DNA of 64,000 nucleotides, taken from NCBI GenBank assembly GCA_002070945.1, contig MWEG01000028.1, positions 1-64,000 of the forward strand, written 5' to 3'. The notes below the pieces were generated by a model that saw nothing but the letters and a program-made list of their open reading frames with translations, ran no database searches and was not told the DNA's origin. The DNA comes from Lentisphaerae bacterium ADurb.Bin082 (GTDB taxonomy: Bacteria > Verrucomicrobiota > Lentisphaeria > Oligosphaerales > Oligosphaeraceae). Below are positions 1-64,000 of the stretch, piece after piece; position 1 is the first letter of the stretch, and each line of letters begins with the position of its first letter. Made by a program: the position numbers and the translations under genes.

Positions 1-200
1 CGCGCCCGCAGCAGCCGCGCCCGCAGCAGCCGCGCCCGCAGCAGCCGCGCCCGCAGCAGCCGCGCCCGCAGCAGCCGCGCCCGCAGCAGCCGCGCCCGCA
101 GCAGCCGCGCCCGCAGCAGCAACAGCGCCCGCAGCAGCAGCCGTCGCCACGCCCGCAGCAGCAACAGCGCCCGCAGCAGCCGTCGTCCCCACGCCCGCAG
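1..200 (+). repeat. 15-bp tandem repeat encoding RPQQP
   Basis: Eight perfect copies of CGCGCCCGCAGCAGC run from 1 to 120 and continue out of the window on the left. From 121 to about 200 the units degenerate, with CAACAG and TCG insertions. The 15-bp period keeps the reading frame. Identity at all codon positions points to recent slippage or recombination. Confidence 0.95.
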
Positions 201-821
201 CCGTCGTCGGCAACGCGAACTTCGCCGGGGCGGCTTGGAACTTCGCCTTCCGGGGCTAGTCGCATACCTGCTGCCCAGGGTGCTTCCGTCGTCCGACTGG
301 ATCGCAGCCAACCGCAGGGCGATAATATTGGCTCAAGCTGTCTTGTCCCGAGCCGTCTTGGGGAGCATCGCTGGGGGTATGGTTGGCATGTAGGACGCCG
401 CCCCGGTGATTTTCACCGGGTGCCGCCGGTGCCTCGCCAGAGTCACATTTTCCAGCACTGGGACTATTTGTATGACCGTTCGCAGTTCTCCATGGGGGCG
501 CTTCCCCGCGAGTTGCGCGTCATTCTTCGCTCTGGCCAGAGCATGTCGTTCCTGGTTGAGGAGGATATGACTTCAGGATACCGCTGGATAGCTCATTATG
601 ACCACCGGCGTTGCACAGTTGAGGTCATGCATTGGGTTACTCCCTGTTCGGAGTTGATTCTTCCCTGGTCTGACGCCACCGGGATGGCGGAGATTGTGAT
701 TCACGGCCGGGCGGTGGGGCTGCTGGTCATTGACCTGGTCTACGCCAAGCCGCAGGAGTGGGCCAATGGTGTGCCCCCGATGAAGGTGGCGCAGGTGTTT
801 TTGCAGGTGGTGCCGCAGTAG
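1..821 (+). CDS. Pro/Gln/Arg-repeat protein with C-terminal chagasin-like (I42) domain, 5' end missing
   Basis: The frame beginning at base 3 is open from the window edge to the TAG ending at 821, giving about 272 visible residues, so the gene starts upstream. The first 65 or so residues are tandem R-P-Q-Q-P repeats. A Ser/Gly/Thr-rich linker follows. The last ~110 residues resemble the chagasin family of cysteine-peptidase inhibitors: a strand with RSGQSMSF, then TSGYRW (family signature NPTTGY-W), then a G-R-A-V-G-L-L-V-I-D-L-V-Y strand with KPQEW in place of the family RPWE, and a final V-F-L-Q-V strand. The GTG at 420 lies inside the open frame and has no obvious ribosome site, so I do not take it as the start. 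The domain call rests on motif resemblance. The protein may be an extracytoplasmic inhibitor, but its signal peptide would lie outside the window. Confidence 0.7.
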   Translation, partial: RPQQPRPQQPRPQQPRPQQPRPQQPRPQQPRPQQPRPQQQQRPQQQPSPRPQQQQRPQQPSSPRPQPSSATRTSPGRLGTSPSGASRIPAAQGASVVRLDRSQPQGDNIGSSCLVPSRLGEHRWGYGWHVGRRPGDFHRVPPVPRQSHIFQHWDYLYDRSQFSMGALPRELRVILRSGQSMSFLVEEDMTSGYRWIAHYDHRRCTVEVMHWVTPCSELILPWSDATGMAEIVIHGRAVGLLVIDLVYAKPQEWANGVPPMKVAQVFLQVVPQ

Positions 822-925
822 GGCACGAGTAGACCTTGGCTCAAGTTGGCCGTTGTCGGAGGACCGGCCGGGCACGAAGCGTCGAAATGGAGCGACGGTT
901 GTTCTACGCAGTAGGAGGTTTGACG

Positions 926-2065
926 GTGATTGGCAAAGCAGTGTTGATTTCCTTGCTGGCGGTCAGCGCGGCGTCGATGGCGGCAGGCGCAGATGGCGGC
1001 TGGCGGCTGGATGCGAACATGGCGATCCCAGAAGTCGTCGAGGAGGGCATTGCCTGGTACGACCCAGGCCAGCCTCCCTTCCGGCTCAGCGGGTTCCCCT
1101 GGTTTGAGCAGGACAAGGTCTTCCGGCGGCTGCCGGTCAACCCATCGCACCCGTTGCCGCCAGCCGTCAACAGCCTGGCCAACAACACAGCCGGCGGTAC
1201 GGTCGCTTTCCGCAGCACCAGCGCGCGAATTCTCGTCAAGGTCGTATTGACTTCCAAGAGCGACGGCATGTTCCACATGGCCCCGACCGGGAAAAGTGGG
1301 TTTGACCTGTATGTCGGCCCCCCGGGCAGCCCAAAGACAGCTGGCGTGACCAGGATGGACGAGGGCGTGACCGAGTACCAGGCGCAGCTTTTCAGCGGCG
1401 GCAAGGGCTGGAATGAATTCACCTTGAATTTCCCCTTATACAACGGCGTCAAGTCGCTTCGGATCGGCCTTTCCGAAGGCGCCGAGATTGCGCCGCCGTC
1501 ACCGTACGCCGGCCCTGGGAAGGTGATCGTCTATGGCGGCTCGACCGTGCAGGGGGCGTGCGCGTCCCGGCCGGGGCGTTATCATCTGAGCATCGTCAGC
1601 CGCCGCTTGAATCGTGAAATAGTCAACCTGGGATTTTCCGGGAATGGCAAGTTGGAGCCGGAGCTGGCCGAGATCATGGCGCAGATAGACTCGCCCGCCA
1701 TCCTGGTTGTCGAAGGCGAGCGCAATGCCGGCTACGAGAAAGTGGTCGAACGCCTGGAGACGTTCCTACGGACTTTGCGCCGCCATCATCCCGGCGTGCC
1801 GATAGTGGTGATGAGCGCCAATCCGTACGGCAACGAGTGGCGTCAGGCCGGCAACCGCCCGCGCATCCTGGCGTTCCAAAAAGAGCTGGTGGCGAGGCTG
1901 AGGGAAAATGACCCGGATGTGCATCTGTTTGACAGCAGCAACCTGCTCGGGGACGATTTCTACGAATGCTCGGTTGACGGCTCGCATCCGACCGATCTGG
2001 GCTTCCAGCGCATGGCCGACGGCCTGGCGCCGTTTCTAGCCAGGCTGCTGAAGCCGGGTACGTGA
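926..2065 (+). CDS. Secreted SGNH/GDSL-type hydrolase (esterase)
   Basis: A 379-residue protein predicted to hydrolyse ester bonds, possibly acetyl groups on polysaccharides, outside the cytoplasm. I chose GTG at 926 because AGGAGG lies 7 nt upstream (913-918) and the protein then begins with a clean signal peptide (MIGKAVLISLLAVSAASMAA). The longer reading from about 836 has no ribosome site. An N-terminal domain has the GxDLY signature (GFDLY, residues ~125-130). The SGNH blocks follow: YGGSTVQG with the nucleophile Ser near residue 205, NLGFSGNG, VEGERN (block III Asn) and DGSHPTDLGF with the Asp/His pair near 352-355. The GxDLY plus SGNH layout is known in Bacteroidota and Lentisphaerota esterases. 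The substrate cannot be read from the sequence. Confidence 0.88.
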   Translation: MIGKAVLISLLAVSAASMAAGADGGWRLDANMAIPEVVEEGIAWYDPGQPPFRLSGFPWFEQDKVFRRLPVNPSHPLPPAVNSLANNTAGGTVAFRSTSARILVKVVLTSKSDGMFHMAPTGKSGFDLYVGPPGSPKTAGVTRMDEGVTEYQAQLFSGGKGWNEFTLNFPLYNGVKSLRIGLSEGAEIAPPSPYAGPGKVIVYGGSTVQGACASRPGRYHLSIVSRRLNREIVNLGFSGNGKLEPELAEIMAQIDSPAILVVEGERNAGYEKVVERLETFLRTLRRHHPGVPIVVMSANPYGNEWRQAGNRPRILAFQKELVARLRENDPDVHLFDSSNLLGDDFYECSVDGSHPTDLGFQRMADGLAPFLARLLKPGT

Positions 2066-2108
2066 CGGCGGTGCGCCAGGAGGCTCCGCCCTGGGCGGCG
2101 CGTCGGCT

Positions 2109-2951
2109 TCAGGGAATGACGTTGACCCGGTTCACGTAGGTCACGTCAACCGCTGAAATCGTGCCGTTGGTTTTGATTTTATGGATGACGATGTCATTGA
2201 GCCGGTCGAGCGCGGCAGTCATGCCCATGACCGGAACCGTGACCTGGGCACCGCTGCGGAAGACGGGAGAAAAGGGCAGGGCGCGTACGATCAGGCGCAG
2301 GTGGCGTTCTTGATAGTCAAGCTGAATCAGGGCGATGTCCAAGTAGCGCCCATCTGGCCGGGTGCGGACCAGTTGGAGCAGCCGCAAGGCCGCCGCCAGC
2401 ATCTGGTCGTCAGTTTTCTCGCCGGGGACGAGCCGGGAGGGATTGCGGATGCCGGTGAAATGCGGAATCGTGTCCGGGGTGTCTTTGATATGGTACGGCA
2501 GGATGACGCCTTCGGCATCGATGTGTAGCGGCGGTGTGCAGTGCAGCATGGCGGTTGGAAGGCGTTCTGTGAAGCGTATGCACAGCGTGTCCGGCAGAAT
2601 CCGGCGCACCTCGACGGTCTTGATAAGAGGCTCGCGTGCGAAGCGTTCGTGGATCGCCTTCAGCTTCAGGCTCATGAGGTTGTTGCGCCCGATCTCGATT
2701 CCCATTTCGCTCAAGATGGTCAGAACCCGGTTGGAGGAATAGTTCGGGGTAGGATTGACGTCGATGTTGACCAGCGCGAAATGCGGGTTGGCGCGGTAGA
2801 AGTGCTGGTTGACCAGGCGGGCGGCGATGACCAGGCCAGCGCCGGCAATGAGGAAGAGAACCACGCCAATCGTGTAGCGGATGGCGCGCTCGGCTTTCTT
2901 GGTTCCGGTCAGGGTGAGGGGGAGGTTGTCAGTGGTCTTTTTGCGAGACAT
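2109..2951 (-). CDS. ftsQ: Cell-division protein FtsQ/DivIB-like
   Basis: A 280-residue bitopic membrane protein. A short basic cytoplasmic tail precedes one membrane helix (residues ~26-44). Next comes a POTRA-like domain (~57-130) with the FtsQ pattern: hydrophobic strand, long helix ending NNLMSLKLKAIHERF, EPLIKTVEVRRILPDTL and RFTERLPTA. FtsQ links early and late divisome proteins. The gene stands alone: the gene downstream is convergent and no ftsA, ftsZ or mur genes are in view, unlike the usual dcw cluster. I see no strong ribosome site before the ATG at 2951. The assignment is by architecture and POTRA motifs. Confidence 0.78.
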   Translation of the reverse strand: MSRKKTTDNLPLTLTGTKKAERAIRYTIGVVLFLIAGAGLVIAARLVNQHFYRANPHFALVNIDVNPTPNYSSNRVLTILSEMGIEIGRNNLMSLKLKAIHERFAREPLIKTVEVRRILPDTLCIRFTERLPTAMLHCTPPLHIDAEGVILPYHIKDTPDTIPHFTGIRNPSRLVPGEKTDDQMLAAALRLLQLVRTRPDGRYLDIALIQLDYQERHLRLIVRALPFSPVFRSGAQVTVPVMGMTAALDRLNDIVIHKIKTNGTISAVDVTYVNRVNVIP

Positions 2952-3094
2952 AGTGGATTACAGGGAAGTCTCCGGCGGTAGATGGACTCAAGGATAAAAC
3001 GCTTTGTCGTTGAGAAATATATAACGGCAAGCCGAGAGACGCAACCCAACACGGCACGTAAAGAAATTTTTGCAGGCAGCCTTGATCAGCGATT

Positions 3095-3345
3095 GATACG
3101 AGGTGCGAGGGGCGAGAAACTGTTGTTTTATCCGCAGATGACGCTGATGACGCAGATTTTTTAGGGTGTGTTGTACAGGGAAATTAGCCATACAGCAGCA
3201 GGAACGCTAAAAACGCGAAACATACGGCAAGCTGAAGCTGAACTACATACACCCCGTCCACCATGTCTACAGCTGCGGAGCGGCAGAAGCGCTGAAAACA
3301 TGCTGTCGGGATAGCCGTTACCAATGAATGACCGATTACTTTTTT
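3095..3345 (+). repeat. Composite dispersed intergenic repeat, copy 1
   Basis: Part of a gene-free stretch (2952-3465). It contains, in order, GGGGCGAGAAACTGTTGTTT, TTATCCGCAGAT..CGCAGATTTTTT, TGTTGTACAGGGAAA, GAACGCTAAAAACGCGAAAC, CCGTCCACCATGTC and ATGACCGATTAC. The same modules recur, whole or in part and often inverted, at about 19385-19565, 32950-33110, 49055-49275 and 59352-59430. No convincing open reading frame lies in it. Confidence 0.85.
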
Positions 3346-3404
3346 GTGCGCCGACTCACGCGCTCTTTGTTAATTCAATAAAGAGAGACTAACCGCGAAG
3401 ACAC

Positions 3405-3453
3405 CGAAACGCCAAGGACGCCAAGCAAAAGCCTTGGCGTCCTTGGCGTTTCG
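3405..3453. terminator. Perfect 21-bp hairpin after the SIS gene
   Basis: The arms 3405-3425 and 3433-3453 are perfectly complementary around a 7-nt loop (CAAAAGC). Each arm contains the GCCAAGGACGCCAAG type of motif. The hairpin lies 12 nt beyond the stop of the minus-strand SIS gene, so it could end that transcript, but no clear T-run follows. It may be a dispersed palindromic repeat used as a transcript end. Confidence 0.75.
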
Positions 3454-3465
3454 GACGAGTTCTGC

Positions 3466-4224
3466 TTAGAGGCTCTTGATGCGCGGCTTGTATTTTTTGA
3501 GCAGGGCGGCGTTGAATTCATCGCCGCCAGGCGCGTTGGCACTGCGCCAGACCGGCGGGACTAGGCCGCGTTCCACGCATTGACGCACAGTCTCAATCTC
3601 CAGCAGATGGGCGATGGCAAAGTCGACTAAGTTGGAGACCGGCCCAATCGGCGAGTCAAAGCCAGGCACGTTGACAATGGCGTCGCCGACTGGGTTATAG
3701 TCGTCAATGCAGACATCAGCTAAATCAAAGAGATTCTTGCGCGACGGGTGGCGGATGAAGTGGTTCGGCGGCATTTCGTTCTGCCAATAAGAGCTGGACA
3801 CGGCAATGATTTTGACGCCGCATTTTTTCGCTTCCAGGGCGGCATCAATGGTAGCCGGATTGATGCCGATGTTGTGGAAGATGATGAGCAGGTCGTCGGG
3901 CTGCAAGTCATAGTATTTTACGATAGAAGCCCCGTAGTTGACGCAGCGCTCCAGCTCAAGATACTTGAGGGCCTGGTTGAAGACGGACAGGCCGGTTTCC
4001 ATGATTGGATTGATGTTGCTGAGACCGCCGGCGCGGAAGAACATTTCGCCCATGACCAGGGTGGTGTGGCCGCCGCCGCCATAGACGTGGATGAGCCGGT
4101 CAGCGGCAATGGCGTCAGCCATCATGGTCGCTGCCTGCTTGATGTTGTCGCCTTGCTTCTCCATTACTTCACGAATGTTGGCAAACGCTTTTTCCACATA
4201 ACCGAAATCATTCAGGGCAGCCAT
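3466..4224 (-). CDS. SIS-domain phosphosugar isomerase-like protein
   Basis: A 252-residue cytoplasmic protein of the sugar isomerase (SIS) fold. A helical N-terminus leads to YGGGGH (residues 48-53), the phosphosugar-binding turn. DLLIIFHNIG and VKIIAVSSS, the second and third Rossmann-like strands, follow. It resembles the UPF0309-type SIS proteins. I take the ATG at 4224 because AAGGA is 8 nt upstream; the open frame extends to 4284 without support. It lies 63 bp downstream of the hydrolase-like gene at 4288-5319 on the same strand, so the two probably form one operon for handling a released sugar. The exact substrate is unknown. Confidence 0.8.
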   Translation of the reverse strand: MAALNDFGYVEKAFANIREVMEKQGDNIKQAATMMADAIAADRLIHVYGGGGHTTLVMGEMFFRAGGLSNINPIMETGLSVFNQALKYLELERCVNYGASIVKYYDLQPDDLLIIFHNIGINPATIDAALEAKKCGVKIIAVSSSYWQNEMPPNHFIRHPSRKNLFDLADVCIDDYNPVGDAIVNVPGFDSPIGPVSNLVDFAIAHLLEIETVRQCVERGLVPPVWRSANAPGGDEFNAALLKKYKPRIKSL

Positions 4225-4287
4225 GATCGTCATCCTTAGTTGGGGTTGCTGTACTTTAGGTGGGGCACCGGCGGCTTTTTGCAATCA

Positions 4288-5319
4288 TTATTTTTTGCAG
4301 ACGCGACGATAGTTCTGGCCGATGCGGTCCCAGAGGGCGAGCGCGTCCGGCGCAGCCAGGACAGTGCCGTAGCCGCCGCGGTAAGTCCAGGCGGACAGGC
4401 GGTCGACGCCGAGCGAGACATACAAATCAACGATGCGGTCGATTTGAGCCAGGTCTGCGGGTTGCTTGTAGTATCCCATCAGCCACCGTTCTGAGATTTT
4501 GCCGTGTTTGCGGGCGATTTCGACGGTGCGGCGCGTGATGTGCTCGAAGAATGGCTCGGGCAGGTCCCAGGAGATGATGGTGGTGGAGAAGACGTCGAAA
4601 TAGGGGCAGGCGGCGACCATGTCCCAGTTGTCGTAGCCGCGATGTTCAGTGACGTAGTACGAGTTCAGGGTGGCGTGCACGCAGCAGGTGATTTCCTGCT
4701 TCGGGTCGATCTGCTTGATTTGTCGGCTGGTTTCCGTGAGGATGTACAGGGCTTCCCGCCAGCGGAACTGCTTCACGTCATCGGTCATCGTACGGGGCAT
4801 CTCATAGCCGTAGTAGTTGGCGAAGAGTTTTTGGCAGACTGGGCAGCGGCAGGTCCATTCGTCGCTGACGCCGCCGGTGATGGAGGCGTAGGATTTGGGG
4901 TACGCATAATGCGGCTCATCCCAGAAGAAGCCGTCCGCTCCGGCTTCCCGTGCCAGGGTCAGGCAGAAGTTCTGGAAGTAATCCCGGAAGCTGTTGGTGT
5001 TGAAGCAGGCATACGGGAGTTTTTCGCCGGTCAGGGCCGAGACCTGGCGGTTCTCAATGTTGTTCTGGAGATATTTGCTCACTTGTTCGCCGCCAAAGTA
5101 CTTGCCGATGCCCCAGGGATCAAGCAGCACCTTGAGTCCGAGTTCGTGCGCCTTGGCAACGATGCGGGGGATGTTCGGACGCCAGAAGTCAAAGTCAAAT
5201 TCAGTCACGGCCAAAATGACCGCGGTGCAGCCGTGCTCCTTCATTTCCTGAAAATCGGCGGCCGCGTGTTCGACGTAGTTCAGTCCATAGTAACTGATTG
5301 CTGTTTGAGTAATTGCCAT
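4288..5319 (-). CDS. TIM-barrel hydrolase-like protein with CxCxxC motif
   Basis: A 343-residue protein without a signal peptide, so probably cytoplasmic. The pattern of strand-loop motifs (VILAVTEFD, LGLKVLLDPWG, AGADGFFWDEPHY) fits a glycoside-hydrolase-like barrel. The D-E in GFFWDEP near residue 132 is a good candidate active-site pair. About 25 residues later comes CRCPVCQKLF, a CxCxxC cluster also found in the proteins at 24826-26742 and 29010-32501. It is first in a likely two-gene operon with the SIS protein. The operator-like palindrome at 5454-5483 lies about 135 bp before its ATG. Function is inferred from fold and context; I do not recognise a named family with certainty. Confidence 0.7.
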   Translation of the reverse strand: MAITQTAISYYGLNYVEHAAADFQEMKEHGCTAVILAVTEFDFDFWRPNIPRIVAKAHELGLKVLLDPWGIGKYFGGEQVSKYLQNNIENRQVSALTGEKLPYACFNTNSFRDYFQNFCLTLAREAGADGFFWDEPHYAYPKSYASITGGVSDEWTCRCPVCQKLFANYYGYEMPRTMTDDVKQFRWREALYILTETSRQIKQIDPKQEITCCVHATLNSYYVTEHRGYDNWDMVAACPYFDVFSTTIISWDLPEPFFEHITRRTVEIARKHGKISERWLMGYYKQPADLAQIDRIVDLYVSLGVDRLSAWTYRGGYGTVLAAPDALALWDRIGQNYRRVCKK

Positions 5320-5453
5320 GTTCGCATGTCCTCTTGGGTGGGGGTGTGAAGGCCGGAACTCAAGGCGAGACCGGCCAGTCTCGGGATGAGCCGGTCAGCA
5401 AGGCCGACCGACATGATTTAAAGTGCATTTCAATACATTTTTAGTATAGCATG

Positions 5454-5483
5454 AGTATAACAATAAACGGTTATTGTTATACT
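5454..5483. promoter_or_regulatory. Perfect 13-bp inverted repeat, probable operator
   Basis: The arms AGTATAACAATAA (5454-5466) and TTATTGTTATACT (5471-5483) are perfect reverse complements around ACGG. The minus strand just downstream carries TATACT, a plausible -10 for the 4288-5319 gene. Symmetry, AT-richness and position suit a repressor site. The cognate regulator is not identified. Confidence 0.7.
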
Positions 5484-5555
5484 TGTGCGGAGTTTTTGGG
5501 AGGGCGGCTGGCCGGAGCGGCAGTGCGCAGGCAATGGGTCGGCCATTAATGCTCG

Positions 5556-5745
5556 TCGTTCCGGTAAGCTGCGGCGCCAGGCACCCCGGGTAGGGCGCTT
5601 TAGTGGACAGTGGACCATGGACGTTAGTGGACTTTAAGGGACATTAGTAGACGATGGACGATGGACTGTAGTGGACATTAGTGGAGAGTGGACGTGGACG
5701 GACGTGGACTTTAGTGGACGTTAGACAGTGGCGTGAAGATATGTG
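5556..5745 (+). repeat. GTGGAC-rich dispersed repeat, copy A
   Basis: A run of irregular GTGGAC / TTAGTGGAC / GATGGAC units follows a TTCCGGTAAGCTGCGGC lead-in. The whole block closely matches 20503-20680 in order and spacing. With the palindrome upstream, it fills the gene-free gap 5320-5848. No ORF in it looks coding. Confidence 0.85.
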
Positions 5746-5786
5746 GTGACGGTTTGAGCGTTGTGCGGTTGCATTGAAAGATAGCC

Positions 5787-5823
5787 GAATTATATTTATG
5801 GTCGAAAAAACAGAATTATATTT
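5787..5823 (+). promoter_or_regulatory. Direct repeats upstream of the Lrp/AsnC gene
   Basis: GAATTATATTT occurs at 5787-5797 and again at 5813-5823, 26 bp apart start to start. The second copy ends 25 bp before the ATG at 5849. The spacing is about 2.5 helical turns. The repeats may be autoregulatory sites or overlap the promoter. Confidence 0.45.
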
Positions 5824-5848
5824 GCAAAAAACAAAAAAGTTATGAATT

Positions 5849-6316
5849 ATGGACAGCATTGACCGCTCAATTATGAATATCATTCGCCTTGATGCGAGGA
5901 TTGCGAATGTCTCGATCGCTCGTCGTCTTGGTTTGGCGCCGTCGGTTGTTTTGGATCGCATGCGCAAGCTTGAGCGCAACGGCTACATCAGGGGTTTTGA
6001 GACTCGTTTTGACGATGCGAAGCTGGGGCTGCTGTTGACGGCGTTTGTGGAGCTGGACACTGGGGAGCGGATCGGGGAAACAGGCATTGGCCAGATTCTG
6101 GCTGGGATGCCGGAAATCCGGGAAGTGTACGACGTGGCCGGGGCTTGCAGCTATTTGTTGAAGGTCGTGGTGCGTGACACCGAGGCGCTGCGGAACTTGA
6201 TGGCGCGCATCGGCCAGATCGAGGGCGTCGAAAAGTCAAAGACGACGCTGGTGCTGCACACTATTAAGGATGCCCTGTCAGCCGAGATTGAGGTTGAGCC
6301 GGCAGGGCAGGGATAA
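5849..6316 (+). CDS. Lrp/AsnC-family transcriptional regulator
   Basis: A 155-residue DNA-binding regulator. The N-terminal winged helix-turn-helix (residues ~3-60) has the family pattern S-I-D-R-S-I-M-N-I-I, then SIARRLGLAPSVVLDRMRKL and a wing at GYIRGFETRFD. The C-terminal RAM/effector domain (~65-145) has the alpha-beta sandwich motif EIREVYDVAGACSYLLKVVV. The ATG at 5849 has only a weak ribosome site. It lies 116 bp before an EamA transporter on the same strand. In many bacteria such pairs control amino-acid or metabolite export, so the transporter is the likely target. The effector is unknown. Confidence 0.88.
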   Translation: MDSIDRSIMNIIRLDARIANVSIARRLGLAPSVVLDRMRKLERNGYIRGFETRFDDAKLGLLLTAFVELDTGERIGETGIGQILAGMPEIREVYDVAGACSYLLKVVVRDTEALRNLMARIGQIEGVEKSKTTLVLHTIKDALSAEIEVEPAGQG

Positions 6317-6432
6317 GCCGTCGTTGGTGCCGAGAGTCTCTACGCGGCGTTCATTCGCTGTCCGGGCGTAGAGCTGGCTTGGCGTTGTTGAATGATTGCG
6401 GACAGCCGACTGAAGAAGGTTGCAGGTAAGTT

Positions 6433-7392
6433 ATGCGGGCAGTGCGTTGGCAGCAGGTCAAGGGGTTGCTCCTGGGAGGCGGCGCCACGGTTTTGTGGGC
6501 GAGTTTTTATCCGACTGGCCGCTACCTGTTCGGTGAAGAGGCCGAGGCGATGGATGTACTCTGGCTGACCTTTCTGAGGCTGGAGCTGGGCGCCGCCGGT
6601 TTTTTGCTGTATGTCCTTTTCCGCCAGGGGTGGCGGCGGCTGTGGCTGGCACTGCGGGTGGACTGGCGGCTGTTTGCCGGGCTGTGCATCATCGGGGTGG
6701 CAGCGGAGAGCTGCTTGATTTTCCTGTCATTGAGTTATACGACGGCGGCCCGCAGTTCGTTGATAGCCAACACGTCGCCGATCATGACAGCTATTCTTGC
6801 CTATCTTGTCTTGAAGGAGGAGTTCACGCGCCACAAGGTTATCGGCATGGTACTCGGTTTTGCCGGGGTGGCCGGGGCTATGCTTAGTCGAGGCGGTGAC
6901 ATTTATGGCGGCGGCGAGGGCTTCTGGATTGGCGATTTGCTGGCCCTTGCGGCTGGCTTCTCCTGGAGCGTCTACACCGTCTGGGGAGAGGGCGTCACCC
7001 GGCGGCATGGCAGTGCGCTGGCGACCGCTGTTTTGCTGGGTGGCGGCGGGTTGAGCCTCCTGCCGCTTATGCTCATTAGCGGCAGTCAGATGACCCTGGC
7101 CATGCCCCCGCGGGTCTGGCTGGGGACGATTTACCTGGGCGTGATGACTGGCGGCGTGGCCAATGCGATGTGGCTGGCGGCGTTGCGCGTCATTCCACCC
7201 GGGCGGCTCGGCGCCCTCGGCTATGTCAGCTGCAGCCTGACCCTGATTCTCTCTGTCTGGCTTTTGCAGGAAAGGGTCACTCCTTGGTTTGTCCTGGCCT
7301 TGCTCATGGTGGTGGCGGGCGTCTATTTGATGATGAGCGGCAAGGCTGTGCCGGACGTCCCGGAGAGCCGGCCTGCGGAGTCAGACGGATAG
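6433..7392 (+). CDS. EamA/DMT-family transporter
   Basis: A 319-residue inner-membrane protein with about ten hydrophobic helices arranged as two EamA repeats (roughly residues 10-145 and 160-295). The first repeat ends with TTAARSSLIANTSPIMTAIL and LKEEFTRHKVIGMVLGFAGV, the usual end-of-repeat signature. The second ends with a matching LGALGYVSCSLTLILSVWLL and QERVTPWF. DMT exporters move amino acids, nucleotides or other small metabolites. The Lrp/AsnC gene upstream suggests an amino-acid-like substrate, but this is inference. Confidence 0.88.
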   Translation: MRAVRWQQVKGLLLGGGATVLWASFYPTGRYLFGEEAEAMDVLWLTFLRLELGAAGFLLYVLFRQGWRRLWLALRVDWRLFAGLCIIGVAAESCLIFLSLSYTTAARSSLIANTSPIMTAILAYLVLKEEFTRHKVIGMVLGFAGVAGAMLSRGGDIYGGGEGFWIGDLLALAAGFSWSVYTVWGEGVTRRHGSALATAVLLGGGGLSLLPLMLISGSQMTLAMPPRVWLGTIYLGVMTGGVANAMWLAALRVIPPGRLGALGYVSCSLTLILSVWLLQERVTPWFVLALLMVVAGVYLMMSGKAVPDVPESRPAESDG

Positions 7393-7412
7393 GCGCGGCC
7401 TCTCTCACCGGC

Positions 7413-8228
7413 TCATGCCTTGAACCAGTCGGCGGCAGTGTCGCCCATGATGCCCTTGGCGACGTCCTCCGGCAGTCCGATTTTGCGACAGAAGGCGTCG
7501 TACCAGGCTTGGGCGTCAGCCATGATCCCGGGGATGTTGACATAGGCGTCAGAGCCGAGGACCAGTTTCCGGAATCCACGGTAGGAGGAGTCCAGCAGGG
7601 GGATGGTTGGGGAGAGCAGCTTGACCAGCGTTTCCGGCGCCAGTGCCATCCAGCTGCCGCAGCCAGCCAGGTCGGAATACAGGTTGGGGTGCAGTTTGAT
7701 CAGCTCGGCCGCTTCCAGGCGCCAGAAGGTAGTGCCTAGATGCGCCATGACGATTTTCAGGTCAGGGAAGGATCTGGCGATTCGGTCTAAAGTCAGCGGC
7801 GACATGTTGGTGAGCACAGGACGCTGCCAGCGGGCGTCGGCTTCCGAGGGGCGGTAGTTGCCGGTGTGGAACAAGATCGGCAGGCGGCATTGACTGGCGG
7901 CGGCATAGACCGGCATATAGGAGTCATGGTCGTAGGGGTAAAAGGGATAGATGCATTTCAGGCCGCGGAATCCCTGTTCCGCCAGTCGATGCACGGCTGC
8001 CGGGTCAGGCGCTGTTTCCCAAAGGTCAAACCGTGCCATCGGGAGAATCCAGTCGGGATATTGCTTGGACAGACCAAGGACATAGTCGTTGGGAGCGTAG
8101 TCACCGCTGCCATAGCGGCTGCCGCCGGAAAGGGCGGCGCGGGTGGAGAGCTTTTCGCAGGTGCGGACTAGCTCAGCCGCAGCGGCGGGGTCAGCGACAT
8201 TGCAGTGGACGTGCAGATCAAGGCGCAT
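7413..8228 (-). CDS. Amidohydrolase-family (PF04909-type) metal hydrolase
   Basis: A 271-residue TIM-barrel enzyme of the amidohydrolase-2 type. The metal ligands are visible in order: HVH at residues 6-8 in LDLHVH, FHTGN, MAHLG, and LGSDAY near the end. The family hydrolyses or decarboxylates cyclic or carboxylated substrates. The ribosome site AAAGGAAAGACT precedes the ATG at 8228. The gene is convergent with the EamA gene, with 20 bp between stops, and divergent from prfB. Nothing nearby fixes the substrate. Confidence 0.82.
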   Translation of the reverse strand: MRLDLHVHCNVADPAAAAELVRTCEKLSTRAALSGGSRYGSGDYAPNDYVLGLSKQYPDWILPMARFDLWETAPDPAAVHRLAEQGFRGLKCIYPFYPYDHDSYMPVYAAASQCRLPILFHTGNYRPSEADARWQRPVLTNMSPLTLDRIARSFPDLKIVMAHLGTTFWRLEAAELIKLHPNLYSDLAGCGSWMALAPETLVKLLSPTIPLLDSSYRGFRKLVLGSDAYVNIPGIMADAQAWYDAFCRKIGLPEDVAKGIMGDTAADWFKA

Positions 8229-8432
8229 AGTCTTTCCTTTCTGGCTGGAGTTCTGTGGCGGCTGCGAGGGCGGACGCTAAGTCTTATAGATAAGATAGCA
8301 CGAAATGCCGCTGCGGCACGTGGCCTCGGCAAAAACCAGCGTACTGGGAAGCGAGGGCGTGATTTAGGTGTATATTAGTATTTTATTTGACTTTCAAAGC
8401 CCACTGTTGGCCAGAGCAGAAGGAAATTAGCC

Positions 8433-9546
8433 ATGACTCGTGAAGAAATGCAAAGCAAAGTGTCTGAGGCGCGCGAACGCCTTGAACACTTGAGGGGGTT
8501 TCTTTGACGTTGCCGGCAAGCAGGAAAAACTGGAATTGCTGGAAGCGAAGATGACCCGGCCCGATTTTTGGGACCGCCGTGAATCCGCCCAGGAGACGGT
8601 GGCGGAAGTCAGCGCCATCAAGGGTGTCCTGGAGCCGTTTGCGCGCTTGGAAGGGCAGGTGGACGACTTTACCGTTCTCGGCGAGTTTGCCGAACTGGAA
8701 GGGGACGATTCGTCGTTGTATGTCGAGGCGGAGCAGACTTGGCCTGACTTGGTCAAGGCCATTGACCAGTTGGAGCTGGTGAGTTTCCTGTCTGGCAAGA
8801 TGGATCGCAACAATGCTATTTTGACCGTGCATGCCGGTGCGGGGGGCACGGAGTCGTGCGACTGGTGCGGCATCTTAGTGCGCATGTACACGCGCTGGTT
8901 TGACGAGCGCGGCTACCAGTACGAGACCGTCGACATTCAGCCAGGGGAAGAAGCCGGCCTCAAATACGCCACTATGACTGTGCAGGGAGAGTTTGCCTAC
9001 GGCTATCTGAAAGCTGAAAAGGGCGTGCATCGCCTGGTTCGGATATCGCCGTTTGACGCCAACAAGCGCCGTCACACGTCGTTCGCCTCGGTTGACGTGC
9101 TGCCGGAAATCAATGAAGACATCAATATCGAGGTGTCGGACAGCGATTTGCGCATTGACACTTTCCGCGCCAGCGGCGCTGGCGGCCAGCACGTCAACCG
9201 GACTGACAGCGCGGTGCGCCTGACCCACTTGCCGACTGGGATTGTCGTCACCTGCCAGAGCGAGCGTTCGCAGCACAAGAACAGGGCGAACGCGATGCGG
9301 ATTCTGAAGGCGCGGCTGTATGATTTGGAGGATCAGAAGCGCCGGGCTGAGCACGCGGCCGAGTCGGCGGCTAAGGGCGACAATGCCTGGGGCAATCAAA
9401 TTAGGTCGTACGTCTTGCAGCCCTACCAGCTGGTGAAGGACTTGCGCACGGATGAGGAGACGAGCAATGTCAACGCTGTTCTTGACGGTGACATTGACCC
9501 GTTCATCACGGCCTGGCTGCGGGGTGGCCAGCCGGCAACGCGGTGA
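8433..9546 (+). CDS. prfB: Peptide chain release factor 2, with programmed +1 frameshift
   Basis: RF2 ends translation at UGA and UAA. Reading frame 1 starts at ATG 8433 (AGGA 8 nt upstream) and stops after 24 codons at TGA 8505-8507. A +1 shift at CTT (8502-8504) skips base 8505 and continues with GAC at 8506 to the stop ending at 9546, giving 370 residues, near the E. coli length of 365. The fused protein has SPF, the stop-codon recognition tripeptide, and SGAGGQH (GGQ near residue 249), the peptidyl-transferase loop. Read without the shift, the protein would lack a proper start. The self-regulating frameshift arrangement matches the classical one. Confidence 0.96.
8493..8508 (+). promoter_or_regulatory. 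RF2 programmed +1 frameshift site
   Basis: AGGGGG (8493-8498) acts as an internal Shine-Dalgarno, TTT is the spacer, CTT the slippery codon, and TGA-C the poor-context stop. Spacing and bases match the E. coli site, except that the spacer codon is TTT rather than TAT. Confidence 0.95.
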
Positions 9547-9611
9547 GTTCGCGGCCAGCTGCGGTTGATTTTTTAGATGAGCCTTCCTTGACCGGAAAAC
9601 ATACAACCTTA

Positions 9612-9636
9612 GAGGAACAAGAACAAGAACAAGAAC
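9612..9636 (+). repeat. AACAAG hexanucleotide run at the tkt ribosome site
   Basis: About four AACAAG units directly precede the AGGAG of transketolase. Changes in copy number would alter the leader RNA but not the spacing between ribosome site and start codon. Confidence 0.7.
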
Positions 9637-9649
9637 AGGAGCGAGAATT

Positions 9650-11659
9650 GTGATGACAAGCTGTTGCCAAACCTTCAAGAGAGCCGTTGACACGGTCCGC
9701 GTCTTGTCTGCCGACGCTGTCCAGAAGGCCAATTCCGGCCATCCGGGCATGCCGATGGGCTGCGCCGATTTTGCGTTTACGTTGTGGAACGACGTTCTGC
9801 GTTTTGACCCGAGCGACCCTAATTGGCTTGGTCGCGACCGGTTTGTGCTGTCAGCCGGGCACGGCTCGATGCTGCTGTATTCGCTTCTGCATTTGTTTGA
9901 CTGCGGCCTCACCATGGAGGATTTGCAGCAGTTCCGGCAGCTGGGCGGCAAGTGCCCGGGTCATCCGGAATATGGTCATACCCCAGGCGTGGAAGTGACG
10001 ACTGGGCCGTTGGCCTCGGGGCTGGCGTCAGCCGTCGGCATGGCGATTGGCCAGAAGCAGCTGCAAGCTCGCCTCGGCGGCGATGACTGCCTGTTCGACC
10101 AGAAAATTTATGTCTTGAGCGGGGACGGCTGCATGATGGAGGGCACTTCCCACGAGGCGTGCGCCCTGGCCGGGCACTTGCAGCTGGACAATTTGATTGT
10201 GTTCTATGACGACAACGGCATCACTATTGAGGGTTCGACCGAGATCGCCCTGAGCGAAGACGTCGGCGCCAGGTTTGCGGCCTACGGCTGGAATGTCCTG
10301 CGCATTGACGGGCAGAATACCAAGCAGATCCGCAACGCGCTCAACCTGGCTCGGACGTTGAAGAACAAGCCGACCCTGATCATTGGGCGGACGGTCATCG
10401 GCACTGGCAGCCCGAAGTTGGCAGGCAGCAGTGAGAGCCATGGCGCTCCCCTGGGCGTGGAAGAGCTGGCCGCGACCAAGGCCAATCTTGGCTTTGACCC
10501 GGCGCAGTCGTTCTTCGTGCCGCCCGAAGTGCGCTCTCTCTGCCAGGAGACCGTGGCGGCGAAGAAGAAGGCTGCTGCTGCCTGGAACGAAAAGTTTGCC
10601 AGCTTCTCGGCCGGGCTGACGCCGGAGCGCCGTGAGCTGTTGTCAGCGTTGCGCAATCGCACGGTGCCGGCCAATATTCTGTCTGAACTCCTGAAAGCAG
10701 TGCCGGCAAAGCCGACTGCGACCCGGAATTCCGGCGGCGAGATCATGCAGAAGGCGGCGGCTCTGGTGCCGGCTCTGGTCGGCGGTTCGGCTGACTTGAA
10801 TCCGAGCACGAAGACGTACCTGAAGGGCGCTGGCGACTTTGGCGCCGCCGACCGTGCCGGGCGGAACATCCACTACGGTGTCCGCGAATTGGGCATGGGC
10901 ATGATCAGCAACGGCTTGGCTCTGACTGGAACTGCCATCCCCTTCTGCTCCACCTTCATGGTGTTTGCCGACTACATGAAGCCGGCCATCCGCTTGGCGG
11001 CCTTGCAGCGCCTGCATGAGATTTACGTGTTCACCCACGACTCGATCTTTGTCGGCGAAGACGGCCCGACGCATCAGCCGATCGAGCAGCTGGCGATGTT
11101 CCGGTCGATTCCCGGCCTGACCACTATTCGGCCAGCCGAGTCGCATGAGACGGCGCATGCCTGGGCAGCTGCCTTGCAGGCTGACGGCCCGGTGGTGCTG
11201 TGCCTGACTAGGCAGAACTTGCCGAATCTGCCTGCCGAAATCGTGGCGGAGCGGATGGACGTGGCCAAGGGCGCCTACGTCGTCAGCTGCGAAAAGGACT
11301 TCGAACTGATTCTGATTGGAACGGGTTCTGAACTGCAAGCGGTCATGGGCGCTGCGGACATCCTGCGGGCTGCTGGCCGCAAGGTTCGGGTAGTGTCCAT
11401 GCCGAGCTGGGAATTGTTTGAGAAGCAGAGCGAGGCATATCGCGAATCCGTGCTGCCCGCGTCCTGCCGGAAACGGATTTCCGTGGAGGCCGGCTCGACT
11501 TTCGGCTGGAGCCGTTATGTCGGCTGCGATGGCCTGGCGCTGGGCATCGACCGCTTCGGCGATTCCGCGCCTGCCGAACGGCTCGCCGAGGAGTTCGGCT
11601 TTAACGCCAAGGCGGTCGCCGAACATGCGGAGGCATATCTCAAGTGCTGTGCTAAATAA
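9650..11659 (+). CDS. tkt: Transketolase
   Basis: A 669-residue thiamine-diphosphate enzyme of the non-oxidative pentose phosphate pathway that transfers two-carbon units between sugar phosphates. It is full length. The N-terminal ThDP domain shows ANSGHPGMPMG, LSAGHGSMLLYSLLHL, PGHPE and the GDGCMMEG..DDN thiamine-binding motif (from residue ~158). The middle domain has GEDGPTHQPIEQLAMFRSIPG (~469). AGGAG lies 8 nt before GTG 9650; the ATG at 9653 is an alternative start. Just upstream, 9612-9636 is a run of AACAAG units. A long hairpin follows the stop. Confidence 0.95.
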   Translation: MMTSCCQTFKRAVDTVRVLSADAVQKANSGHPGMPMGCADFAFTLWNDVLRFDPSDPNWLGRDRFVLSAGHGSMLLYSLLHLFDCGLTMEDLQQFRQLGGKCPGHPEYGHTPGVEVTTGPLASGLASAVGMAIGQKQLQARLGGDDCLFDQKIYVLSGDGCMMEGTSHEACALAGHLQLDNLIVFYDDNGITIEGSTEIALSEDVGARFAAYGWNVLRIDGQNTKQIRNALNLARTLKNKPTLIIGRTVIGTGSPKLAGSSESHGAPLGVEELAATKANLGFDPAQSFFVPPEVRSLCQETVAAKKKAAAAWNEKFASFSAGLTPERRELLSALRNRTVPANILSELLKAVPAKPTATRNSGGEIMQKAAALVPALVGGSADLNPSTKTYLKGAGDFGAADRAGRNIHYGVRELGMGMISNGLALTGTAIPFCSTFMVFADYMKPAIRLAALQRLHEIYVFTHDSIFVGEDGPTHQPIEQLAMFRSIPGLTTIRPAESHETAHAWAAALQADGPVVLCLTRQNLPNLPAEIVAERMDVAKGAYVVSCEKDFELILIGTGSELQAVMGAADILRAAGRKVRVVSMPSWELFEKQSEAYRESVLPASCRKRISVEAGSTFGWSRYVGCDGLALGIDRFGDSAPAERLAEEFGFNAKAVAEHAEAYLKCCAK

Positions 11660-11678
11660 TCACGACAGTTGCCTCTGA

Positions 11679-11726
11679 AAACACCACGGCCGGTTCCGCC
11701 TGAGAGCGGGGCCGGCCGTGATGTTT
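11679..11726 (+). terminator. Hairpin terminator after transketolase
   Basis: CACGGCCGG (11685-11693) pairs with CCGGCCGTG (11712-11720). One mismatch further out, AAAACA pairs with TGTTTT. The GC stem flanked by A- and T-tracts fits an intrinsic terminator, possibly working in both directions. Confidence 0.8.
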
Positions 11727-11785
11727 TGGGGACGATTTGTTTTATCCGCAGATTACGCCGATTTTTTTCGGGTGTGACGGAGTGT

Positions 11786-12418
11786 TCAAGGCGTTGTTGT
11801 TGTTGTTGTTGCTGCTGCGGCAGCGGCTTCGGCCTCTTTCTTGCGCTTGAATTCTTCGCGCATTTTTTGGCGTTCGGCCCGGGCGGCTTCCTCTTCTTCC
11901 GGAGTGACTTGGTGCCAGGCGCCGTCTTTCATGATAAAGCTTCCGGCCGGGGAGAAGAGTATGCTGGCCTTGGCTCTTTCGGCGGCCACGTCCTGGATCA
12001 GCATGCCATTTTCTTCGGCGATGATCTGGAACCATTTTTCGCGATCAGCATTTTCCGCTTTGACGATGTCGGCCTGTTCATTGCCGCGGACGCGGTAGAC
12101 GAGGAGTCCGTTCGAGTGTTCGCCGACCACGCCGCGCTTCTTCAAGTCGATGATGGTCTCCCGGCGTTCTCGGCGGCGAGCCCGGATTTCACTTTTTATC
12201 GCATCATTAGGGCTGGCCGTGCCGCTGCTGTCCTCAATGAATTCGCGTTTGATTTCATTGGCGACCTTGAGATTGACATCAAGAGTGATGTGAATCGGCT
12301 TGACCTCATGTTCGGTCACCACCGGCTTGACTTCGACTTTGTGGGTCGTGCAGGCAATGCCGACGACCAACGGAAAAACAGCGGCGATGATTCTGGTGGT
12401 GGTGATTTTCATGGTCAT
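11786..12418 (-). CDS. Fused YnbE-YdbL-like lipoprotein (DUF1318 domain)
   Basis: A 210-residue predicted lipoprotein with the lipidation Cys at residue 23 (VGIAC). Residues ~23-55 (HKVEVKPVV..PIHITLDVNLKV) match the small lipoprotein YnbE. Residues ~85-155 (RGVVGEHSNGLLVYR..IIAEENGMLIQDVAAERAKA) match YdbL. In E. coli the gene order is ydbH, ynbE, ydbL, with ynbE and ydbL separate; here they look fused. The start overlaps the stop of ydbH by 4 nt, so translation is probably coupled. The tail ends in a run of Ala then Thr, encoded by a trinucleotide microsatellite (~11789-11830). In E. coli YnbE is an outer-membrane partner of YdbH and YdbL modulates the complex. Confidence 0.8.
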   Translation of the reverse strand: MTMKITTTRIIAAVFPLVVGIACTTHKVEVKPVVTEHEVKPIHITLDVNLKVANEIKREFIEDSSGTASPNDAIKSEIRARRRERRETIIDLKKRGVVGEHSNGLLVYRVRGNEQADIVKAENADREKWFQIIAEENGMLIQDVAAERAKASILFSPAGSFIMKDGAWHQVTPEEEEAARAERQKMREEFKRKKEAEAAAAAATTTTTTP

Positions 12419-15363
12419 GGTCCTTTGCGGATGATGTGTTTAAGTTCGGAAAATGCGCCGAGCAGGTTGTTGACCGGCAGGTTGAGGTTGACGTCAAGTT
12501 GGATTTGGGAGAAGTCAGTCTTGCCTTCGATAGCGACGAATTCGCCTTTCACATAGCTGTAGGGCAGCGGGGTGGCGGGCTTGCCACAGACTTGCAGGCG
12601 GAGCTGGAGGTCGTCCTCTTGGTTGTTGAGGCTGATTTTCAGCCAATCATAAAGAAAGTGCCGCAGGGCGTCACCGGAAAATTTCAGTTGGTTGTAGGCT
12701 GGCGTTCCGACTGGGACACCGGCAGTCAGAGTGCTGGCAGCGCTGAGTTTGATGTCGCCGGCGACGCCGGGAATGGTGGATAAGAAACCGTCTCCAAAAC
12801 GGATATTGCCTTTTTTGATAGTGATCGGCAGGGTGCCGGAAAGGGCGCCGTGGCCGGACACCTGGTCGTTGCCCAGTTGGTGAAAGGCTTCGGCCAAGTC
12901 GATGCGGTCGCAGAAGATGATCAGGTCTGGCTCCGGTTGTTTGAGGTTGATTTGAGTGGCGCCCAGGTGGATCATTCCAGAGGCCCACTTAGCTTGGACA
13001 CGCTCCAGGGTCATGATATCCGTCGACTCCAAGCGGGCTCGTGCTTGGAGGTCGCGAACGACTAAATTGCCGATTTGCAGTTTTTGGCAGTCCAGGGGCT
13101 GCCCAGGCAGGGTCCGCAGCTCTGGCAGAACCGGCAGCTCCAGGCGCAAATTGAGGTTTTCCACCAGGATTTTTTGTTCTGGGAGAGCCACGCCGACCTG
13201 GTGCAGGGTGACTTTAGCCGAACCCTGCGGCGGCCGGCCGCCGCCGATAGCGTAGGCCCCGTCTAAAGAGATGGCGCCGGTCAGGGTCAGCTTTTTCAGT
13301 TCAGGCAAAAAGCGCAAGGCATCAAAGTCGACCAGTTCAGTCTCGGGCAAGTGGAAGGTATTTTGGGACAGGATGATATTTCTTCCGACCCGATTTTGGG
13401 AGGATAGTTGCAGGCGAGCGGTCGGGAAATCCTGGAAGACGACGGCCGTATTGAGGTTGAAGTCAACGCTTTGCCGGTCGGCGGCCGGGGTGACGGAGGT
13501 GTTGATTGTGCAGGCAAGGAGGTTGTCGTCCTTATGGAAAAGCGAGGCGATGGTCAGCGTGCCCAGGCCAGGCGCATGGCTGTCAATGTGCTGGCGCCAG
13601 AAGATGCTTTCGAAGGCGACGTCGTAGCGCTCGGCGGTGATGCTGGCGATGCTGGCGACGATGTCGCCGGCGAATTGCTGCATTGAGCCTTGGGCTTGCA
13701 TGTCCAGGTTCAGGTTGTTGACGACGGCGATGTCGTCTGGCGCGTTCAGGCTACCGATTTGCATTTGCAGTTCGGCCGTCATGTTTTCCTGGTTTCCGTG
13801 GCCTTTGGCGGTCACGTTCAGTTTTTGCGCTTTCAGGTCATGGGACGGGCTGGTCATGGCGGCGCTGGCGGCTGTGACTTCGGCGGTGATTTTTCCCTCG
13901 GCTGCGGTCATGGCTGCGGTTATGATAGTGTCGTCAAGCGTGGCTTGGGCGGATTTGACGATGGTCTGCGGGAGCTTGCCTCGGCCCTGTGCGGTCAGGA
14001 CGCCGGCTCGCATTTCGGCGTTCAGGGCGAAGTCGGCTTGCTCGAGGGCTGCTTGAGGCGATTCGAAGGCCGCCTGGGTGACGTTCAGTTCGGCTGACAT
14101 GGCCTCGGGAGTGTGCGTGAACGTCGCTGCCAAGGCGTTGGCGGCGGCTTCGCCCCAGGCGGTCTGCAAGCGGCTGGGAGGCGCATCGGCCGTCGCGGCC
14201 ATGGTGAACACGGTTTTGTTTTCGTCTGGAAGGCGTTGATGCGTGGTATGCAACGCCAGCGGGGAGGCGGCAGTGTTTTGGAAGGTCATGGTCAGTAGGC
14301 CATTGCCAGCGAAGCGACTGACGAGGTTGAAGGCCCATTCCAGGCGGTCCAGGCGTCCAAGCGAGGTAGTGTCAATGGGGCCGATGGCGAAAACGCCGCT
14401 GTTGTCGTCATAGTCCAGTGTTGCGTTGATTGCGGGCGAGGCTATCGTCTCTTTGCCGAACAGGACGTGGAAGTCTTTGACCGTGAAGGTGGTGTTGAGC
14501 GAGGTCAGGGCTGGCTGGCGGAGATTGGCCTTGAAATCGGCATTGACTTCGATGCGCCCGCGCAGTCGGTGTTCGTCAACAAAGGTTTCCATCGGCGGCG
14601 GCAGGGCGTCGAGGCGCAATTCGCTGAGTCGGGCTTGGCCGCTGATGCGTCCGCTCTTGGCGTCATAGGTTAGTTCCCGCAGCATGAGCAATTGTCCATC
14701 AAGGCGCATTGAGACGTATGCCTTGAGAGTTTCCCAGCCATTGTCGCCCTGGGTGATTTCAAGGTTGAGTGGGGTGTAGTACAAGCGTTTTTCCCAGCGC
14801 AGCATGACGGCGCAGTTCTGGAGACTGATGCTGCCGATGTCAGGGAGGCCGGACAGGTCAAAGCCATCTGGGCTGGCCTCGGCGCTGCCAGGGGCTTGTC
14901 CGTCGCCGTCTTCTGGCGTTGTCGCCTGGGGGAGGAGTTCCATGATCGGCAGCGTGAAGACGCCGTTTTCATATTGGGCCGTCATGGTGGCGCCGATGAT
15001 CTCAATCGTTTCGATGCGTCCGCGGATGATGGCGAAAGGGCGGTAGGTGATGCGGCAATGTGGCAGTTTGACGATGCGCTGCCCTGGCCGGTCCGGCTGC
15101 GTTGGCGCCTGGCGGGCGTCAATGGCCAGGTTGGCTTGGAACAAGCCGATTTGCGATACCGTGCATTCAATGACTCCGCCTGGCAAGAGGCGGCGGATAA
15201 TGGAGTTGGCAGCGCTGGCGACGATAGAGGGCAAAGCAATGACCAGGCCCAGCGCAGTCGCCATCAGAAGGCCAAAAACAAAGCCGATGATGGCCCATCG
15301 CCGCATCCGGCGATAAGCCGGACTGAATGCGCTTTCAGCTGTGTTGGCGTTGGATTCAGGCAT
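12415..15363 (-). CDS. ydbH: AsmA-like intermembrane lipid transport protein, YdbH-like
   Basis: A 982-residue protein with one N-terminal membrane helix (residues ~24-47) and a long beta-rich periplasmic region, as in the AsmA-like bridge proteins YhdP, TamB and YdbH. The last ~150 residues (ALRHFLYDWLKISLN, LQLRLQVCGKP, LDVNLNLPVNNLLG) match the YdbH C-terminal domain. These proteins move phospholipids between inner and outer membranes, which implies a diderm envelope. The next gene in the operon is the fused ynbE-ydbL, which supports the call strongly. Its length is close to that of E. coli YdbH (~880), with some insertions. Confidence 0.85.
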   Translation of the reverse strand: MPESNANTAESAFSPAYRRMRRWAIIGFVFGLLMATALGLVIALPSIVASAANSIIRRLLPGGVIECTVSQIGLFQANLAIDARQAPTQPDRPGQRIVKLPHCRITYRPFAIIRGRIETIEIIGATMTAQYENGVFTLPIMELLPQATTPEDGDGQAPGSAEASPDGFDLSGLPDIGSISLQNCAVMLRWEKRLYYTPLNLEITQGDNGWETLKAYVSMRLDGQLLMLRELTYDAKSGRISGQARLSELRLDALPPPMETFVDEHRLRGRIEVNADFKANLRQPALTSLNTTFTVKDFHVLFGKETIASPAINATLDYDDNSGVFAIGPIDTTSLGRLDRLEWAFNLVSRFAGNGLLTMTFQNTAASPLALHTTHQRLPDENKTVFTMAATADAPPSRLQTAWGEAAANALAATFTHTPEAMSAELNVTQAAFESPQAALEQADFALNAEMRAGVLTAQGRGKLPQTIVKSAQATLDDTIITAAMTAAEGKITAEVTAASAAMTSPSHDLKAQKLNVTAKGHGNQENMTAELQMQIGSLNAPDDIAVVNNLNLDMQAQGSMQQFAGDIVASIASITAERYDVAFESIFWRQHIDSHAPGLGTLTIASLFHKDDNLLACTINTSVTPAADRQSVDFNLNTAVVFQDFPTARLQLSSQNRVGRNIILSQNTFHLPETELVDFDALRFLPELKKLTLTGAISLDGAYAIGGGRPPQGSAKVTLHQVGVALPEQKILVENLNLRLELPVLPELRTLPGQPLDCQKLQIGNLVVRDLQARARLESTDIMTLERVQAKWASGMIHLGATQINLKQPEPDLIIFCDRIDLAEAFHQLGNDQVSGHGALSGTLPITIKKGNIRFGDGFLSTIPGVAGDIKLSAASTLTAGVPVGTPAYNQLKFSGDALRHFLYDWLKISLNNQEDDLQLRLQVCGKPATPLPYSYVKGEFVAIEGKTDFSQIQLDVNLNLPVNNLLGAFSELKHIIRKGP

Positions 15364-15500
15364 GAGGCGACTGTCAACAAGGAGGGGGACTGGGAAGGAG
15401 GCGCAACCGCAGTGACGGCGCGTGGACGCAAATCATTTAATATATGATTGGCGTTCGGCTTATTCAAGGACGCGCCTTTCGGGTCTGAAATTTAACAATT

Positions 15501-15572
15501 GAGAAAGGTAATGGGTCAGTACACATCCCAGCGGAGCGCCGGGATGTGTACTGACCCATTACAGAGAAAGGT
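15501..15572. repeat. 54-bp palindromic element flanked by a 9-bp direct repeat
   Basis: Perfect 22-bp arms at 15508-15529 and 15541-15562 enclose an 11-nt loop. GAGAAAGGT occurs immediately outside at 15501-15509 and 15564-15572, like a target-site duplication. The left half motif GTAATGGGTCAGT recurs alone at 17810-17822. It lies just past the stop of the minus-strand isomerase gene, so it may also stop transcripts, though no T-run follows. Confidence 0.8.
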
Positions 15573-15573
15573 T

Positions 15574-16422
15574 TCATCCTGCGTAGTGAATGTCTTTCAG
15601 GGTTTTCAGCAGGTATTCCCGGCTTTCGCGGATTAGCTTTTCGCCTTCATCAAGGCTGAATTCTCCTTCTGTTTCGAGGGAAAGCGGCCCTTGGTATCCG
15701 GCGTCACGCAAAATTTCCAGACAGCCCTTGATATCGACTTCGCCCTGACCCAGTGCGACGCAGTCTTGGCCTTTCAGGTCTTTCAAATGGACGTGCACAA
15801 CCCGGTGGGCGACCGCCTGCAAAACTGCCTTTTCATCATTCTTGCTGCCAGTCGTTTTCCATAGGTACTTGCCGTCCTGCGTTTCCACCCAGGATGCCCG
15901 ATGGACATTGGCTGTGTCGTAATTGATGCCCAGCCAGCGTGAGGGGGATAGTGACATCAGCTTCAAAAGACCTTCCGAAGTCATTGAGAACGTGCCATGT
16001 GGTTCGAGAGCGACGTATGCCTGGCATTGTTCCGCCGTTTCGAGAATTTCGCCCAGGCGATCCTGGATGCGCTTGATGGCGTCTTCATCGCTCATGCCTT
16101 GCGGCTTGAAGCCATCGCCCAGGTTGATGCCAGGCAAACCCGCCGCAGCCACCCAATGCAGGCATTTTTTGGCGTATTCGACACAACGGTCTTGGACGAG
16201 CAATGCCCCGTGGGTGGCCCATAGGGCGGTGCCCCCCTTGAAACCCATGTCCCGCAGCAGCGCACGGAATTGCAGCGGATCATCATGATCGACATCGATA
16301 TGCGGGCAGAATGGAGGCGTGGCCTGAGGCTCCACATATTCGTAACCGGCATTTTTGATCCTCTGCAAGGCCTCTCGCAACGGGTATTGGCGAAAAGTCA
16401 CAGTTCCACAGGCGATCTTCAT
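15574..16422 (-). CDS. Sugar phosphate isomerase/epimerase (xylose isomerase-like TIM barrel)
   Basis: A 282-residue cytoplasmic TIM-barrel enzyme of the AP-endonuclease-2/xylose isomerase-like family. Likely metal and base ligands are ALEPHG (Glu near residue 143), NYDTANVH (Asp), VHVHLKD (His) and SLETEGE (Glu near the C-terminus), the usual Glu-Asp-His-Glu order. Its start overlaps the stop of the Gfo/Idh gene by 4 nt. Such pairs commonly isomerise and oxidise sugars or inositols. Operon control is likely by the GntR-LacI regulator at 18094-19278. Confidence 0.88.
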   Translation of the reverse strand: MKIACGTVTFRQYPLREALQRIKNAGYEYVEPQATPPFCPHIDVDHDDPLQFRALLRDMGFKGGTALWATHGALLVQDRCVEYAKKCLHWVAAAGLPGINLGDGFKPQGMSDEDAIKRIQDRLGEILETAEQCQAYVALEPHGTFSMTSEGLLKLMSLSPSRWLGINYDTANVHRASWVETQDGKYLWKTTGSKNDEKAVLQAVAHRVVHVHLKDLKGQDCVALGQGEVDIKGCLEILRDAGYQGPLSLETEGEFSLDEGEKLIRESREYLLKTLKDIHYAG

Positions 16423-17669
16423 GCTCTCAATCCTCCTTTGTTAATGCCCTTTGACAGCAATTCCTCCAAAAGCTCATCCGTATGACTGAACTTGCCGGCA
16501 TATTGTTTGAATTCATCAAGGGTGACCGCTGTTTTCCCCCGCGCCTCGGACAGGTAGGCGCTTTGAGCTATTGCCAGGGATTCGGCGGCCTTGCGGATAT
16601 CGCACAGCGGAACTGCGTTTTTCCTGACCAGGCGGATCATGTTCAGCAGCTGTTGCGGATGCCCGCCATATCCCGGCGGGGGTTCAGAATTCAGAAAGCC
16701 GCCATGGGAGATGTTTCTCGGGTGACTGTTGCCATAAGCATCCTCGACCATGATTTTACCGTCTTTGATGCTGATCTCGCCTTTGTTGCCGGTGGCTTTG
16801 AAAGCCGTCATATCCCCAAATGACCAGGAGGCCTCCAAAATGGCGCTGACCCAGTGCCCGGTTTGCGGATGCACAAACAGCACCGCAAAATTGGCGTAGT
16901 CCTCGACCGTGAATTCTTGAGCCTCCCCATCAATCAGGCGCTTTCCAATACGTGTGGCGATGCCGTCAGGGTGCAATGCCTTGACGGTTTGCGGGACATA
17001 ATCAAAGCCGATGATATGCCAGGCCAGAGTAATGGCATGGATTCCATTGTCCAGCAAAGCCCCGACTCTCCCATTTGCATAATTGTCATTGCCCGGTTTG
17101 CTGATGCTGAAAGGAATGCGCACTGTGTCAAGCTCGCCAATTTCCCCTTTTGCAATCAGTTTGCGCACATCGTGAAAGGGGTCTGCATAAATCAGATTCT
17201 CACCGTACAAAAAGATGCAGTCGGAGTTGCTGACGCAGTCGGCAAGCGCTTGCGCCTCAAGCCAGGTGCGCACCAATGGCTTCTCACAGAGAATATGGCA
17301 ACCAGCAGCAAGAATTTTACGGATCGCTTCCGCATGATGCTCGCAAGGGGTGATGATCACCGTGAAATCTAACTTTTCGCTTTGCAGCATTTCCTCGAGG
17401 CTGCTGTAGAGCTTGAGGGAGTTGCAGTCGTTTTCCAGCAGCTGCGCCAGGTCTTCACGCCCGGCGGCGCGATGCTGGGCGGCCTTGTCAAGGTAAAGCC
17501 TACGGGTTGCGGAGGCGGCCTTGTTCAGGTTGTCGCGGTTGATGTCGCAGATGGCGGCGAGACGGCCCTCCTCGATGACCCAAGGGCATCCCGGCAAATG
17601 TCCGCTGCCGTTGCCCCATCCGAAAAAGATGTTGCCTGCGCCAAGGATTCCGTAGTGAAGTCTACCCAT
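16419..17669 (-). CDS. Gfo/Idh/MocA-family oxidoreductase
   Basis: A 416-residue NAD(P)-dependent sugar dehydrogenase-like enzyme. The N-terminal Rossmann fold begins YGILGAGN (residues 6-13). CEKPL (~residue 130) holds the conserved Lys of the EKP motif. The C-terminal alpha-beta domain follows (NGRVGALLDNGIHAI). ATG 17669 was chosen because AGAGGG lies 6-7 nt upstream; the frame runs on to 17702 without support. It is the first gene of a two-gene operon with the isomerase. The 20-bp palindrome at 17717-17736 lies 48 bp before the start. A fragment of its 3' end is repeated near 17880-17955. Confidence 0.9.
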   Translation of the reverse strand: MGRLHYGILGAGNIFFGWGNGSGHLPGCPWVIEEGRLAAICDINRDNLNKAASATRRLYLDKAAQHRAAGREDLAQLLENDCNSLKLYSSLEEMLQSEKLDFTVIITPCEHHAEAIRKILAAGCHILCEKPLVRTWLEAQALADCVSNSDCIFLYGENLIYADPFHDVRKLIAKGEIGELDTVRIPFSISKPGNDNYANGRVGALLDNGIHAITLAWHIIGFDYVPQTVKALHPDGIATRIGKRLIDGEAQEFTVEDYANFAVLFVHPQTGHWVSAILEASWSFGDMTAFKATGNKGEISIKDGKIMVEDAYGNSHPRNISHGGFLNSEPPPGYGGHPQQLLNMIRLVRKNAVPLCDIRKAAESLAIAQSAYLSEARGKTAVTLDEFKQYAGKFSHTDELLEELLSKGINKGGLRA

Positions 17670-17716
17670 AAATGACCCTCTTGATGGATGATAGTAGAAC
17701 AAATTCTGTGTTTTTT

Positions 17717-17736
17717 ATGTTATATCAATATGACAT
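17717..17736. promoter_or_regulatory. Operator of the Gfo/Idh operon
   Basis: ATGTTATATCAATATGACAT is a near-perfect palindrome with one mismatch. It has the same length and outer bases as the site at 19309-19328 in front of the GntR-LacI gene: ATGTTAT, six bases, then AT(A/G)ACAT. Confidence 0.72.
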
Positions 17737-17877
17737 ATAGTTAGAATACTCGTCTTTCAATGAATGTCAAACGGAGAAAAATAATTTTTTCGTGTTTCGG
17801 TAATGACCAGTAATGGGTCAGTCTTCTGTAGCGCCTACGAGGCACTACCAGACGTCTGACAAGCACAGCCACTGTGC

Positions 17878-17958
17878 CAAGTGTTTTCCCTCGCGTCTCG
17901 GGCAGATAAGCACTTTGAGCTCTTGCCAGGGATTCGGCTGCCTTGCGGATGTTTTTCG
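17878..17958 (-). pseudogene. Fragment of a Gfo/Idh oxidoreductase 3' region
   Basis: Read on the minus strand this gives IRKAAESLARAQSAYLPETR, almost the same as IRKAAESLAIAQSAYLSEAR in the intact oxidoreductase (coding around 16525-16605). No start, no complete domain and no continuation are present. It sits between the half-palindrome at 17810 and the GntR-LacI gene, and looks like the relic of a second, diverged oxidoreductase copy or of a local duplication. Confidence 0.8.
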
Positions 17959-18093
17959 CATATCTTTCGGTAAAACGCTCCCGGGCAGTCCTGGTTTGAT
18001 ATATTGAGCCGACGGATTGGCCGGATCAGTTGGCGCCAAGCATGGAGCGGGAAGGCTGGGGAGTTTTTTAGCCGAGGGAGTGGCCGCCTGATA

Positions 18094-19278
18094 TTATTTG
18101 GCGGCGGCCAAGCTGCTTTTCCTGCCTGGGTTCTGTGCGGGGGGAGTCGCCAGGGATGCGCCGCAGGATTTTCGAACAATCAGCTCGGGAGCGAGGATCA
18201 GTTTTTGCAGGGGAGCGTTTTTATTCTGGATTTTATTCATCAGGATTTCGACAGCTTTTTCGCCGATTTCGCGGAAAGGCTGGGCGACGGTGGTCAGGGG
18301 CACCTCCAGCAGAGAAGCATATTTTAAATTATCAAATCCGACGACAGCCACATCCTGGGGAATTCGCAGTCCCAGTTCCCGTATGGCACTCATGGCGCCC
18401 AGGGCAAAACCATCGCTGGCAGCAAAAATGGCAGTCGGAGGTTTTTTGATATTCATCAGCTTCCTGACTTCCTCATAACCGCCGTGCTCTGGTTCGATCA
18501 GGGGGAAAGAATAGCTATCCTTGTCAAGAGTGGTAATCAGGCTCTGCTCAAGAACAATGCCATGTTCGCTCAAGGCCCGGATATATCCCTCTTTACGGTC
18601 GTTCGCGGCGCTGTTGTCCAGCCCCCCGATAAAGCCGATACGGCGGTGGCCAAGAGCGATCAGGTGGGAGACCACCTTGAAAGCGCCGGCGATGTTATCG
18701 GTGACCACGTAGTCGGTTTCCAGGTCATGGAAGTAGCGGTCAATCAGTACAAAGGGGAAATTCCTGCGTTTCAGTTCGAAGATTTGTGCGACATTGGTAT
18801 TGCCCCAGTTGGGAAAGATGATCGCTCCGGCGCTGTTGGATTGCAACAGGTGGCTGAGGTTGGTGTTCTCCTTGTCAATCCGTCGCCCGGAACTGTATAT
18901 GATCACCTCATGCTCGTAGTCGTGCAACCTCGTCTGAATGCCGGAAAAAATCGCGGAGATAGCCAGGTCCTCAATGTCCGGAACAACCAGGGCGACCTGA
19001 CGATCTTTCTCCGAGAGCAGAAAATCTCCATCCTGTACCTCGTCAACAAAGGTGCCTACACCGGAAATCCGGTACAATACCTTCTCGGAAACCAATTCTG
19101 AGATCGCCCGCCGGATGGTGATGCGACTGACATCGTATGTGGCGCACATGTCAATCTCTTTCGGAATCCGGTCTCCCTTTTGCAGATTCTTGCGCAGAAT
19201 CTCATTGATGATCTTTTTTTTGACCTGGTAATATAGCGGAAGCGGGCTGCTTGCATCAATTGTCGCTCTGTTCTTCAT
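18094..19278 (-). CDS. GntR-LacI hybrid transcriptional regulator (AraR-like)
   Basis: A 394-residue regulator. Residues ~10-75 are a GntR winged helix (PLYYQVKKKIINEIL, ATYDVSRITIRRAISELVSE, GVGTFV). Residues ~90-370 are a LacI-type periplasmic-binding-like sugar sensor (VALVVPDIED, AGAIIFPNW, LGHRRIGFIGG, PTAIFAASDGFALGAM, DVAVVGFDN). B. subtilis AraR has this layout. ATG 19278 is preferred over the in-frame TTG at 19284. A palindrome at 19309-19328 just upstream matches the one before the Gfo/Idh operon, so it probably represses both itself and that operon, released by a sugar. Confidence 0.9.
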   Translation of the reverse strand: MKNRATIDASSPLPLYYQVKKKIINEILRKNLQKGDRIPKEIDMCATYDVSRITIRRAISELVSEKVLYRISGVGTFVDEVQDGDFLLSEKDRQVALVVPDIEDLAISAIFSGIQTRLHDYEHEVIIYSSGRRIDKENTNLSHLLQSNSAGAIIFPNWGNTNVAQIFELKRRNFPFVLIDRYFHDLETDYVVTDNIAGAFKVVSHLIALGHRRIGFIGGLDNSAANDRKEGYIRALSEHGIVLEQSLITTLDKDSYSFPLIEPEHGGYEEVRKLMNIKKPPTAIFAASDGFALGAMSAIRELGLRIPQDVAVVGFDNLKYASLLEVPLTTVAQPFREIGEKAVEILMNKIQNKNAPLQKLILAPELIVRKSCGASLATPPAQNPGRKSSLAAAK

Positions 19279-19308
19279 TGGCAAAGGAACCTCAATGAAT
19301 TTATGGAA

Positions 19309-19328
19309 ATGTTATGATTCTATAACAT
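19309..19328. promoter_or_regulatory. Autoregulatory operator of the GntR-LacI gene
   Basis: ATGTTATGATTCTATAACAT has perfect 7-bp arms around six bases. It lies 31 bp before the ATG at 19278 and matches the site at 17717-17736. Confidence 0.72.
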
Positions 19329-19384
19329 AAGATGACAAAGAAAAATGTCAATAGCCGGAAAAATAGTTAGGGTGCGAAAGGCAA

Positions 19385-19565
19385 TCATCCCGGTAGGTCA
19401 GCCGTTGACAATGGCCATCCCAGCCTTTTGCCGCTTCGCGGCTGTGGACATGGTGGACATGGTGGACGGTGTGGACAGCGTAGTCCAAGCTCACTCTCGC
19501 CCTTCGCCCCTTTCCTGAGGCCGCTGCTCGCCGGAACTCCGAGTATCAATCGGTGACCGATTACT
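19385..19565 (-). repeat. Composite dispersed intergenic repeat, copy 2 (partial, inverted)
   Basis: Contains repeated GTGGACATG units, CAGCGTAGTCC, CTCACTCTCGC, GAACTCCGAGTATCAATC and GGTGACCGATTACT, shared with copies at 32950-33110 and 49055-49275. The tail overlaps the stop codon of the AraC gene. The stretch 19285-19564 otherwise holds only the operator. Confidence 0.75.
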
Positions 19566-20368
19566 CAGCCCAAATCCGCTGGCGGTCGATTCCGGCTGCG
19601 CCCTGGGGAAATATTGAAAAATTTCTTGAACGCTTTGGAAAATTGATAGCGGTCTGTAAACCCGGTCTCCAAGGCAATGGCGGCAATGTCCGCGTCAGGT
19701 TCGGCCAGCCGCGATTGCGCGTACTCCATGCGTCTGCACATCAAATAACGCTGCGGAGTCATGCCGAACTCTTTTTTGAACAGGCGCAGAAAATTGTCCA
19801 GCGACATGTTGCAGTTTTGTGCCAGCTCACGATTGGAAATTTTGTATTTTCGGTTCATTATGGCAATGGCTTTGAGAATGCGGCTGTCCAGCGCTGTCCC
19901 TGGACGGTCTTCGGCAAACTCTTGCGCCGCAACCCACATGACACTCATAAGCAAACCGTAAATTTTGACGTTCAATAACGGCGTCCAGTGCGCAAAATCG
20001 TTGCGGAGCGTTTTCAACACGGGCATAAAATCCCGGGCGTTCAACGTCAGCGGCCGCCGGGGAATACGCTCAAAAAACTTTCCCGGGTGAAAATGTATGA
20101 AGAATTGATCGAACGCCTTGGTCATGGCCGATGCATAACTTGTATATGCCGGAATCAGCGTCAGCGAATCGGGCGACAACGGCATGCAGCGGCCTTCCCA
20201 ATGCAGTTCGGCGCCTTCGGTGGCATTCCAGTACAGCCGCCAAAAGGGCGCGGCGCGGTTGGGATTTCCCCAGTTGGCGACGCCGAGGATGAAACTGTAA
20301 CAGCTGATGCGAAGTCTCGGCAGTTCCGGTTCAATGACCGCAATGTTGAATTTGCCGTTATTTGACAT
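19565..20368 (-). CDS. AraC-family transcriptional regulator
   Basis: A 267-residue regulator. The N-terminal ~150 residues form a cupin-like sensor (PLSPDSLTLIPAYTSYASAM, FFIHFHPG). The C-terminal ~100 residues contain two AraC helix-turn-helix units: ISNRELAQNCNMSLDNFLRLFKK and AAIALETGFTDRYQFSKAFKK. It is divergent from the secreted protein and large hydrolase genes starting at 20727 and most likely activates them in response to a sugar. Confidence 0.9.
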   Translation of the reverse strand: MSNNGKFNIAVIEPELPRLRISCYSFILGVANWGNPNRAAPFWRLYWNATEGAELHWEGRCMPLSPDSLTLIPAYTSYASAMTKAFDQFFIHFHPGKFFERIPRRPLTLNARDFMPVLKTLRNDFAHWTPLLNVKIYGLLMSVMWVAAQEFAEDRPGTALDSRILKAIAIMNRKYKISNRELAQNCNMSLDNFLRLFKKEFGMTPQRYLMCRRMEYAQSRLAEPDADIAAIALETGFTDRYQFSKAFKKFFNISPGRSRNRPPADLG

Positions 20369-20502
20369 TTTTTTTCATTTTTTTAACATTGCGAACCAGT
20401 TGATGCCAAGTATAATATACGTAAATCAAGGAATATTGCCAGCAAAAATAAAATCGTTTTTTTACATGCGCTGCAATCTGTCGGCGATTGATATTTGGAG
20501 TT

Positions 20503-20680
20503 CCGGTAATCTGCGGCACCAAGCACCCAGGGAAGGTGCTTGAGTGGACAGTGGACAATGGACGGAAGTGGACTTTAGTGGACGTTAGTAGACGATGGAC
20601 TGTGGACGGAAGTGGACTTTAGTGGAGAGTGGACGTAGACGGAAGTGGACTTAAGTGGACTGTGGAACGAAGATACGTGT
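20503..20680 (+). repeat. GTGGAC-rich dispersed repeat, copy B
   Basis: Matches copy A (5556-5745) in the TTCCGGTAAnCTGCGGC lead-in and in the order of GTGGACAGTGGAC, GGACTTTAGTGGAC and TAGTAGACGATGGAC units. It fills most of the 358-bp gap (20369-20726) between the AraC gene and the next gene. Confidence 0.85.
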
Positions 20681-20726
20681 CTTGCAAGGTGTTCTGCCAG
20701 ATCAGGGTACATTAGGGGGCAATCTT

Positions 20727-21263
20727 ATGAAAAAAATGTTGTTGGCGATGATGATGGCGCTGGCGATTGTGTCGGCGGTGCATGCGGAAACATTAGCGGA
20801 TTACCTGCCCGGTCATTCCCCGGACGCGAAAAATGTGCGTTTCGCCTTGACCGACGGGGTGTTATCAATGGAATTCGGCCCTGGCAACGGCTTTGCGTCG
20901 CGGGCGTGGATGCGCCGTTACCACCCGCTTCTCAACGCCGGAGAAAAACTGCGCCTTTCCATGATGGTCAAGACCACCGACATATCTGACCCGCGCGCCA
21001 AAGTCGGATTTCTGGTGCAGGCGATGGGCGAAAATCACCGCTATTTAGGGTCGGCGAATTACACGAAATATTTTCCCGCCGTCGATTTCGCGGAGCAGTG
21101 GAAGCCGATGGAATTTATTTTCACCATGCCCGACCCCAACAAGGTTCCGAGTTGGAAGGACGGCGTCGAGCTGATGATCACGTTTGAAGCCCTGGCGCAG
21201 GAAGGCAAAGCCGAGTTCAAGGATTTCAAAGCCGAAAAGCTCGCAGTTGCTGAGGGGGATTGA
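20727..21263 (+). CDS. Secreted protein, possible carbohydrate-binding jelly roll
   Basis: A 178-residue protein with a signal peptide (MKKMLLAMMMALAIVSAVHA). I took ATG 20727 because a G-rich site (AGGGGG) lies ~8 nt upstream. The mature part is beta-rich with many aromatic residues, and the phrases LRLSMMVKTTDISDPRAKVGF and WKPMEFIFTMPDPNKV resemble carbohydrate-binding-module sandwiches. It ends 6 bp before a 1167-residue secreted enzyme, so the two are co-transcribed. Its function is not recognised; an accessory glycan-binding role is inferred. Confidence 0.65.
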   Translation: MKKMLLAMMMALAIVSAVHAETLADYLPGHSPDAKNVRFALTDGVLSMEFGPGNGFASRAWMRRYHPLLNAGEKLRLSMMVKTTDISDPRAKVGFLVQAMGENHRYLGSANYTKYFPAVDFAEQWKPMEFIFTMPDPNKVPSWKDGVELMITFEALAQEGKAEFKDFKAEKLAVAEGD

Positions 21264-21269
21264 GCAGCC

Positions 21270-24200
21270 ATGACACACAGAACTGGAAAAACCGTATCCG
21301 CCGCGCTGGCGTTCCTGCTGTTCGCCGTTGGCCATGCAGCGGGCGTGGAATTCAAAACACGCACCCTGGCCGAAAAACTCGCCGAGCCGGAGCTGGGGTT
21401 TCTGGCGAGCTTTGACCAGCGGCACATCAACGCCGATTTGGCCAGCGGCCGCAAAAAAGCATGCTCCCATGCGGATATTTCGCTGGAACTGCGCGGCGCG
21501 ATTGGGTTTGACGGCAATTTCGCCTATGTGCCAAACCCCGACGAGGAGCTGGCGTTTGCGCTTAAAGACAACTTCGATTTCAACGAAGGGACGTTGGCGT
21601 TCTGGTTCCGCTGTGACGAATTTGATCCAGCCGATTTGGCATTGAAGAAAAACATCGGATTATTCAATCTCGACATTCCCTGGAGCGATTTCCGGTTCAA
21701 CGCCTCGGCATATTTTTTCGGCGGGACGCTCTACATAGCCAGCCGAGTGTTTTCGGCCGAGAACACTTCGGTCGGCAATTGTTCGCCGGTCAGCGCACGC
21801 CTGCCGGGTGCTGCCGTTAAACGCGACGCCTGGAATCAGCTGGTCTGGACGTGGGACCGCTCCAACCGCCACCAATTCTTTTTCAACGGCGAACCGCTCA
21901 ATCGCGCCACGGTGCTTGCGCTGCCGCCAGGTGCCGGCACGCCGACGGCGGGGAATAGCGCCTATATGGCGTTCAGTTGCCGGGTGTGGGGGGAAAACCA
22001 GCGACCGCATCCGGTCGCGCTGGACGACATCGCCATTTACAAGCGGGCGTTTCCCGAGGCTGAAGTGCAGATGCGTTATCAGTCGCTGCTGTTGGAAAGC
22101 ACCAAAGTTGTCAATCCGATAGTGCTGCGTTTTGACGGCCGCGAGCGAGGCCGTCTGATGCCGCCGCTGCTGCACTGTTGGATTGACGCCCGGATGGTGA
22201 ACCAGCGTCCTGCCGACGCTCACTATACGCTGCGCGGCAGTGCCGGCGTAATCAAAAACGGCACGGTCGCGCTGGAAAACGGTTGCGCGTTTTTGGAGTT
22301 CGACGTGCCGAAGGACGCTGCCGATTATACACTGGAAGTCGTCGCCGGAACCGAAAAAGCGAGCTTGGAAATCAGCACCCCGGATTTCAGCTTTATCGGA
22401 CGTAATCCGCGGCGTGATGTAACCCCCAAGCCGTGGATCGACCCGGTTTTTGACGCCCAAAAGCGCACCGTGCAGGTCTGGAACCGGAAATACTTTTTCG
22501 GCGCGGGTCCGTTTCCCGTGCGCATTGTCACCGACGCTGGACTGGAAGTGCTGGACAAAGGGCCTGAACTTTATTTCGACAGCGAACCAGTGCGGTGGCA
22601 GCCTGGGGAGACCATGCAGGGCAAAAGTTTTGTCGAATTGCGCGGTGACGGCGCCGGAAAAAATGGCGCGCACCTGCAGTATTGCATACGGCTGGATTTC
22701 GACGGGGCACTGAAGGTCGTTTTTACCGTCAACGGTGCGCCGAAGCTCGACAAAATGACCTTGGAGTGGCAGGTTGGGAACGCGGCGCGCAAATACATGC
22801 TGACGCCCAATTATCAGACGCCGACCGCTGACGGCCAATATGCCTACGCTTATCCGGCCAACGGCCTTTTCCGGATTCCGTGCATGCTGTGGTCGGCTTC
22901 AGACCAAGCCGGTTTCTGCTGGATGCCGGAAAATGACGCCAACTGGATCCATTCCGGCAACGCCAACGCATTTCAGTTCAATACGAAAACCGGCCGCGCA
23001 GTCGTGACCATGGTCGCCCAGCCGACCGTCATTCCTGAAAACGCCGCCTACAATGCGTGGTTCGCTGCCACGCCAACCCGTCCCGCGCCGGAACGCCAGC
23101 GAGGCAATTACGGACGTTTTGTCATCAATTCGTGGTGGGGCGCGAAAGATTGTGCTTCGCTGGCGCCAGAACCAGCCGTCGCTGCGCATTACATCGGACA
23201 TTACGCGCGCCGGAGCCTGGCGCCTTACGGCATGGGGCACGGTCAAGTGCTGTCCAATCCGATGGCGCGCTATCTTGAGCATGACTGGGACATGCCGGGT
23301 TGTTTCGTTTACAATATGGCGGTTCGCAAATACGATGCGCAAACTGGATTGTACGAGCCGCACAAAAACACAACTCGGATTCCGAGCTCCAATCCCTGTC
23401 CCAGCCTCAACACCTTGTTCAACGACTGGCAGGTCGCCAGTGCGGAAAAATTGCTGGACGGCGAGTACGGCGACCGGGTGAATCTGCTCTATTACGACTT
23501 GGGCTCGCCCTGTTTTCTCTGCGGCAACGCGATTCACGGGTGCGCGTTCAAGGATAAATTTGGCCGCGATATTCGCAGCATTCAGATATCGGGTTTCCGG
23601 GATTTGTACATCCGGTTGCTGGATTTGCTACGGCGGCACGACGGTGTGGAGCTGATGACCCATGCGCAGGATCAGTTTGTGCCGTTCGTCAACGGACTTT
23701 CCGACTGGTGGCTGCCGGGTGAGCAGTTCCGTACGCCGCTGTTGCAGGACCCGTATGCCTACATGACCAAGCTTGCGCCGCTTTTCGACACGGAATTCGC
23801 TGGCAACGTGCTGGGCGCCGGAGTAATGTTTTACTCCTGGTCGAATCCACACAACCGCACGCCGCAGGTCTTGGAAAGCTTGATGGCGATGCTGATGCTG
23901 CGCGACATCGACTGGCTAGTCGCGGCCGAACATTCCGGCGCCAATTTCCGACTTTGGGATGTGTTCAAACATTATGGCATCCACGAGCCCGCTGTCAAAG
24001 TCCATCGTTTTGACGCCCAGAGTGAAATTACGGCCGATAACGCCAAGCTGCTCATCACTTATTACGAGTGTCCGGACAATTACAAGCTCGCTGTCATCGT
24101 CAATCCGACGGAAGAACCCATGACCGCCGCAATCAGCGTCAAGGCGCCCGGCGTGCCGGATGGTACGGTCTATGACGAATACCGCAATGCGCCGCTGCAG

Positions 24201-24773
24201 CTTTCCGGTGGACGCTTTCAGGCGACGGTTCCGGCGCGCAGTTTCATTCTGACCGGCTTGCCTGCCAAACCGTATTACCCGCTGCACGACGGCTTCCGCT
24301 GGCCGTGGCCGCGTTTCAGCGGGGTGGCGCTTTCAGTCGCGAGTACTCCGGGACTGGCAATCCCCAGCGACGACGGCGGCCTCTTCCGGAGCGCGCCTCC
24401 AGCGCTGGGCGCCTGGCCGCTTGACGGCGATTTCTGCGGCCCGGACGGCAGCGGCGGAGACTCCCTGAATTACGTTCGGCTGCTGCCGGTGCGTTCATCT
24501 CAACCGCTGACCGCGACGGTCTGGTGCCGCAGCCGCGACGCCGCGCCTGCGACGCGGGTGTGGTTCAGTGTGACCTTGCTGGACGACGAACGGCAGCCAG
24601 TTGGAGAAACCGTGACCGCCAACGCGGCTGGCGCCCATGACCGCGAATGGGAGAAATTGACGGTCTCCATTCCGGCGGAACCTGGCGCGGTCTGGGCGAG
24701 GGCTGTCTTGCACGCCGATCGCGGCGGCATGGACTCCCGGGTGGTGTTCGACGATTTCACCATGGAGCATTGA
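21270..24773 (+). CDS. Large secreted LamG-domain glycoside hydrolase-like protein
   Basis: A 1167-residue exported protein with a signal peptide in the first ~24 residues. Residues ~45-275 look like a LamG/concanavalin-type lectin domain (FNEGTLAFWFRCDEFD, RDAWNQLVWTWDRSNRHQFFFNG, VALDDIAIYKRAF). A beta-sandwich region and then a large catalytic-type barrel follow (LLYYDLGSPCFLCG, LDLLRRHDGVELMTHAQ). It resembles the DUF6067-type uncharacterised hydrolases of Lentisphaerota and Planctomycetota. The last ~200 residues look like another beta-sandwich. It is second in an operon with the 178-residue secreted protein. The substrate is unknown. Confidence 0.75.
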   Translation: MTHRTGKTVSAALAFLLFAVGHAAGVEFKTRTLAEKLAEPELGFLASFDQRHINADLASGRKKACSHADISLELRGAIGFDGNFAYVPNPDEELAFALKDNFDFNEGTLAFWFRCDEFDPADLALKKNIGLFNLDIPWSDFRFNASAYFFGGTLYIASRVFSAENTSVGNCSPVSARLPGAAVKRDAWNQLVWTWDRSNRHQFFFNGEPLNRATVLALPPGAGTPTAGNSAYMAFSCRVWGENQRPHPVALDDIAIYKRAFPEAEVQMRYQSLLLESTKVVNPIVLRFDGRERGRLMPPLLHCWIDARMVNQRPADAHYTLRGSAGVIKNGTVALENGCAFLEFDVPKDAADYTLEVVAGTEKASLEISTPDFSFIGRNPRRDVTPKPWIDPVFDAQKRTVQVWNRKYFFGAGPFPVRIVTDAGLEVLDKGPELYFDSEPVRWQPGETMQGKSFVELRGDGAGKNGAHLQYCIRLDFDGALKVVFTVNGAPKLDKMTLEWQVGNAARKYMLTPNYQTPTADGQYAYAYPANGLFRIPCMLWSASDQAGFCWMPENDANWIHSGNANAFQFNTKTGRAVVTMVAQPTVIPENAAYNAWFAATPTRPAPERQRGNYGRFVINSWWGAKDCASLAPEPAVAAHYIGHYARRSLAPYGMGHGQVLSNPMARYLEHDWDMPGCFVYNMAVRKYDAQTGLYEPHKNTTRIPSSNPCPSLNTLFNDWQVASAEKLLDGEYGDRVNLLYYDLGSPCFLCGNAIHGCAFKDKFGRDIRSIQISGFRDLYIRLLDLLRRHDGVELMTHAQDQFVPFVNGLSDWWLPGEQFRTPLLQDPYAYMTKLAPLFDTEFAGNVLGAGVMFYSWSNPHNRTPQVLESLMAMLMLRDIDWLVAAEHSGANFRLWDVFKHYGIHEPAVKVHRFDAQSEITADNAKLLITYYECPDNYKLAVIVNPTEEPMTAAISVKAPGVPDGTVYDEYRNAPLQLSGGRFQATVPARSFILTGLPAKPYYPLHDGFRWPWPRFSGVALSVASTPGLAIPSDDGGLFRSAPPALGAWPLDGDFCGPDGSGGDSLNYVRLLPVRSSQPLTATVWCRSRDAAPATRVWFSVTLLDDERQPVGETVTANAAGAHDREWEKLTVSIPAEPGAVWARAVLHADRGGMDSRVVFDDFTMEH

Positions 24774-24825
24774 CTTGTTCGAAACCCGTTGTCAACCGTT
24801 CGCAAACCTTGGATAAAAAGCAAAA

Positions 24826-26742
24826 ATGTATCAACCGCGCTACGCATTTTTCTATGATTTCCACACCAGTCCCGAACTGCGCGGGATCGGACGCAATTTC
24901 GACGCCGAAAGTTTTGCCGCCCGGCTGGGACGCTGCGGCGTCGATTTTTTGACCTTCCCAGCGCGCTGCAATATGGGGATGGCGTATTACGACACCCAAA
25001 TCGGCATCCGGCATTACGGCCTTGATTTTGATTTGTTCGGCGAATTGGTCGCGGCCTGCAAACGGCACGGGATCGCGGTCAACGCCTACTTCAACGGCGG
25101 GATTTCACAGGAGGAGGTGCGGCTCCATCCGGAATGGCGGGCGCATCCGATCAATCCGCCGGCGCCGGCAACAGTGACGCCGTATTTCCGCACGATGTGC
25201 GGCAACACCCCCTATCGAGAGCATCTTATCGCCATGATGAGCGAAGTGGCGCGCCGCTATCCGGTGACGGGATTTTTTGTCGACAGTCTTGGCGGACACT
25301 CCTGCCGCTGTGAAAGCTGCCTGGAAAAAATGTGCGCCCAAAATCTTGATTCCGCCGATGACGCCGTAGTGGCGGCATTCACTGCCCGGAGCTGCCGGGA
25401 ATTCGCGGCGGCGGTCTCGGCGGCAATGAAAAAACTCAATCCGGAATTTCTGCTTTATTTCAACTGCATCGGCTACGAGGATCAGCTTGAGTTCGGCACC
25501 TATCTGGATTTTGAATGCATTCCGACCAAGGCCGGGTGCGATTACGAGTATCTGCCGCTGATGAGCCGATACATGCGTACGCTCGACGACCGACCGCGTC
25601 TGAATATGACCGGTCGTTTCAACTTGTGGGGCGATTTCGGCGGCTTGCGTCCGGAAGCGGCAATCCGCCAGGAGCTGCTGACTGGGCTGTGCAACGGCAT
25701 GCGTCCAAATCTCGGAGACCATCTGCCGCCGGACGGGCGGCCGCCGGAAAAGGTGCTGGCGCAGGCAGAACGGGTCTTTAAGTTTCTGCAGCAGCGCGAA
25801 GCATTTTTCACCGACTCCACGCCGTTGGCTGATATTGCGGTGCTGTTTCCGAAAAGTCATCGGGAAATCTACCGGGCCGTCGAATTGCGCGGCGCAGTCC
25901 GCATGCTTTGCGAGCTGCACTGTCAGTTTGACATTGTCACGTTGTGTGCAGACTGGCGTCGGTACGCGCTGCTGGTGCTGCCTGATACGGTGACGGTCAC
26001 TCCGGAACTCGCGGCGCGGCTGCGGGCGTATCTTGCATCCGGCGGAAAAATCATCGCGTCCGGGGATTCCGGATTGGAGGACGCGACCGGGCGTTTCATG
26101 CCGGAATGGCTCGTGGAAATAGCCGCGCCCGGCGATTTTGCGCCGGCTTACTTCCGTGACGACGACGGCATGGACTGCTCGGCCTACGCCGACGGGCGGC
26201 TGCTGCGCCCGCGCGCCGGTGCGCAAATGCGTTTTTCGCTGGTCAAGCCGGAAATCGCCCATTGCTGGGACGGACGTTATGCGGAATATTACAACCCTCC
26301 CAGTGAAGAAGTATCAGAATTCGCGTTTTTGACCGTCGGCGACCAGGTTGCACACTTCAGCCATCGAATCTTCAGCGGCTATAAAGAATATGCGTCGACG
26401 GCACTGCGCGACGTTTTTGGACAGGCGCTGGAGCTGATGCATCCGCAAACCCTGCTGAAAACCGTTGGCCTGCCGCATTTTGTCCGCGTCACGGTAGCGC
26501 GACAGCCGTCGGGTCGTGAAATTGTGCATCTGCTGGCGTACATTCCGGAACGACGCGCCGCCAGCAACGACATCATTGAGGACGAACTCACAGTGGAGCC
26601 GACGCAAATCCGGCTGCGGACAGCGGCGACCCGTGCGACGTTGGAACCAGAAAACCTCGAATTGGCGACTGTCAGGGACGGCGAATATCTGGAAATACAG
26701 GTTCCTCGCTTCTGCGGCTGTGCATTGATCGCCGTGAATTAA
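24826..26742 (+). CDS. GHL6-like hydrolase with beta-galactosidase trimerisation-type domain
   Basis: A 638-residue protein with no signal peptide. Residues ~1-330 form a TIM barrel like the hypothetical glycosyl hydrolase 6 family (FDAESFAARLGRCGVDFLTF, VTGFFVDSLGG). Its D-S pair near 152 is followed by CRCESC (CxCxxC). Residues ~345-560 resemble the GATase-like beta-galactosidase trimerisation domain (ADIAVLFPKS, LVLPDTVTVTP, GGKIIASGDSG). It lies 52 bp after the large LamG protein, probably in the same operon. It may act on oligosaccharides imported into the cell. The activity has not been established. Confidence 0.78.
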   Translation: MYQPRYAFFYDFHTSPELRGIGRNFDAESFAARLGRCGVDFLTFPARCNMGMAYYDTQIGIRHYGLDFDLFGELVAACKRHGIAVNAYFNGGISQEEVRLHPEWRAHPINPPAPATVTPYFRTMCGNTPYREHLIAMMSEVARRYPVTGFFVDSLGGHSCRCESCLEKMCAQNLDSADDAVVAAFTARSCREFAAAVSAAMKKLNPEFLLYFNCIGYEDQLEFGTYLDFECIPTKAGCDYEYLPLMSRYMRTLDDRPRLNMTGRFNLWGDFGGLRPEAAIRQELLTGLCNGMRPNLGDHLPPDGRPPEKVLAQAERVFKFLQQREAFFTDSTPLADIAVLFPKSHREIYRAVELRGAVRMLCELHCQFDIVTLCADWRRYALLVLPDTVTVTPELAARLRAYLASGGKIIASGDSGLEDATGRFMPEWLVEIAAPGDFAPAYFRDDDGMDCSAYADGRLLRPRAGAQMRFSLVKPEIAHCWDGRYAEYYNPPSEEVSEFAFLTVGDQVAHFSHRIFSGYKEYASTALRDVFGQALELMHPQTLLKTVGLPHFVRVTVARQPSGREIVHLLAYIPERRAASNDIIEDELTVEPTQIRLRTAATRATLEPENLELATVRDGEYLEIQVPRFCGCALIAVN

Positions 26743-26778
26743 GGGATTTCTCGGCTGAATCACTCTGCCGGATTGTTT

Positions 26779-27645
26779 TCAGGCTTGACTGTCGTCGCTT
26801 TTTGATAACTTGCGATAGCGGCCTGGTGTCGTCTGGTATGCCGCCTTGAAAAGCTTAACAAAATGGTTTTCGTCGCAGAAACCCCTTGCCGCCGCAATTT
26901 CTTTGATGGTACGGTGACTCAACAGGAGATCTTCGACAGCCAACGCGAATCGGTGTTGCCGTTCATAGGCGGCAAAACCAATGCCGAAATATCCGCCCCA
27001 TAAATGCTGGAAGCGGCTCAGGCTCAAATTACATGCCGCTGCCGCTTCGGGAGCGCTGATTTTGCGGGTGTTCCGTACGATCAATTGAATGGCAGGAACC
27101 AGCCGGATGAGGCATTCTCCCGACGCTTTCAGTTCAGGGGGGATAGTCAGATTCTCCACCAGAGCAAGAAAAATATCACCGATGCATAGCCAGCGTTTTT
27201 CCATCCGCGCAAAAAGCGATGCGTCATTTTTTGGTTGAAGCGTTGAAAGGACGGCGACCAGTTTCCGGGCAATGCCGCTGGCCTTCAGCAATTCCTGCCG
27301 CTGGGGCGCTGGCAAGGCCAGCAATGCGATGAATTTATCTTTGGTGGTGAATAAAAAGCGCCCCACCTCTTCCGGATTGACCGTAATCAACAGAAGTCGG
27401 TAGCCGTTTCTGCTGCTGCGGCTGCCATGGATTTCCCATAATCCTGTCAGGTAGCAATCTCCCGCAGAGAAATTGAACTGCCGGGTTCCGAGAAGGCCGC
27501 TAATGTCACCTTCCAAGACCATGGCCAGATGAATCGCTTGATGTATATCGGGAACTCGCGGAACATGAAATGGTCCACAGGAAAGCATTGAAATCTGAAA
27601 TGGGAGAGCTGCATTTAGTTTGAGATCAAAAAAATCCGGTTTCAT
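26779..27645 (-). CDS. AraC-family transcriptional regulator
   Basis: A 288-residue regulator with an N-terminal sensor region and C-terminal AraC DNA-binding units (ISAPEAAAACNLSLSRFQHLW and IKEIAAARGFCDENHFVKLFK, then TTPGRYRK). ATG 27645 is the first good start; the frame extends to 27714 from a TTG. It is convergent with the GHL6-like gene, with 36 bp between stops. With the AraC gene at 19565 it brackets the 20.7-26.7 kb enzyme block. Confidence 0.88.
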   Translation of the reverse strand: MKPDFFDLKLNAALPFQISMLSCGPFHVPRVPDIHQAIHLAMVLEGDISGLLGTRQFNFSAGDCYLTGLWEIHGSRSSRNGYRLLLITVNPEEVGRFLFTTKDKFIALLALPAPQRQELLKASGIARKLVAVLSTLQPKNDASLFARMEKRWLCIGDIFLALVENLTIPPELKASGECLIRLVPAIQLIVRNTRKISAPEAAAACNLSLSRFQHLWGGYFGIGFAAYERQHRFALAVEDLLLSHRTIKEIAAARGFCDENHFVKLFKAAYQTTPGRYRKLSKSDDSQA

Positions 27646-27784
27646 GATTTTTCCAAATAGCAGAATAATAATATTTTTCGAGGCTAATATACTACCTTCC
27701 CGATTTGATTTCAAGAGTATTTTGTATTAAATTTTGCATGATGGCAATAGCAATATACTGTTTTATCATTTATTCGGAGGCATT

Positions 27785-27889
27785 ATGAAAATGCGTCGTT
27801 TGGCGTCGGGTCGCAATTCGATTGCCGTGACCGGCCTGACGGGTGGGCGATCTTTTCGAAGGTACAGTGTATGCCGAAAATCGGAATGA
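27785..27889 (+). CDS. Possible 34-residue leader ORF
   Basis: An ATG at 27785 follows GGAGG by 4 nt and opens 34 codons ([20 protein letters not shown] and so on) ending at TGA 27889. It lies 82 bp before the pseudopilin start. It could be a leader peptide, or chance. No family is recognised. Confidence 0.25.
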
Positions 27890-27971
27890 ATTGGTAATTG
27901 ATTTTGAGCCTTTTCAACCGCAGTGGCAGAAATCGAATATGAAACAACCGCATTATGAAAGGATTTTTAAG

Positions 27972-28670
27972 ATGAAGAGGACATGGTTTACTCTTATTGA
28001 GCTCCTGGTAGTAATTGCGATCATTGCGATTCTGGCGGCTATGCTGTTGCCGGCCTTGAGCAAGGCTCGGGAAAAAGCCCGCATCATCAGCTGCGTCAAC
28101 AAGTTGAAGCACATCGGCCTGGCCAACCAGATGTATGCCGATGACAATGAGAGCTGGCGCGCCAACACGGACATTCGCCGTGAAGACTTCACCACCTTCA
28201 GCACCATCGTTTCCTCGCAGTCGGTCAGCGCCCTGACCTCTAAGATTTTCGGCACGTACTTGGGGACATCGGCGGCCGACTCTAGTGCCAGCAACGCCGA
28301 ATACATTGAGCGCTATTGGCGCTGTCCTTCTGACAATATCAACTATAACCACCATCCGACGAGTGGCTATAAGCCCGGCTTCAGTAGCTACCATGGCTAC
28401 TGGCTTGCGCAGGCGGATGTGTCGAAGTATTATCCGGCCGACCAGAGTGCCCGCCGACAGCGGAACCGTTACAGCGGTGACACTGACCCGAATAACAAGA
28501 TTTTCGGTGACATCGGGCTGTATTTTCATAATAGCACGGCGCCGTCGGGAGCGTCGAACCATCCAACCACTATCAACATGCTGGCGATTGGCGGTCATGT
28601 CATCAGTTCACCCCGGCCAGTGGGCGGGAACAAGTGGACTGATGCCATCCGCTGGCTGGATGCCAAGTGA
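27972..28670 (+). CDS. Type II secretion/type IV pilin-like pseudopilin
   Basis: A 232-residue protein with a class III prepilin signal: a short basic leader MKRTW, then [20 protein letters not shown]. The Glu at mature position 5 is present. The residue before the cleavage point is Trp instead of the usual Gly. The ATG at 27972 follows AAGGA by ~9 nt; the open frame reaches upstream but without signal features. Lentisphaerota encode large numbers of such proteins. The C-terminal domain ([25 protein letters not shown]) follows the usual pattern of that group. No secretion machinery is nearby, so this is an orphan pseudopilin whose role is unknown. Confidence 0.85.
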
Positions 28671-28841
28671 GTCCCTAAGGAACGGCGAAGGATGAGCCGC
28701 TTTTGAACGACTTCTTAGAGTGGACTACCGTCCGCAACCTATTTTTGGGGCAATGCACGAAAACCTGCGATGAGCGCTTGTAGTGCAGAATCCACGCTGG
28801 CGCATGTCGTGCTGGCGGCCTGAAGGGACGCAACATAAAAG

Positions 28842-28885
28842 CCCAGGGCAAGCGCCGCCCTGGGTGGTAAGGCGTATAATATTTG
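28842..28885 (+). promoter_or_regulatory. Hairpin plus TATAAT-containing repeat upstream of the 29010 gene
   Basis: CCCAGGGC (28842-28849) pairs perfectly with GCCCTGGG (28857-28864). The right half continues into GGCGTATAATATTTG, which recurs starting 1 bp after the stop codon of the same gene (32502-32531). TATAAT could serve as a -10 element. The stretch 28671-29009 holds no credible gene. Confidence 0.55.
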
Positions 28886-29009
28886 GAGCTCTGTAGAGGC
28901 GACACATAAGTGCTGACATGAAGAAAATTTTTCACAAAAAACAAGATTCTGGCCGATAGTAGCACAGGGGGCATAGATTCAGCAATCCACTCACTGCGAG
29001 GTGTCAGCA

Positions 29010-32000
29010 ATGAACATTAAGGCGTATGCGTTTTTGGCGATTATGTCGATGGAAGCAGTAGCAGTGGCCGGGTCTTTTTCCCTGGCTGCGGAGAATGGCC
29101 TCCAGATCAGTTTTGGCGGGATCCCGCTGGTTCTGGAGGAGGCGCTCGTTTTGACGCCGCCCTTGCCCCCGGACGCTGCACCTGATGCACCGCCACCGCC
29201 GCCAGTGTCGCTGCTGCGCAATCCGCAGACCGATATTTCCGACCAGGACGGGAAGCGGCGCGTGTATAATGTTTATGGCGAGACGGATGGCGTCAAGTAC
29301 CGGCGTGAAGTCTCAGCTGCGGCGGACGGCTCGGAAGTGGAACTGGCGTTCATGGCGCATTGCCCGGCCTACCAGGATCTTTTGACTGGCGGCACCATCC
29401 GGTATCAGCTGCGTCTGCCGCTGGCCGCGTTTGAGGGCTGCACGTACACCGCCCTGCATGGTCGTGCCCGCAAGTTGAACGAAGTCTCTGGGACGCTTAC
29501 CGCCTCGTCCGGCCGGATCACTGGTGCACCCATCCGTCAGATTGCATTTTCCGGGCAGGCTCGCCAGCTGGTCATCGACTGCAATCCAAAGGGCGTCAAC
29601 GCTCAAGGCGATTACCCGCCGAATAACGTTGTCGGAGTCTGGGATTTGATCGTTGAGAGCGACTGCCTCGTCCTTTCCCGGCCCTACACGCCGTTGTTCT
29701 TCGGGGGGATGTTGGCTGCACACCTGGTTTTCTACGAGGGCACGCATGAGGATTTCACCCGTCGCCATGCTACCAACTCATACCGCTACTTCTCCGAGCT
29801 GCTGCCGGATCGCCAGCTGGTGTTCGGCGCCCGGGAATTTGGGAAGCAGTATACCGATGCTGGCGTCAACGCTTTTTCTTCGGAAAAGGGCTTTGGCTGG
29901 CTGGCGACCGAGGGGTTGCGGGTGAGCGCGCATCGCCCCCGGGGTGCTCTGTATTCCGCAGTTCGCGGCAGCGGCGAGGCGTCGTTCCGGATGACCGGCT
30001 TGCGTTCCGGCGTTCACATCATCACCATCGTCACTGGCGTTGGCCAGGAAGGCGTTGGGCCGTTCTCGGTCAGCTGCAACGGGCGCGTCGTGGCGTCGGA
30101 CTTGTCGATTGCGCCATTGACGGTGCAGACCTTGTCATTTCCGGTCTGGCTTGAAAGCGGCGAGGCGCTGTTCACTTTTGCGGGCGACTGGGCGGTTTCC
30201 ACGCTCAATGACCAGCTATTGCAGACCAGCTATGAGGACTATTCGTTCCGGCGCGGCTTCTGGCGCCATACCGGCTTGCCCGAACCCTCGGCGATATTCT
30301 CCAGCGCGTCATACGCCAAGGTGCCGGAATTCGTGGTCAGCGTGTCAAAATATCCATTGCCGGAGCCAGGTCAGGAAACAGCCGCGCCGTTGAAGTCCTG
30401 GGATTTGCCGACTTCGCACGCCGTGTTCAAACCGGGCGAGGACTGGCGCGGGCGGGCTAACATCGGCAGCCTCGGCCCCGGCAACAATGGCACATTCTAT
30501 GAATTTAACACCCCAGAACTGATCGCAAGGCGAATCCAGGAATTGAAGGCGGACAACTTTAACGTCATCCTGACGAATGGCTTGCTTTCCCGCCACACCT
30601 TCCCGACTCACTTGCAACGAGTCGAGCAGAACCTGGCCGACTTTGTCCGCGCCGGGCATCCCCGCGGCATCAAATTCGTCGACCACCAGGATCATTCGCT
30701 GCTGTGGGACATGGATTCCGGCTTCCGCGTCCTGGTCGCCAATATGCCGTATCTGCAACAGACGATTGACGGGCAGCTGTCAGCACGTGGGTTCTGCCCT
30801 TCCAACTCGCAGTATTTTGCCAAATACCTTGACTATATCGCTGCCCATGTGCAGGCTACTGGCATTGACGGCATCATGATTGACGAAGTGTGCTTCCATG
30901 GCTTGAAATTCTGCGGCTGCGCTGATTGCCGCCAGGCGTTCACGGCTGATTCAGGCTGGCAACTGCCAGCAGACGAGTGCAGCCCCGACCTCTTCAATAA
31001 GGAATCGGCCTTGTGGCGGGCCTGGCTGCGCTGGCGGCAGAAGCGCCTCGGTGACTTCTGGTATCACTTGAAGGAGCGCATTCGGACGTTCAAGCCTGAC
31101 TTTGTCATCATGGGCTATACGACGCATTATGGGATGACGTCGCGAGATGCGTCGTGGTGGCAGGGCGGTTCTATGGAGCAGTCGACGCGCGGCAAAGATT
31201 TTGTCGGCACCGAGATTATGACTCGCAACATCTACGCCAATTATCGTGCGGTGATGAGCCTGCGCCAGGCCATGGGGCAGTACCAGCATTCCGCTGGCCT
31301 GCCGATATACGGGCTGGTCTATACGGCGGGGTTCAACTGGGATTTGATGTATTTCGGCTGGGCTCTGAATAATATGTTGGGCCAGACCACCTGGGAGACG
31401 ACCGGCCGCCACTGCCTACCAGACAAGAGCAACTATCGGCTCTTCACTGCTGACAATGGCAACATGGCGATGCGCGAGGCCGAGCCGGTGACCAGCGTGG
31501 CAATGCTGTTTTCAAACCAGAGTCGCGACTGGGCGCGCGGCGCGGCGTATGCGCCGGACGTCCTGGGGCTGTCGCAGCTGCTCAATCTGAAGCACATCCC
31601 GCATGTGTTCATCAACGGGATCGGCTTGAGGCAGGACATCCTGCGGAAATACCGGGTTCTATTCGTCTGCAACGCCATGTCGTTGTCTGATGCGAACCTG
31701 GCGGTGATCCGCGAGTTTGCGCACCAGGGCGGCACGGTTTACTTATCCAACCGGGTGGGGGCTTCAAATGAAAATGGCGATTTGCGTTCTTCCTGGCCTT
31801 TTGCGGATTTGTTCCCCTTGGAGCGCCTGGACAAGTCGTTGTCGGCTGTCAAAATGTATGCTGGGCCGGCTTTTGCCGAGGCCACGGCGTTGGCAAAGCC
31901 GATACCTGGGGTGCGTTGTCGGGCTGCGGCGGAAGTTGCCGCGCCGGCGCGGGTGTTGTGGGAGTATGAAGACACTTCCGGCGTGCGTTTCCCAGCAGTA

Positions 32001-32501
32001 TTGGAAGTGCCGCTGGGTGCTGGCAAGGTGGTCTATAGCCCTCTGCTGCTGGGCGTCCCAGCCAATGCCAGGGAGGTCGCCGTAGGTCGCGAATTTTCTT
32101 TCGAACGTCAGCTCGATGCCGAGGAAATCGCCCATCGGATCCTGGCTGATGTACTAGGCAGTGAGGCTATGCCGTGGAAGCCGCTGACAGTGCCGGAGGC
32201 TGTTCTGACCAACATCTTCCGCGACCGCGGTGAGACTGTCGTGCATTTTCTCAATGCCACTGGCAGCCGTATGAAGGCTGGGCAGACGGTTTCCTCGCGG
32301 CCACCAAGTGAGCCGTTTCCGGCCTTGGCCGAGGATATCCGGTTTGTGATCTGGCAGCCCTCCCTGCAACGGGCATACGCCGTGTCGCCGGACTTTGCCG
32401 GCGAAGTCGAGCTGGCGACCCGTCAGGTCGAGCTGGGGGCATACGAGGTGATTCTGCCAGCTGATCGCCTTAAAGCATACACGTTGGTGAGAATCCGCTG
32501 A
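29010..32501 (+). CDS. Giant secreted hydrolase-like protein with CxCxxC barrel
   Basis: A 1163-residue exported protein. ATG 29010 has GAGGT 8 nt upstream and starts a signal peptide (MNIKAYAFLAIMSMEAVAVA). A Pro-rich linker (PPLPPDAAPDAPPPPP) follows. The first ~480 residues are beta-rich, as in a super-sandwich domain. A TIM barrel then has GIMIDEVCFHG (D-E near residue 626) and CGCADC at ~635-641. The final ~350 residues include a GATase-like/trimerisation-type region (VLFVCNAMSLSDANLAVIREF, GGTVYLSN). Architecture suggests a polysaccharide-cutting enzyme. A direct repeat brackets this gene (28854-28885 and 32502-32531). Confidence 0.75.
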   Translation: MNIKAYAFLAIMSMEAVAVAGSFSLAAENGLQISFGGIPLVLEEALVLTPPLPPDAAPDAPPPPPVSLLRNPQTDISDQDGKRRVYNVYGETDGVKYRREVSAAADGSEVELAFMAHCPAYQDLLTGGTIRYQLRLPLAAFEGCTYTALHGRARKLNEVSGTLTASSGRITGAPIRQIAFSGQARQLVIDCNPKGVNAQGDYPPNNVVGVWDLIVESDCLVLSRPYTPLFFGGMLAAHLVFYEGTHEDFTRRHATNSYRYFSELLPDRQLVFGAREFGKQYTDAGVNAFSSEKGFGWLATEGLRVSAHRPRGALYSAVRGSGEASFRMTGLRSGVHIITIVTGVGQEGVGPFSVSCNGRVVASDLSIAPLTVQTLSFPVWLESGEALFTFAGDWAVSTLNDQLLQTSYEDYSFRRGFWRHTGLPEPSAIFSSASYAKVPEFVVSVSKYPLPEPGQETAAPLKSWDLPTSHAVFKPGEDWRGRANIGSLGPGNNGTFYEFNTPELIARRIQELKADNFNVILTNGLLSRHTFPTHLQRVEQNLADFVRAGHPRGIKFVDHQDHSLLWDMDSGFRVLVANMPYLQQTIDGQLSARGFCPSNSQYFAKYLDYIAAHVQATGIDGIMIDEVCFHGLKFCGCADCRQAFTADSGWQLPADECSPDLFNKESALWRAWLRWRQKRLGDFWYHLKERIRTFKPDFVIMGYTTHYGMTSRDASWWQGGSMEQSTRGKDFVGTEIMTRNIYANYRAVMSLRQAMGQYQHSAGLPIYGLVYTAGFNWDLMYFGWALNNMLGQTTWETTGRHCLPDKSNYRLFTADNGNMAMREAEPVTSVAMLFSNQSRDWARGAAYAPDVLGLSQLLNLKHIPHVFINGIGLRQDILRKYRVLFVCNAMSLSDANLAVIREFAHQGGTVYLSNRVGASNENGDLRSSWPFADLFPLERLDKSLSAVKMYAGPAFAEATALAKPIPGVRCRAAAEVAAPARVLWEYEDTSGVRFPAVLEVPLGAGKVVYSPLLLGVPANAREVAVGREFSFERQLDAEEIAHRILADVLGSEAMPWKPLTVPEAVLTNIFRDRGETVVHFLNATGSRMKAGQTVSSRPPSEPFPALAEDIRFVIWQPSLQRAYAVSPDFAGEVELATRQVELGAYEVILPADRLKAYTLVRIR

Positions 32502-33219
32502 GCCGCCCTGGGTAAAGGCGTATAATATTTGCAAGTGGGTAAGGCAGAGGTTCTGAGCCTCTATCTCCCCGTTGTAGCGATGGGGTCAATTTCCCATATT
32601 TACCAGCGTGCCGGTCTGGCACTGGGCTACCCCTACTCAGGTTGCCACGTTTCGTGGGACAACTCTCCGTGTTTCACCATTTTCATCTTTGTACGTGCAG
32701 AACTGTTCGAGTGTCAACCCATCCTTGGAGCAACTTGGACGATGCCGCTTTCTTGGCTAACCCAACTTTCTCACTTTCGGCCCCTTTTGAGGCTAAAAAG
32801 GCACAACAAACTTTTCAGACCCCCCTCTAACCATGAATAAACGAGTGGTTCAGGCCTCACCAGCCTGTGACGGCTCCACGACCAATTTTCGCCCTGGCAA
32901 TGCGCTCATGTCTACGCTGAGAGTGCCGCAGAGTAATGGTGGACGACGGCTGCGGCATCGTATGTAGTTCAAACTTCAGTTTGCTGTGTGTTTCGCGCTT
33001 TTAACGCTTCTGCCACTGCGCGTCAGTGAACGCGGTGGGACATGGCGGACAGCGTAGTCCGAACTCACTCTCGCTTTTTGTATCAATGGGTGACCGGTTA
33101 CTAACTTGATGGCAAATCATCCCCTGCGCTGTTGCTGTCGGGGCGTTTCGGCATTATGTTTCAGGTTGCGTCTGGTACGGATGTAAAAGCAAGCAATTCA
33201 TGATTTTCAGGTGCATGGC
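32502..33219. other. Gene-free interval of ~720 bp
   Basis: Starts with the TATAAT-containing repeat shared with 28854-28885. The middle (32560-32930) contains no convincing gene; a short minus-strand frame around 32640-32755 looks weakly coding but has no start. The right part (32950-33110) is a copy of the composite dispersed repeat. I see no RNA gene. Confidence 0.7.
32950..33110 (-). repeat. Composite dispersed intergenic repeat, copy 3 (inverted)
   Basis: Contains TTTCGCGCTTTTAACGCTTC, CAGCGTAGTCCGAACTCACT, CTCGCTTTTTGTATCAATGG and GTGACCGGTTAC, all of which correspond to modules in the 3095-3345, 19385-19565 or 49055-49275 copies, in inverted order relative to copy 1. Confidence 0.78.
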
Positions 33220-34242
33220 ATGAAACTGTCGATAGGATATCAGCTTCCGAACGAATCAGTGACGTTTCCCGACTTGGTGATGGATTATCGGGAGAGCATT
33301 TCTGAGGTCTACTATGCGTTGCCAGCTGCGGCCAGCGGCCGGGCGCCGCTCGGCTTTGCGGACGGGTGGACGGTTGAGGATGCGCGCGACACGCTGGCGG
33401 CAGACCTGGAAGACATTGCCGGGATGGGAGTCGGGCTGGTGTTGCTCCTGAACGCTTCCTGCTATGGCGGCCGGGCCATGTCTTTTGCCTTGCAGGACGA
33501 GGTGCGCCAAAGCCTGGAACTCGCCGGAAAAATCGGCGGACTCATAGCCGTGACCACGACGTCGCTGTACATCGCCAGGTGCATTAAGCGGGCTTTCCCC
33601 GAGGTTCCAGTCCGGGCCTCGGTCAACATGCGGATTGGCTCCATCGCCGCGATGGAGCAGTTGTCCGACTGCTTTGACGGGTACTATATGAAGCGGGAGT
33701 TGAATCGTTCGCCGCAGGCGATTGCCAAGCTTAAAGCCTGGTGTGACGAGCATGGCAAGACCCTGCACTTGCTGGCTAATAGCGGCTGTCTCCATGACTG
33801 CGCGTTTCAAACTTTCCACGACAACTTAGTCGCGCACGAGGTGGAAGCTGCGTCAACGCCAGGGCCAGGCGTGCGCTATGGCGCCCCCTGCTGGGAGTAC
33901 CTGGAACGGCCAGAGCAGCATTGGCGGGTGTTGACCAATTGCTGGATTCGGCCGGAAGACCTGCATCATTATGAAGCCTGGTTCGACACGGCGAAGCTGG
34001 CTACCCGGTTGCATGGCCATCCACGCATGGTGATCGCCGCCTACGCCCAAGGGCGTTTTCATGGCAATATCCTTGATTTGCTGGAGCCAGGGCATGGGGG
34101 CCTGCCAAAGATGCCAATCCTGGTCAACGACCGTATTCCGGATGACTGGCACAGCCAGGTGACCGCCTGCGGGCACCAGTGCGAGACGTGCGGCTATTGC
34201 GCAGAGGTGTTCAGCAAAATCGCTATACATGGCGAGTTCTGA
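33220..34242 (+). CDS. Peptidase U32-like TIM-barrel protein with cysteine cluster
   Basis: A 340-residue cytoplasmic protein. ATG 33220 is preferred over 33211 because of spacing from AGG. A barrel-like N-terminal half (GVGLVLLLNASCYGG, GGLIAVTTTSLYIAR, PVRASVNMRI) is followed by LANSGCLHDCAFQTFHDNL, close to the U32-family NxGC-x2-C pattern. A C-terminal cluster CGHQCETCGYC comes next. In UbiU/UbiV-type U32 proteins four Cys hold an iron-sulfur cluster; the pattern here suggests metal or cluster binding. It lies 52 bp before the GH9 gene on the same strand. The function is not known. Confidence 0.65.
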   Translation: MKLSIGYQLPNESVTFPDLVMDYRESISEVYYALPAAASGRAPLGFADGWTVEDARDTLAADLEDIAGMGVGLVLLLNASCYGGRAMSFALQDEVRQSLELAGKIGGLIAVTTTSLYIARCIKRAFPEVPVRASVNMRIGSIAAMEQLSDCFDGYYMKRELNRSPQAIAKLKAWCDEHGKTLHLLANSGCLHDCAFQTFHDNLVAHEVEAASTPGPGVRYGAPCWEYLERPEQHWRVLTNCWIRPEDLHHYEAWFDTAKLATRLHGHPRMVIAAYAQGRFHGNILDLLEPGHGGLPKMPILVNDRIPDDWHSQVTACGHQCETCGYCAEVFSKIAIHGEF

Positions 34243-34294
34243 CTTTGGGCGATTGAATTCGTCAGACCTTGGCCTTGAGCAAAAGGGCGGCGTT

Positions 34295-36991
34295 ATGGCG
34301 GAAGTGATTGAGAGAAAATTGCGCTTTGCCGGGACGTCGCCAGTCGCCTTGACAGCATCTCTGCTGGCTGCGGCGCTGAGCGTCCTAGGGCTATTGTGCG
34401 CCAGCAGCAGCATGGCTTTGAACGCATACGGGCAAGCGATGGCAATGCCGGTGGAAAAAGTCGATGCGACTAAGCTCGGGCAAGGCGCCTTGACCATATT
34501 CCCGCTGGATGCCACTCACCTGGTGTTGGCTGGCGATTTTCATGCCCCCTTGACTGCGGAAGTCGCACGCTGCTTTGGCAAACGCCTGGAAGTAGCGGAT
34601 CAAAGGTTTTCGGCTGGCGAGCTTGAAGCCTGGGCGCATCGGTTTTTCTACAACTATGCCGTCGCCTCGGTGATGGCGGAATGCCATTTGCCCATTCGCA
34701 ATCGCTTTGAGAAGGCGGGATATTTCCGGCTGAGCGACGGCGAAGGTGCCGCGCTGCCGCTGTCGGCGCAGGGCTATTGGGTGAATGCGGTCGGCGAATT
34801 CAGGATGCCGCGGCAGGCCATGGCAGGCCATAACATAACGCCTTTAGCTGAGCTGATTCATTTTGTCTATCTGCGCCTGGAACGCCCGCTGAAGGATGGC
34901 GAGACTATCAGGGTCAGCACGGAGGACGGAGCCCTGGAAGGGACGCTCTGCTATGAAGAAGCCACTACTGTGACCAGAGCCTTGAAAGTCAACCAAGTCG
35001 GCTATGCCGCCGACGCCCCCAGAAAATATGCGTATTTCGGTATGTGGCTGGCCACCCTGGGCGAAATGCCGGTCGATGCGTACATAGGACGGGATTTCGA
35101 GGTGGTTCGCGAGCCGGATGGCGAGGTGGCGTTCCGGGGGCGGGCGGCGCTGCGGGCAAGCGAGCAGTATCACCTCAACAAGAAACGCGGCAAAATCCCT
35201 CTGCACGGCGAGACAGTGCTTGAACTTGATTTTTCCGGCTTGACTGCGCCTGGGCGTTATCATCTTCGTCTGCCCGGCGCAGGTCGCTCGTGGAGTTTTA
35301 CCGTGGGTGACGACGCCCTTGGCGAGGCGTTTTACGTCACCACGCGCGGTTTGTTTCACCAGCGTTCCGGGATAGCGAAGATGGCCGAGCATACTCAATG
35401 GACCTTTGAACGCGATCATCCCGTGTCCTGGCGCGGCGGGTTTGCGCCTAACGAACGCCACTACGGGGACGGCCCTGAAGGATGCATTCGGGACAGCAAC
35501 GGGAAGAGGGTGAAGCTCAGGCATTTCGAGATGGTCAAGGCCACCGCTACCGATGAGGTGCTGCCAGACGTCTATGGCGGCTGGTGGGATGCAGGCGACT
35601 TCGACCGGCGCACCTACCATTTCCGCGTCGTCGAATGCCTGCTGACCGCCTATCTGCTCTGCCCAGAGAATTTTTCCGATGGCCAGCTTGATTTGCCGGA
35701 GTCAGGCAATGGCATTGCCGACGTGGTTGACGAGGCGGCCTGGGGCGTGGATGTTTGGCGGCGGGCGCAGAACGAGGCCGGGGGTGTGGGCTGCTGGCTG
35801 GAGGCGACCAGCCATCCGGTCGAGCCTAATCCGGACATTGATCAGCAGCGGTATTATCTGGCGCTGCCTACCCGTGAGAGCAGTTTGGAGTATGCGGGCT
35901 ATGCGGCTGATTTGGCGCGGGCGTACCAGCAGTCAGGCCGTCCTGATTTGGCGCAGCCGTTCCGGACTTCGGCGGAGCGGGCGTGGGCCTTTGCGCAGGA
36001 CGAGCGCAACCGAGCGGAGCGCGTGTTCACCGTCAACCCTAAGCAGGGCGAGTTGACTTTTCGCGAGCCAGCGGCGCTGCCGGGGCACCTGGTCTATCGA
36101 GCGGCCTTGTCCCTGTATCTTTTGACCAAGGAGGAAGCATATCGGGAAATTGCTGAAGGCGAAGTCTATTTCCGGCTTGCCATGCGCTATGTTTCCGAGC
36201 ATTGGCGTCCTTTTTTTCTCAGTCCCTTGGCCGAGGGCCACGGGCTGCTGAAATTCAATGCTCGTGAGTTTCGCGAGAAGGTCGTCCAGGAGGCGGACAA
36301 GCTGTTGCGGAGTCAGGACGAGTTGGCTTACCGGAACGTCAACTGGCCCTTGAACCACGGTTATTTTCAATTTATGGGGTGGGGGGCCGGGCTGCCGTTC
36401 CACAAGGGCGCTTTTTTTCTCCTGGCCTGGCGCTTGACTGGCCAGGAGAAATACCGCGCTGCGGCTTTGCTGTTGGCGGACTGGATGTTAGGCGCCAATC
36501 CCATGGGCCGTTCGATGACGTGCGGCCTGGGTTCCGTCTATCCGGTTCGCGTCCTTTCACTTCCGATGTGGTCGCGCGAAAGCCAGTACGTCGATCCGAT
36601 TCCCGGCTTAGTTCCCTACACGTTCAATGGCAGGAACCACTATCGGGCGGCCATGTCGGTGTTTCGAATTGAGGTCGAGAAGCGCTCTGACCAGAAGTTC
36701 GACGGCTGCAATGTCACCCTGCTGCCCTCAGCGTGGACTGGCGGTCGCGACCTAAGCAGCCAGGAATGCTATGATATCATCGAGGATCGCATTCCGCTTT
36801 GGCGCCGTTTTGTCAATATGGAGTCGCGGGCTGTCAACCAAAACGAATTTAGCGTATGGGAAACAATTGCGCCGGCCGCTGCTGCCTACGGCATGCTCCT
36901 GCAGCCGGGCTGGACGCCGCCGCCGGAATGGAAGCGGCGCCAGCCCAAGAAGACGCTGGCTGAATTGCCGGGAGCGATCTTCCTGCCTTGA
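34295..36991 (+). CDS. Glycoside hydrolase family 9 enzyme (endoglucanase-like)
   Basis: An 898-residue enzyme. ATG 34295 is the first start with an upstream G-rich site. A hydrophobic segment near residues 15-40 is a signal or anchor. An N-terminal beta-region includes an Ig-like CelD_N-type domain (residues ~230-345; RALKVNQVGYAADAPRKYAYF). The GH9 (alpha/alpha)6 barrel follows, with GGWWDAGDFDRRTYHF (catalytic Asp region, ~430), GANPMGRSMTCGLG and NQNEFSVWET with the acid Glu near 850. GH9 members cut beta-1,4-glucan or related links. The catalytic residues look intact. It is convergent with the giant MBG protein. Confidence 0.88.
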   Translation: MAEVIERKLRFAGTSPVALTASLLAAALSVLGLLCASSSMALNAYGQAMAMPVEKVDATKLGQGALTIFPLDATHLVLAGDFHAPLTAEVARCFGKRLEVADQRFSAGELEAWAHRFFYNYAVASVMAECHLPIRNRFEKAGYFRLSDGEGAALPLSAQGYWVNAVGEFRMPRQAMAGHNITPLAELIHFVYLRLERPLKDGETIRVSTEDGALEGTLCYEEATTVTRALKVNQVGYAADAPRKYAYFGMWLATLGEMPVDAYIGRDFEVVREPDGEVAFRGRAALRASEQYHLNKKRGKIPLHGETVLELDFSGLTAPGRYHLRLPGAGRSWSFTVGDDALGEAFYVTTRGLFHQRSGIAKMAEHTQWTFERDHPVSWRGGFAPNERHYGDGPEGCIRDSNGKRVKLRHFEMVKATATDEVLPDVYGGWWDAGDFDRRTYHFRVVECLLTAYLLCPENFSDGQLDLPESGNGIADVVDEAAWGVDVWRRAQNEAGGVGCWLEATSHPVEPNPDIDQQRYYLALPTRESSLEYAGYAADLARAYQQSGRPDLAQPFRTSAERAWAFAQDERNRAERVFTVNPKQGELTFREPAALPGHLVYRAALSLYLLTKEEAYREIAEGEVYFRLAMRYVSEHWRPFFLSPLAEGHGLLKFNAREFREKVVQEADKLLRSQDELAYRNVNWPLNHGYFQFMGWGAGLPFHKGAFFLLAWRLTGQEKYRAAALLLADWMLGANPMGRSMTCGLGSVYPVRVLSLPMWSRESQYVDPIPGLVPYTFNGRNHYRAAMSVFRIEVEKRSDQKFDGCNVTLLPSAWTGGRDLSSQECYDIIEDRIPLWRRFVNMESRAVNQNEFSVWETIAPAAAAYGMLLQPGWTPPPEWKRRQPKKTLAELPGAIFLP

Positions 36992-37032
36992 AAGTCAGGG
37001 TGCGCGTCGGCGCTTGCAGGGCAAAGCGCTGG

Positions 37033-40000
37033 TCACGGCGCCAGGAGTTCATTGCGCTCCAGCCAGATTGGCAGGAGGTCGAGGCTGTCGGGAGCAGACA
37101 CTCCTTCCGCGGCGTCGAGGATGTTGTCGGACAGGTCGAGGGAGGTGAAGTCTTCTATCCGTACAGCTGCCTGGTCGCCGCTGAGGAAGTTTCCTTGCAG
37201 GCGCACGGCGGCGTTTTTAGCCGCGATTCTGACTGCGGCGCGGCCTTCTGGCGCCAGGATGGCCAGGCCACTGAGTTCAATGTCTGCATCATCGTCACCC
37301 GCGATGACGACTTCGCCTCGCAGGATGACTTCGGAGCTTGGGTTGAACTCCAGTTGCGACTGCGGGTACTGCGCCGCCTCGGGGTTCTGTTCCGGGAGCG
37401 ACTCGGGCGCAGGCGCCAGCTCTTCGCTAGGTTCCAGCAAGGCGGTGATGGTCACGCTTTGGTCGATGATCCATCCTTGGGCAGGGGCCAGGTACTCTCC
37501 CGGTTCAACCAGCACTTCGCCGCCTGGGGCAACGGCGGCCAGTGCTTCTTCGAGGCTGGCGAACCGGTCGATGCCCCAGCCCGCTTCGTCTGCGGCGGGG
37601 AAGTCGTTTTGGCCTTCGCCGCAGTTCGCCTGGAGAGGGCATCTCTGGGTCACGGTCACCTGGACTGGGATTACTTTCACCATGCTGACGCCGCGCTCGA
37701 TGATGACGCCTGCATCATCGGTGCGCAGCCATTCCTGCGGCCAGGTTCCGGCGGGCAGCAGCGTGTCCGGCGACGCCCAGGTCAAGGTTGAGGATGAGCC
37801 GCTGCGGACGGCTGCGTCTGCAAAGTCCTGCGTGTCGCACAGAGCTGAGCAGGACAGCGGCTCGCCGGCGCAAATCGGGTCGGCGCTGACAGACCTCAGC
37901 CCTGGCATGGGCAGAACCGTGAAGGTGCCTCCGATAAAGTGCAGGATGCAATTTGCAGTAGAGATACTTAACGTGCCTTGCGTTATGGGATAGGTTCCTG
38001 GCGTTTCGCCTTGTTCGCGATAGAGGATGCCGACGAAAATTGCGCCTCCGGCCAGGGAGCCGTCGATGATGGTGTAGGTGTGGGTAGGGTCGGGGTGGTA
38101 CATGATCTTGCTCAAGTCATCGGCCTTCACGGTCAGGTGGCGATGTCGAATCGTCAGAGTGCCGTGTACGAGTTCGGCGTCATAGTAGGTAGGAATTTTC
38201 AAGAAGCCCAGGTAGATTTCATACGTTCCGACATTGCCGGCGTTGGCGCAGAACACGTTTCCGGTCACTGAATCGCCTGGCAGCATGGTGCCTTCGGCGA
38301 TGTAGTACTTGAACCCTGTGCCATCGCCAATTTGGTCTCCCCAGATAATGTCGTATGACTCTGCGACCACCTTGATGCGGATGCGGTGTACGGTTAAGGA
38401 TACGGGCAACGTCACCGTATCGAGCCAGGTCGATGGCTCGGGAGTGAATGTCGCCTCCCGCATAGAGACACCTGGATGTGGCACCATTGTCTCAGGAAGC
38501 GTCCATTGCAGGATTCCTGGGACCGGTTCGCCAGTATGGGGATGATAGAAGGTTCCGGTCAGCTCGGAGTCGCCGAGTTTTTGGCCATACGTCACGTCAG
38601 TGGCGGCGACTTCCCAATCTTTGATTGTGGCTGTTATTACTTCCAGGACGCCAGGTCGATAGGTCAGGGCGTAGTTTTCGTTTAGGGCAAGTGTGCCTCG
38701 TTTGATTTCGTACGTGCCCAGCCTCGTCGTCTCGGTGGCGGACAATTCACCGGTAAAGGAATCGCCGTCAACGATGGAGCCTTCAGTTATTTCGTATGTG
38801 AAAGTCGGATTGGGCATTTTGGGGAAGCGCCAGGCGTCATGGGCTTGGACGGTGACAGGGCGTTGGGTGATGGTGACAGAGCCGCTTCGCACGTTGAGCG
38901 CATAGTTGTCATTGACCCTCAGGTCGCCGGCGTTGTGGGCGTATTTGCCGACGTTTTCGCCCGGGTTGCGCGCTGGTGCCCCGATCAGTTCATCGCCTGG
39001 CAGCAGCGACCCTATGGCGACGGTGCATTCCCAGGCCGGATCCGGATCGCCATAGACTTTGCTCCAAGATTTGACAGAAATGACGAGTTGGCGTGGGATG
39101 ATGGACAGTCGGGCGCCATTGAATTTGAGTTCATAGTACTCTGGCAGTTGCAATGTTCCTTGGTTGATGGCGTACGTTCCGCGTTCCTCGCCGGCTACGC
39201 GGCTCAGGTTGCCGCTGAAGGCGTCGCCTTCCAGCAGGGTGCCCCCGATTCTGTACGTCAAGGCAGGGTCAGGCTCGCCGAACTGCTTGTACTGGCTATT
39301 TGCGTAAACGTATATGGTCAGGCGGCGGATCGTCAAGATTCCGGGGATTCGCCTGATTGTGTAGTTGTTGTTCAGGCCGTTGACTTCCGGCCAGAGTTCG
39401 TACTGTCCGGGCATTTCCCCGGCGTCGCGTCGCACCTGCACGTCAAGGACATCGCCGTCGACCAGGGGCATAGACTCGGTGCCGAATTCCCAGGCGAAGG
39501 GCGGGTCGTTTTCGCCATAGTTTTTACTATAGGAATTAACCTTGATGACCAGGGAGCGCGGGAGTACGACAATGTCGGCCATGCCGGTGACAGGGGCGTA
39601 CCAGTCACTATTGTCGGGAACGAATCGCCAGGGGCGGGAATGCGTCCCCGCGGGCAGCAATTCTGCGCCGTCCTCCCAGGACAGAGTCCCGGCAATGGCT
39701 TCGCCAGTCACCGGGTGCGTGAAGCTGCCGGTCAGGACGATGTCTGACAGCAAGGTGCCATAGTAGACATTTTGCGTATTGATGCTGTTGACTTGTGGAG
39801 TGTTCAGGCAGACTTCCAGCCATCCTTCCTGGTAGGTCATTTCATAATTGGCGGCTTCGCCCGGCAGAATTTGGATTGGGTAGATGCCGGCCGGGCTGTC
39901 TGCCGTGGCTGTGCAGACCAGCGCCGGGACCCTGGCAAAGACTCCGGGGGTGTGTTCATCTTCCCCTTGGATAAAGCCGCTGTAGGTCAGAGTCAAGGCC

Positions 40001-42555
40001 GGATTTTCGATTCCGGCGCCGCGTTCCAGCTTGGGCGCCTGGACGGTCAAGGGGGCTTTGGCGATGGTGACGGCTGCCGTGCCGCTGGCGGCGGCGAAGT
40101 TGGCGTCATCCGGGATGAAGGTCCATTCGCAGGTGTGTTCTCCGGCTGGCAGGATCGCGTCGCCCCCATCATTCCAGCGGAGCGTCCCGGGGACGGGAGC
40201 GCCGGTGATTGCGTGCGTCGCGACCGCCGAAACCGTCAGGTCATCCAGGCTGTCGCCATATACTGCCGGCGTTGTCGTCAGGCTGACTGTGATTTTGGCC
40301 GGGGTGATGGTCATGACGCCTTCTTGCGGCATTAGTTCGTAGTTGGCGGCCTGTCCTCCGGTCAGGACGATGGCGTAATCGCCGACCGGGCTGTCTATCG
40401 TTGCCGAACAGGTTGCCAGCGGCGGTTCGATGTCATCCAGGCCGTCGTTCGCGCAGAATCCTTCATATATCAGTTCAAAGACCGGGTTTGGGACTCCGAA
40501 CATCCTGCTGCAATGAGTGGCGGCGACGGTCAGCGGGGCTTTGTGGATGTGCAGGATGGCTTCTATGCTGCCGGCGTAGTGCGGGTCATCCACCACCACG
40601 GTCACAAGATACGTTCCTGCGTTGACAGGCAGTTCCGATGAGGGGCCGTAGACCGTGCCGTCGATGCCGATGCAGGTGATGACGCCGGCCAGGTCGGCTG
40701 GGTCGCTGGTCCAGGCGAAGTCGGCTGGCCTTCCATTGTAGACATGGTCGCTGTTGGTGACGGTCAGAGTAGCGGCGGCCTTGTGGCAGGTCAGGATTCC
40801 GGGGATGAAGTCCAGACGATAATTGGCGCCGCCCGCGCCGTCTTCAACTCGGAGCGTGCCCTGGGTAATAGAATAGGACTGGTCCAGGATGCCGGCATAC
40901 GCGCACGCCAGTTCGCCGGTCAGGGTGTCGCCGGCAGCCAGGCTTCCGGCGATTATGCTCCAAGTAAAGGCCGGGAATTCCTCTCCGTACGTGTATTCCA
41001 GGTCGTCGGCGGCTATGGTCAATGGGCGTGGCCTGACGGTCAGGAGCCTGGTTAGGGAGAAGACATGCCAGAATTCTGCCGCCGGGCCGGTCATGCGCGC
41101 TTCCAGGCCTGGGGCGGCCTGCCCAGCGGCAAGCCATTCGGCGGACCAGAGTCCGTCTTCCTCTTCTTGCCAGGCGGCCAGTCCGGTTTGGTCTTGGAAG
41201 CGGATGGCAACGCCTTCTGGAGTCGCCAGTCCTGGCGCCGGCCATACGGCTGAGTACTCGCGATACAGGCAGGGGAAGTCTACGGCAAAGTCATAAACCA
41301 AGTTTCCCAGGGCTGGGCTTTCGTATGCGCCGAGGTCGGCATAGCCCTGTTGTTGACGCGGCTGTCCGGCTGCGTCACCGCCGCCATCGTCATTCCAGGT
41401 TGTAGCCATGCCTCGGTTGATGGCATACGACCCGGCAGCCAGGCGGAAATTGCGGTTGTCAGGATCAACGAAGCAGACGTAGTAGCCGTCGACCCAGTTG
41501 TCATTGCTGTTGACTCCGCCAGGGCCTGCGTTAGCTGCTTCCAGGGGGACGTTGCTGTTGTTGGTCGGGCCGCCAGTGATGCCGCAATGGCTGATGAAGG
41601 CGTCGTTGTTGGAGACTTGCAGGGACGAACCCTGGTTTCCCCAGACCAAGCAGTTGAGCAGCTGGCCGCCATTTCCAGCCAGGCTGACGCCGCTGCCTTG
41701 GCGGAGGGCGGCGTTGCCAACAATGGTGCAGGCGGCGATGGTCACGGCGCCTTCTGCGTAGATGCCGCCGCCGGCTCGGGCTTCGCCGTTGGCGCCATTG
41801 CCGACGATTACGGAATTGGCGACTATGGCGCCAGGGCCGAGCAGGCGGATGCCGCCGCCGAGTCCGCCCCAGCCTTCGGCCAGGAGGTCATTGTCAGCGA
41901 TGAGGCAGGCATGGACTTGAGCGCCGCTGCGGAGTGCCAAGCCGCCCCCGGAGCGCGCCAGGTTGCCGATTACCCGGCAGCGGGTCAAGATGACATTGCC
42001 GGGCAGGAGGCCGCCGCCGCCATAACCGTCCTCGGCTCGGCCAAAGGCTCGGCCGCCCGTGATGGTGAATCCGTCGACCCTGGTCGTATGCTGGAATCTT
42101 TCAGTCTCGCCCACGAGGATGCCGCCCTCGCTGCCTTCCGGCAGTGCAAGGATCGTTTCTGCGGCGAAGTCCCAGCTTCCGGACGGTTCTGGCGCCGTGC
42201 TGTCCAACGTCCGTTCCGAGAGTGACTTCTCCTGGCCGCAAAAGCCGCCGTACAGGCTCACGCCGTCCCGGAGCAGGAAGGACATCGCCCACCCTGATTC
42301 ACTTCCCGCTTCCCGACGCATCTCCGCCTCGTAGCGGCCAGCCGCCACCCAGACTTCGTCGCCCGAGGCTGATAAGTCAATGGCTCGCTGCACGCTGGCG
42401 AGCGCTGTCGCCCAGCTTAATCCATCTCCGTTGTCGTCTCCGTCGACGCGGACGTGGCGCCTCGCTCCGTGACACCACCCTGACAGCAAAAACGCCATGC
42501 CGATGGCGACTGCCAACAATCCGCTTTTGAACCCTGGTGTGCTTAATCTTGTCAT
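37033..42555 (-). CDS. Giant secreted parallel beta-helix / MBG-repeat protein
   Basis: An 1840-residue exported protein. ATG 42555 follows AGGAGG by 8 nt and begins a signal peptide (FKSGLLAVAIGMAFLLSGWC). Residues ~25-420 form a right-handed beta-helix (many GGGI, ILTRC, VIGN, NSVIVGN turns). From about 490 to 1600 there are some 13 MBG/Ig-like modules, each starting with a pattern such as PLTIAADDLEYTYGEEFPAF or LVIKVNSYSKNYGENDPPF. The last ~250 residues form a second beta-helix-like region (VLVEPGEYLAPAQGWIIDQS). MBG modules occur in bacterial surface and adhesion proteins. No sorting signal or anchor is seen at the C-terminus. It may bind or process surface glycans. Confidence 0.82.
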   Translation of the reverse strand: MTRLSTPGFKSGLLAVAIGMAFLLSGWCHGARRHVRVDGDDNGDGLSWATALASVQRAIDLSASGDEVWVAAGRYEAEMRREAGSESGWAMSFLLRDGVSLYGGFCGQEKSLSERTLDSTAPEPSGSWDFAAETILALPEGSEGGILVGETERFQHTTRVDGFTITGGRAFGRAEDGYGGGGLLPGNVILTRCRVIGNLARSGGGLALRSGAQVHACLIADNDLLAEGWGGLGGGIRLLGPGAIVANSVIVGNGANGEARAGGGIYAEGAVTIAACTIVGNAALRQGSGVSLAGNGGQLLNCLVWGNQGSSLQVSNNDAFISHCGITGGPTNNSNVPLEAANAGPGGVNSNDNWVDGYYVCFVDPDNRNFRLAAGSYAINRGMATTWNDDGGGDAAGQPRQQQGYADLGAYESPALGNLVYDFAVDFPCLYREYSAVWPAPGLATPEGVAIRFQDQTGLAAWQEEEDGLWSAEWLAAGQAAPGLEARMTGPAAEFWHVFSLTRLLTVRPRPLTIAADDLEYTYGEEFPAFTWSIIAGSLAAGDTLTGELACAYAGILDQSYSITQGTLRVEDGAGGANYRLDFIPGILTCHKAAATLTVTNSDHVYNGRPADFAWTSDPADLAGVITCIGIDGTVYGPSSELPVNAGTYLVTVVVDDPHYAGSIEAILHIHKAPLTVAATHCSRMFGVPNPVFELIYEGFCANDGLDDIEPPLATCSATIDSPVGDYAIVLTGGQAANYELMPQEGVMTITPAKITVSLTTTPAVYGDSLDDLTVSAVATHAITGAPVPGTLRWNDGGDAILPAGEHTCEWTFIPDDANFAAASGTAAVTIAKAPLTVQAPKLERGAGIENPALTLTYSGFIQGEDEHTPGVFARVPALVCTATADSPAGIYPIQILPGEAANYEMTYQEGWLEVCLNTPQVNSINTQNVYYGTLLSDIVLTGSFTHPVTGEAIAGTLSWEDGAELLPAGTHSRPWRFVPDNSDWYAPVTGMADIVVLPRSLVIKVNSYSKNYGENDPPFAWEFGTESMPLVDGDVLDVQVRRDAGEMPGQYELWPEVNGLNNNYTIRRIPGILTIRRLTIYVYANSQYKQFGEPDPALTYRIGGTLLEGDAFSGNLSRVAGEERGTYAINQGTLQLPEYYELKFNGARLSIIPRQLVISVKSWSKVYGDPDPAWECTVAIGSLLPGDELIGAPARNPGENVGKYAHNAGDLRVNDNYALNVRSGSVTITQRPVTVQAHDAWRFPKMPNPTFTYEITEGSIVDGDSFTGELSATETTRLGTYEIKRGTLALNENYALTYRPGVLEVITATIKDWEVAATDVTYGQKLGDSELTGTFYHPHTGEPVPGILQWTLPETMVPHPGVSMREATFTPEPSTWLDTVTLPVSLTVHRIRIKVVAESYDIIWGDQIGDGTGFKYYIAEGTMLPGDSVTGNVFCANAGNVGTYEIYLGFLKIPTYYDAELVHGTLTIRHRHLTVKADDLSKIMYHPDPTHTYTIIDGSLAGGAIFVGILYREQGETPGTYPITQGTLSISTANCILHFIGGTFTVLPMPGLRSVSADPICAGEPLSCSALCDTQDFADAAVRSGSSSTLTWASPDTLLPAGTWPQEWLRTDDAGVIIERGVSMVKVIPVQVTVTQRCPLQANCGEGQNDFPAADEAGWGIDRFASLEEALAAVAPGGEVLVEPGEYLAPAQGWIIDQSVTITALLEPSEELAPAPESLPEQNPEAAQYPQSQLEFNPSSEVILRGEVVIAGDDDADIELSGLAILAPEGRAAVRIAAKNAAVRLQGNFLSGDQAAVRIEDFTSLDLSDNILDAAEGVSAPDSLDLLPIWLERNELLAP

Positions 42556-43024
42556 CCTGCTGCCCTCCTGCCGTGAACGGCGTTTGTACATGCTTTCTAC
42601 TGGTTGCCCCTCCTGTGCGCCTCTCCAAGCCCGTCGACAAAGCATAAGATAGCACCGGTTCAGTTTCTGTAAAGCGTTGATTTTAAGTATCATACAAAGA
42701 TTATCTTGCGCCTTCCGCTTTCCCTGTCTATCGTTTGAAAGCCTTTATAGTCTTGCAGATGTCGGCTCTTTCGCCTCACCTGCGTTGCGGCGTCGCCACC
42801 CTAGGCATCAAGAAGGCCAAGAAAGACTATGGCGGCAGTTGCGCTGATGTTATGGTGGGCGAGGCCAGGTGAAAGTCAGCCTCTGCGGGAATACTGGCTC
42901 TGGTCTTCCGTTGGTCTCTTGCTATTGGGCTGATAAAAGATTACATTATATGTTTTCCTGTTCCGGTTCATTGCGCGAACCGCTGCCGACATCGACGACT
43001 TTGTTCCTGTTTCATAGAAATCAC
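42556..43024. other. Divergent intergenic region of ~470 bp
   Basis: Lies between the divergent giant MBG gene and the sigma-54 activator gene. The last ~155 bp is open in frame with the activator, so a longer N-terminus is possible, but it matches nothing in the receiver fold. I see no RNA gene or strong repeat in it. Confidence 0.5.
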
Positions 43025-44434
43025 GTGAAAGCAAAGATTCTCATAGCTGAGGAAGACGAGGGCCTTTCCGAGGTTCTGCGAGGTTTGTTCCGCAGTTTGG
43101 ACCACAGGGTGAAGACCTCGTCCGACCTGAAGGAGGTGCGTCGTCTGCTGCGGGATGAGCCTTGGCAGGTGTTGTTTTGCAGCGCTGGGATGTGGCAGGC
43201 TTCTCTGGCTGACGGCGACTTGCTTGCGGCGGCTCGTCTGGCTGCGGTGCCGGTGCCTGTTGTCTTGATGGCTGCGTATGCTGAGTTCGATCTTGGCGAA
43301 GACGCTATCAAGGCCGGGGCGACCGCTTGGCTGCCCAAGCCGATTCGCTCCGCTGCGGCTATTCGTGGCCTGGAGCAAGCCCTCAGCCAGACTCAGGCGA
43401 CCGCTCTGGAAGCGCCAGCCCCGGCTGAACAACCCCCGGAGGCTGTTGAACGTCATTTTGGGGTGTTGGTCGGCGAGCACGACAGCATGCGTCAGCTGTA
43501 TGACCAGATTGACAAGATTGCAGACACGGACATGACCGTGCTTTTACGAGGCGAGAGCGGCACGGGCAAGGAGCTTTTCGCGCTGGCGGTTCACAATGCC
43601 AGCCAGCGGGCGCGGCGGCCCTTCGTGGCCGTCAATTGCGCAGCTCTGCCGGAGCAGCTGCTCGAATCTGAATTGTTTGGTCATTTGAAAGGCTCGTTTA
43701 CCGGAGCCGTCCGCAACAAGGAAGGGCTTTTTCAAACGGCCGAGGGCGGGACTCTTTTTCTGGATGAGATCGGCTCTATTTCCATCAATATGCAGCTGAC
43801 GCTGCTGCGAGTTTTGCAGGAGCGCAAAATCCGGCCAGTCGGCGGCAATGCCATGCTGTCCGTGGATGTGCGGGTCATTGCGGCTACTAACGAGGATTTG
43901 GAAAAGCGGATTCAGGACGGCTTTTTCCGGCGGGATTTGTATTATCGTCTCAGCGTCATGCCGATCATCATCCCGCCTTTGCGGGAGCGCCGCTCTGACA
44001 TTGGCTTGCTGGCGAATTGGTTCCTCAGCCAGATTTCCGGCCAGGACGGCGGCCAGTTCACGCTGGCGCCAGCGGCCTTGCAGGCTCTGGAGAACTATTC
44101 CTGGCCAGGCAATGTCCGTGAACTGGAAAATACGATCAAAAGAGCGGTGGCGCTGGGCGGCGCCGCCGGCCATGTTGTGCAACTGGATGATTTGCCGGAC
44201 AATATCCGTACGGCCGCCGCACCGCCGCCCGCCGAGCCGGTGGACGCCAGCGCTGCGGCCATGCCGTCGATAGCTGGCCAGCTGATGACGCTGAAAGCCT
44301 ATCTGCGCCAATGCGAGCGGCACTATATCCGTCAGGTCATGGATGAATGTGACGGCGACAAGAAGGCCGCCGCCAAAATATCAGGCGTCAGCCTGGGGAC
44401 TTTTTATCGCAAGTTGGAGGAGCATCAGCCATGA
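43025..44434 (+). CDS. NtrC-type sigma-54 activator with degenerate receiver
   Basis: A 469-residue protein. The N-terminal ~115 residues have the receiver fold (AKILIAEEDEG, LMAAYAEFD, AGATAWLPKPI) but Ser/Ala stand where the phospho-accepting Asp is expected (FCSAGMW, near residue 53), and Ala replaces the usual Thr/Ser. The AAA+ domain is intact: Walker A GESGTGKE (~175), GSFTGA (~223, normally GAFTGA), Walker B GGTLFLDEI, and VRVIAATNEDLE. A Fis-type helix-turn-helix ends the protein (KKAAAKISGVSLGTFYRKLEE). The start is uncertain; GTG 43025 fits the receiver boundary. The stop overlaps the lipoprotein gene by 4 nt. Confidence 0.85.
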   Translation: MKAKILIAEEDEGLSEVLRGLFRSLDHRVKTSSDLKEVRRLLRDEPWQVLFCSAGMWQASLADGDLLAAARLAAVPVPVVLMAAYAEFDLGEDAIKAGATAWLPKPIRSAAAIRGLEQALSQTQATALEAPAPAEQPPEAVERHFGVLVGEHDSMRQLYDQIDKIADTDMTVLLRGESGTGKELFALAVHNASQRARRPFVAVNCAALPEQLLESELFGHLKGSFTGAVRNKEGLFQTAEGGTLFLDEIGSISINMQLTLLRVLQERKIRPVGGNAMLSVDVRVIAATNEDLEKRIQDGFFRRDLYYRLSVMPIIIPPLRERRSDIGLLANWFLSQISGQDGGQFTLAPAALQALENYSWPGNVRELENTIKRAVALGGAAGHVVQLDDLPDNIRTAAAPPPAEPVDASAAAMPSIAGQLMTLKAYLRQCERHYIRQVMDECDGDKKAAAKISGVSLGTFYRKLEEHQP

Positions 44435-44946
44435 GGACAGCTGCTGCCGATGTTTTTTGCCGCTGGCTGGGATGTTTTGCCGGGTTCTTGCTGCTGTTTT
44501 TGCCGGCTTGCAATAGTTTCAAGGTGCCGGTGTTTTATCTCAGTTTTCATCCAATTCCGGCGACGGTCGAGATTATGGGCCGTGCGCCGTACATCAACGT
44601 TGAAAGCGCCGATGGCAGAACCAGCCAGGTGATTGGGAAATATCCCTTTTTTGATTCGGCCCAAATCATCAAGGCGGAGGTCGTCCCCGATGCGGCGACC
44701 GGCAAGTGCGGCTTGAAGCTGTACTTGGACCGGAAGGGCGTCACCGCCTGGCATGAGCTGGCTGTCTATCATCGCGCCGAGCAGGTGGCTGCTGTCATGG
44801 ACGGCTTTTACCTCGGCATCGCGAGTTTCGCCAGCCAGGCCGATGAACCCGGCGTCCTGACCACAAACCCGTTGTGGACAGAGTATGAGGCGCAGAAGAT
44901 AGTCGAGCATGTCGAAGCAAACTATGAGTTGGGCGGGAAGGAATAA
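44431..44946 (+). CDS. Small lipoprotein, possible SecD P1-like fold
   Basis: A 171-residue protein with a lipobox (LPAC, Cys at ~27) after a hydrophobic helix. Residues ~90-130 (CGLKLYLDRKGVTAWHELAV, AAVMDGFYLG) resemble the periplasmic head of SecD-type domains, where a hydrophobic strand pair surrounds a DG turn. This is a resemblance only. It overlaps the sigma-54 activator by 4 nt, so the two genes are probably translated together. No known family is recognised. Confidence 0.6.
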   Translation: MRTAAADVFCRWLGCFAGFLLLFLPACNSFKVPVFYLSFHPIPATVEIMGRAPYINVESADGRTSQVIGKYPFFDSAQIIKAEVVPDAATGKCGLKLYLDRKGVTAWHELAVYHRAEQVAAVMDGFYLGIASFASQADEPGVLTTNPLWTEYEAQKIVEHVEANYELGGKE

Positions 44947-45007
44947 GGAGAGTGCGGCAGGGGCTGTCTTTCTCCGCCTTAGGCGTCAGCAGATAAAAGG
45001 TTGAATT

Positions 45008-47143
45008 ATGTCAGAACAAAAGTGTTATGCATCTTGCGATGAGTCTTTGGAGGATATGTTGCTTGCTGCTGCCGAAGGCCAGGAAGAGGCTTCTGGGCAG
45101 ATTGCGTCGATTCTGCGTTTCGCAGAACCACGCGACAGTTCGCAGTGGGCGCCAGCGGTGCGGGAGTTCTGGCAGAGCAGCCTGGAGCTGGTGGTTGAGA
45201 AGATTGACCATGACCAGCTCCGGCCGGGCGACTGCCAGCTGTTGGAGTCCATCCTGTTGTCCGGTTTTGACAGCATTGTGATTCGGGATCGGCTGGGAGC
45301 GTACTTTAAGTATATGTTTCGGCACTACCGCGATCCGGCTGGCCTGCTTGATGCCATTGGCGTCCGTGACAGCGGCCTGGCACTGTCCGTCGTTCACCTT
45401 CGCTACCAGATTATGCAGCAGGTGAAGCCTGGTGCTTTTTGCTATGACCGTCAGTTTGGTCTGGGCGTGGTCACCACGTTGGACGACATCGCCAACGATG
45501 TCGTCATCCAGTTTGAACGCCGGCACACGGTTCCGCTCCGGCTGTTCATGGACAATTTCATCATTGTGAAGGACCTTTCATTGGTACACAGCCTCCTGTG
45601 CGGCAAATCCGCCGCCAGCCTCCTGAAGCCAGCTACGTTTACGGAGGACGTCCTGGGCAGCCTGATTGCGCAGGCGCCGCTGGCCGAGGATTTGGGTCAG
45701 CGCCTGCTGGTTCCCAAGGTTCTCACAGAAGAGCAGTATGCGGCGTTTGCCAGCGGCGAGTCGCCGTTTTCCACTGCCTCTTCAACTGGCTCAACCCAGG
45801 CGGCGCCTGCTGCGACCGCCGCGAATGTTTTCTCTGAACAATGGGATGCCAGCCGCAGCCTGCTGGAATTGTCGGAACGTCTGAAGAACCTGAACACCCT
45901 GGAAGTGGAAGGTCAGCCCAACTTGGACAACGTCGTCGGTATCCTGCGGCACTCCGCCGGACGTGGCGAACAGGCGGACAAGTTTGCCCTCAGCCTGGCC
46001 TTGTTGCACAAGATGGCCGGCCCGTTGCTGCCCTGGCTGAACCAGGTTTTGGCCGGGTTGGTGGAGAAAGCGGTGGTCTGGCAGAATGCGGCGATCTTCG
46101 CGGCCGTCACCGACAAGCTGCCCAGCAGGCTGCTGCCGTTCTGGCTGCGGGCGACGTCGGTCGCTATGGGCAACGACTATCTGGCTGCCCAGGCGTTGCT
46201 GCTGCCGGCGCGCTTGTGGACCCAGGTGGAGAAGGTGTTGTCGGAAGCTTCGGATCGCCATCTCCTGGTGGAGAAAGTCATGGAACGCTTGAAGACCGGC
46301 AGACCTTCGGCGGACGTGTTGTATTGGGTATGGAAAAGCGATCAGCAGCAGTTGAAGGACGAGTATCTTGGCGATGCCCATCTCCTGTTCAAGACGCTCG
46401 GTCAAAGTGTCAGCGGCAGCTATCTCAAGGCGCAGCGCGATTTGAAGCGCCTGCTGCTTGCTGACGAGAAATTCCAGCGGCAAGTCATGTTGGACGGCAA
46501 GCATGAGGCAGTGCTGGCGTTGATTCGCTGCGCGAAGCGGATGACTTTGCTGGATGCGAGCGAGCGGCAGAGCCTGCTGGTGAAAATTGTGCGTCATTAT
46601 CCGCAGTTCATTCAGGACGTCGAAGAGCGCCGTGCTACAGCGCAGCGCCGGGCGGTCGGGAAGATAACGTCGGTACACAGCTTCAATCAACGGCGCCAGG
46701 AGTTGGAAGAGTTGATCAACACGTTGATTCCCGAAAATATCAAGGCGATAGAAGAAGCGCGTGCGTTGGGGGACTTGCGGGAGAATTCGGAATACAAGTA
46801 TGCCAAGGAGCAGCAGGCGTTTCTGGCTCAACGGCGGATTGAGCTGGAAGAAGGCCTGCAAGGCATGGTGGCGACGGATTTCCGCGATGTGGTGGTGAAA
46901 GATGCCGCAGTTCCCGGTTCGACGATTGTCCTGCGCCATCACGACGGCAGCGAACACAAGTACTATCTGCTCGGACTTTTTGACAGCAATCCCGAGCTTG
47001 GCATGATATCCTGCGATGCGCCGCTGGGAAAAGTGCTCCTGGGCTGCGTGGCGCAAGACGAGGTCGAATTGCCTTCCGGGGAAAAGGCCACCGTCGTGTC
47101 CGTGAGCCGGCTGCCAGAGGACATCCTGGCGCGGCTGGCATAG
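45008..47143 (+). CDS. greA: Long PVC-type transcription elongation factor GreA
   Basis: A 711-residue protein. The last ~165 residues are a full GreA/GreB unit: a coiled coil with the acidic tip ALGDLRENSEYKYAKE, and the FKBP-like C-terminal domain (VPGSTIVLRHHDGSE, GKVLLGCVAQDEVEL). GreA normally has ~158 residues. About 545 extra N-terminal residues precede it. Chlamydial GreA is similarly long. The acidic Asp/Glu pair needed to rescue stalled RNA polymerase is present. The N-terminal part has helical repeats and no recognised motifs. An RBS-like AAGG lies upstream. Confidence 0.88.
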   Translation: MSEQKCYASCDESLEDMLLAAAEGQEEASGQIASILRFAEPRDSSQWAPAVREFWQSSLELVVEKIDHDQLRPGDCQLLESILLSGFDSIVIRDRLGAYFKYMFRHYRDPAGLLDAIGVRDSGLALSVVHLRYQIMQQVKPGAFCYDRQFGLGVVTTLDDIANDVVIQFERRHTVPLRLFMDNFIIVKDLSLVHSLLCGKSAASLLKPATFTEDVLGSLIAQAPLAEDLGQRLLVPKVLTEEQYAAFASGESPFSTASSTGSTQAAPAATAANVFSEQWDASRSLLELSERLKNLNTLEVEGQPNLDNVVGILRHSAGRGEQADKFALSLALLHKMAGPLLPWLNQVLAGLVEKAVVWQNAAIFAAVTDKLPSRLLPFWLRATSVAMGNDYLAAQALLLPARLWTQVEKVLSEASDRHLLVEKVMERLKTGRPSADVLYWVWKSDQQQLKDEYLGDAHLLFKTLGQSVSGSYLKAQRDLKRLLLADEKFQRQVMLDGKHEAVLALIRCAKRMTLLDASERQSLLVKIVRHYPQFIQDVEERRATAQRRAVGKITSVHSFNQRRQELEELINTLIPENIKAIEEARALGDLRENSEYKYAKEQQAFLAQRRIELEEGLQGMVATDFRDVVVKDAAVPGSTIVLRHHDGSEHKYYLLGLFDSNPELGMISCDAPLGKVLLGCVAQDEVELPSGEKATVVSVSRLPEDILARLA

Positions 47144-47347
47144 GGGAATTACGGCCGGTACGATTTTGCTGCGGCAGCCGTTGACGATGGCCTGGTGCTA
47201 TGGCGGCAGGCAATAGGTCAGCCATTGAGGGCGGTCATTTTTGCCTACACGTGCTGCGCTGGCTGGAAGCCTGTGGAAGCCAAGTCTTGCTAAACCTCTA
47301 AAATTGATGTATAGTATGTGCTGTAATTTGATACTTACAGGTGTACT

Positions 47348-47971
47348 ATGCGGATTGTTTTACGCGAAAAGCTGCCCTACGATTTGTTCGACTATACGCA
47401 GTTGAGCAGTGTTTTGTCTGCTTACGCCAATGTTCGCGGAAAGATTGGTCGTCTGCTGGCCTCGGGTGAGATCATCCGTCTTAAAAAGGGTCTTTACACC
47501 TTCCCAGAGTACTTGCGGCGAGTTCCTCTCAATCCTTGCATTGTCGCCAATATGCTTTATGGCCCCAGCTATGTCAGCCGGGATTTTGCTCTGTCCTACT
47601 ATGACATGATTCCTGAAACGGTCGCGGTGGTGACGTCAATGACAACCGGACGTCCACGCCGCTTCCAGACACCAGTAGGAATTTTCGACTACCAACAACG
47701 CCAGGCGGCAGATTTCTCTATTGGCATTGAAAACATCGACTCCGGCAATGGCGTTTTCCTAATTGCCGGACGTGAAAAAGCACTCTATGACAAGGTGTTG
47801 ACGGACAAGCGCTTCGATGGCCAAGACGTGGAAAGCTATCTCCTCCATGATCTGCGCCTTGAGCGCGACAGCTTGGCGTCACTGAATCTCAATTTGCTTC
47901 GGGAATTGCGCGCTGTCGCCCGCGGGCGGATGAGCGTACTGCTTGATTTCCTTATAGGTCTCTGCCGATGA
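47348..47971 (+). CDS. AbiEi-family antitoxin (type IV TA)
   Basis: A 207-residue protein of the AbiEi/AbiGi type. The N-terminal winged-helix part (ANVRGKIGRLLASGEIIRLKKGLYTFPE) is followed by the family core (VANMLYGPSYVSRDFALSYYDMIPE, GREKALYDKV). Its stop overlaps the toxin gene by 4 nt, the usual arrangement. AbiEi both blocks toxin effects and represses its own promoter; an AT-rich site with GTATAGTATG and GATACTTAC lies just upstream (47308-47340). Confidence 0.88.
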   Translation: MRIVLREKLPYDLFDYTQLSSVLSAYANVRGKIGRLLASGEIIRLKKGLYTFPEYLRRVPLNPCIVANMLYGPSYVSRDFALSYYDMIPETVAVVTSMTTGRPRRFQTPVGIFDYQQRQAADFSIGIENIDSGNGVFLIAGREKALYDKVLTDKRFDGQDVESYLLHDLRLERDSLASLNLNLLRELRAVARGRMSVLLDFLIGLCR

Positions 47972-48834
47972 ATCCCATGCTGCGACAAATGCTTGGCCGC
48001 TATGTCTGCCGGAACGAAGCGGAATACGTCAACGCCATCCGCGAAATCATGCAGGAGTTGGCTTTGCTTGGACTCTGGCGAGGCAAGTTTTTCGAGCATG
48101 CCGCTTTCTACGGCGGTACGGCTCTGCGAATCGTTCATGGACTCAACCGCGGTTCAGAAGACCTCGATTTTTCCTTGCTGAAAACTAATCCTGAGTTCAC
48201 GCTGACAACTTATGCAGGCGCCCTCAAAAAGGAATTGTTGGCATTCGGGTTCCCAGTCGATTTCGTCGTCAAAGAAAAGAGCCAGGTTTCCACGATAGAT
48301 TCTGCTTTTCTCAAGGGAAACACCAAGGTTCTGATGATTTCCATCGGAGTTCCAGCAGCCCTGAGCGACAAGGTGTATGCTCAAAAAGAATTGAAAATAA
48401 AATTTGAGATTGACCTTGACCCGCCGCCTGGTTTCACTACCGAAGTCCGGACGCTGTTGCGGCCTATTCCACACAGCGTGCGTATCTATTCATTGCCGGA
48501 TTTGTTTGCTGGCAAGTTGCATGCCGTTCTTTGCCGCCGATGGCGGAACCGTTCCAAGGGACGTGATTGGTACGACTTGGTTTGGTATGCTGCCAATCAC
48601 CCGGCCGTAAACCTTAAGCATCTTGAACAAAGAATGCGTTACTCCGGCGATTATGCCGATGAAACACCGCTGGGCTTGGATGCACTTAAAAGTCTCTTGG
48701 ATGATGCCATTGAAGCGATAGACCTCGAACTGCTTCGACAGGATGTCCTGCCTTTCATTCGTGACCATCAAGAGCTGGAGTTGTGGAGCAAAGACTTTTT
48801 CCGGCAAGTAATCGCCATGATAGTCCCTGCGTAA
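47968..48834 (+). CDS. AbiEii-family nucleotidyltransferase toxin (type IV TA)
   Basis: A 288-residue nucleotidyltransferase-like toxin. The conserved YGGTALRIVHGLNRGSEDLD motif (Asp pair in SEDLDFS, residues ~58-62) is the metal-binding core. KLHAVLCRRWRNRSKGRDWYDLVWY is the family C-terminal motif. It pairs with AbiEi, 4-nt overlap. Type IV AbiE systems limit phage growth by inducing bacteriostasis. Both motifs look intact. Confidence 0.9.
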   Translation: MNPMLRQMLGRYVCRNEAEYVNAIREIMQELALLGLWRGKFFEHAAFYGGTALRIVHGLNRGSEDLDFSLLKTNPEFTLTTYAGALKKELLAFGFPVDFVVKEKSQVSTIDSAFLKGNTKVLMISIGVPAALSDKVYAQKELKIKFEIDLDPPPGFTTEVRTLLRPIPHSVRIYSLPDLFAGKLHAVLCRRWRNRSKGRDWYDLVWYAANHPAVNLKHLEQRMRYSGDYADETPLGLDALKSLLDDAIEAIDLELLRQDVLPFIRDHQELELWSKDFFRQVIAMIVPA

Positions 48835-49570
48835 CCGCAGACCGTGCGGCATAGGGCTGTCCACTAAAGTGCTTTATCTTGGGCGCCTTGCTTCGCAACT
48901 TGCCTGAACTCCGAGTAATTTATGGCGCCGATTACAAATTCCTGTGTATAGGGTTGCGCCTAGTGGCGCCTCCGAGGCTTTGAGAGCGGGGGGTGCCTTT
49001 GCCCTAGGCTAAAGCCTGGGTTAAGCATGGTTAAGTGCCTACGGTACAAATGGATGTGGACTTGGCGGACGGGGCGGACATAGTGGACGGCGGCGGCCTT
49101 AATTTCGAGCTTTTAGCGTTTTTGCCGCTGTGTGGCTGTTTTCCCTGTACAGCACACCTTAAAAAAATCTGCGTCATCAGCGTAATCTGCGGATAAAACA
49201 ACAGTTTCTCGCCCCTTGCCCCTTTCCTCGCACCTCGTCTTGCCGGAATTCCGAATATCAATGGGTGACCGATTACGGCGGCAGCGCCTTTTGCTGCGTT
49301 TATGATTTGCTTTTCGGCAGTAAGGACATTATGATTAAGGCCAGCGTTTGACCATCGCTTTGGTCTTATGGCGTCGGCTCAAGTCGGCACCGTCGGCAGA
49401 AGTGCTGGCGCTTTCCCCAGATTGGGAAGCCATTTGTTTGATTCTAAGTCATGGCCGCATTGAGTTGCCATCAGTGGCGACTTGGGTAGTGCTAGTCTGG
49501 AATGACCGGGCCTGAAGCAGAAGGAAAAAGATTAGATTATCAAACCAGAAAATAGGAAAGTAGGCTTGTC
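48835..49570. other. Gene-free interval of ~735 bp
   Basis: Contains CCCTAGGCTAAAGCCTGGGT-type repeats (~49000), a GTGGAC/GGGCGGAC run, and copy 4 of the composite dispersed repeat (49055-49275). The rest (49276-49550) has no clear gene or RNA. An AGGAAAG ribosome site starts at 49554 for the next gene. Confidence 0.7.
49055..49275 (-). repeat. Composite dispersed intergenic repeat, copy 4 (inverted)
   Basis: The inverted counterpart of copy 1: AGCGTTTTTGCCGCTGTGTG, TTTTCCCTGTACAGCACACC, AAAAATCTGCG..ATCTGCGGATAAAACA, ACAGTTTCTCGCCCCTTGCC, GAATTCCGAATATCAATGGG and TGACCGATTAC appear in that order on the plus strand. Confidence 0.85.
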
Positions 49571-52500
49571 ATGAAAAATGCTATGCCATTTTTTGCCCTG
49601 TCTTTGACTGCCTTGCTGTCGGCTCAGTCGGCTTTGCATCCGGCTGGCAAGCTTGGCGAGTTGACGGTCAGCGTACGCAACGGCGCACAAGCGCGTGAGA
49701 ATATGCTTGTCACCCAGCGCGTGACGCGCGAATGGGCAACGTCTGTCGCAAACGGCGGTCTTGCCGAGCAGCATGCGGACGGGAGCTTCACGCCGGTGCC
49801 TTTTGCGCTGGACAGTACGGGCGAAGCACCGGTCTTGGTCTGGCAGATGCCCGACACCACTGCGCCGAATGCGGTGCGACGCTTTGCGTGGCGCACGGAC
49901 CAGACGCTGCGCACCGCACCGGTCAGCGATTTGACCGTCTCGACTGACGACGAGCGCATCGCGATTGCGAACGGATATTTTCGGCTGACGCATCCGGTTC
50001 GCGGGAAAGGCGGCTTCCCGCGGGACATTGAATATGTCCGTTCGGGGAATGTTGATCCGAAACTCCATTTTCTTGACCGAATCGTCCGCAAGAGCGAGGA
50101 CGGGCGCTTGAAGCAGTATTACGCCAATGCCTGCGAAGATGCAACTGCGCGCGTGGTGTTTACGAGCCCGCTGCGTGTCGTGGTGGAAGTGCAGACCGGC
50201 TTCGGTCAGCGCACCGCCGAGACGCCCGGGCAGCCGCAGGTGGTTTATCGCTACGCCTACAGCGCCCTCTCTCCGGTCGTGCAGGTGGAGGCGCGCTATA
50301 CGCGCACAGATGACGGGCCGTGGCGCGAGCTGCACTTCCTCCATCTTACGCGCAATGAGGCGCACTACACGCGCTTTGTCACCGGGGACAGCGGCACCAC
50401 GCATCTTTTGCAGCCAAAGGGCGATCCCAGTCGCGCAGTGAGAGGGCCGCAGTGGGGAGTCATGGCGGATGAGACGGATGCCTGCGGAGCTGGTTTTGAT
50501 GGCGTGATGTGCTGGGATGCCTCGAATGAGTTCGTGTACTATGTCCGCAGCGGCCATACGACTTGGCAGGGGCCTGAGGCACGCTTTGTGGGTGGACTCT
50601 ACTTTGGACCGGCAGGCGACGAGGCTTGGTACAGCCAGTGGCTGGGATACGGACGCGAACCCGAGATTGCGCTCTTTATGGACGGTCGCCCCTGGATACC
50701 GGTTGAGCGTGAACCGCCGGTGGGCGCGTACCGCCTGGAAAACGCGGCGTTGCGAATAGTGTTCGCCGACGCAGAGCAAGGATTTGACTGCACGGGCATT
50801 GTGAACCTGTTGGCCGATGATGCCCGCTTTGTGCGTAGGCGCGACAGTGCGCCGGGGTTGTGGTCGCTGACCTTCAAGACGCCTGCGGATGCCGAAGGCC
50901 AGCAGGAGACCGCAGTGCTCTCCAACCGCTCTCCAGCTGCGCGGCGCAGAGCGGACGCCGAAAGCCGCCGACTTGAGTTTGTGTGGGAGGGCCTTGACCT
51001 GCCAGATGAGCCTGGCGTGGTGGATGTGCGCGTCGAGGTGTCGCTGGACGCGGGCGAAGGCGCGAGCGCGTGGCGCATCTACGTGGCCAACCGCAGTCAA
51101 CGTTTTGGTCTGGAGGAAACCTCATATCCGCTTTTCAACGAAGTGGTGCCAGCTGGTGTCGGCGATGTGCTGCTGCCGCGCGGCAACTGGGGCGGGCGCT
51201 TGATGCCCCGGCATCGCGGTAGTTTCGCTGCGCGGTACCCATCGGCAAGCTGTCCGTTGCAGATGATGGCTTTCCAGTTGGGCGAGGCCGGCCTCTACCT
51301 TGCCGCGCATGACGGCGCCGCTACGACCAAGCGGCTGAGCGTCAGCGCCGGGCAAGATGCTGCGTTTCACCCGCTGGCCGAACAGGCCTGCGTGCCGGGC
51401 GCGGCTGGTGCGCCAGCGTATCCTGTGATAGTCGCGGCCTATCGCGGCGACTGGTGGCAGGCAGCGCGGCGCTACCGCGATTGGGCCGTGCAGCAAACGT
51501 GGGCTGCCAAGGGGCCGATTGCGGAGCGCGATGATTTCCCGGCTCGTCTGAAGGAGCTGGGATTCTGGATGCTCCTGAGTGGCCCGCCGGAAACGATCAC
51601 CAGCACTATGGCGCAGGCGGCCGAACTCTTTCCAGACATGCCGATTGGCGTGCATTGGTACAACTGGCACCAGATTCCCTTTGACCATACCTATCCGGAA
51701 TACTTCCCGACTAAACCGGGCATGGCCGAGGCGACGCGCGAAATGACCGCGAAGGGGCAGACGGTGATGCCTTACATCAACGGACGGTTGTGGGACGTGG
51801 AGATTCCGAGTTTTGAGACCGGATTCCCGGCGGCAGCCAAGCAACCAAACGGCGCCAACTATGTCGAGGTTTACGGCTCGAAGCGCAAGCTGGCGCCGAT
51901 GTGCGCCGCGACGCCGCTGTGGCAAGCCAAGGTTCAGGAAATTTGCCAGCGCCTGATGGATGAGTGCGGTGTGAACGCGATTTACCTGGATCAGATCGGC
52001 GCTGCCAGACCCGCGCCATGCTATGACCCCGCGCACGGCCACCCGCTGGGCGGCGGTGGCCATTGGACTGCTGGCTATCGGAAGATGCTGACCCCGATTA
52101 AGCGCGAGGCGGCGCGCCGCAACATCGTGCTGACCACCGAGAACACGGCCGAACCTTACATGGATAATATCGACGGCTATCTGACCTGGAATCCACGCGA
52201 GCAGCAGGATGTGCCGCTCCTGCCGGCCGTCTATTCAGGCTATACGGTCTATTTCAGCAGCCCGCAGGCCGCGCAAGATTCGCTGGACGCCTTCTGCGCG
52301 GCGCAGGCGCGTGACTTCCTGTGGGGGTGCCAACTGGGCTGGAACAGTAATTGGATACTGAAGCCCTCGCATCGCGAGAAGCAGCAGTTCCAGCATGAAC
52401 TCTGTCGCTATCGTCTCGCAGCCCGTGCGTTCATGGTGGAGGGACAGCTCATCGACGAACTGCGCCCGCTCAACGAGGTGCCGCTGGTGACGCATCTGTG

Positions 52501-52792
52501 GAACAGAACCAAACCGCATAACGCGCGCTTGCCGGCAGTCATGGGCACGCTGTGGCGCGATCACGCCTCTGAACGCCTCGCAGTCGCAATCGTCAACACG
52601 ACTGGCACAGCGCAGACGTTTGATTTCCAGGTCGAGCCGGAACGCTGGCTGAAGAGCCAGGGTCCGTGGAGCCTTTATGACCTGATGCCCTCGGGCAAGA
52701 GTCCGCTTCATTTGCCAGAGAACCGGCGGGTGCTGCTCGGCGATCTCGCGCCGCGTGAAATCAGGATTTTTGTGATTGCTGCCCGTCAATAG
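49571..52792 (+). CDS. DUF6259-like secreted glycan-processing protein
   Basis: A 1073-residue exported protein with a signal peptide (MKNAMPFFALSLTALLSAQ). It has an N-terminal beta-sandwich region and a barrel with IPFDHTYPEYFPTKPGM and NAIYLDQIGAARPAPCYDP, typical of DUF6259-type proteins of Planctomycetota and Lentisphaerota, distantly related to GH101-like barrels. The C-terminal ~150 residues look beta-rich. The leader and signal peptide are nearly identical to those of the gene at 55848. Together with two heparinase-family genes it looks like part of a glycan-degradation locus. Confidence 0.72.
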   Translation: MKNAMPFFALSLTALLSAQSALHPAGKLGELTVSVRNGAQARENMLVTQRVTREWATSVANGGLAEQHADGSFTPVPFALDSTGEAPVLVWQMPDTTAPNAVRRFAWRTDQTLRTAPVSDLTVSTDDERIAIANGYFRLTHPVRGKGGFPRDIEYVRSGNVDPKLHFLDRIVRKSEDGRLKQYYANACEDATARVVFTSPLRVVVEVQTGFGQRTAETPGQPQVVYRYAYSALSPVVQVEARYTRTDDGPWRELHFLHLTRNEAHYTRFVTGDSGTTHLLQPKGDPSRAVRGPQWGVMADETDACGAGFDGVMCWDASNEFVYYVRSGHTTWQGPEARFVGGLYFGPAGDEAWYSQWLGYGREPEIALFMDGRPWIPVEREPPVGAYRLENAALRIVFADAEQGFDCTGIVNLLADDARFVRRRDSAPGLWSLTFKTPADAEGQQETAVLSNRSPAARRRADAESRRLEFVWEGLDLPDEPGVVDVRVEVSLDAGEGASAWRIYVANRSQRFGLEETSYPLFNEVVPAGVGDVLLPRGNWGGRLMPRHRGSFAARYPSASCPLQMMAFQLGEAGLYLAAHDGAATTKRLSVSAGQDAAFHPLAEQACVPGAAGAPAYPVIVAAYRGDWWQAARRYRDWAVQQTWAAKGPIAERDDFPARLKELGFWMLLSGPPETITSTMAQAAELFPDMPIGVHWYNWHQIPFDHTYPEYFPTKPGMAEATREMTAKGQTVMPYINGRLWDVEIPSFETGFPAAAKQPNGANYVEVYGSKRKLAPMCAATPLWQAKVQEICQRLMDECGVNAIYLDQIGAARPAPCYDPAHGHPLGGGGHWTAGYRKMLTPIKREAARRNIVLTTENTAEPYMDNIDGYLTWNPREQQDVPLLPAVYSGYTVYFSSPQAAQDSLDAFCAAQARDFLWGCQLGWNSNWILKPSHREKQQFQHELCRYRLAARAFMVEGQLIDELRPLNEVPLVTHLWNRTKPHNARLPAVMGTLWRDHASERLAVAIVNTTGTAQTFDFQVEPERWLKSQGPWSLYDLMPSGKSPLHLPENRRVLLGDLAPREIRIFVIAARQ

Positions 52793-52871
52793 ATAGGAAA
52801 ACCTGCGGGAAATTATATTTAATATTTTTATTCCAACTACTTATGGCTTAAAACAGCCCAGGAATTCGACG

Positions 52872-55763
52872 ATGATGAAAAATTTTCTCATTGCAACTTT
52901 AGCGGCGGCATGGTCAGCGGCGGCGTTCGCCGCCCCCGAATTGACGGTGAACGAAAAGAAGCTGGCGGCGCGACCGTTGACGGACTACGCCGCCTTGATC
53001 ACCCCGCCGGAAGTGCCGCGCGCGTTTGACGTCCACCGCGAAGGTTGCCCAGTCTGCGGCGACAAGATCAAAAAACACGGGATGTACAGCTGGATCATCG
53101 ACGAAGCCAAACCCTTCAAGCTCCAGTGCCCGGAATGCAAAACAGTGTTCCCGGACAACGATTACGCCGCCTATCTCCAGAGCGGCCTCAAGGATCAGTC
53201 GCTCCTGACCGGCAAATACGTCGATGATGGGCGTGGCTGGAAAGACGGCGACAAGCCGGGGAAATACTGGTTCGTCGCCTACTACAATCACTGGACGTTG
53301 AAGCGCCGGATCGAGAGCCTGCTGCCGCAGCTGGCCAACGCATACGTCCGCACCGGCGACTCGGCTTTTGCCGAGCGGGCGCTCGTGATGCTGGATAAAC
53401 TTGCCGAATATTATCCCCGCTACGATCACAACAAACAATCCCGCTACGCCGAGGAAGTTGCCCCGCGATACACCGGTCGGATCGTCAACGCGATCTGGGA
53501 GACCGGGATCGCCGCCAGTGTTGCCGATTCCTGGCGCAAGGTCGCGCCGGCGCTGGACCAGGAAACCCCCGCCCTTTGCGCCGCAACCGGCAAGGACAAC
53601 GCCGCGCTCCGAGCCAACATTGAGAACAACATGCTCCGGGTGATGGCTGACGACATCATGTCGGAAAATGGCCGGATTCGAGGCAACTTCGGGATGCATC
53701 AGTGGGCGTTGCTCAAAATCGCTATTGCCCTCAAGGGTCGCGGCGGCGAGCCGGACGATCAAGCGATGGTCCGCTGGGTGACCGATTACCGCAAAAACTC
53801 GACGCCGTCCAGTGCGCCCTTTGACTATGTGCTCTACAACAACATCTTTGGCGACGGTGCGCCGATGGAGTCGCCGGGGTACAATGCGGGGTGGCTCAAC
53901 TGCATTGCCGTGATGGCCGACATGTTACGCGACTACGGGATAAACTATGCCGAGCTTCATCCGTTTTCGAAGCGCCTGTTCACCTATCCTGCCAAACTTG
54001 TAGTCTGCGGTGTCTACTCACCGTCATCAGGCGACTCAGGAAACATCAGAGGGCGAGCGAGTTATGGCGGCTCGATCAATACCTTGCGTTATTCCTTTGC
54101 TACCAATCCGTGCCCGGAAAGCTCGTCGCTGCTGTTGACCGCCAGGGGGCTGGCAGCGGAAGAGCGGGAGGCGGCGGAGAAGCTCGCCGATCCTCTCTTC
54201 GGCTACCGCAGCAACCTCCTCTCCGCTTACGGGGTGGCTTCGCTGCAGAACGAAAACCAGGAGAAACCGCTGGCATATTGGCTCAGTTTCGGTTTTTATC
54301 CCGGCCACAAGCACTTCGACGCGCTGCATCTCGAGCTTTTCACCGGAACCGGGCCGCTGATGCCGGACTTCGGTTATCCCGACAGTGCGTCGGGGGACGA
54401 TCCTACCCGTTTCGCCTTTTATTCGAACACACTGGTGCATAATACGATGGTGGTTGACGCCAAGGCGCAGGACGCCAGAGCCGGCCGGATTCTCGCATAC
54501 GATCCAGGCAACTTTGCCCAGTATATCCGGGCGGAGGCGCCGGATGTTTATCCCGGCATGACTAAGTACGAGCGCTCGGGGCTGGTGGTCGAGCCGACGC
54601 CGGGTAAGCTGATTGTGCTGGATGTCTTCCGCGCAGCCGGGGGCAAGCAGCACGATCTCTTTTTCCACAGCGCGGGCGAAACAGTGGAGACCAATCTCGA
54701 ACTCAAGCCGCAGTCCGGCGGCACGCTGGCAGGGGAAAAGGTTGAAGTCGGCGCATTCTATGATGATCCGCGTTATGCCGGTGAGACCAAGGGTCCGCGC
54801 AATTTCAGCCGCTATCGCGGCAGCGGGTACCAGTATCTGACCAACGTCAGGAGCGGAGCAAACAGGCCCGGCGCGGTGCTGACGCTGCCGGTGTCGGAGA
54901 CCGCAAAGCTGCTGGAGAGCGGCAAGGGGACTTATCTGCGCATGCATCCGGTGGCCGGCGACGCCGAAACGCTGATCCTGAGTGAGGGGCCGTCGCCGCG
55001 AACCCAGCGCGGTGCGCCAGGCAAGGTGGTGTTCGTAACCCGTCGCCGAGTGGCCGGAGAGGGGGAGGAAAACTTCAAGTCCAGCTTCGCCACGGTGCTG
55101 GAGAATGGGCCGGGGACGTTGATCAGTTCCGTTGAGGCCTTGAAGCAGACCGAAGAATCTGTTGTGCTCAAGATCAAACTTGACAACGGCGACACGCTCT
55201 ATTGCTTTGACGCGGTCGCGCCGCAGTCGGAGTTCAAGTTTGACGAAGTTGCGTTTGCCGGTCAGAGCGGCGCAGTGCTGGTCGGCAAGGACGGCAAGGA
55301 AAAGTCTTCCTATAGCTATGGGGAGAAACCGGCCTTCAAGGCGAAGGTTGCTGCGATGGACCTGAAGGGCGAGACGCTGACGCTGGACAGTGACATCCCG
55401 GCGGAGCTGGCGGTGAAGGGCGCTTTCTTCACCGTAGGCCAAGCGGCGTACAGGATCGGGGAGGTGTCGGGCAAGACGGTGAAGCTGTTGGACCAGAGTC
55501 CGGTGCGGGGGTTGTTCCGGTTTGAGAGTTTTGATGAACAGCAGCGGACCGGGGAGGTTTCGCCGCAGCTGGTGTTGGCGCGCGGGAAGCTGGCATTGTA
55601 TGAGGCGGATGGGAAAACGTGGGTGGGGGAAGCGCACAGCCAAAGTAATGCCGGACGGCTCCGGGTGGAATTGCCGGCAAAGGTGGAGACGGGCAAGGAT
55701 TACTTGCTGTCGGAATGTTCACCGGGAGACGAGGTTACACTGGTTACCTCGCAAAGAAAATAA
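52872..55763 (+). CDS. Secreted heparinase II/III-family lyase with zinc ribbon
   Basis: A 963-residue exported protein; signal peptide in residues 1-21. A zinc-ribbon-like motif CPVC (59-62) and CPEC (86-89) follows, known in Planctomycetota/Lentisphaerota heparinase-like proteins. An alpha-toroid (residues ~125-430) is followed by the heparinase II/III beta-sandwich (PGHKHFDALHLELFTGTG with likely catalytic His near 478-480). The family cleaves uronic-acid-containing polysaccharides by beta-elimination. It follows the DUF6259-like gene by 79 bp, so an operon is likely. Confidence 0.85.
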   Translation: MMKNFLIATLAAAWSAAAFAAPELTVNEKKLAARPLTDYAALITPPEVPRAFDVHREGCPVCGDKIKKHGMYSWIIDEAKPFKLQCPECKTVFPDNDYAAYLQSGLKDQSLLTGKYVDDGRGWKDGDKPGKYWFVAYYNHWTLKRRIESLLPQLANAYVRTGDSAFAERALVMLDKLAEYYPRYDHNKQSRYAEEVAPRYTGRIVNAIWETGIAASVADSWRKVAPALDQETPALCAATGKDNAALRANIENNMLRVMADDIMSENGRIRGNFGMHQWALLKIAIALKGRGGEPDDQAMVRWVTDYRKNSTPSSAPFDYVLYNNIFGDGAPMESPGYNAGWLNCIAVMADMLRDYGINYAELHPFSKRLFTYPAKLVVCGVYSPSSGDSGNIRGRASYGGSINTLRYSFATNPCPESSSLLLTARGLAAEEREAAEKLADPLFGYRSNLLSAYGVASLQNENQEKPLAYWLSFGFYPGHKHFDALHLELFTGTGPLMPDFGYPDSASGDDPTRFAFYSNTLVHNTMVVDAKAQDARAGRILAYDPGNFAQYIRAEAPDVYPGMTKYERSGLVVEPTPGKLIVLDVFRAAGGKQHDLFFHSAGETVETNLELKPQSGGTLAGEKVEVGAFYDDPRYAGETKGPRNFSRYRGSGYQYLTNVRSGANRPGAVLTLPVSETAKLLESGKGTYLRMHPVAGDAETLILSEGPSPRTQRGAPGKVVFVTRRRVAGEGEENFKSSFATVLENGPGTLISSVEALKQTEESVVLKIKLDNGDTLYCFDAVAPQSEFKFDEVAFAGQSGAVLVGKDGKEKSSYSYGEKPAFKAKVAAMDLKGETLTLDSDIPAELAVKGAFFTVGQAAYRIGEVSGKTVKLLDQSPVRGLFRFESFDEQQRTGEVSPQLVLARGKLALYEADGKTWVGEAHSQSNAGRLRVELPAKVETGKDYLLSECSPGDEVTLVTSQRK

Positions 55764-55847
55764 AAAATTAAAAATGCGCGGCAGGCTCAAAAAAAAGCGC
55801 GAAGCGCCCATTCCGCCCCGTCGTTGGAGAATAGGAAAGTAGGCTTC

Positions 55848-58800
55848 ATGAAAATTGCCATTCCATTTTTTGCCTTGTCTTCGATTGCCATGCTGTCAGC
55901 TCAGCCGGTTTTGATTCCGGCTGGCAAGTCTTTGACGCTTGAGGCCGAGAAGGCGGTGTTGTCGTCAGAACGGGCTGTAATCACAGCGATTCCTGGTGTG
56001 AAAAGCGGGCAGGGCGTCACTTTGGCGCCGGGAATTGAGGAGAAAAACGGCCTGGACCAGGAATCGCCGCCTGACCTCACCTTTGTCATTAAGGCCGAAC
56101 GTCCAGACCGCTTTTACCTGCGCACCAACGCTGATGTTGACGAGTATGGCCAGGAGCTGATGAGCAAAGCCCGCAGCAAGTATCAGTCCATGTTCCTCAA
56201 ACTTCAGATTGATGATCAGCGGCCGACGCGGCGCGTCGTCTATGTGCCTTGGGCTCAGCCGAAGCTTTCCCGCCAGGTCCTTGGCAAATTCATGCTGAAC
56301 GGCGAGGCCCAGCAGCTGAAAATCTGGCTTCCGCGGGGCGTCCGCCTGGATACGGTGGATGTGATAACCTACAGTCCGACGCCGGTTCCTGAGGTCGCCG
56401 CAGCCTATCAGCCGCCGGTGGTGCCGCCCAAGGTGCATCCACGCCTCTGGGTGACTCCGGACACGCTGCCGCAAATCAAGGCCAACTTGGCTCATCCGGA
56501 GCATGCCGCGGCCTGGGAGAAGGTGCGGAAGCAAGCCTTGGCGCCGTTTGCCTTCACGTTTGAGCCAGACCGCGAACTCCCCTACAACACCAGGCTCGAA
56601 GGCGCGGCCTCAATCAAGGCTTTTTATTATCTTATGACCGGAGATCGGCAGATTGGCCGGGAAGCAGTGCAGCTATTGCTGGATTACCTGCCCCGGGTGG
56701 AATACGGCAATTTGCTGGACATCACCCGCGAAATCGGCGCTGCCATCTACGCCACCTCCAAAGTCTATGACTGGTGCTATGACATCATTTCCGAGCCTGA
56801 ACGCCAGGTGCTCTATCAGAATTTGATGCGCTTGGCTGATGACATGGAATGCGGCTGGCCTCCCTTCAAACAGACAATCGTCAATGGCCACGGCAATGAG
56901 ATGCAGGTGAACCGCGACCTGCTTTCGCTGTCTATTGCCGTTTACGACGAAGACCCGCTGCCGTACCAGTATTGCGCCTGGAAAGTCTTGGAAGAACTCG
57001 TGCCCATGCGCCGCTTCGAATATGATTCGCCGCGGCATAACCAGGGCATCAGCTATGCTGCTTTCCGCTTCGGTTGCGAAATGCACGCGGCCTGGCTGTT
57101 TAAACGCATGTTGGGCCAGGAAGTCTTTCATCCGAATATCAAGAATGTCCCCCTGTATTGGCTCTATATGCGGCTGCCGGACGGCAGCATGATCCGCGAT
57201 GGCGACTGCGGCGCTTTTTCTGGCTATTGGAAGGCGCCGCAGACTTTTCTGCTGTGCTATGCCTATAGCGGCAGCCAGCTGGTCAAGGGCGAGTTTCTGC
57301 GGCAAGGCGGCTTGCCTGGCAACCCGGTGCTTTTCCTGCTCGTCAATGACCCCGCCATTGAGCCGGACTATGATCTCTGGCAGCTTCCGCTCACGATTGA
57401 TTTCGGGCCGATTCTCGGAGGCATGGTTGCGCGGACTGGGTGGAATTCCGGCTTGGCAGCCGGCGATGTGGTGGCCGAGATCAAGGGCGGCGGGTATCAT
57501 TTTGGCAATCACCAGCATGCCGATGCCGGCGCTTTTCAGATTTACTGCCGCGGGATGCTGGCGGCCAAGCTGTCGCAATATGCGTTTTACGGCACTCCCT
57601 TTGACATGAATTTCAGCAAGCGTTCGATCGCCCAAAGTATCATGCTGGCGGTTGACCCGGAGGAGAAGTTTTTGCGAACCGAGGCCAATGACGGCGGAGT
57701 TCGTTTTGTGCAGGCGCATCCACGCACACCGGAACAAGCTCGTACTGATCCGATGTTCAACAATGGCAAAGTGGTGGCGTGCAGCTTTGGGCCGTCAAAG
57801 CAGCGGCCGCTGTTCAGCTACTATGCCGCCAACCTGGTCGGGGCGTATTCCGCCAAGATCAGCGATTACCAGCGGCAATTCTGCTTCCTGAATATCTCGA
57901 CTCCCGGCCATCCGGCGGCAATCATCGTGCTGGATGACATGACAACGGCGAATCCGGCCTTTCAGAAGTACTGGCAAATCAACGCATTGCAGCCGCCGAC
58001 CGTGACGGACGGCGGGGTTCGCTTGCACAGCGAGGCTTTTGGCCTGGCCAGTGCGCTGGACGTCAACATGGTTCTGCCGGCGCCCGCCGAACGCACCGTC
58101 GAAGTACTCAGCGGCGACAAGACATTCAATGTCTTTGGGCGGCAGTATACCCCGCCGAATCCGTCGTTGCCAGAAGGGCGGGGTCATCGGGTCATGTTTT
58201 CGCCGCGGCAGGCGCGGGCCAACGACGTTTTCCTGACAGTCTTGCAGGTGTTGGACGGCGCTGCCGAGCCTCTTCCATGCGTGACCGGTGCCACTGAGGT
58301 CAGCTACACCGTATCACTGGCAGGTCGTCTGGTCAGCCTGGCCAAAGGCACTGGGTTGATTGGCCAGCCGTTTTCGCTCTCGGTTGAAAAGGCCGGAATC
58401 CAGGTTCTGTGCGCTGGCTTGAAGCCGGGGCTTTGGGAAGTGCGCACAGCGGCGGGCCGTGCGTTCGCCTGCCAGGTGCAGGCGGGCGCGAACACGTTGT
58501 TCTTCCTGGCGCCGGAGGCGGGCGAATACCGTTTTGCTCCTGGCAGCGGGGAAGGGATGCCCAGGTTGGAACAGGCTGAGCCGCTGATAGCTGCGACGGC
58601 GCCGCGCCTGGAGCCGGGTATGATTGCATTGGGGGGCAAAATACTGGACGATGTCAAAGCCGTGAGGAAAGGCCGCGAGGTTTACGTGCCCATGCGGCCA
58701 TTCCTGCGCCAGCTTGGGGTGACAGCAGCCGAAAAAGACGGCCGCTTCGCCTTTGCCTTGGGTGGACATGACATCGTCATGTCGGAAAAATCACCGAATA

Positions 58801-59351
58801 TCGTCATGGATGGCATGAATCTGTCTGGGGCGCTGGCGCCGCCTTCCAGTGATGACGGCTGGCTGTTTCCTGTGGCAGTGCTGGCATTTCTGGAAGACCG
58901 ACTCTGCCTCCAGGACTCGCTGAGCAATACGCTGTCTTTGGCACCGTCGGGAACACCCGAACATGGCTTGCTTTGGCTCTTTTCAACGGACAATGCCAAT
59001 CTCGACCAGCTGTTTGGCATGCTGGATTACAATCCGGCCAAGACGTCCTACTGGGATGCCCAGGGGCATTCAGTCGGATTCACGGCGCTGCTGGCGGAAG
59101 AAGCGCCGGTGCAAGGAGTTGCTATCCGATGGCATGCTGGCGACAGCCGGGTGGCGACCTTTGCCATTGAGTGCTCGAGCGACGGCGTACAATGGGAAAA
59201 TGCGTTTTCCGGGAAAAGTTCAGGAAAAACCAGGGATTTTGAAGAATACCGCTTCGCAGCCCCGGTGACCTGCCGGCAGTTGCGCTTTGTCGGCAAAGGC
59301 AATTCGGCCAATGACTGGAATTCAATCGTTGCGTTTAAAGTTCTCCGTTAA
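55848..59351 (+). CDS. Secreted heparinase II/III-family protein with amine-oxidase-N-like and discoidin-like domains
   Basis: A 1167-residue exported protein; ATG 55848 follows AGGAAAG, with a signal peptide MKIAIPFFALSSIAMLSAQ. The core has the alpha-toroid (residues ~200-530) and a heparinase-type sandwich with YHFGNHQHADAGAFQ (~550). Residues ~925-1025 resemble the copper amine oxidase N-terminal domain (VYVPMRPFLRQLGVTAAEKD). The last ~100 residues look like an F5/8 (discoidin) binding domain. Extra C-terminal modules probably bind polysaccharide. Confidence 0.83.
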   Translation: MKIAIPFFALSSIAMLSAQPVLIPAGKSLTLEAEKAVLSSERAVITAIPGVKSGQGVTLAPGIEEKNGLDQESPPDLTFVIKAERPDRFYLRTNADVDEYGQELMSKARSKYQSMFLKLQIDDQRPTRRVVYVPWAQPKLSRQVLGKFMLNGEAQQLKIWLPRGVRLDTVDVITYSPTPVPEVAAAYQPPVVPPKVHPRLWVTPDTLPQIKANLAHPEHAAAWEKVRKQALAPFAFTFEPDRELPYNTRLEGAASIKAFYYLMTGDRQIGREAVQLLLDYLPRVEYGNLLDITREIGAAIYATSKVYDWCYDIISEPERQVLYQNLMRLADDMECGWPPFKQTIVNGHGNEMQVNRDLLSLSIAVYDEDPLPYQYCAWKVLEELVPMRRFEYDSPRHNQGISYAAFRFGCEMHAAWLFKRMLGQEVFHPNIKNVPLYWLYMRLPDGSMIRDGDCGAFSGYWKAPQTFLLCYAYSGSQLVKGEFLRQGGLPGNPVLFLLVNDPAIEPDYDLWQLPLTIDFGPILGGMVARTGWNSGLAAGDVVAEIKGGGYHFGNHQHADAGAFQIYCRGMLAAKLSQYAFYGTPFDMNFSKRSIAQSIMLAVDPEEKFLRTEANDGGVRFVQAHPRTPEQARTDPMFNNGKVVACSFGPSKQRPLFSYYAANLVGAYSAKISDYQRQFCFLNISTPGHPAAIIVLDDMTTANPAFQKYWQINALQPPTVTDGGVRLHSEAFGLASALDVNMVLPAPAERTVEVLSGDKTFNVFGRQYTPPNPSLPEGRGHRVMFSPRQARANDVFLTVLQVLDGAAEPLPCVTGATEVSYTVSLAGRLVSLAKGTGLIGQPFSLSVEKAGIQVLCAGLKPGLWEVRTAAGRAFACQVQAGANTLFFLAPEAGEYRFAPGSGEGMPRLEQAEPLIAATAPRLEPGMIALGGKILDDVKAVRKGREVYVPMRPFLRQLGVTAAEKDGRFAFALGGHDIVMSEKSPNIVMDGMNLSGALAPPSSDDGWLFPVAVLAFLEDRLCLQDSLSNTLSLAPSGTPEHGLLWLFSTDNANLDQLFGMLDYNPAKTSYWDAQGHSVGFTALLAEEAPVQGVAIRWHAGDSRVATFAIECSSDGVQWENAFSGKSSGKTRDFEEYRFAAPVTCRQLRFVGKGNSANDWNSIVAFKVLR

Positions 59352-59430
59352 GGGGCGAGAAATTGTTGTTTTATCCGCAGATTACGCAGATTTTTTTAGG
59401 GCGTACGGCACCCGCCGTCCACCATGTCCA
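59352..59430 (+). repeat. Composite dispersed intergenic repeat, copy 5 (short)
   Basis: GGGGCGAGAAATTGTTGTTT, TTATCCGCAGATTACGCAGA and CGTCCACCATGTCCAC recur here after the stop of the heparinase-like gene. It covers the first half of the 200-bp gap to the MFS gene. Confidence 0.8.
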
Positions 59431-59552
59431 CTCTGTCCACAAGACCCGCAGGCTAAAGCATAACAGCCCTGCGCTGCCTTGGGTTAAAGGCAAATAACCA
59501 GGCAGCAACTTTCCTGAAACCGGCCAGAAAGCCTTGAACGGAACGGTCAATT

Positions 59553-60938
59553 ATGAACAAAAACGACGCCAAGAAAATTTTCACGGCAGGTACTTTGACC
59601 TATACCACATCAGGGATCATTGCCCTGTTCTGCTGGATGCTATGGGGGGATTTCGCCTGGGTTATGAAGGGGCGCTCGGTGGGCGCTTTGGCAGCTGTAA
59701 TGGTCAAGAAGTTCGGCATATCCAACTTCCTATATGGCCTGTTAATCATATCTATTCCCAACTTTACGAACATCTTCCTGATTCCCTGGATAAGTTATAA
59801 GAGTGACCGGCACCGCGGCAGGTTTGGGCGCAGGATACCGTATCTGTTCATGACCACGCCTATTGTCACTGTCGCTATGGTTGGCCTTGGCCTGAGTCCG
59901 TGGCTTGGGACAGTCCTGAAGGCGCAAGCCATATTCTCCGAAATCGATGTGAACACCTTGCGGCTGTGGGTCTTTGCCTTTTTCTGGCTGCTGCTGGACC
60001 TTGGAACCACCTTGTCCGTCAATATCTTTTCAGCGCTAACCAACGATGTGGTCCCCAAGGTTCTCTTGGGGAGGTTTCTCGCCCTGACCCGTGCGGTCAG
60101 CCTGCTGGTGGCGGTTTTGTTCAATGCGAAGCTGTTAGGCAAGGCCGAGGACTACGGGCCGGAGCTGCTGATCGGCATCGGCATACTCTATGGCGTCGGC
60201 CTGTTTACGCTTTGCATCAAGGTCAAGGAAGGTGAATATCCACCACCGTCAGAGGAGGAAGGAGGAAAACAGGGGCCAATATCCAGTACCGTAAAGATGG
60301 TCAAAAGCTATTGGAATCTTTGTTTCTCCTTGCCTTATTATCGCATTCTTTTCCTTGGCATGACTCTTATCGGCTTAGGCTCGGTGCCTTTCAACACATA
60401 TTATATTTTCTTTGCCCAAAGCATGGAAGTCAACATAGACGCTCTTGGCAAATGCCAGGCAATATGTTTTGCGATATCTTTTTTGCTTTGTTTTTTCCTG
60501 GGGAGTCTTTCCGATAAATATCACCCGCTCCGCACCTCCATGATAGCGCTTATAGTCTGGGCGCTGATTGATATCGGCGGCGGGATATTCTGCACTTCAC
60601 CCACTGCATTTCTGGTCATACAGCTTTTACACGGCGTTGCGGTGATGTCTTTCAACACGCTTTACGCATCGACCGCCGCCCGCCTTTTTCCGCAACTGTA
60701 TTTTGCCCAGTTCACCAGCATCGCGGCGCTGCTGTCATCCGCCAGCGTCATGCTGGTGGTCCCCCTGTTTGGAAAACTGCTTGACTTGACCGGACAACGC
60801 TATGCCTTGGTGTACATTGTAGGGGCAATGTTTCAGATTGGAGGCCTGGTCTCGCTTTACCTTGTCTATCGTGGTTTCTTGCACTACGGCGGCGATGAAG
60901 CATATCAAGCGCCGTTGCCTGACAACGTTTCTTCTTAG
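59553..60938 (+). CDS. MFS sugar transporter (GPH-like)
   Basis: A 461-residue inner-membrane protein with about twelve hydrophobic segments. The loop motif SDRHRGRFGRRIPYLF after helix 2 or 3 matches the GPH-type/MFS D-R-x-G-R-R pattern. It follows two heparinase-family genes and precedes an aminotransferase on the same strand. Import of uronate-type or other sugar oligomers is the most likely role. No ligand can be read from the sequence. Confidence 0.85.
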   Translation: MNKNDAKKIFTAGTLTYTTSGIIALFCWMLWGDFAWVMKGRSVGALAAVMVKKFGISNFLYGLLIISIPNFTNIFLIPWISYKSDRHRGRFGRRIPYLFMTTPIVTVAMVGLGLSPWLGTVLKAQAIFSEIDVNTLRLWVFAFFWLLLDLGTTLSVNIFSALTNDVVPKVLLGRFLALTRAVSLLVAVLFNAKLLGKAEDYGPELLIGIGILYGVGLFTLCIKVKEGEYPPPSEEEGGKQGPISSTVKMVKSYWNLCFSLPYYRILFLGMTLIGLGSVPFNTYYIFFAQSMEVNIDALGKCQAICFAISFLLCFFLGSLSDKYHPLRTSMIALIVWALIDIGGGIFCTSPTAFLVIQLLHGVAVMSFNTLYASTAARLFPQLYFAQFTSIAALLSSASVMLVVPLFGKLLDLTGQRYALVYIVGAMFQIGGLVSLYLVYRGFLHYGGDEAYQAPLPDNVSS

Positions 60939-61318
60939 GAAAGCCACACTAACGGTTTTTCCCCCGGGGGGCAAAAAACGACGTGTAGGTAGGAGTCTGA
61001 AGTTTGTCCAGGCAACTGCGAAGCTTGAATGCAGGGCGCTCAAAAGGATTTCGGGCGTATTGTATCCGCAGGTTGCGCAGATTTTCCTCGGTGGATCATC
61101 CAGCCCCATGTTCGGTCGCAATCTTAGGTTGTTGAAGCTGGGGCTTGATTTCGAGGCGACCGTTTGCGCTTCGGCAGTTGATGGGTTAGATTTCAGTTAG
61201 CGTTTCTTCTTGCTAGGCTTGGTTGTTAACTCTCAGTAGCGTGGCACTGGAAATATTATTTTTTCGTTTAGGGGAAGCTGAGAGAGATAGATGCCCTAAC
61301 CGTGAAAAGGATGGAAAG
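60939..61318. other. Gene-free interval of ~380 bp
   Basis: Contains the hairpin above and one degenerate copy of the TATCCGCAGGTTGCGCAGATTT repeat module (about 61065-61090). No coding frame in it looks real; the 5' extension of the aminotransferase frame up to 61223 is not supported. Confidence 0.6.
60950..60980 (+). terminator. Possible terminator after the MFS gene
   Basis: TTTTTCCCCCGGGGGGCAAAAAA (60956-60978, with GC core at 60961-60971) forms a hairpin with A/T flanks, in both directions. Confidence 0.55.
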
Positions 61319-62533
61319 ATGATGGACAACCAATATTACGCTGAGATGCTGGGCAAGTACATCCCCTGGGGAAGCAGCACCTGCTCGAAACACGCGACGC
61401 TTACGCCAGAGGAGCCGGCCGTCATCGTCAGCGGCAAGGGATGCCGCGTCAAGGACGCTGATGGGAAAGAGTACATTGACTTCCGCAACTCCCTGGGGCC
61501 GATAAGCCTGGGCTATTGCTACGGGCCGGTTGACGACGCCATCCGCAGCCAGCTTGACAAGGGGATTGTCTTTGGCTATCCCAGCCCTCTGGAGGCCGAG
61601 GTGGCCAAGGCAGTCACTGAAATCATCCCCTGCGCCGAAAAAGCGCGTTTCCTGAAGACTGGCGGCGAGGCTATCGCAGCGTGCATCAAGGCTGCCCGTT
61701 ATATCACTGGGCATGACCATGTCATCCAGATTGGCTACAATGGCTGGCTGAACTCCCTGGCTTCTGGCGCACTGGCTCTGCCTAACCGCAAAGGCACTTC
61801 CGGCAAGACGGGCATTCCCGCAGCCATCGCCTCTCTGCATCACACCGCGTCATGGAACGACACCGGAAAGCTGGAGGAGCTGGGCAAGGCGTACGGCGAT
61901 GACCTGGCCGCCGTGGTCGTTGCCGCCGACTACGCCAACATGGACGCGGGGCGCAGCTTCTACCCGTACTTGCGCACGTTCACCGAACGCTACGGCGCGG
62001 CGCTGGTCTACGATGAAATCGTCACTGGATTCCGCATTGCGCTGGGCGGCGTGCAGGAGTTCTATGGCGTCACGCCAGACATGGCCGTGTTCGCAAAAGG
62101 CATTGCCAACGGCATGCCGCTGTCAGTGTATTGCGGCAAGGCGAAATGGATGGACGCTTTTGACAAGGCCATCGTCTCCTCAACCTACGGCGGCGAGGCG
62201 CTGTCGCTGGCTGCTGCCAAGAAGGTCATTGAAATTTACCGCTCCGAAGACGTCATTGGCCACCTGTGGCGCATGGGGGCGCGTATGTGGGGCGGCATGG
62301 AGAAGATCATCGAAGAATACAGCCTGCCGATCCAGATGGGCTGCATAGACCGCCCGCTTTCCTTCTTCAGGCCCAGGCCAGGTGCCGACTCCGGACACGT
62401 CGAGAAGATGAAGCGCGCCATTTTCAAGGCGGGCGTCGCCATCTATAATGGCGGCTATGTCAACTACTCGCATCAGGCAAAGGACATTGACGAGGCGTTG
62501 GAGCGCATTGAAGGCGCAGTGAAAACCTTGTGA
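61319..62533 (+). CDS. Class III PLP-dependent aminotransferase (GSAM-like)
   Basis: A 404-residue enzyme. ATG 61319 has AAGGA 7 nt upstream; the frame extends to 61223 without support. It shows the class III motifs: YDEIVTGFR before the PLP Lys in FAKGIANGMPLS (~260), and the SSTYGGEALSLAAA segment. It resembles glutamate-1-semialdehyde aminomutase. In this context it may aminate or deaminate a keto-sugar from polysaccharide breakdown, but a housekeeping role is possible. Confidence 0.83.
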   Translation: MMDNQYYAEMLGKYIPWGSSTCSKHATLTPEEPAVIVSGKGCRVKDADGKEYIDFRNSLGPISLGYCYGPVDDAIRSQLDKGIVFGYPSPLEAEVAKAVTEIIPCAEKARFLKTGGEAIAACIKAARYITGHDHVIQIGYNGWLNSLASGALALPNRKGTSGKTGIPAAIASLHHTASWNDTGKLEELGKAYGDDLAAVVVAADYANMDAGRSFYPYLRTFTERYGAALVYDEIVTGFRIALGGVQEFYGVTPDMAVFAKGIANGMPLSVYCGKAKWMDAFDKAIVSSTYGGEALSLAAAKKVIEIYRSEDVIGHLWRMGARMWGGMEKIIEEYSLPIQMGCIDRPLSFFRPRPGADSGHVEKMKRAIFKAGVAIYNGGYVNYSHQAKDIDEALERIEGAVKTL

Positions 62534-62588
62534 ACACACCTGCGGGCAAGGCAGCGCGCCACTCTTTCTATTAAGGATTCTCTGAACA

Positions 62589-64000
62589 ATGAAGACGCAC
62601 TTTGTCACCTTTTTCCTTGCGGTATCCTTGCAGTTCTTTTTGCCGGTGCTGCTGCTTGCCCAAGAGGGTTTGCATGTAGAGATCAAAACAGCAGACACGC
62701 CTCAGAGCCAGATTCTGGAGTTTCCTGCGGTCAAGAAGAATCCTGGGAAAAGCGTCTGCCTGGCGTTTCGTGGTTATCTGAAAACTTCTGCGCCTGCCGG
62801 ATGGAACAATTTTCTTGGGCTGAGTCTGAATGGAAAGAATCTTGGAAAATATACATTGAACGGGGAGCATCGTCTGTTGCGCCGAGGCAAGCACCTCCAG
62901 ACTTCCCTGCGCGGAGCCGAGGAGCGGGACTGGTGGCGGAACAGTCTCCTGATGCTTTATTTTGGCCCGGGAGACAAGCAGCTGGATGAACGGATTCTCT
63001 TCCCGCGCGAAGCAGGCTATGACTATCTTCTGGATGTTTCCGATTTGGTGAACTATGTCGAAATTGGTGCTGATAACCGGATTGAGGCGGCGCATCCGAA
63101 TCAGCTGAAAATTACCAACAATCTGCTATCACGCATGGTTGCGAATCGTGAGATCAATCTGATTATGGAAGATGTCCGTTTTGAGTATTATTCATCCGAA
63201 GAAGTGAAGTCCATGCGTCCGCACGTTGAGCCAGTGACCTACAGGCCCGCTGAAATCGTTGCCGCATTTCAGGAATCTGGCATTTCGGCTGAAGTTACGG
63301 CCGGCGGCGGCATGGTGTTCAGGGTTAATCAGGACACTTATTTTTTCGCTTCTGAATTTTCCTATGCCGCCCATCCTCAGATGAAGTTCAACACCATGAC
63401 ACCCGAGTCTGCAGAAGGCGAGCCGGAATGGAAACCGTCCATCAGCATTTTAGGGCAAGACAAGGTCCTTCTGGAGGCCACTTCAGCTGCTTATCAACTG
63501 AAACGGGTCATCACCTATCAGAATGGCAAACTTTGCTTTACGGATACACTGACCAACCGCTCCCAACAGGACATCGGAGTCAAGGCAGTCTATTCGATCG
63601 TTGCAGAAACATTGCTCCCGGAAAATTATCGCTTGGCCGGGATACCAGGCACGGAAAAGGAGACCGGGGTCGCGGAGAATCCGACTTTGTTTGTACAGCA
63701 GGAGCGTAGTTCTGTCGGTGTGGCCGTGAAGGATGATGCGTTTCGGGCGCATCTTGAACTGACAAGAAACAATAACGCAGTCATGTATTCTGAACCGAAC
63801 ATCGGCATTCCAGCAGGAAAGAGTCTCTCTCTTGAATACGAAGTCTTTCTTTTTAACGTGCCGGGCTATTATCATTTTTTGAATTATCTCCGTCGCGACT
63901 GGGATTTAAATCAGACGGTGTTGGGACCTTTCAGCTTTCAAACTTGGGGTGAGGGCATGGTGGAAGCGGGCATCATAGTGGTCGGTCCCTGGTACAAATA
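62589..64000 (+). CDS. Secreted protein, 3' end beyond the window
   Basis: From ATG 62589 the frame is open to the window edge (over 470 codons). A signal peptide (MKTHFVTFFLAVSLQFFLP and on) is present. The mature part is beta-rich (GWNNFLGLSLNGKNLGKYTL, YDYLLDVSDLVNYVEIGADN), like Lentisphaerota secreted polysaccharide-processing proteins, but no family is recognised. It is in line with the aminotransferase gene 55 bp upstream. Confidence 0.75.
   Translation, partial: MKTHFVTFFLAVSLQFFLPVLLLAQEGLHVEIKTADTPQSQILEFPAVKKNPGKSVCLAFRGYLKTSAPAGWNNFLGLSLNGKNLGKYTLNGEHRLLRRGKHLQTSLRGAEERDWWRNSLLMLYFGPGDKQLDERILFPREAGYDYLLDVSDLVNYVEIGADNRIEAAHPNQLKITNNLLSRMVANREINLIMEDVRFEYYSSEEVKSMRPHVEPVTYRPAEIVAAFQESGISAEVTAGGGMVFRVNQDTYFFASEFSYAAHPQMKFNTMTPESAEGEPEWKPSISILGQDKVLLEATSAAYQLKRVITYQNGKLCFTDTLTNRSQQDIGVKAVYSIVAETLLPENYRLAGIPGTEKETGVAENPTLFVQQERSSVGVAVKDDAFRAHLELTRNNNAVMYSEPNIGIPAGKSLSLEYEVFLFNVPGYYHFLNYLRRDWDLNQTVLGPFSFQTWGEGMVEAGIIVVGPWYK

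Follow-up and report, generated by a model that had tools for sequence, protein, structure and literature searches.

One open reading frame downstream of ydbH in the DNA analyzed here appeared to encode both YnbE and YdbL, raising the question of whether the two proteins are genuinely joined in this organism and, if so, what the join says about where YdbL works. The window, as we call the whole stretch analyzed, comprises the first 64,000 nucleotides of contig MWEG01000028.1 from Lentisphaerae bacterium ADurb.Bin082. The route of bulk phospholipids to the outer membrane has long been in question, and the place of YdbL is the least defined part of the YdbH-YnbE bridge. Kumar, Davis and Ruiz reportedly proposed in PNAS in 2024 that YdbH is extended by a strand contributed by YnbE and that YdbL keeps YnbE from stacking on itself. 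In E. coli, YnbE works with YdbH in phospholipid transport (PMC11784454). We found that the window fusion is a genuine, conserved and recurrent join of known parts; in the literature searched, no description of a YnbE-YdbL fusion was found.

Identity of the two halves and reality of the join

The preliminary description of this DNA had placed a natural YnbE-YdbL fusion immediately downstream of ydbH. Its coordinates and the 4-nt overlap were exact, the strand, which it had left unstated, is the minus strand, and both halves as well as ydbH were identified by profiles. The layout of the gene is given in Table 1.

Table 1. Features of the fusion gene and of ydbH, with positions in the window
Feature	Position	Strand	Details and evidence
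ynbE-ydbL fusion gene	11786..12418	-	210 aa; stop codon included in coordinates
Lipoprotein-type signal peptide, residues 1-23	12350..12418	-	Ends Val-Gly-Ile-Ala-Cys; read by eye
YnbE part, residues 24-60	12239..12349	-	Strand motif VKPIHITLDVNLKV at residues 39-52; HMM of separate YnbE proteins, hhalign
Linker and start of first YdbL helix, residues 61-86	12161..12238	-	Replaces YdbL's own signal peptide; omega 0.26
YdbL/DUF1318 domain, residues 87-170	11909..12160	-	PF07027; pLDDT 94-98; PDB 28oj match
Charged helical tail, residues 171-210	11789..11908	-	Confined to the window's genus in the alignment of fused proteins; Ala/Thr runs at end; predicted helix 173-205
ydbH, 982 aa	12415..15363	-	Upstream of fusion gene; PF11739; predicted N-terminal membrane helix and long series of beta strands
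Overlap of ydbH stop and fusion start, 4 nt (ATGA)	12415..12418	-	Sequence

In the C-terminal half, PF07027 matched at E 7.4e-14 (52.5 bits against a curated cut-off of 27), which bears out the DUF1318 assignment made earlier for this half. The DUF1318 family profile also found the crystal structure of E. coli YdbL, PDB entry 28oj (E 4.8e-18); the record names the protein as probable chaperone-like. The predicted YdbL domain matched 28oj with a TM score of 0.82 by target length (rmsd 1.6, E 2.1e-4), and block-mean pLDDT in the single-chain model was high from residue 71 to residue 200 (Table 1). The C-terminal half is thus like E. coli YdbL (DUF1318, PF07027; 28oj) in domain family and fold, but it differs in lacking a signal peptide of its own, in being tethered behind YnbE, and in its extra C-terminal helical tail. 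By inspection, the separate YdbL proteins of relatives bear their own N-terminal signal-like segment, and alignments of the fused proteins revealed no such segment ahead of the YdbL domain. The fused YdbL part would therefore be exportable only via the YnbE signal. That signal ends in a permissive lipobox, VGIAC, read by eye behind a hydrophobic segment and with a non-canonical Gly at -3. Cys23 aligns with the Cys of relatives and was invariant or nearly so in the alignments, and we regard the fused protein as lipoprotein-like and presumably lipidated.

The N-terminal half was not matched by PF13617, the 34-position Pfam model of YnbE, which had no match in the remainder of the genome either; an NCBIfam search of the protein returned no YnbE match, and PF13617 gave weak matches to some fused relatives (best E 0.015). 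We then used an HMM built solely from relatives with a separate ynbE located near ydbH and ydbL. This profile matched the N-terminal half at E 1.7e-12 among 5041 ORFs, matched all 16 other fused genes (E 5e-22 to 2e-11), and recovered E. coli YnbE (E 0.0018). When hhalign was run with another set of 42 separate YnbE proteins, most of them from Desulfobacterota, the probability was 98.4% (P 4.3e-15) for the fused protein and, for E. coli YnbE, 86% (P 4.7e-6). Because of these matches to separate YnbE proteins and the shared position after ydbH, we assign the N-terminal half, on its sequence, as YnbE-related with high confidence. Of the YnbE-profile match proposed in the preliminary description, the Pfam part failed, and the identity stands by way of intermediate homologues and gene order. 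E. coli YnbE, an outer-membrane lipoprotein (PF13617), resembles the window YnbE, whose lipoprotein signal is putative, in its signal with Cys and its short beta-strand motif; its gene also follows ydbH immediately and overlaps it by 4 nt, so this overlap is not special to the fusion. What sets the window YnbE apart is that it runs in frame into YdbL and is undetected by PF13617. We also considered whether YnbE arose by duplication of the final strand of YdbH and rejected this; the motifs are alike, and the similarity was weak and not significant.

A congener from a separate assembly (G002, locus L143) harbored the same fused ORF at 92-93% identity, with whole-codon indels. Between it and the window gene, omega was 0.155 for the whole gene and 0.11 for the YdbL part (the linker value is in Table 1), and the YnbE part contained no nonsynonymous change. 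Because the congener shares the fusion with whole-codon indels and omega is below 1, the join is coding, under purifying selection, and no sequencing slip. The window does belong to a draft assembly in 126 contigs, and the contig L003 of a third congener (G001) is odd at its edge, as one might expect if sequencing or assembly had created the join; however, independent assemblies share the architecture, including that of Victivallis vadensis DSM 14823 (L186), and omega is well below 1 across the join. These independent genomes already refute an artefact, to which we attach a negligible probability. Nor is it at all probable that the N-terminal part serves only to hold YdbL at the outer membrane as a generic lipoprotein anchor, without functionally being YnbE. 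Such an anchor would suit the silence of PF13617 and a BLAST alignment to E. coli YnbE of just 13 residues, but not the strong match to separate ynbE genes sited with ydbH and ydbL, nor the conservation of the strand, whose motif KPI-H/Q-IT-x-DVNLKV is retained in most fused genes. By PF13617 the genome has no other YnbE to take this role, although that model misses the window YnbE too.

The third congener retained the C-terminal part only, as a partial gene at a chimeric-looking contig edge. There (L003, 1-125), an unrelated sequence, similar by eye to an extracellular sorting-type domain, stands in place of the N-terminal half, reflecting either misassembly or a real chimera.

Distribution and origins of the fusion

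We surveyed 80 loci and found 17 fused and 63 split, the latter including those of Oligosphaera ethanolica and E. coli. Among 198 genomes of the class, 87 had a match to the fused profile, with both halves in one open frame in 17, plus the partial gene of G001. The fused loci span three families, namely f1 (the window's genus), f24 (one genus) and f14 (four genera), each of which also has split members. Two cultured strains represent the two states: O. ethanolica DSM 24202, from the window's own family f1, is split, and V. vadensis DSM 14823, from f14, is fused. In a set of 80 named genome loci, fusions occurred in Lentisphaerae-, Victivallales- or Verrucomicrobia-labelled records, or uncultured-bacterium records, that match class genomes; the Desulfobacterota, Acidobacteria and Opitutales members were split. 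The 4-nt ydbH overlap was present in 15/17 fused and 17/48 split loci. The fusions of V. vadensis and of f24/g69 (Victivallales) share the fused architecture and mostly the same overlap with the window, but lack the C-terminal tail and have different linkers.

A gene split in close relatives had been named as evidence against the fusion, and the relatives gave a mixed answer. It is split in other genera of the family (O. ethanolica) and fused in the congener; the fusion is therefore derived, not refuted. The survey of related genomes suggested at the same time recovered it in several lineages, and this recurrence makes it more informative than had been claimed.

Beyond the class, a phylum sample of 388 genomes yielded further fused lipoprotein-DUF1318 genes in additional Verrucomicrobiota families. 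Some follow a YdbH-like gene; it is short in f45, and in f41 and f77 it is longer and gave weak matches. In f45 (L252-L254), this YdbH-like ORF measures 445-479 aa from stop to stop, about half the usual length. Within the 3 kb flanking the f48 fused genes (L255-L258), no YdbH-like ORF was detected, which would fit a diverged partner or a YdbH-independent role; the fusion may therefore also act elsewhere. The loci L259-L270 are likely fusions judging by sequence, their YnbE part being too diverged for the profile and recognised only by the Cys and a motif like (K/E)P(V/I)-K-(I/V)-x-(V/I)-x-M. One genome in this sample (G298, 2.2 Mb in one contig) carries two paralogous lipoprotein-DUF1318 genes, L259 and L260. 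Close coupling is not universal, since in one f1 genome, that of a close relative (G005; L024, L079, L080), ydbH-ynbE and ydbL sit on different contigs; the neighbor of ydbL there is an unrelated ORF, tubulin/FtsZ-like as judged by eye. Many f1 genomes had no match for the YnbE/YdbL pair.

To count the fusion events, we compared trees. In the tree of YdbH, whose history may differ from that of the downstream gene, the fused loci formed two separate, well-supported groups, each beside split relatives, and a single fused clade was rejected (AU p 0.00025). A tree of the YdbL domain united the fusions with support of 99/92 when the linker-adjacent helix was included. Without that helix there were two groups, one group appeared in 0% of bootstrap trees, and the AU test was not significant either way (p 0.24); the union seen with the helix probably reflects similar change next to the join. 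A single origin of all fusions, rejected by the YdbH tree and left without its YdbL support once the helix was removed, was accordingly set aside. The phylum-wide YdbL tree showed four groups of fusions, both in its best form and across the 5-95% bootstrap range, although a single change is all that its strongly supported branches require. At least two fusion events are likely for the class, with perhaps four across the whole phylum, and the Victivallis group seems to have arisen by an event of its own. The window's genus and f24/g69 (L145-L148) are closest relatives in both ydbH and the fusion despite belonging to different families, and for this reason the sequences suggest that the operon was transferred between them.

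The fused protein at the YdbH bridge

The upstream partner was matched by PF11739 at E 2.6e-24 (86.6 bits against a curated cut-off of 26.3). Its model has an N-terminal helix at 15-59 and many strands, the last at 954-963, with a mean pLDDT of 74 and a poorly modelled middle. Fold matches of this model to Vps13 and TamB were weak; a Vps13 fragment had a probability of 0.99 but an E value of 0.006. The window genome (91.5% complete) contained one YdbH, one DUF1318 protein and no separate YdbL, together with one AsmA-family match and one MCE/MlaD match. Compared with the E. coli ydbH-ynbE-ydbL operon, which encodes an AsmA-like intermembrane bridge, the window has the same gene order and the same three components, but in two genes rather than three, and profile searches of this draft genome at its stated completeness did not detect TamB or YhdP. 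Both are redundant with YdbH in E. coli (PMC8593681). If the genome picture is complete, YdbH would be the sole E. coli-type bridge of the three here, raising the importance of the fusion.

Our best explanation of the locus, which taken whole we consider somewhat better than an even bet, is a two-gene operon of ydbH and a fused ynbE-ydbL. YdbH would be anchored in the inner membrane and span the periplasm with a hydrophobic beta-groove, and the fused protein would be exported as a lipoprotein to the outer membrane. There, the YnbE strand (about residues 39-56) would be added to the edge left free at the C-terminal end of YdbH and so fasten the bridge to the outer membrane. Tethered next to this strand, one YdbL domain per YnbE would act in cis as a cap or chaperone against stacking of YnbE strands. 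Both the strand addition and the anti-stacking role are drawn by analogy from the E. coli work attributed above to Kumar, Davis and Ruiz. The YnbE part of the single-chain model had low confidence (pLDDT about 55-66) and an unplaced strand, as expected because such a strand needs a partner. The fusion is most readily reconciled with a YdbL domain that remains next to the YnbE strand and may contact it.

The preliminary description had proposed that a fusion implies action at a fixed 1:1 ratio at YdbH and supports a physical link between YnbE and YdbL. The link is supported by the conserved and recurrent fusion, and physical linkage with 1:1 synthesis and co-localisation is well supported; that the two also engage YdbH as a 1:1 complex, at that working ratio, would be a further step, which the fusion suggests and does not itself fix. 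Synthesis might be all that is balanced if periplasmic cleavage separated the fused precursor into YnbE and YdbL, leaving no working unit. As a cleaved segment might, the linker shows relatively low conservation and differs in length from group to group, but its omega remains low, it merges into the first YdbL helix with a high-confidence model from residue 70, and neither a second signal peptide nor a conserved site for cleavage can be seen, so we think cleavage improbable. A little less improbable, and still unlikely, is that the fusion is a neutral join of co-transcribed neighbours with little functional meaning. With a median of 21 nt between ynbE and ydbL at split loci, such a join is easily made, and the YdbL domain alone is compatible with one origin by the AU test given above. 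However, the join needed the loss of both the YdbL signal peptide and the ynbE stop codon, and the fused state has persisted in several lineages.

The recurrent natural fusion is thus genetic evidence that YdbL works beside YnbE at the outer-membrane end of the bridge, and it makes a strictly transient or catalytic role of YdbL less likely. A bolder reading, which we put forward tentatively and hold to be clearly less probable than the two-gene bridge set out above, is that YdbL is not a transient chaperone and may be a permanent, stoichiometric subunit at that end, capping YnbE to exactly one added strand. Fusion would then have hard-wired this subunit independently in several Verrucomicrobiota lineages, and in the window genome it would serve the only AsmA-type bridge detected of the three E. 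coli kinds. The fusions, for example that of the cultured V. vadensis, are ready-made single-chain constructs for structural and genetic tests.
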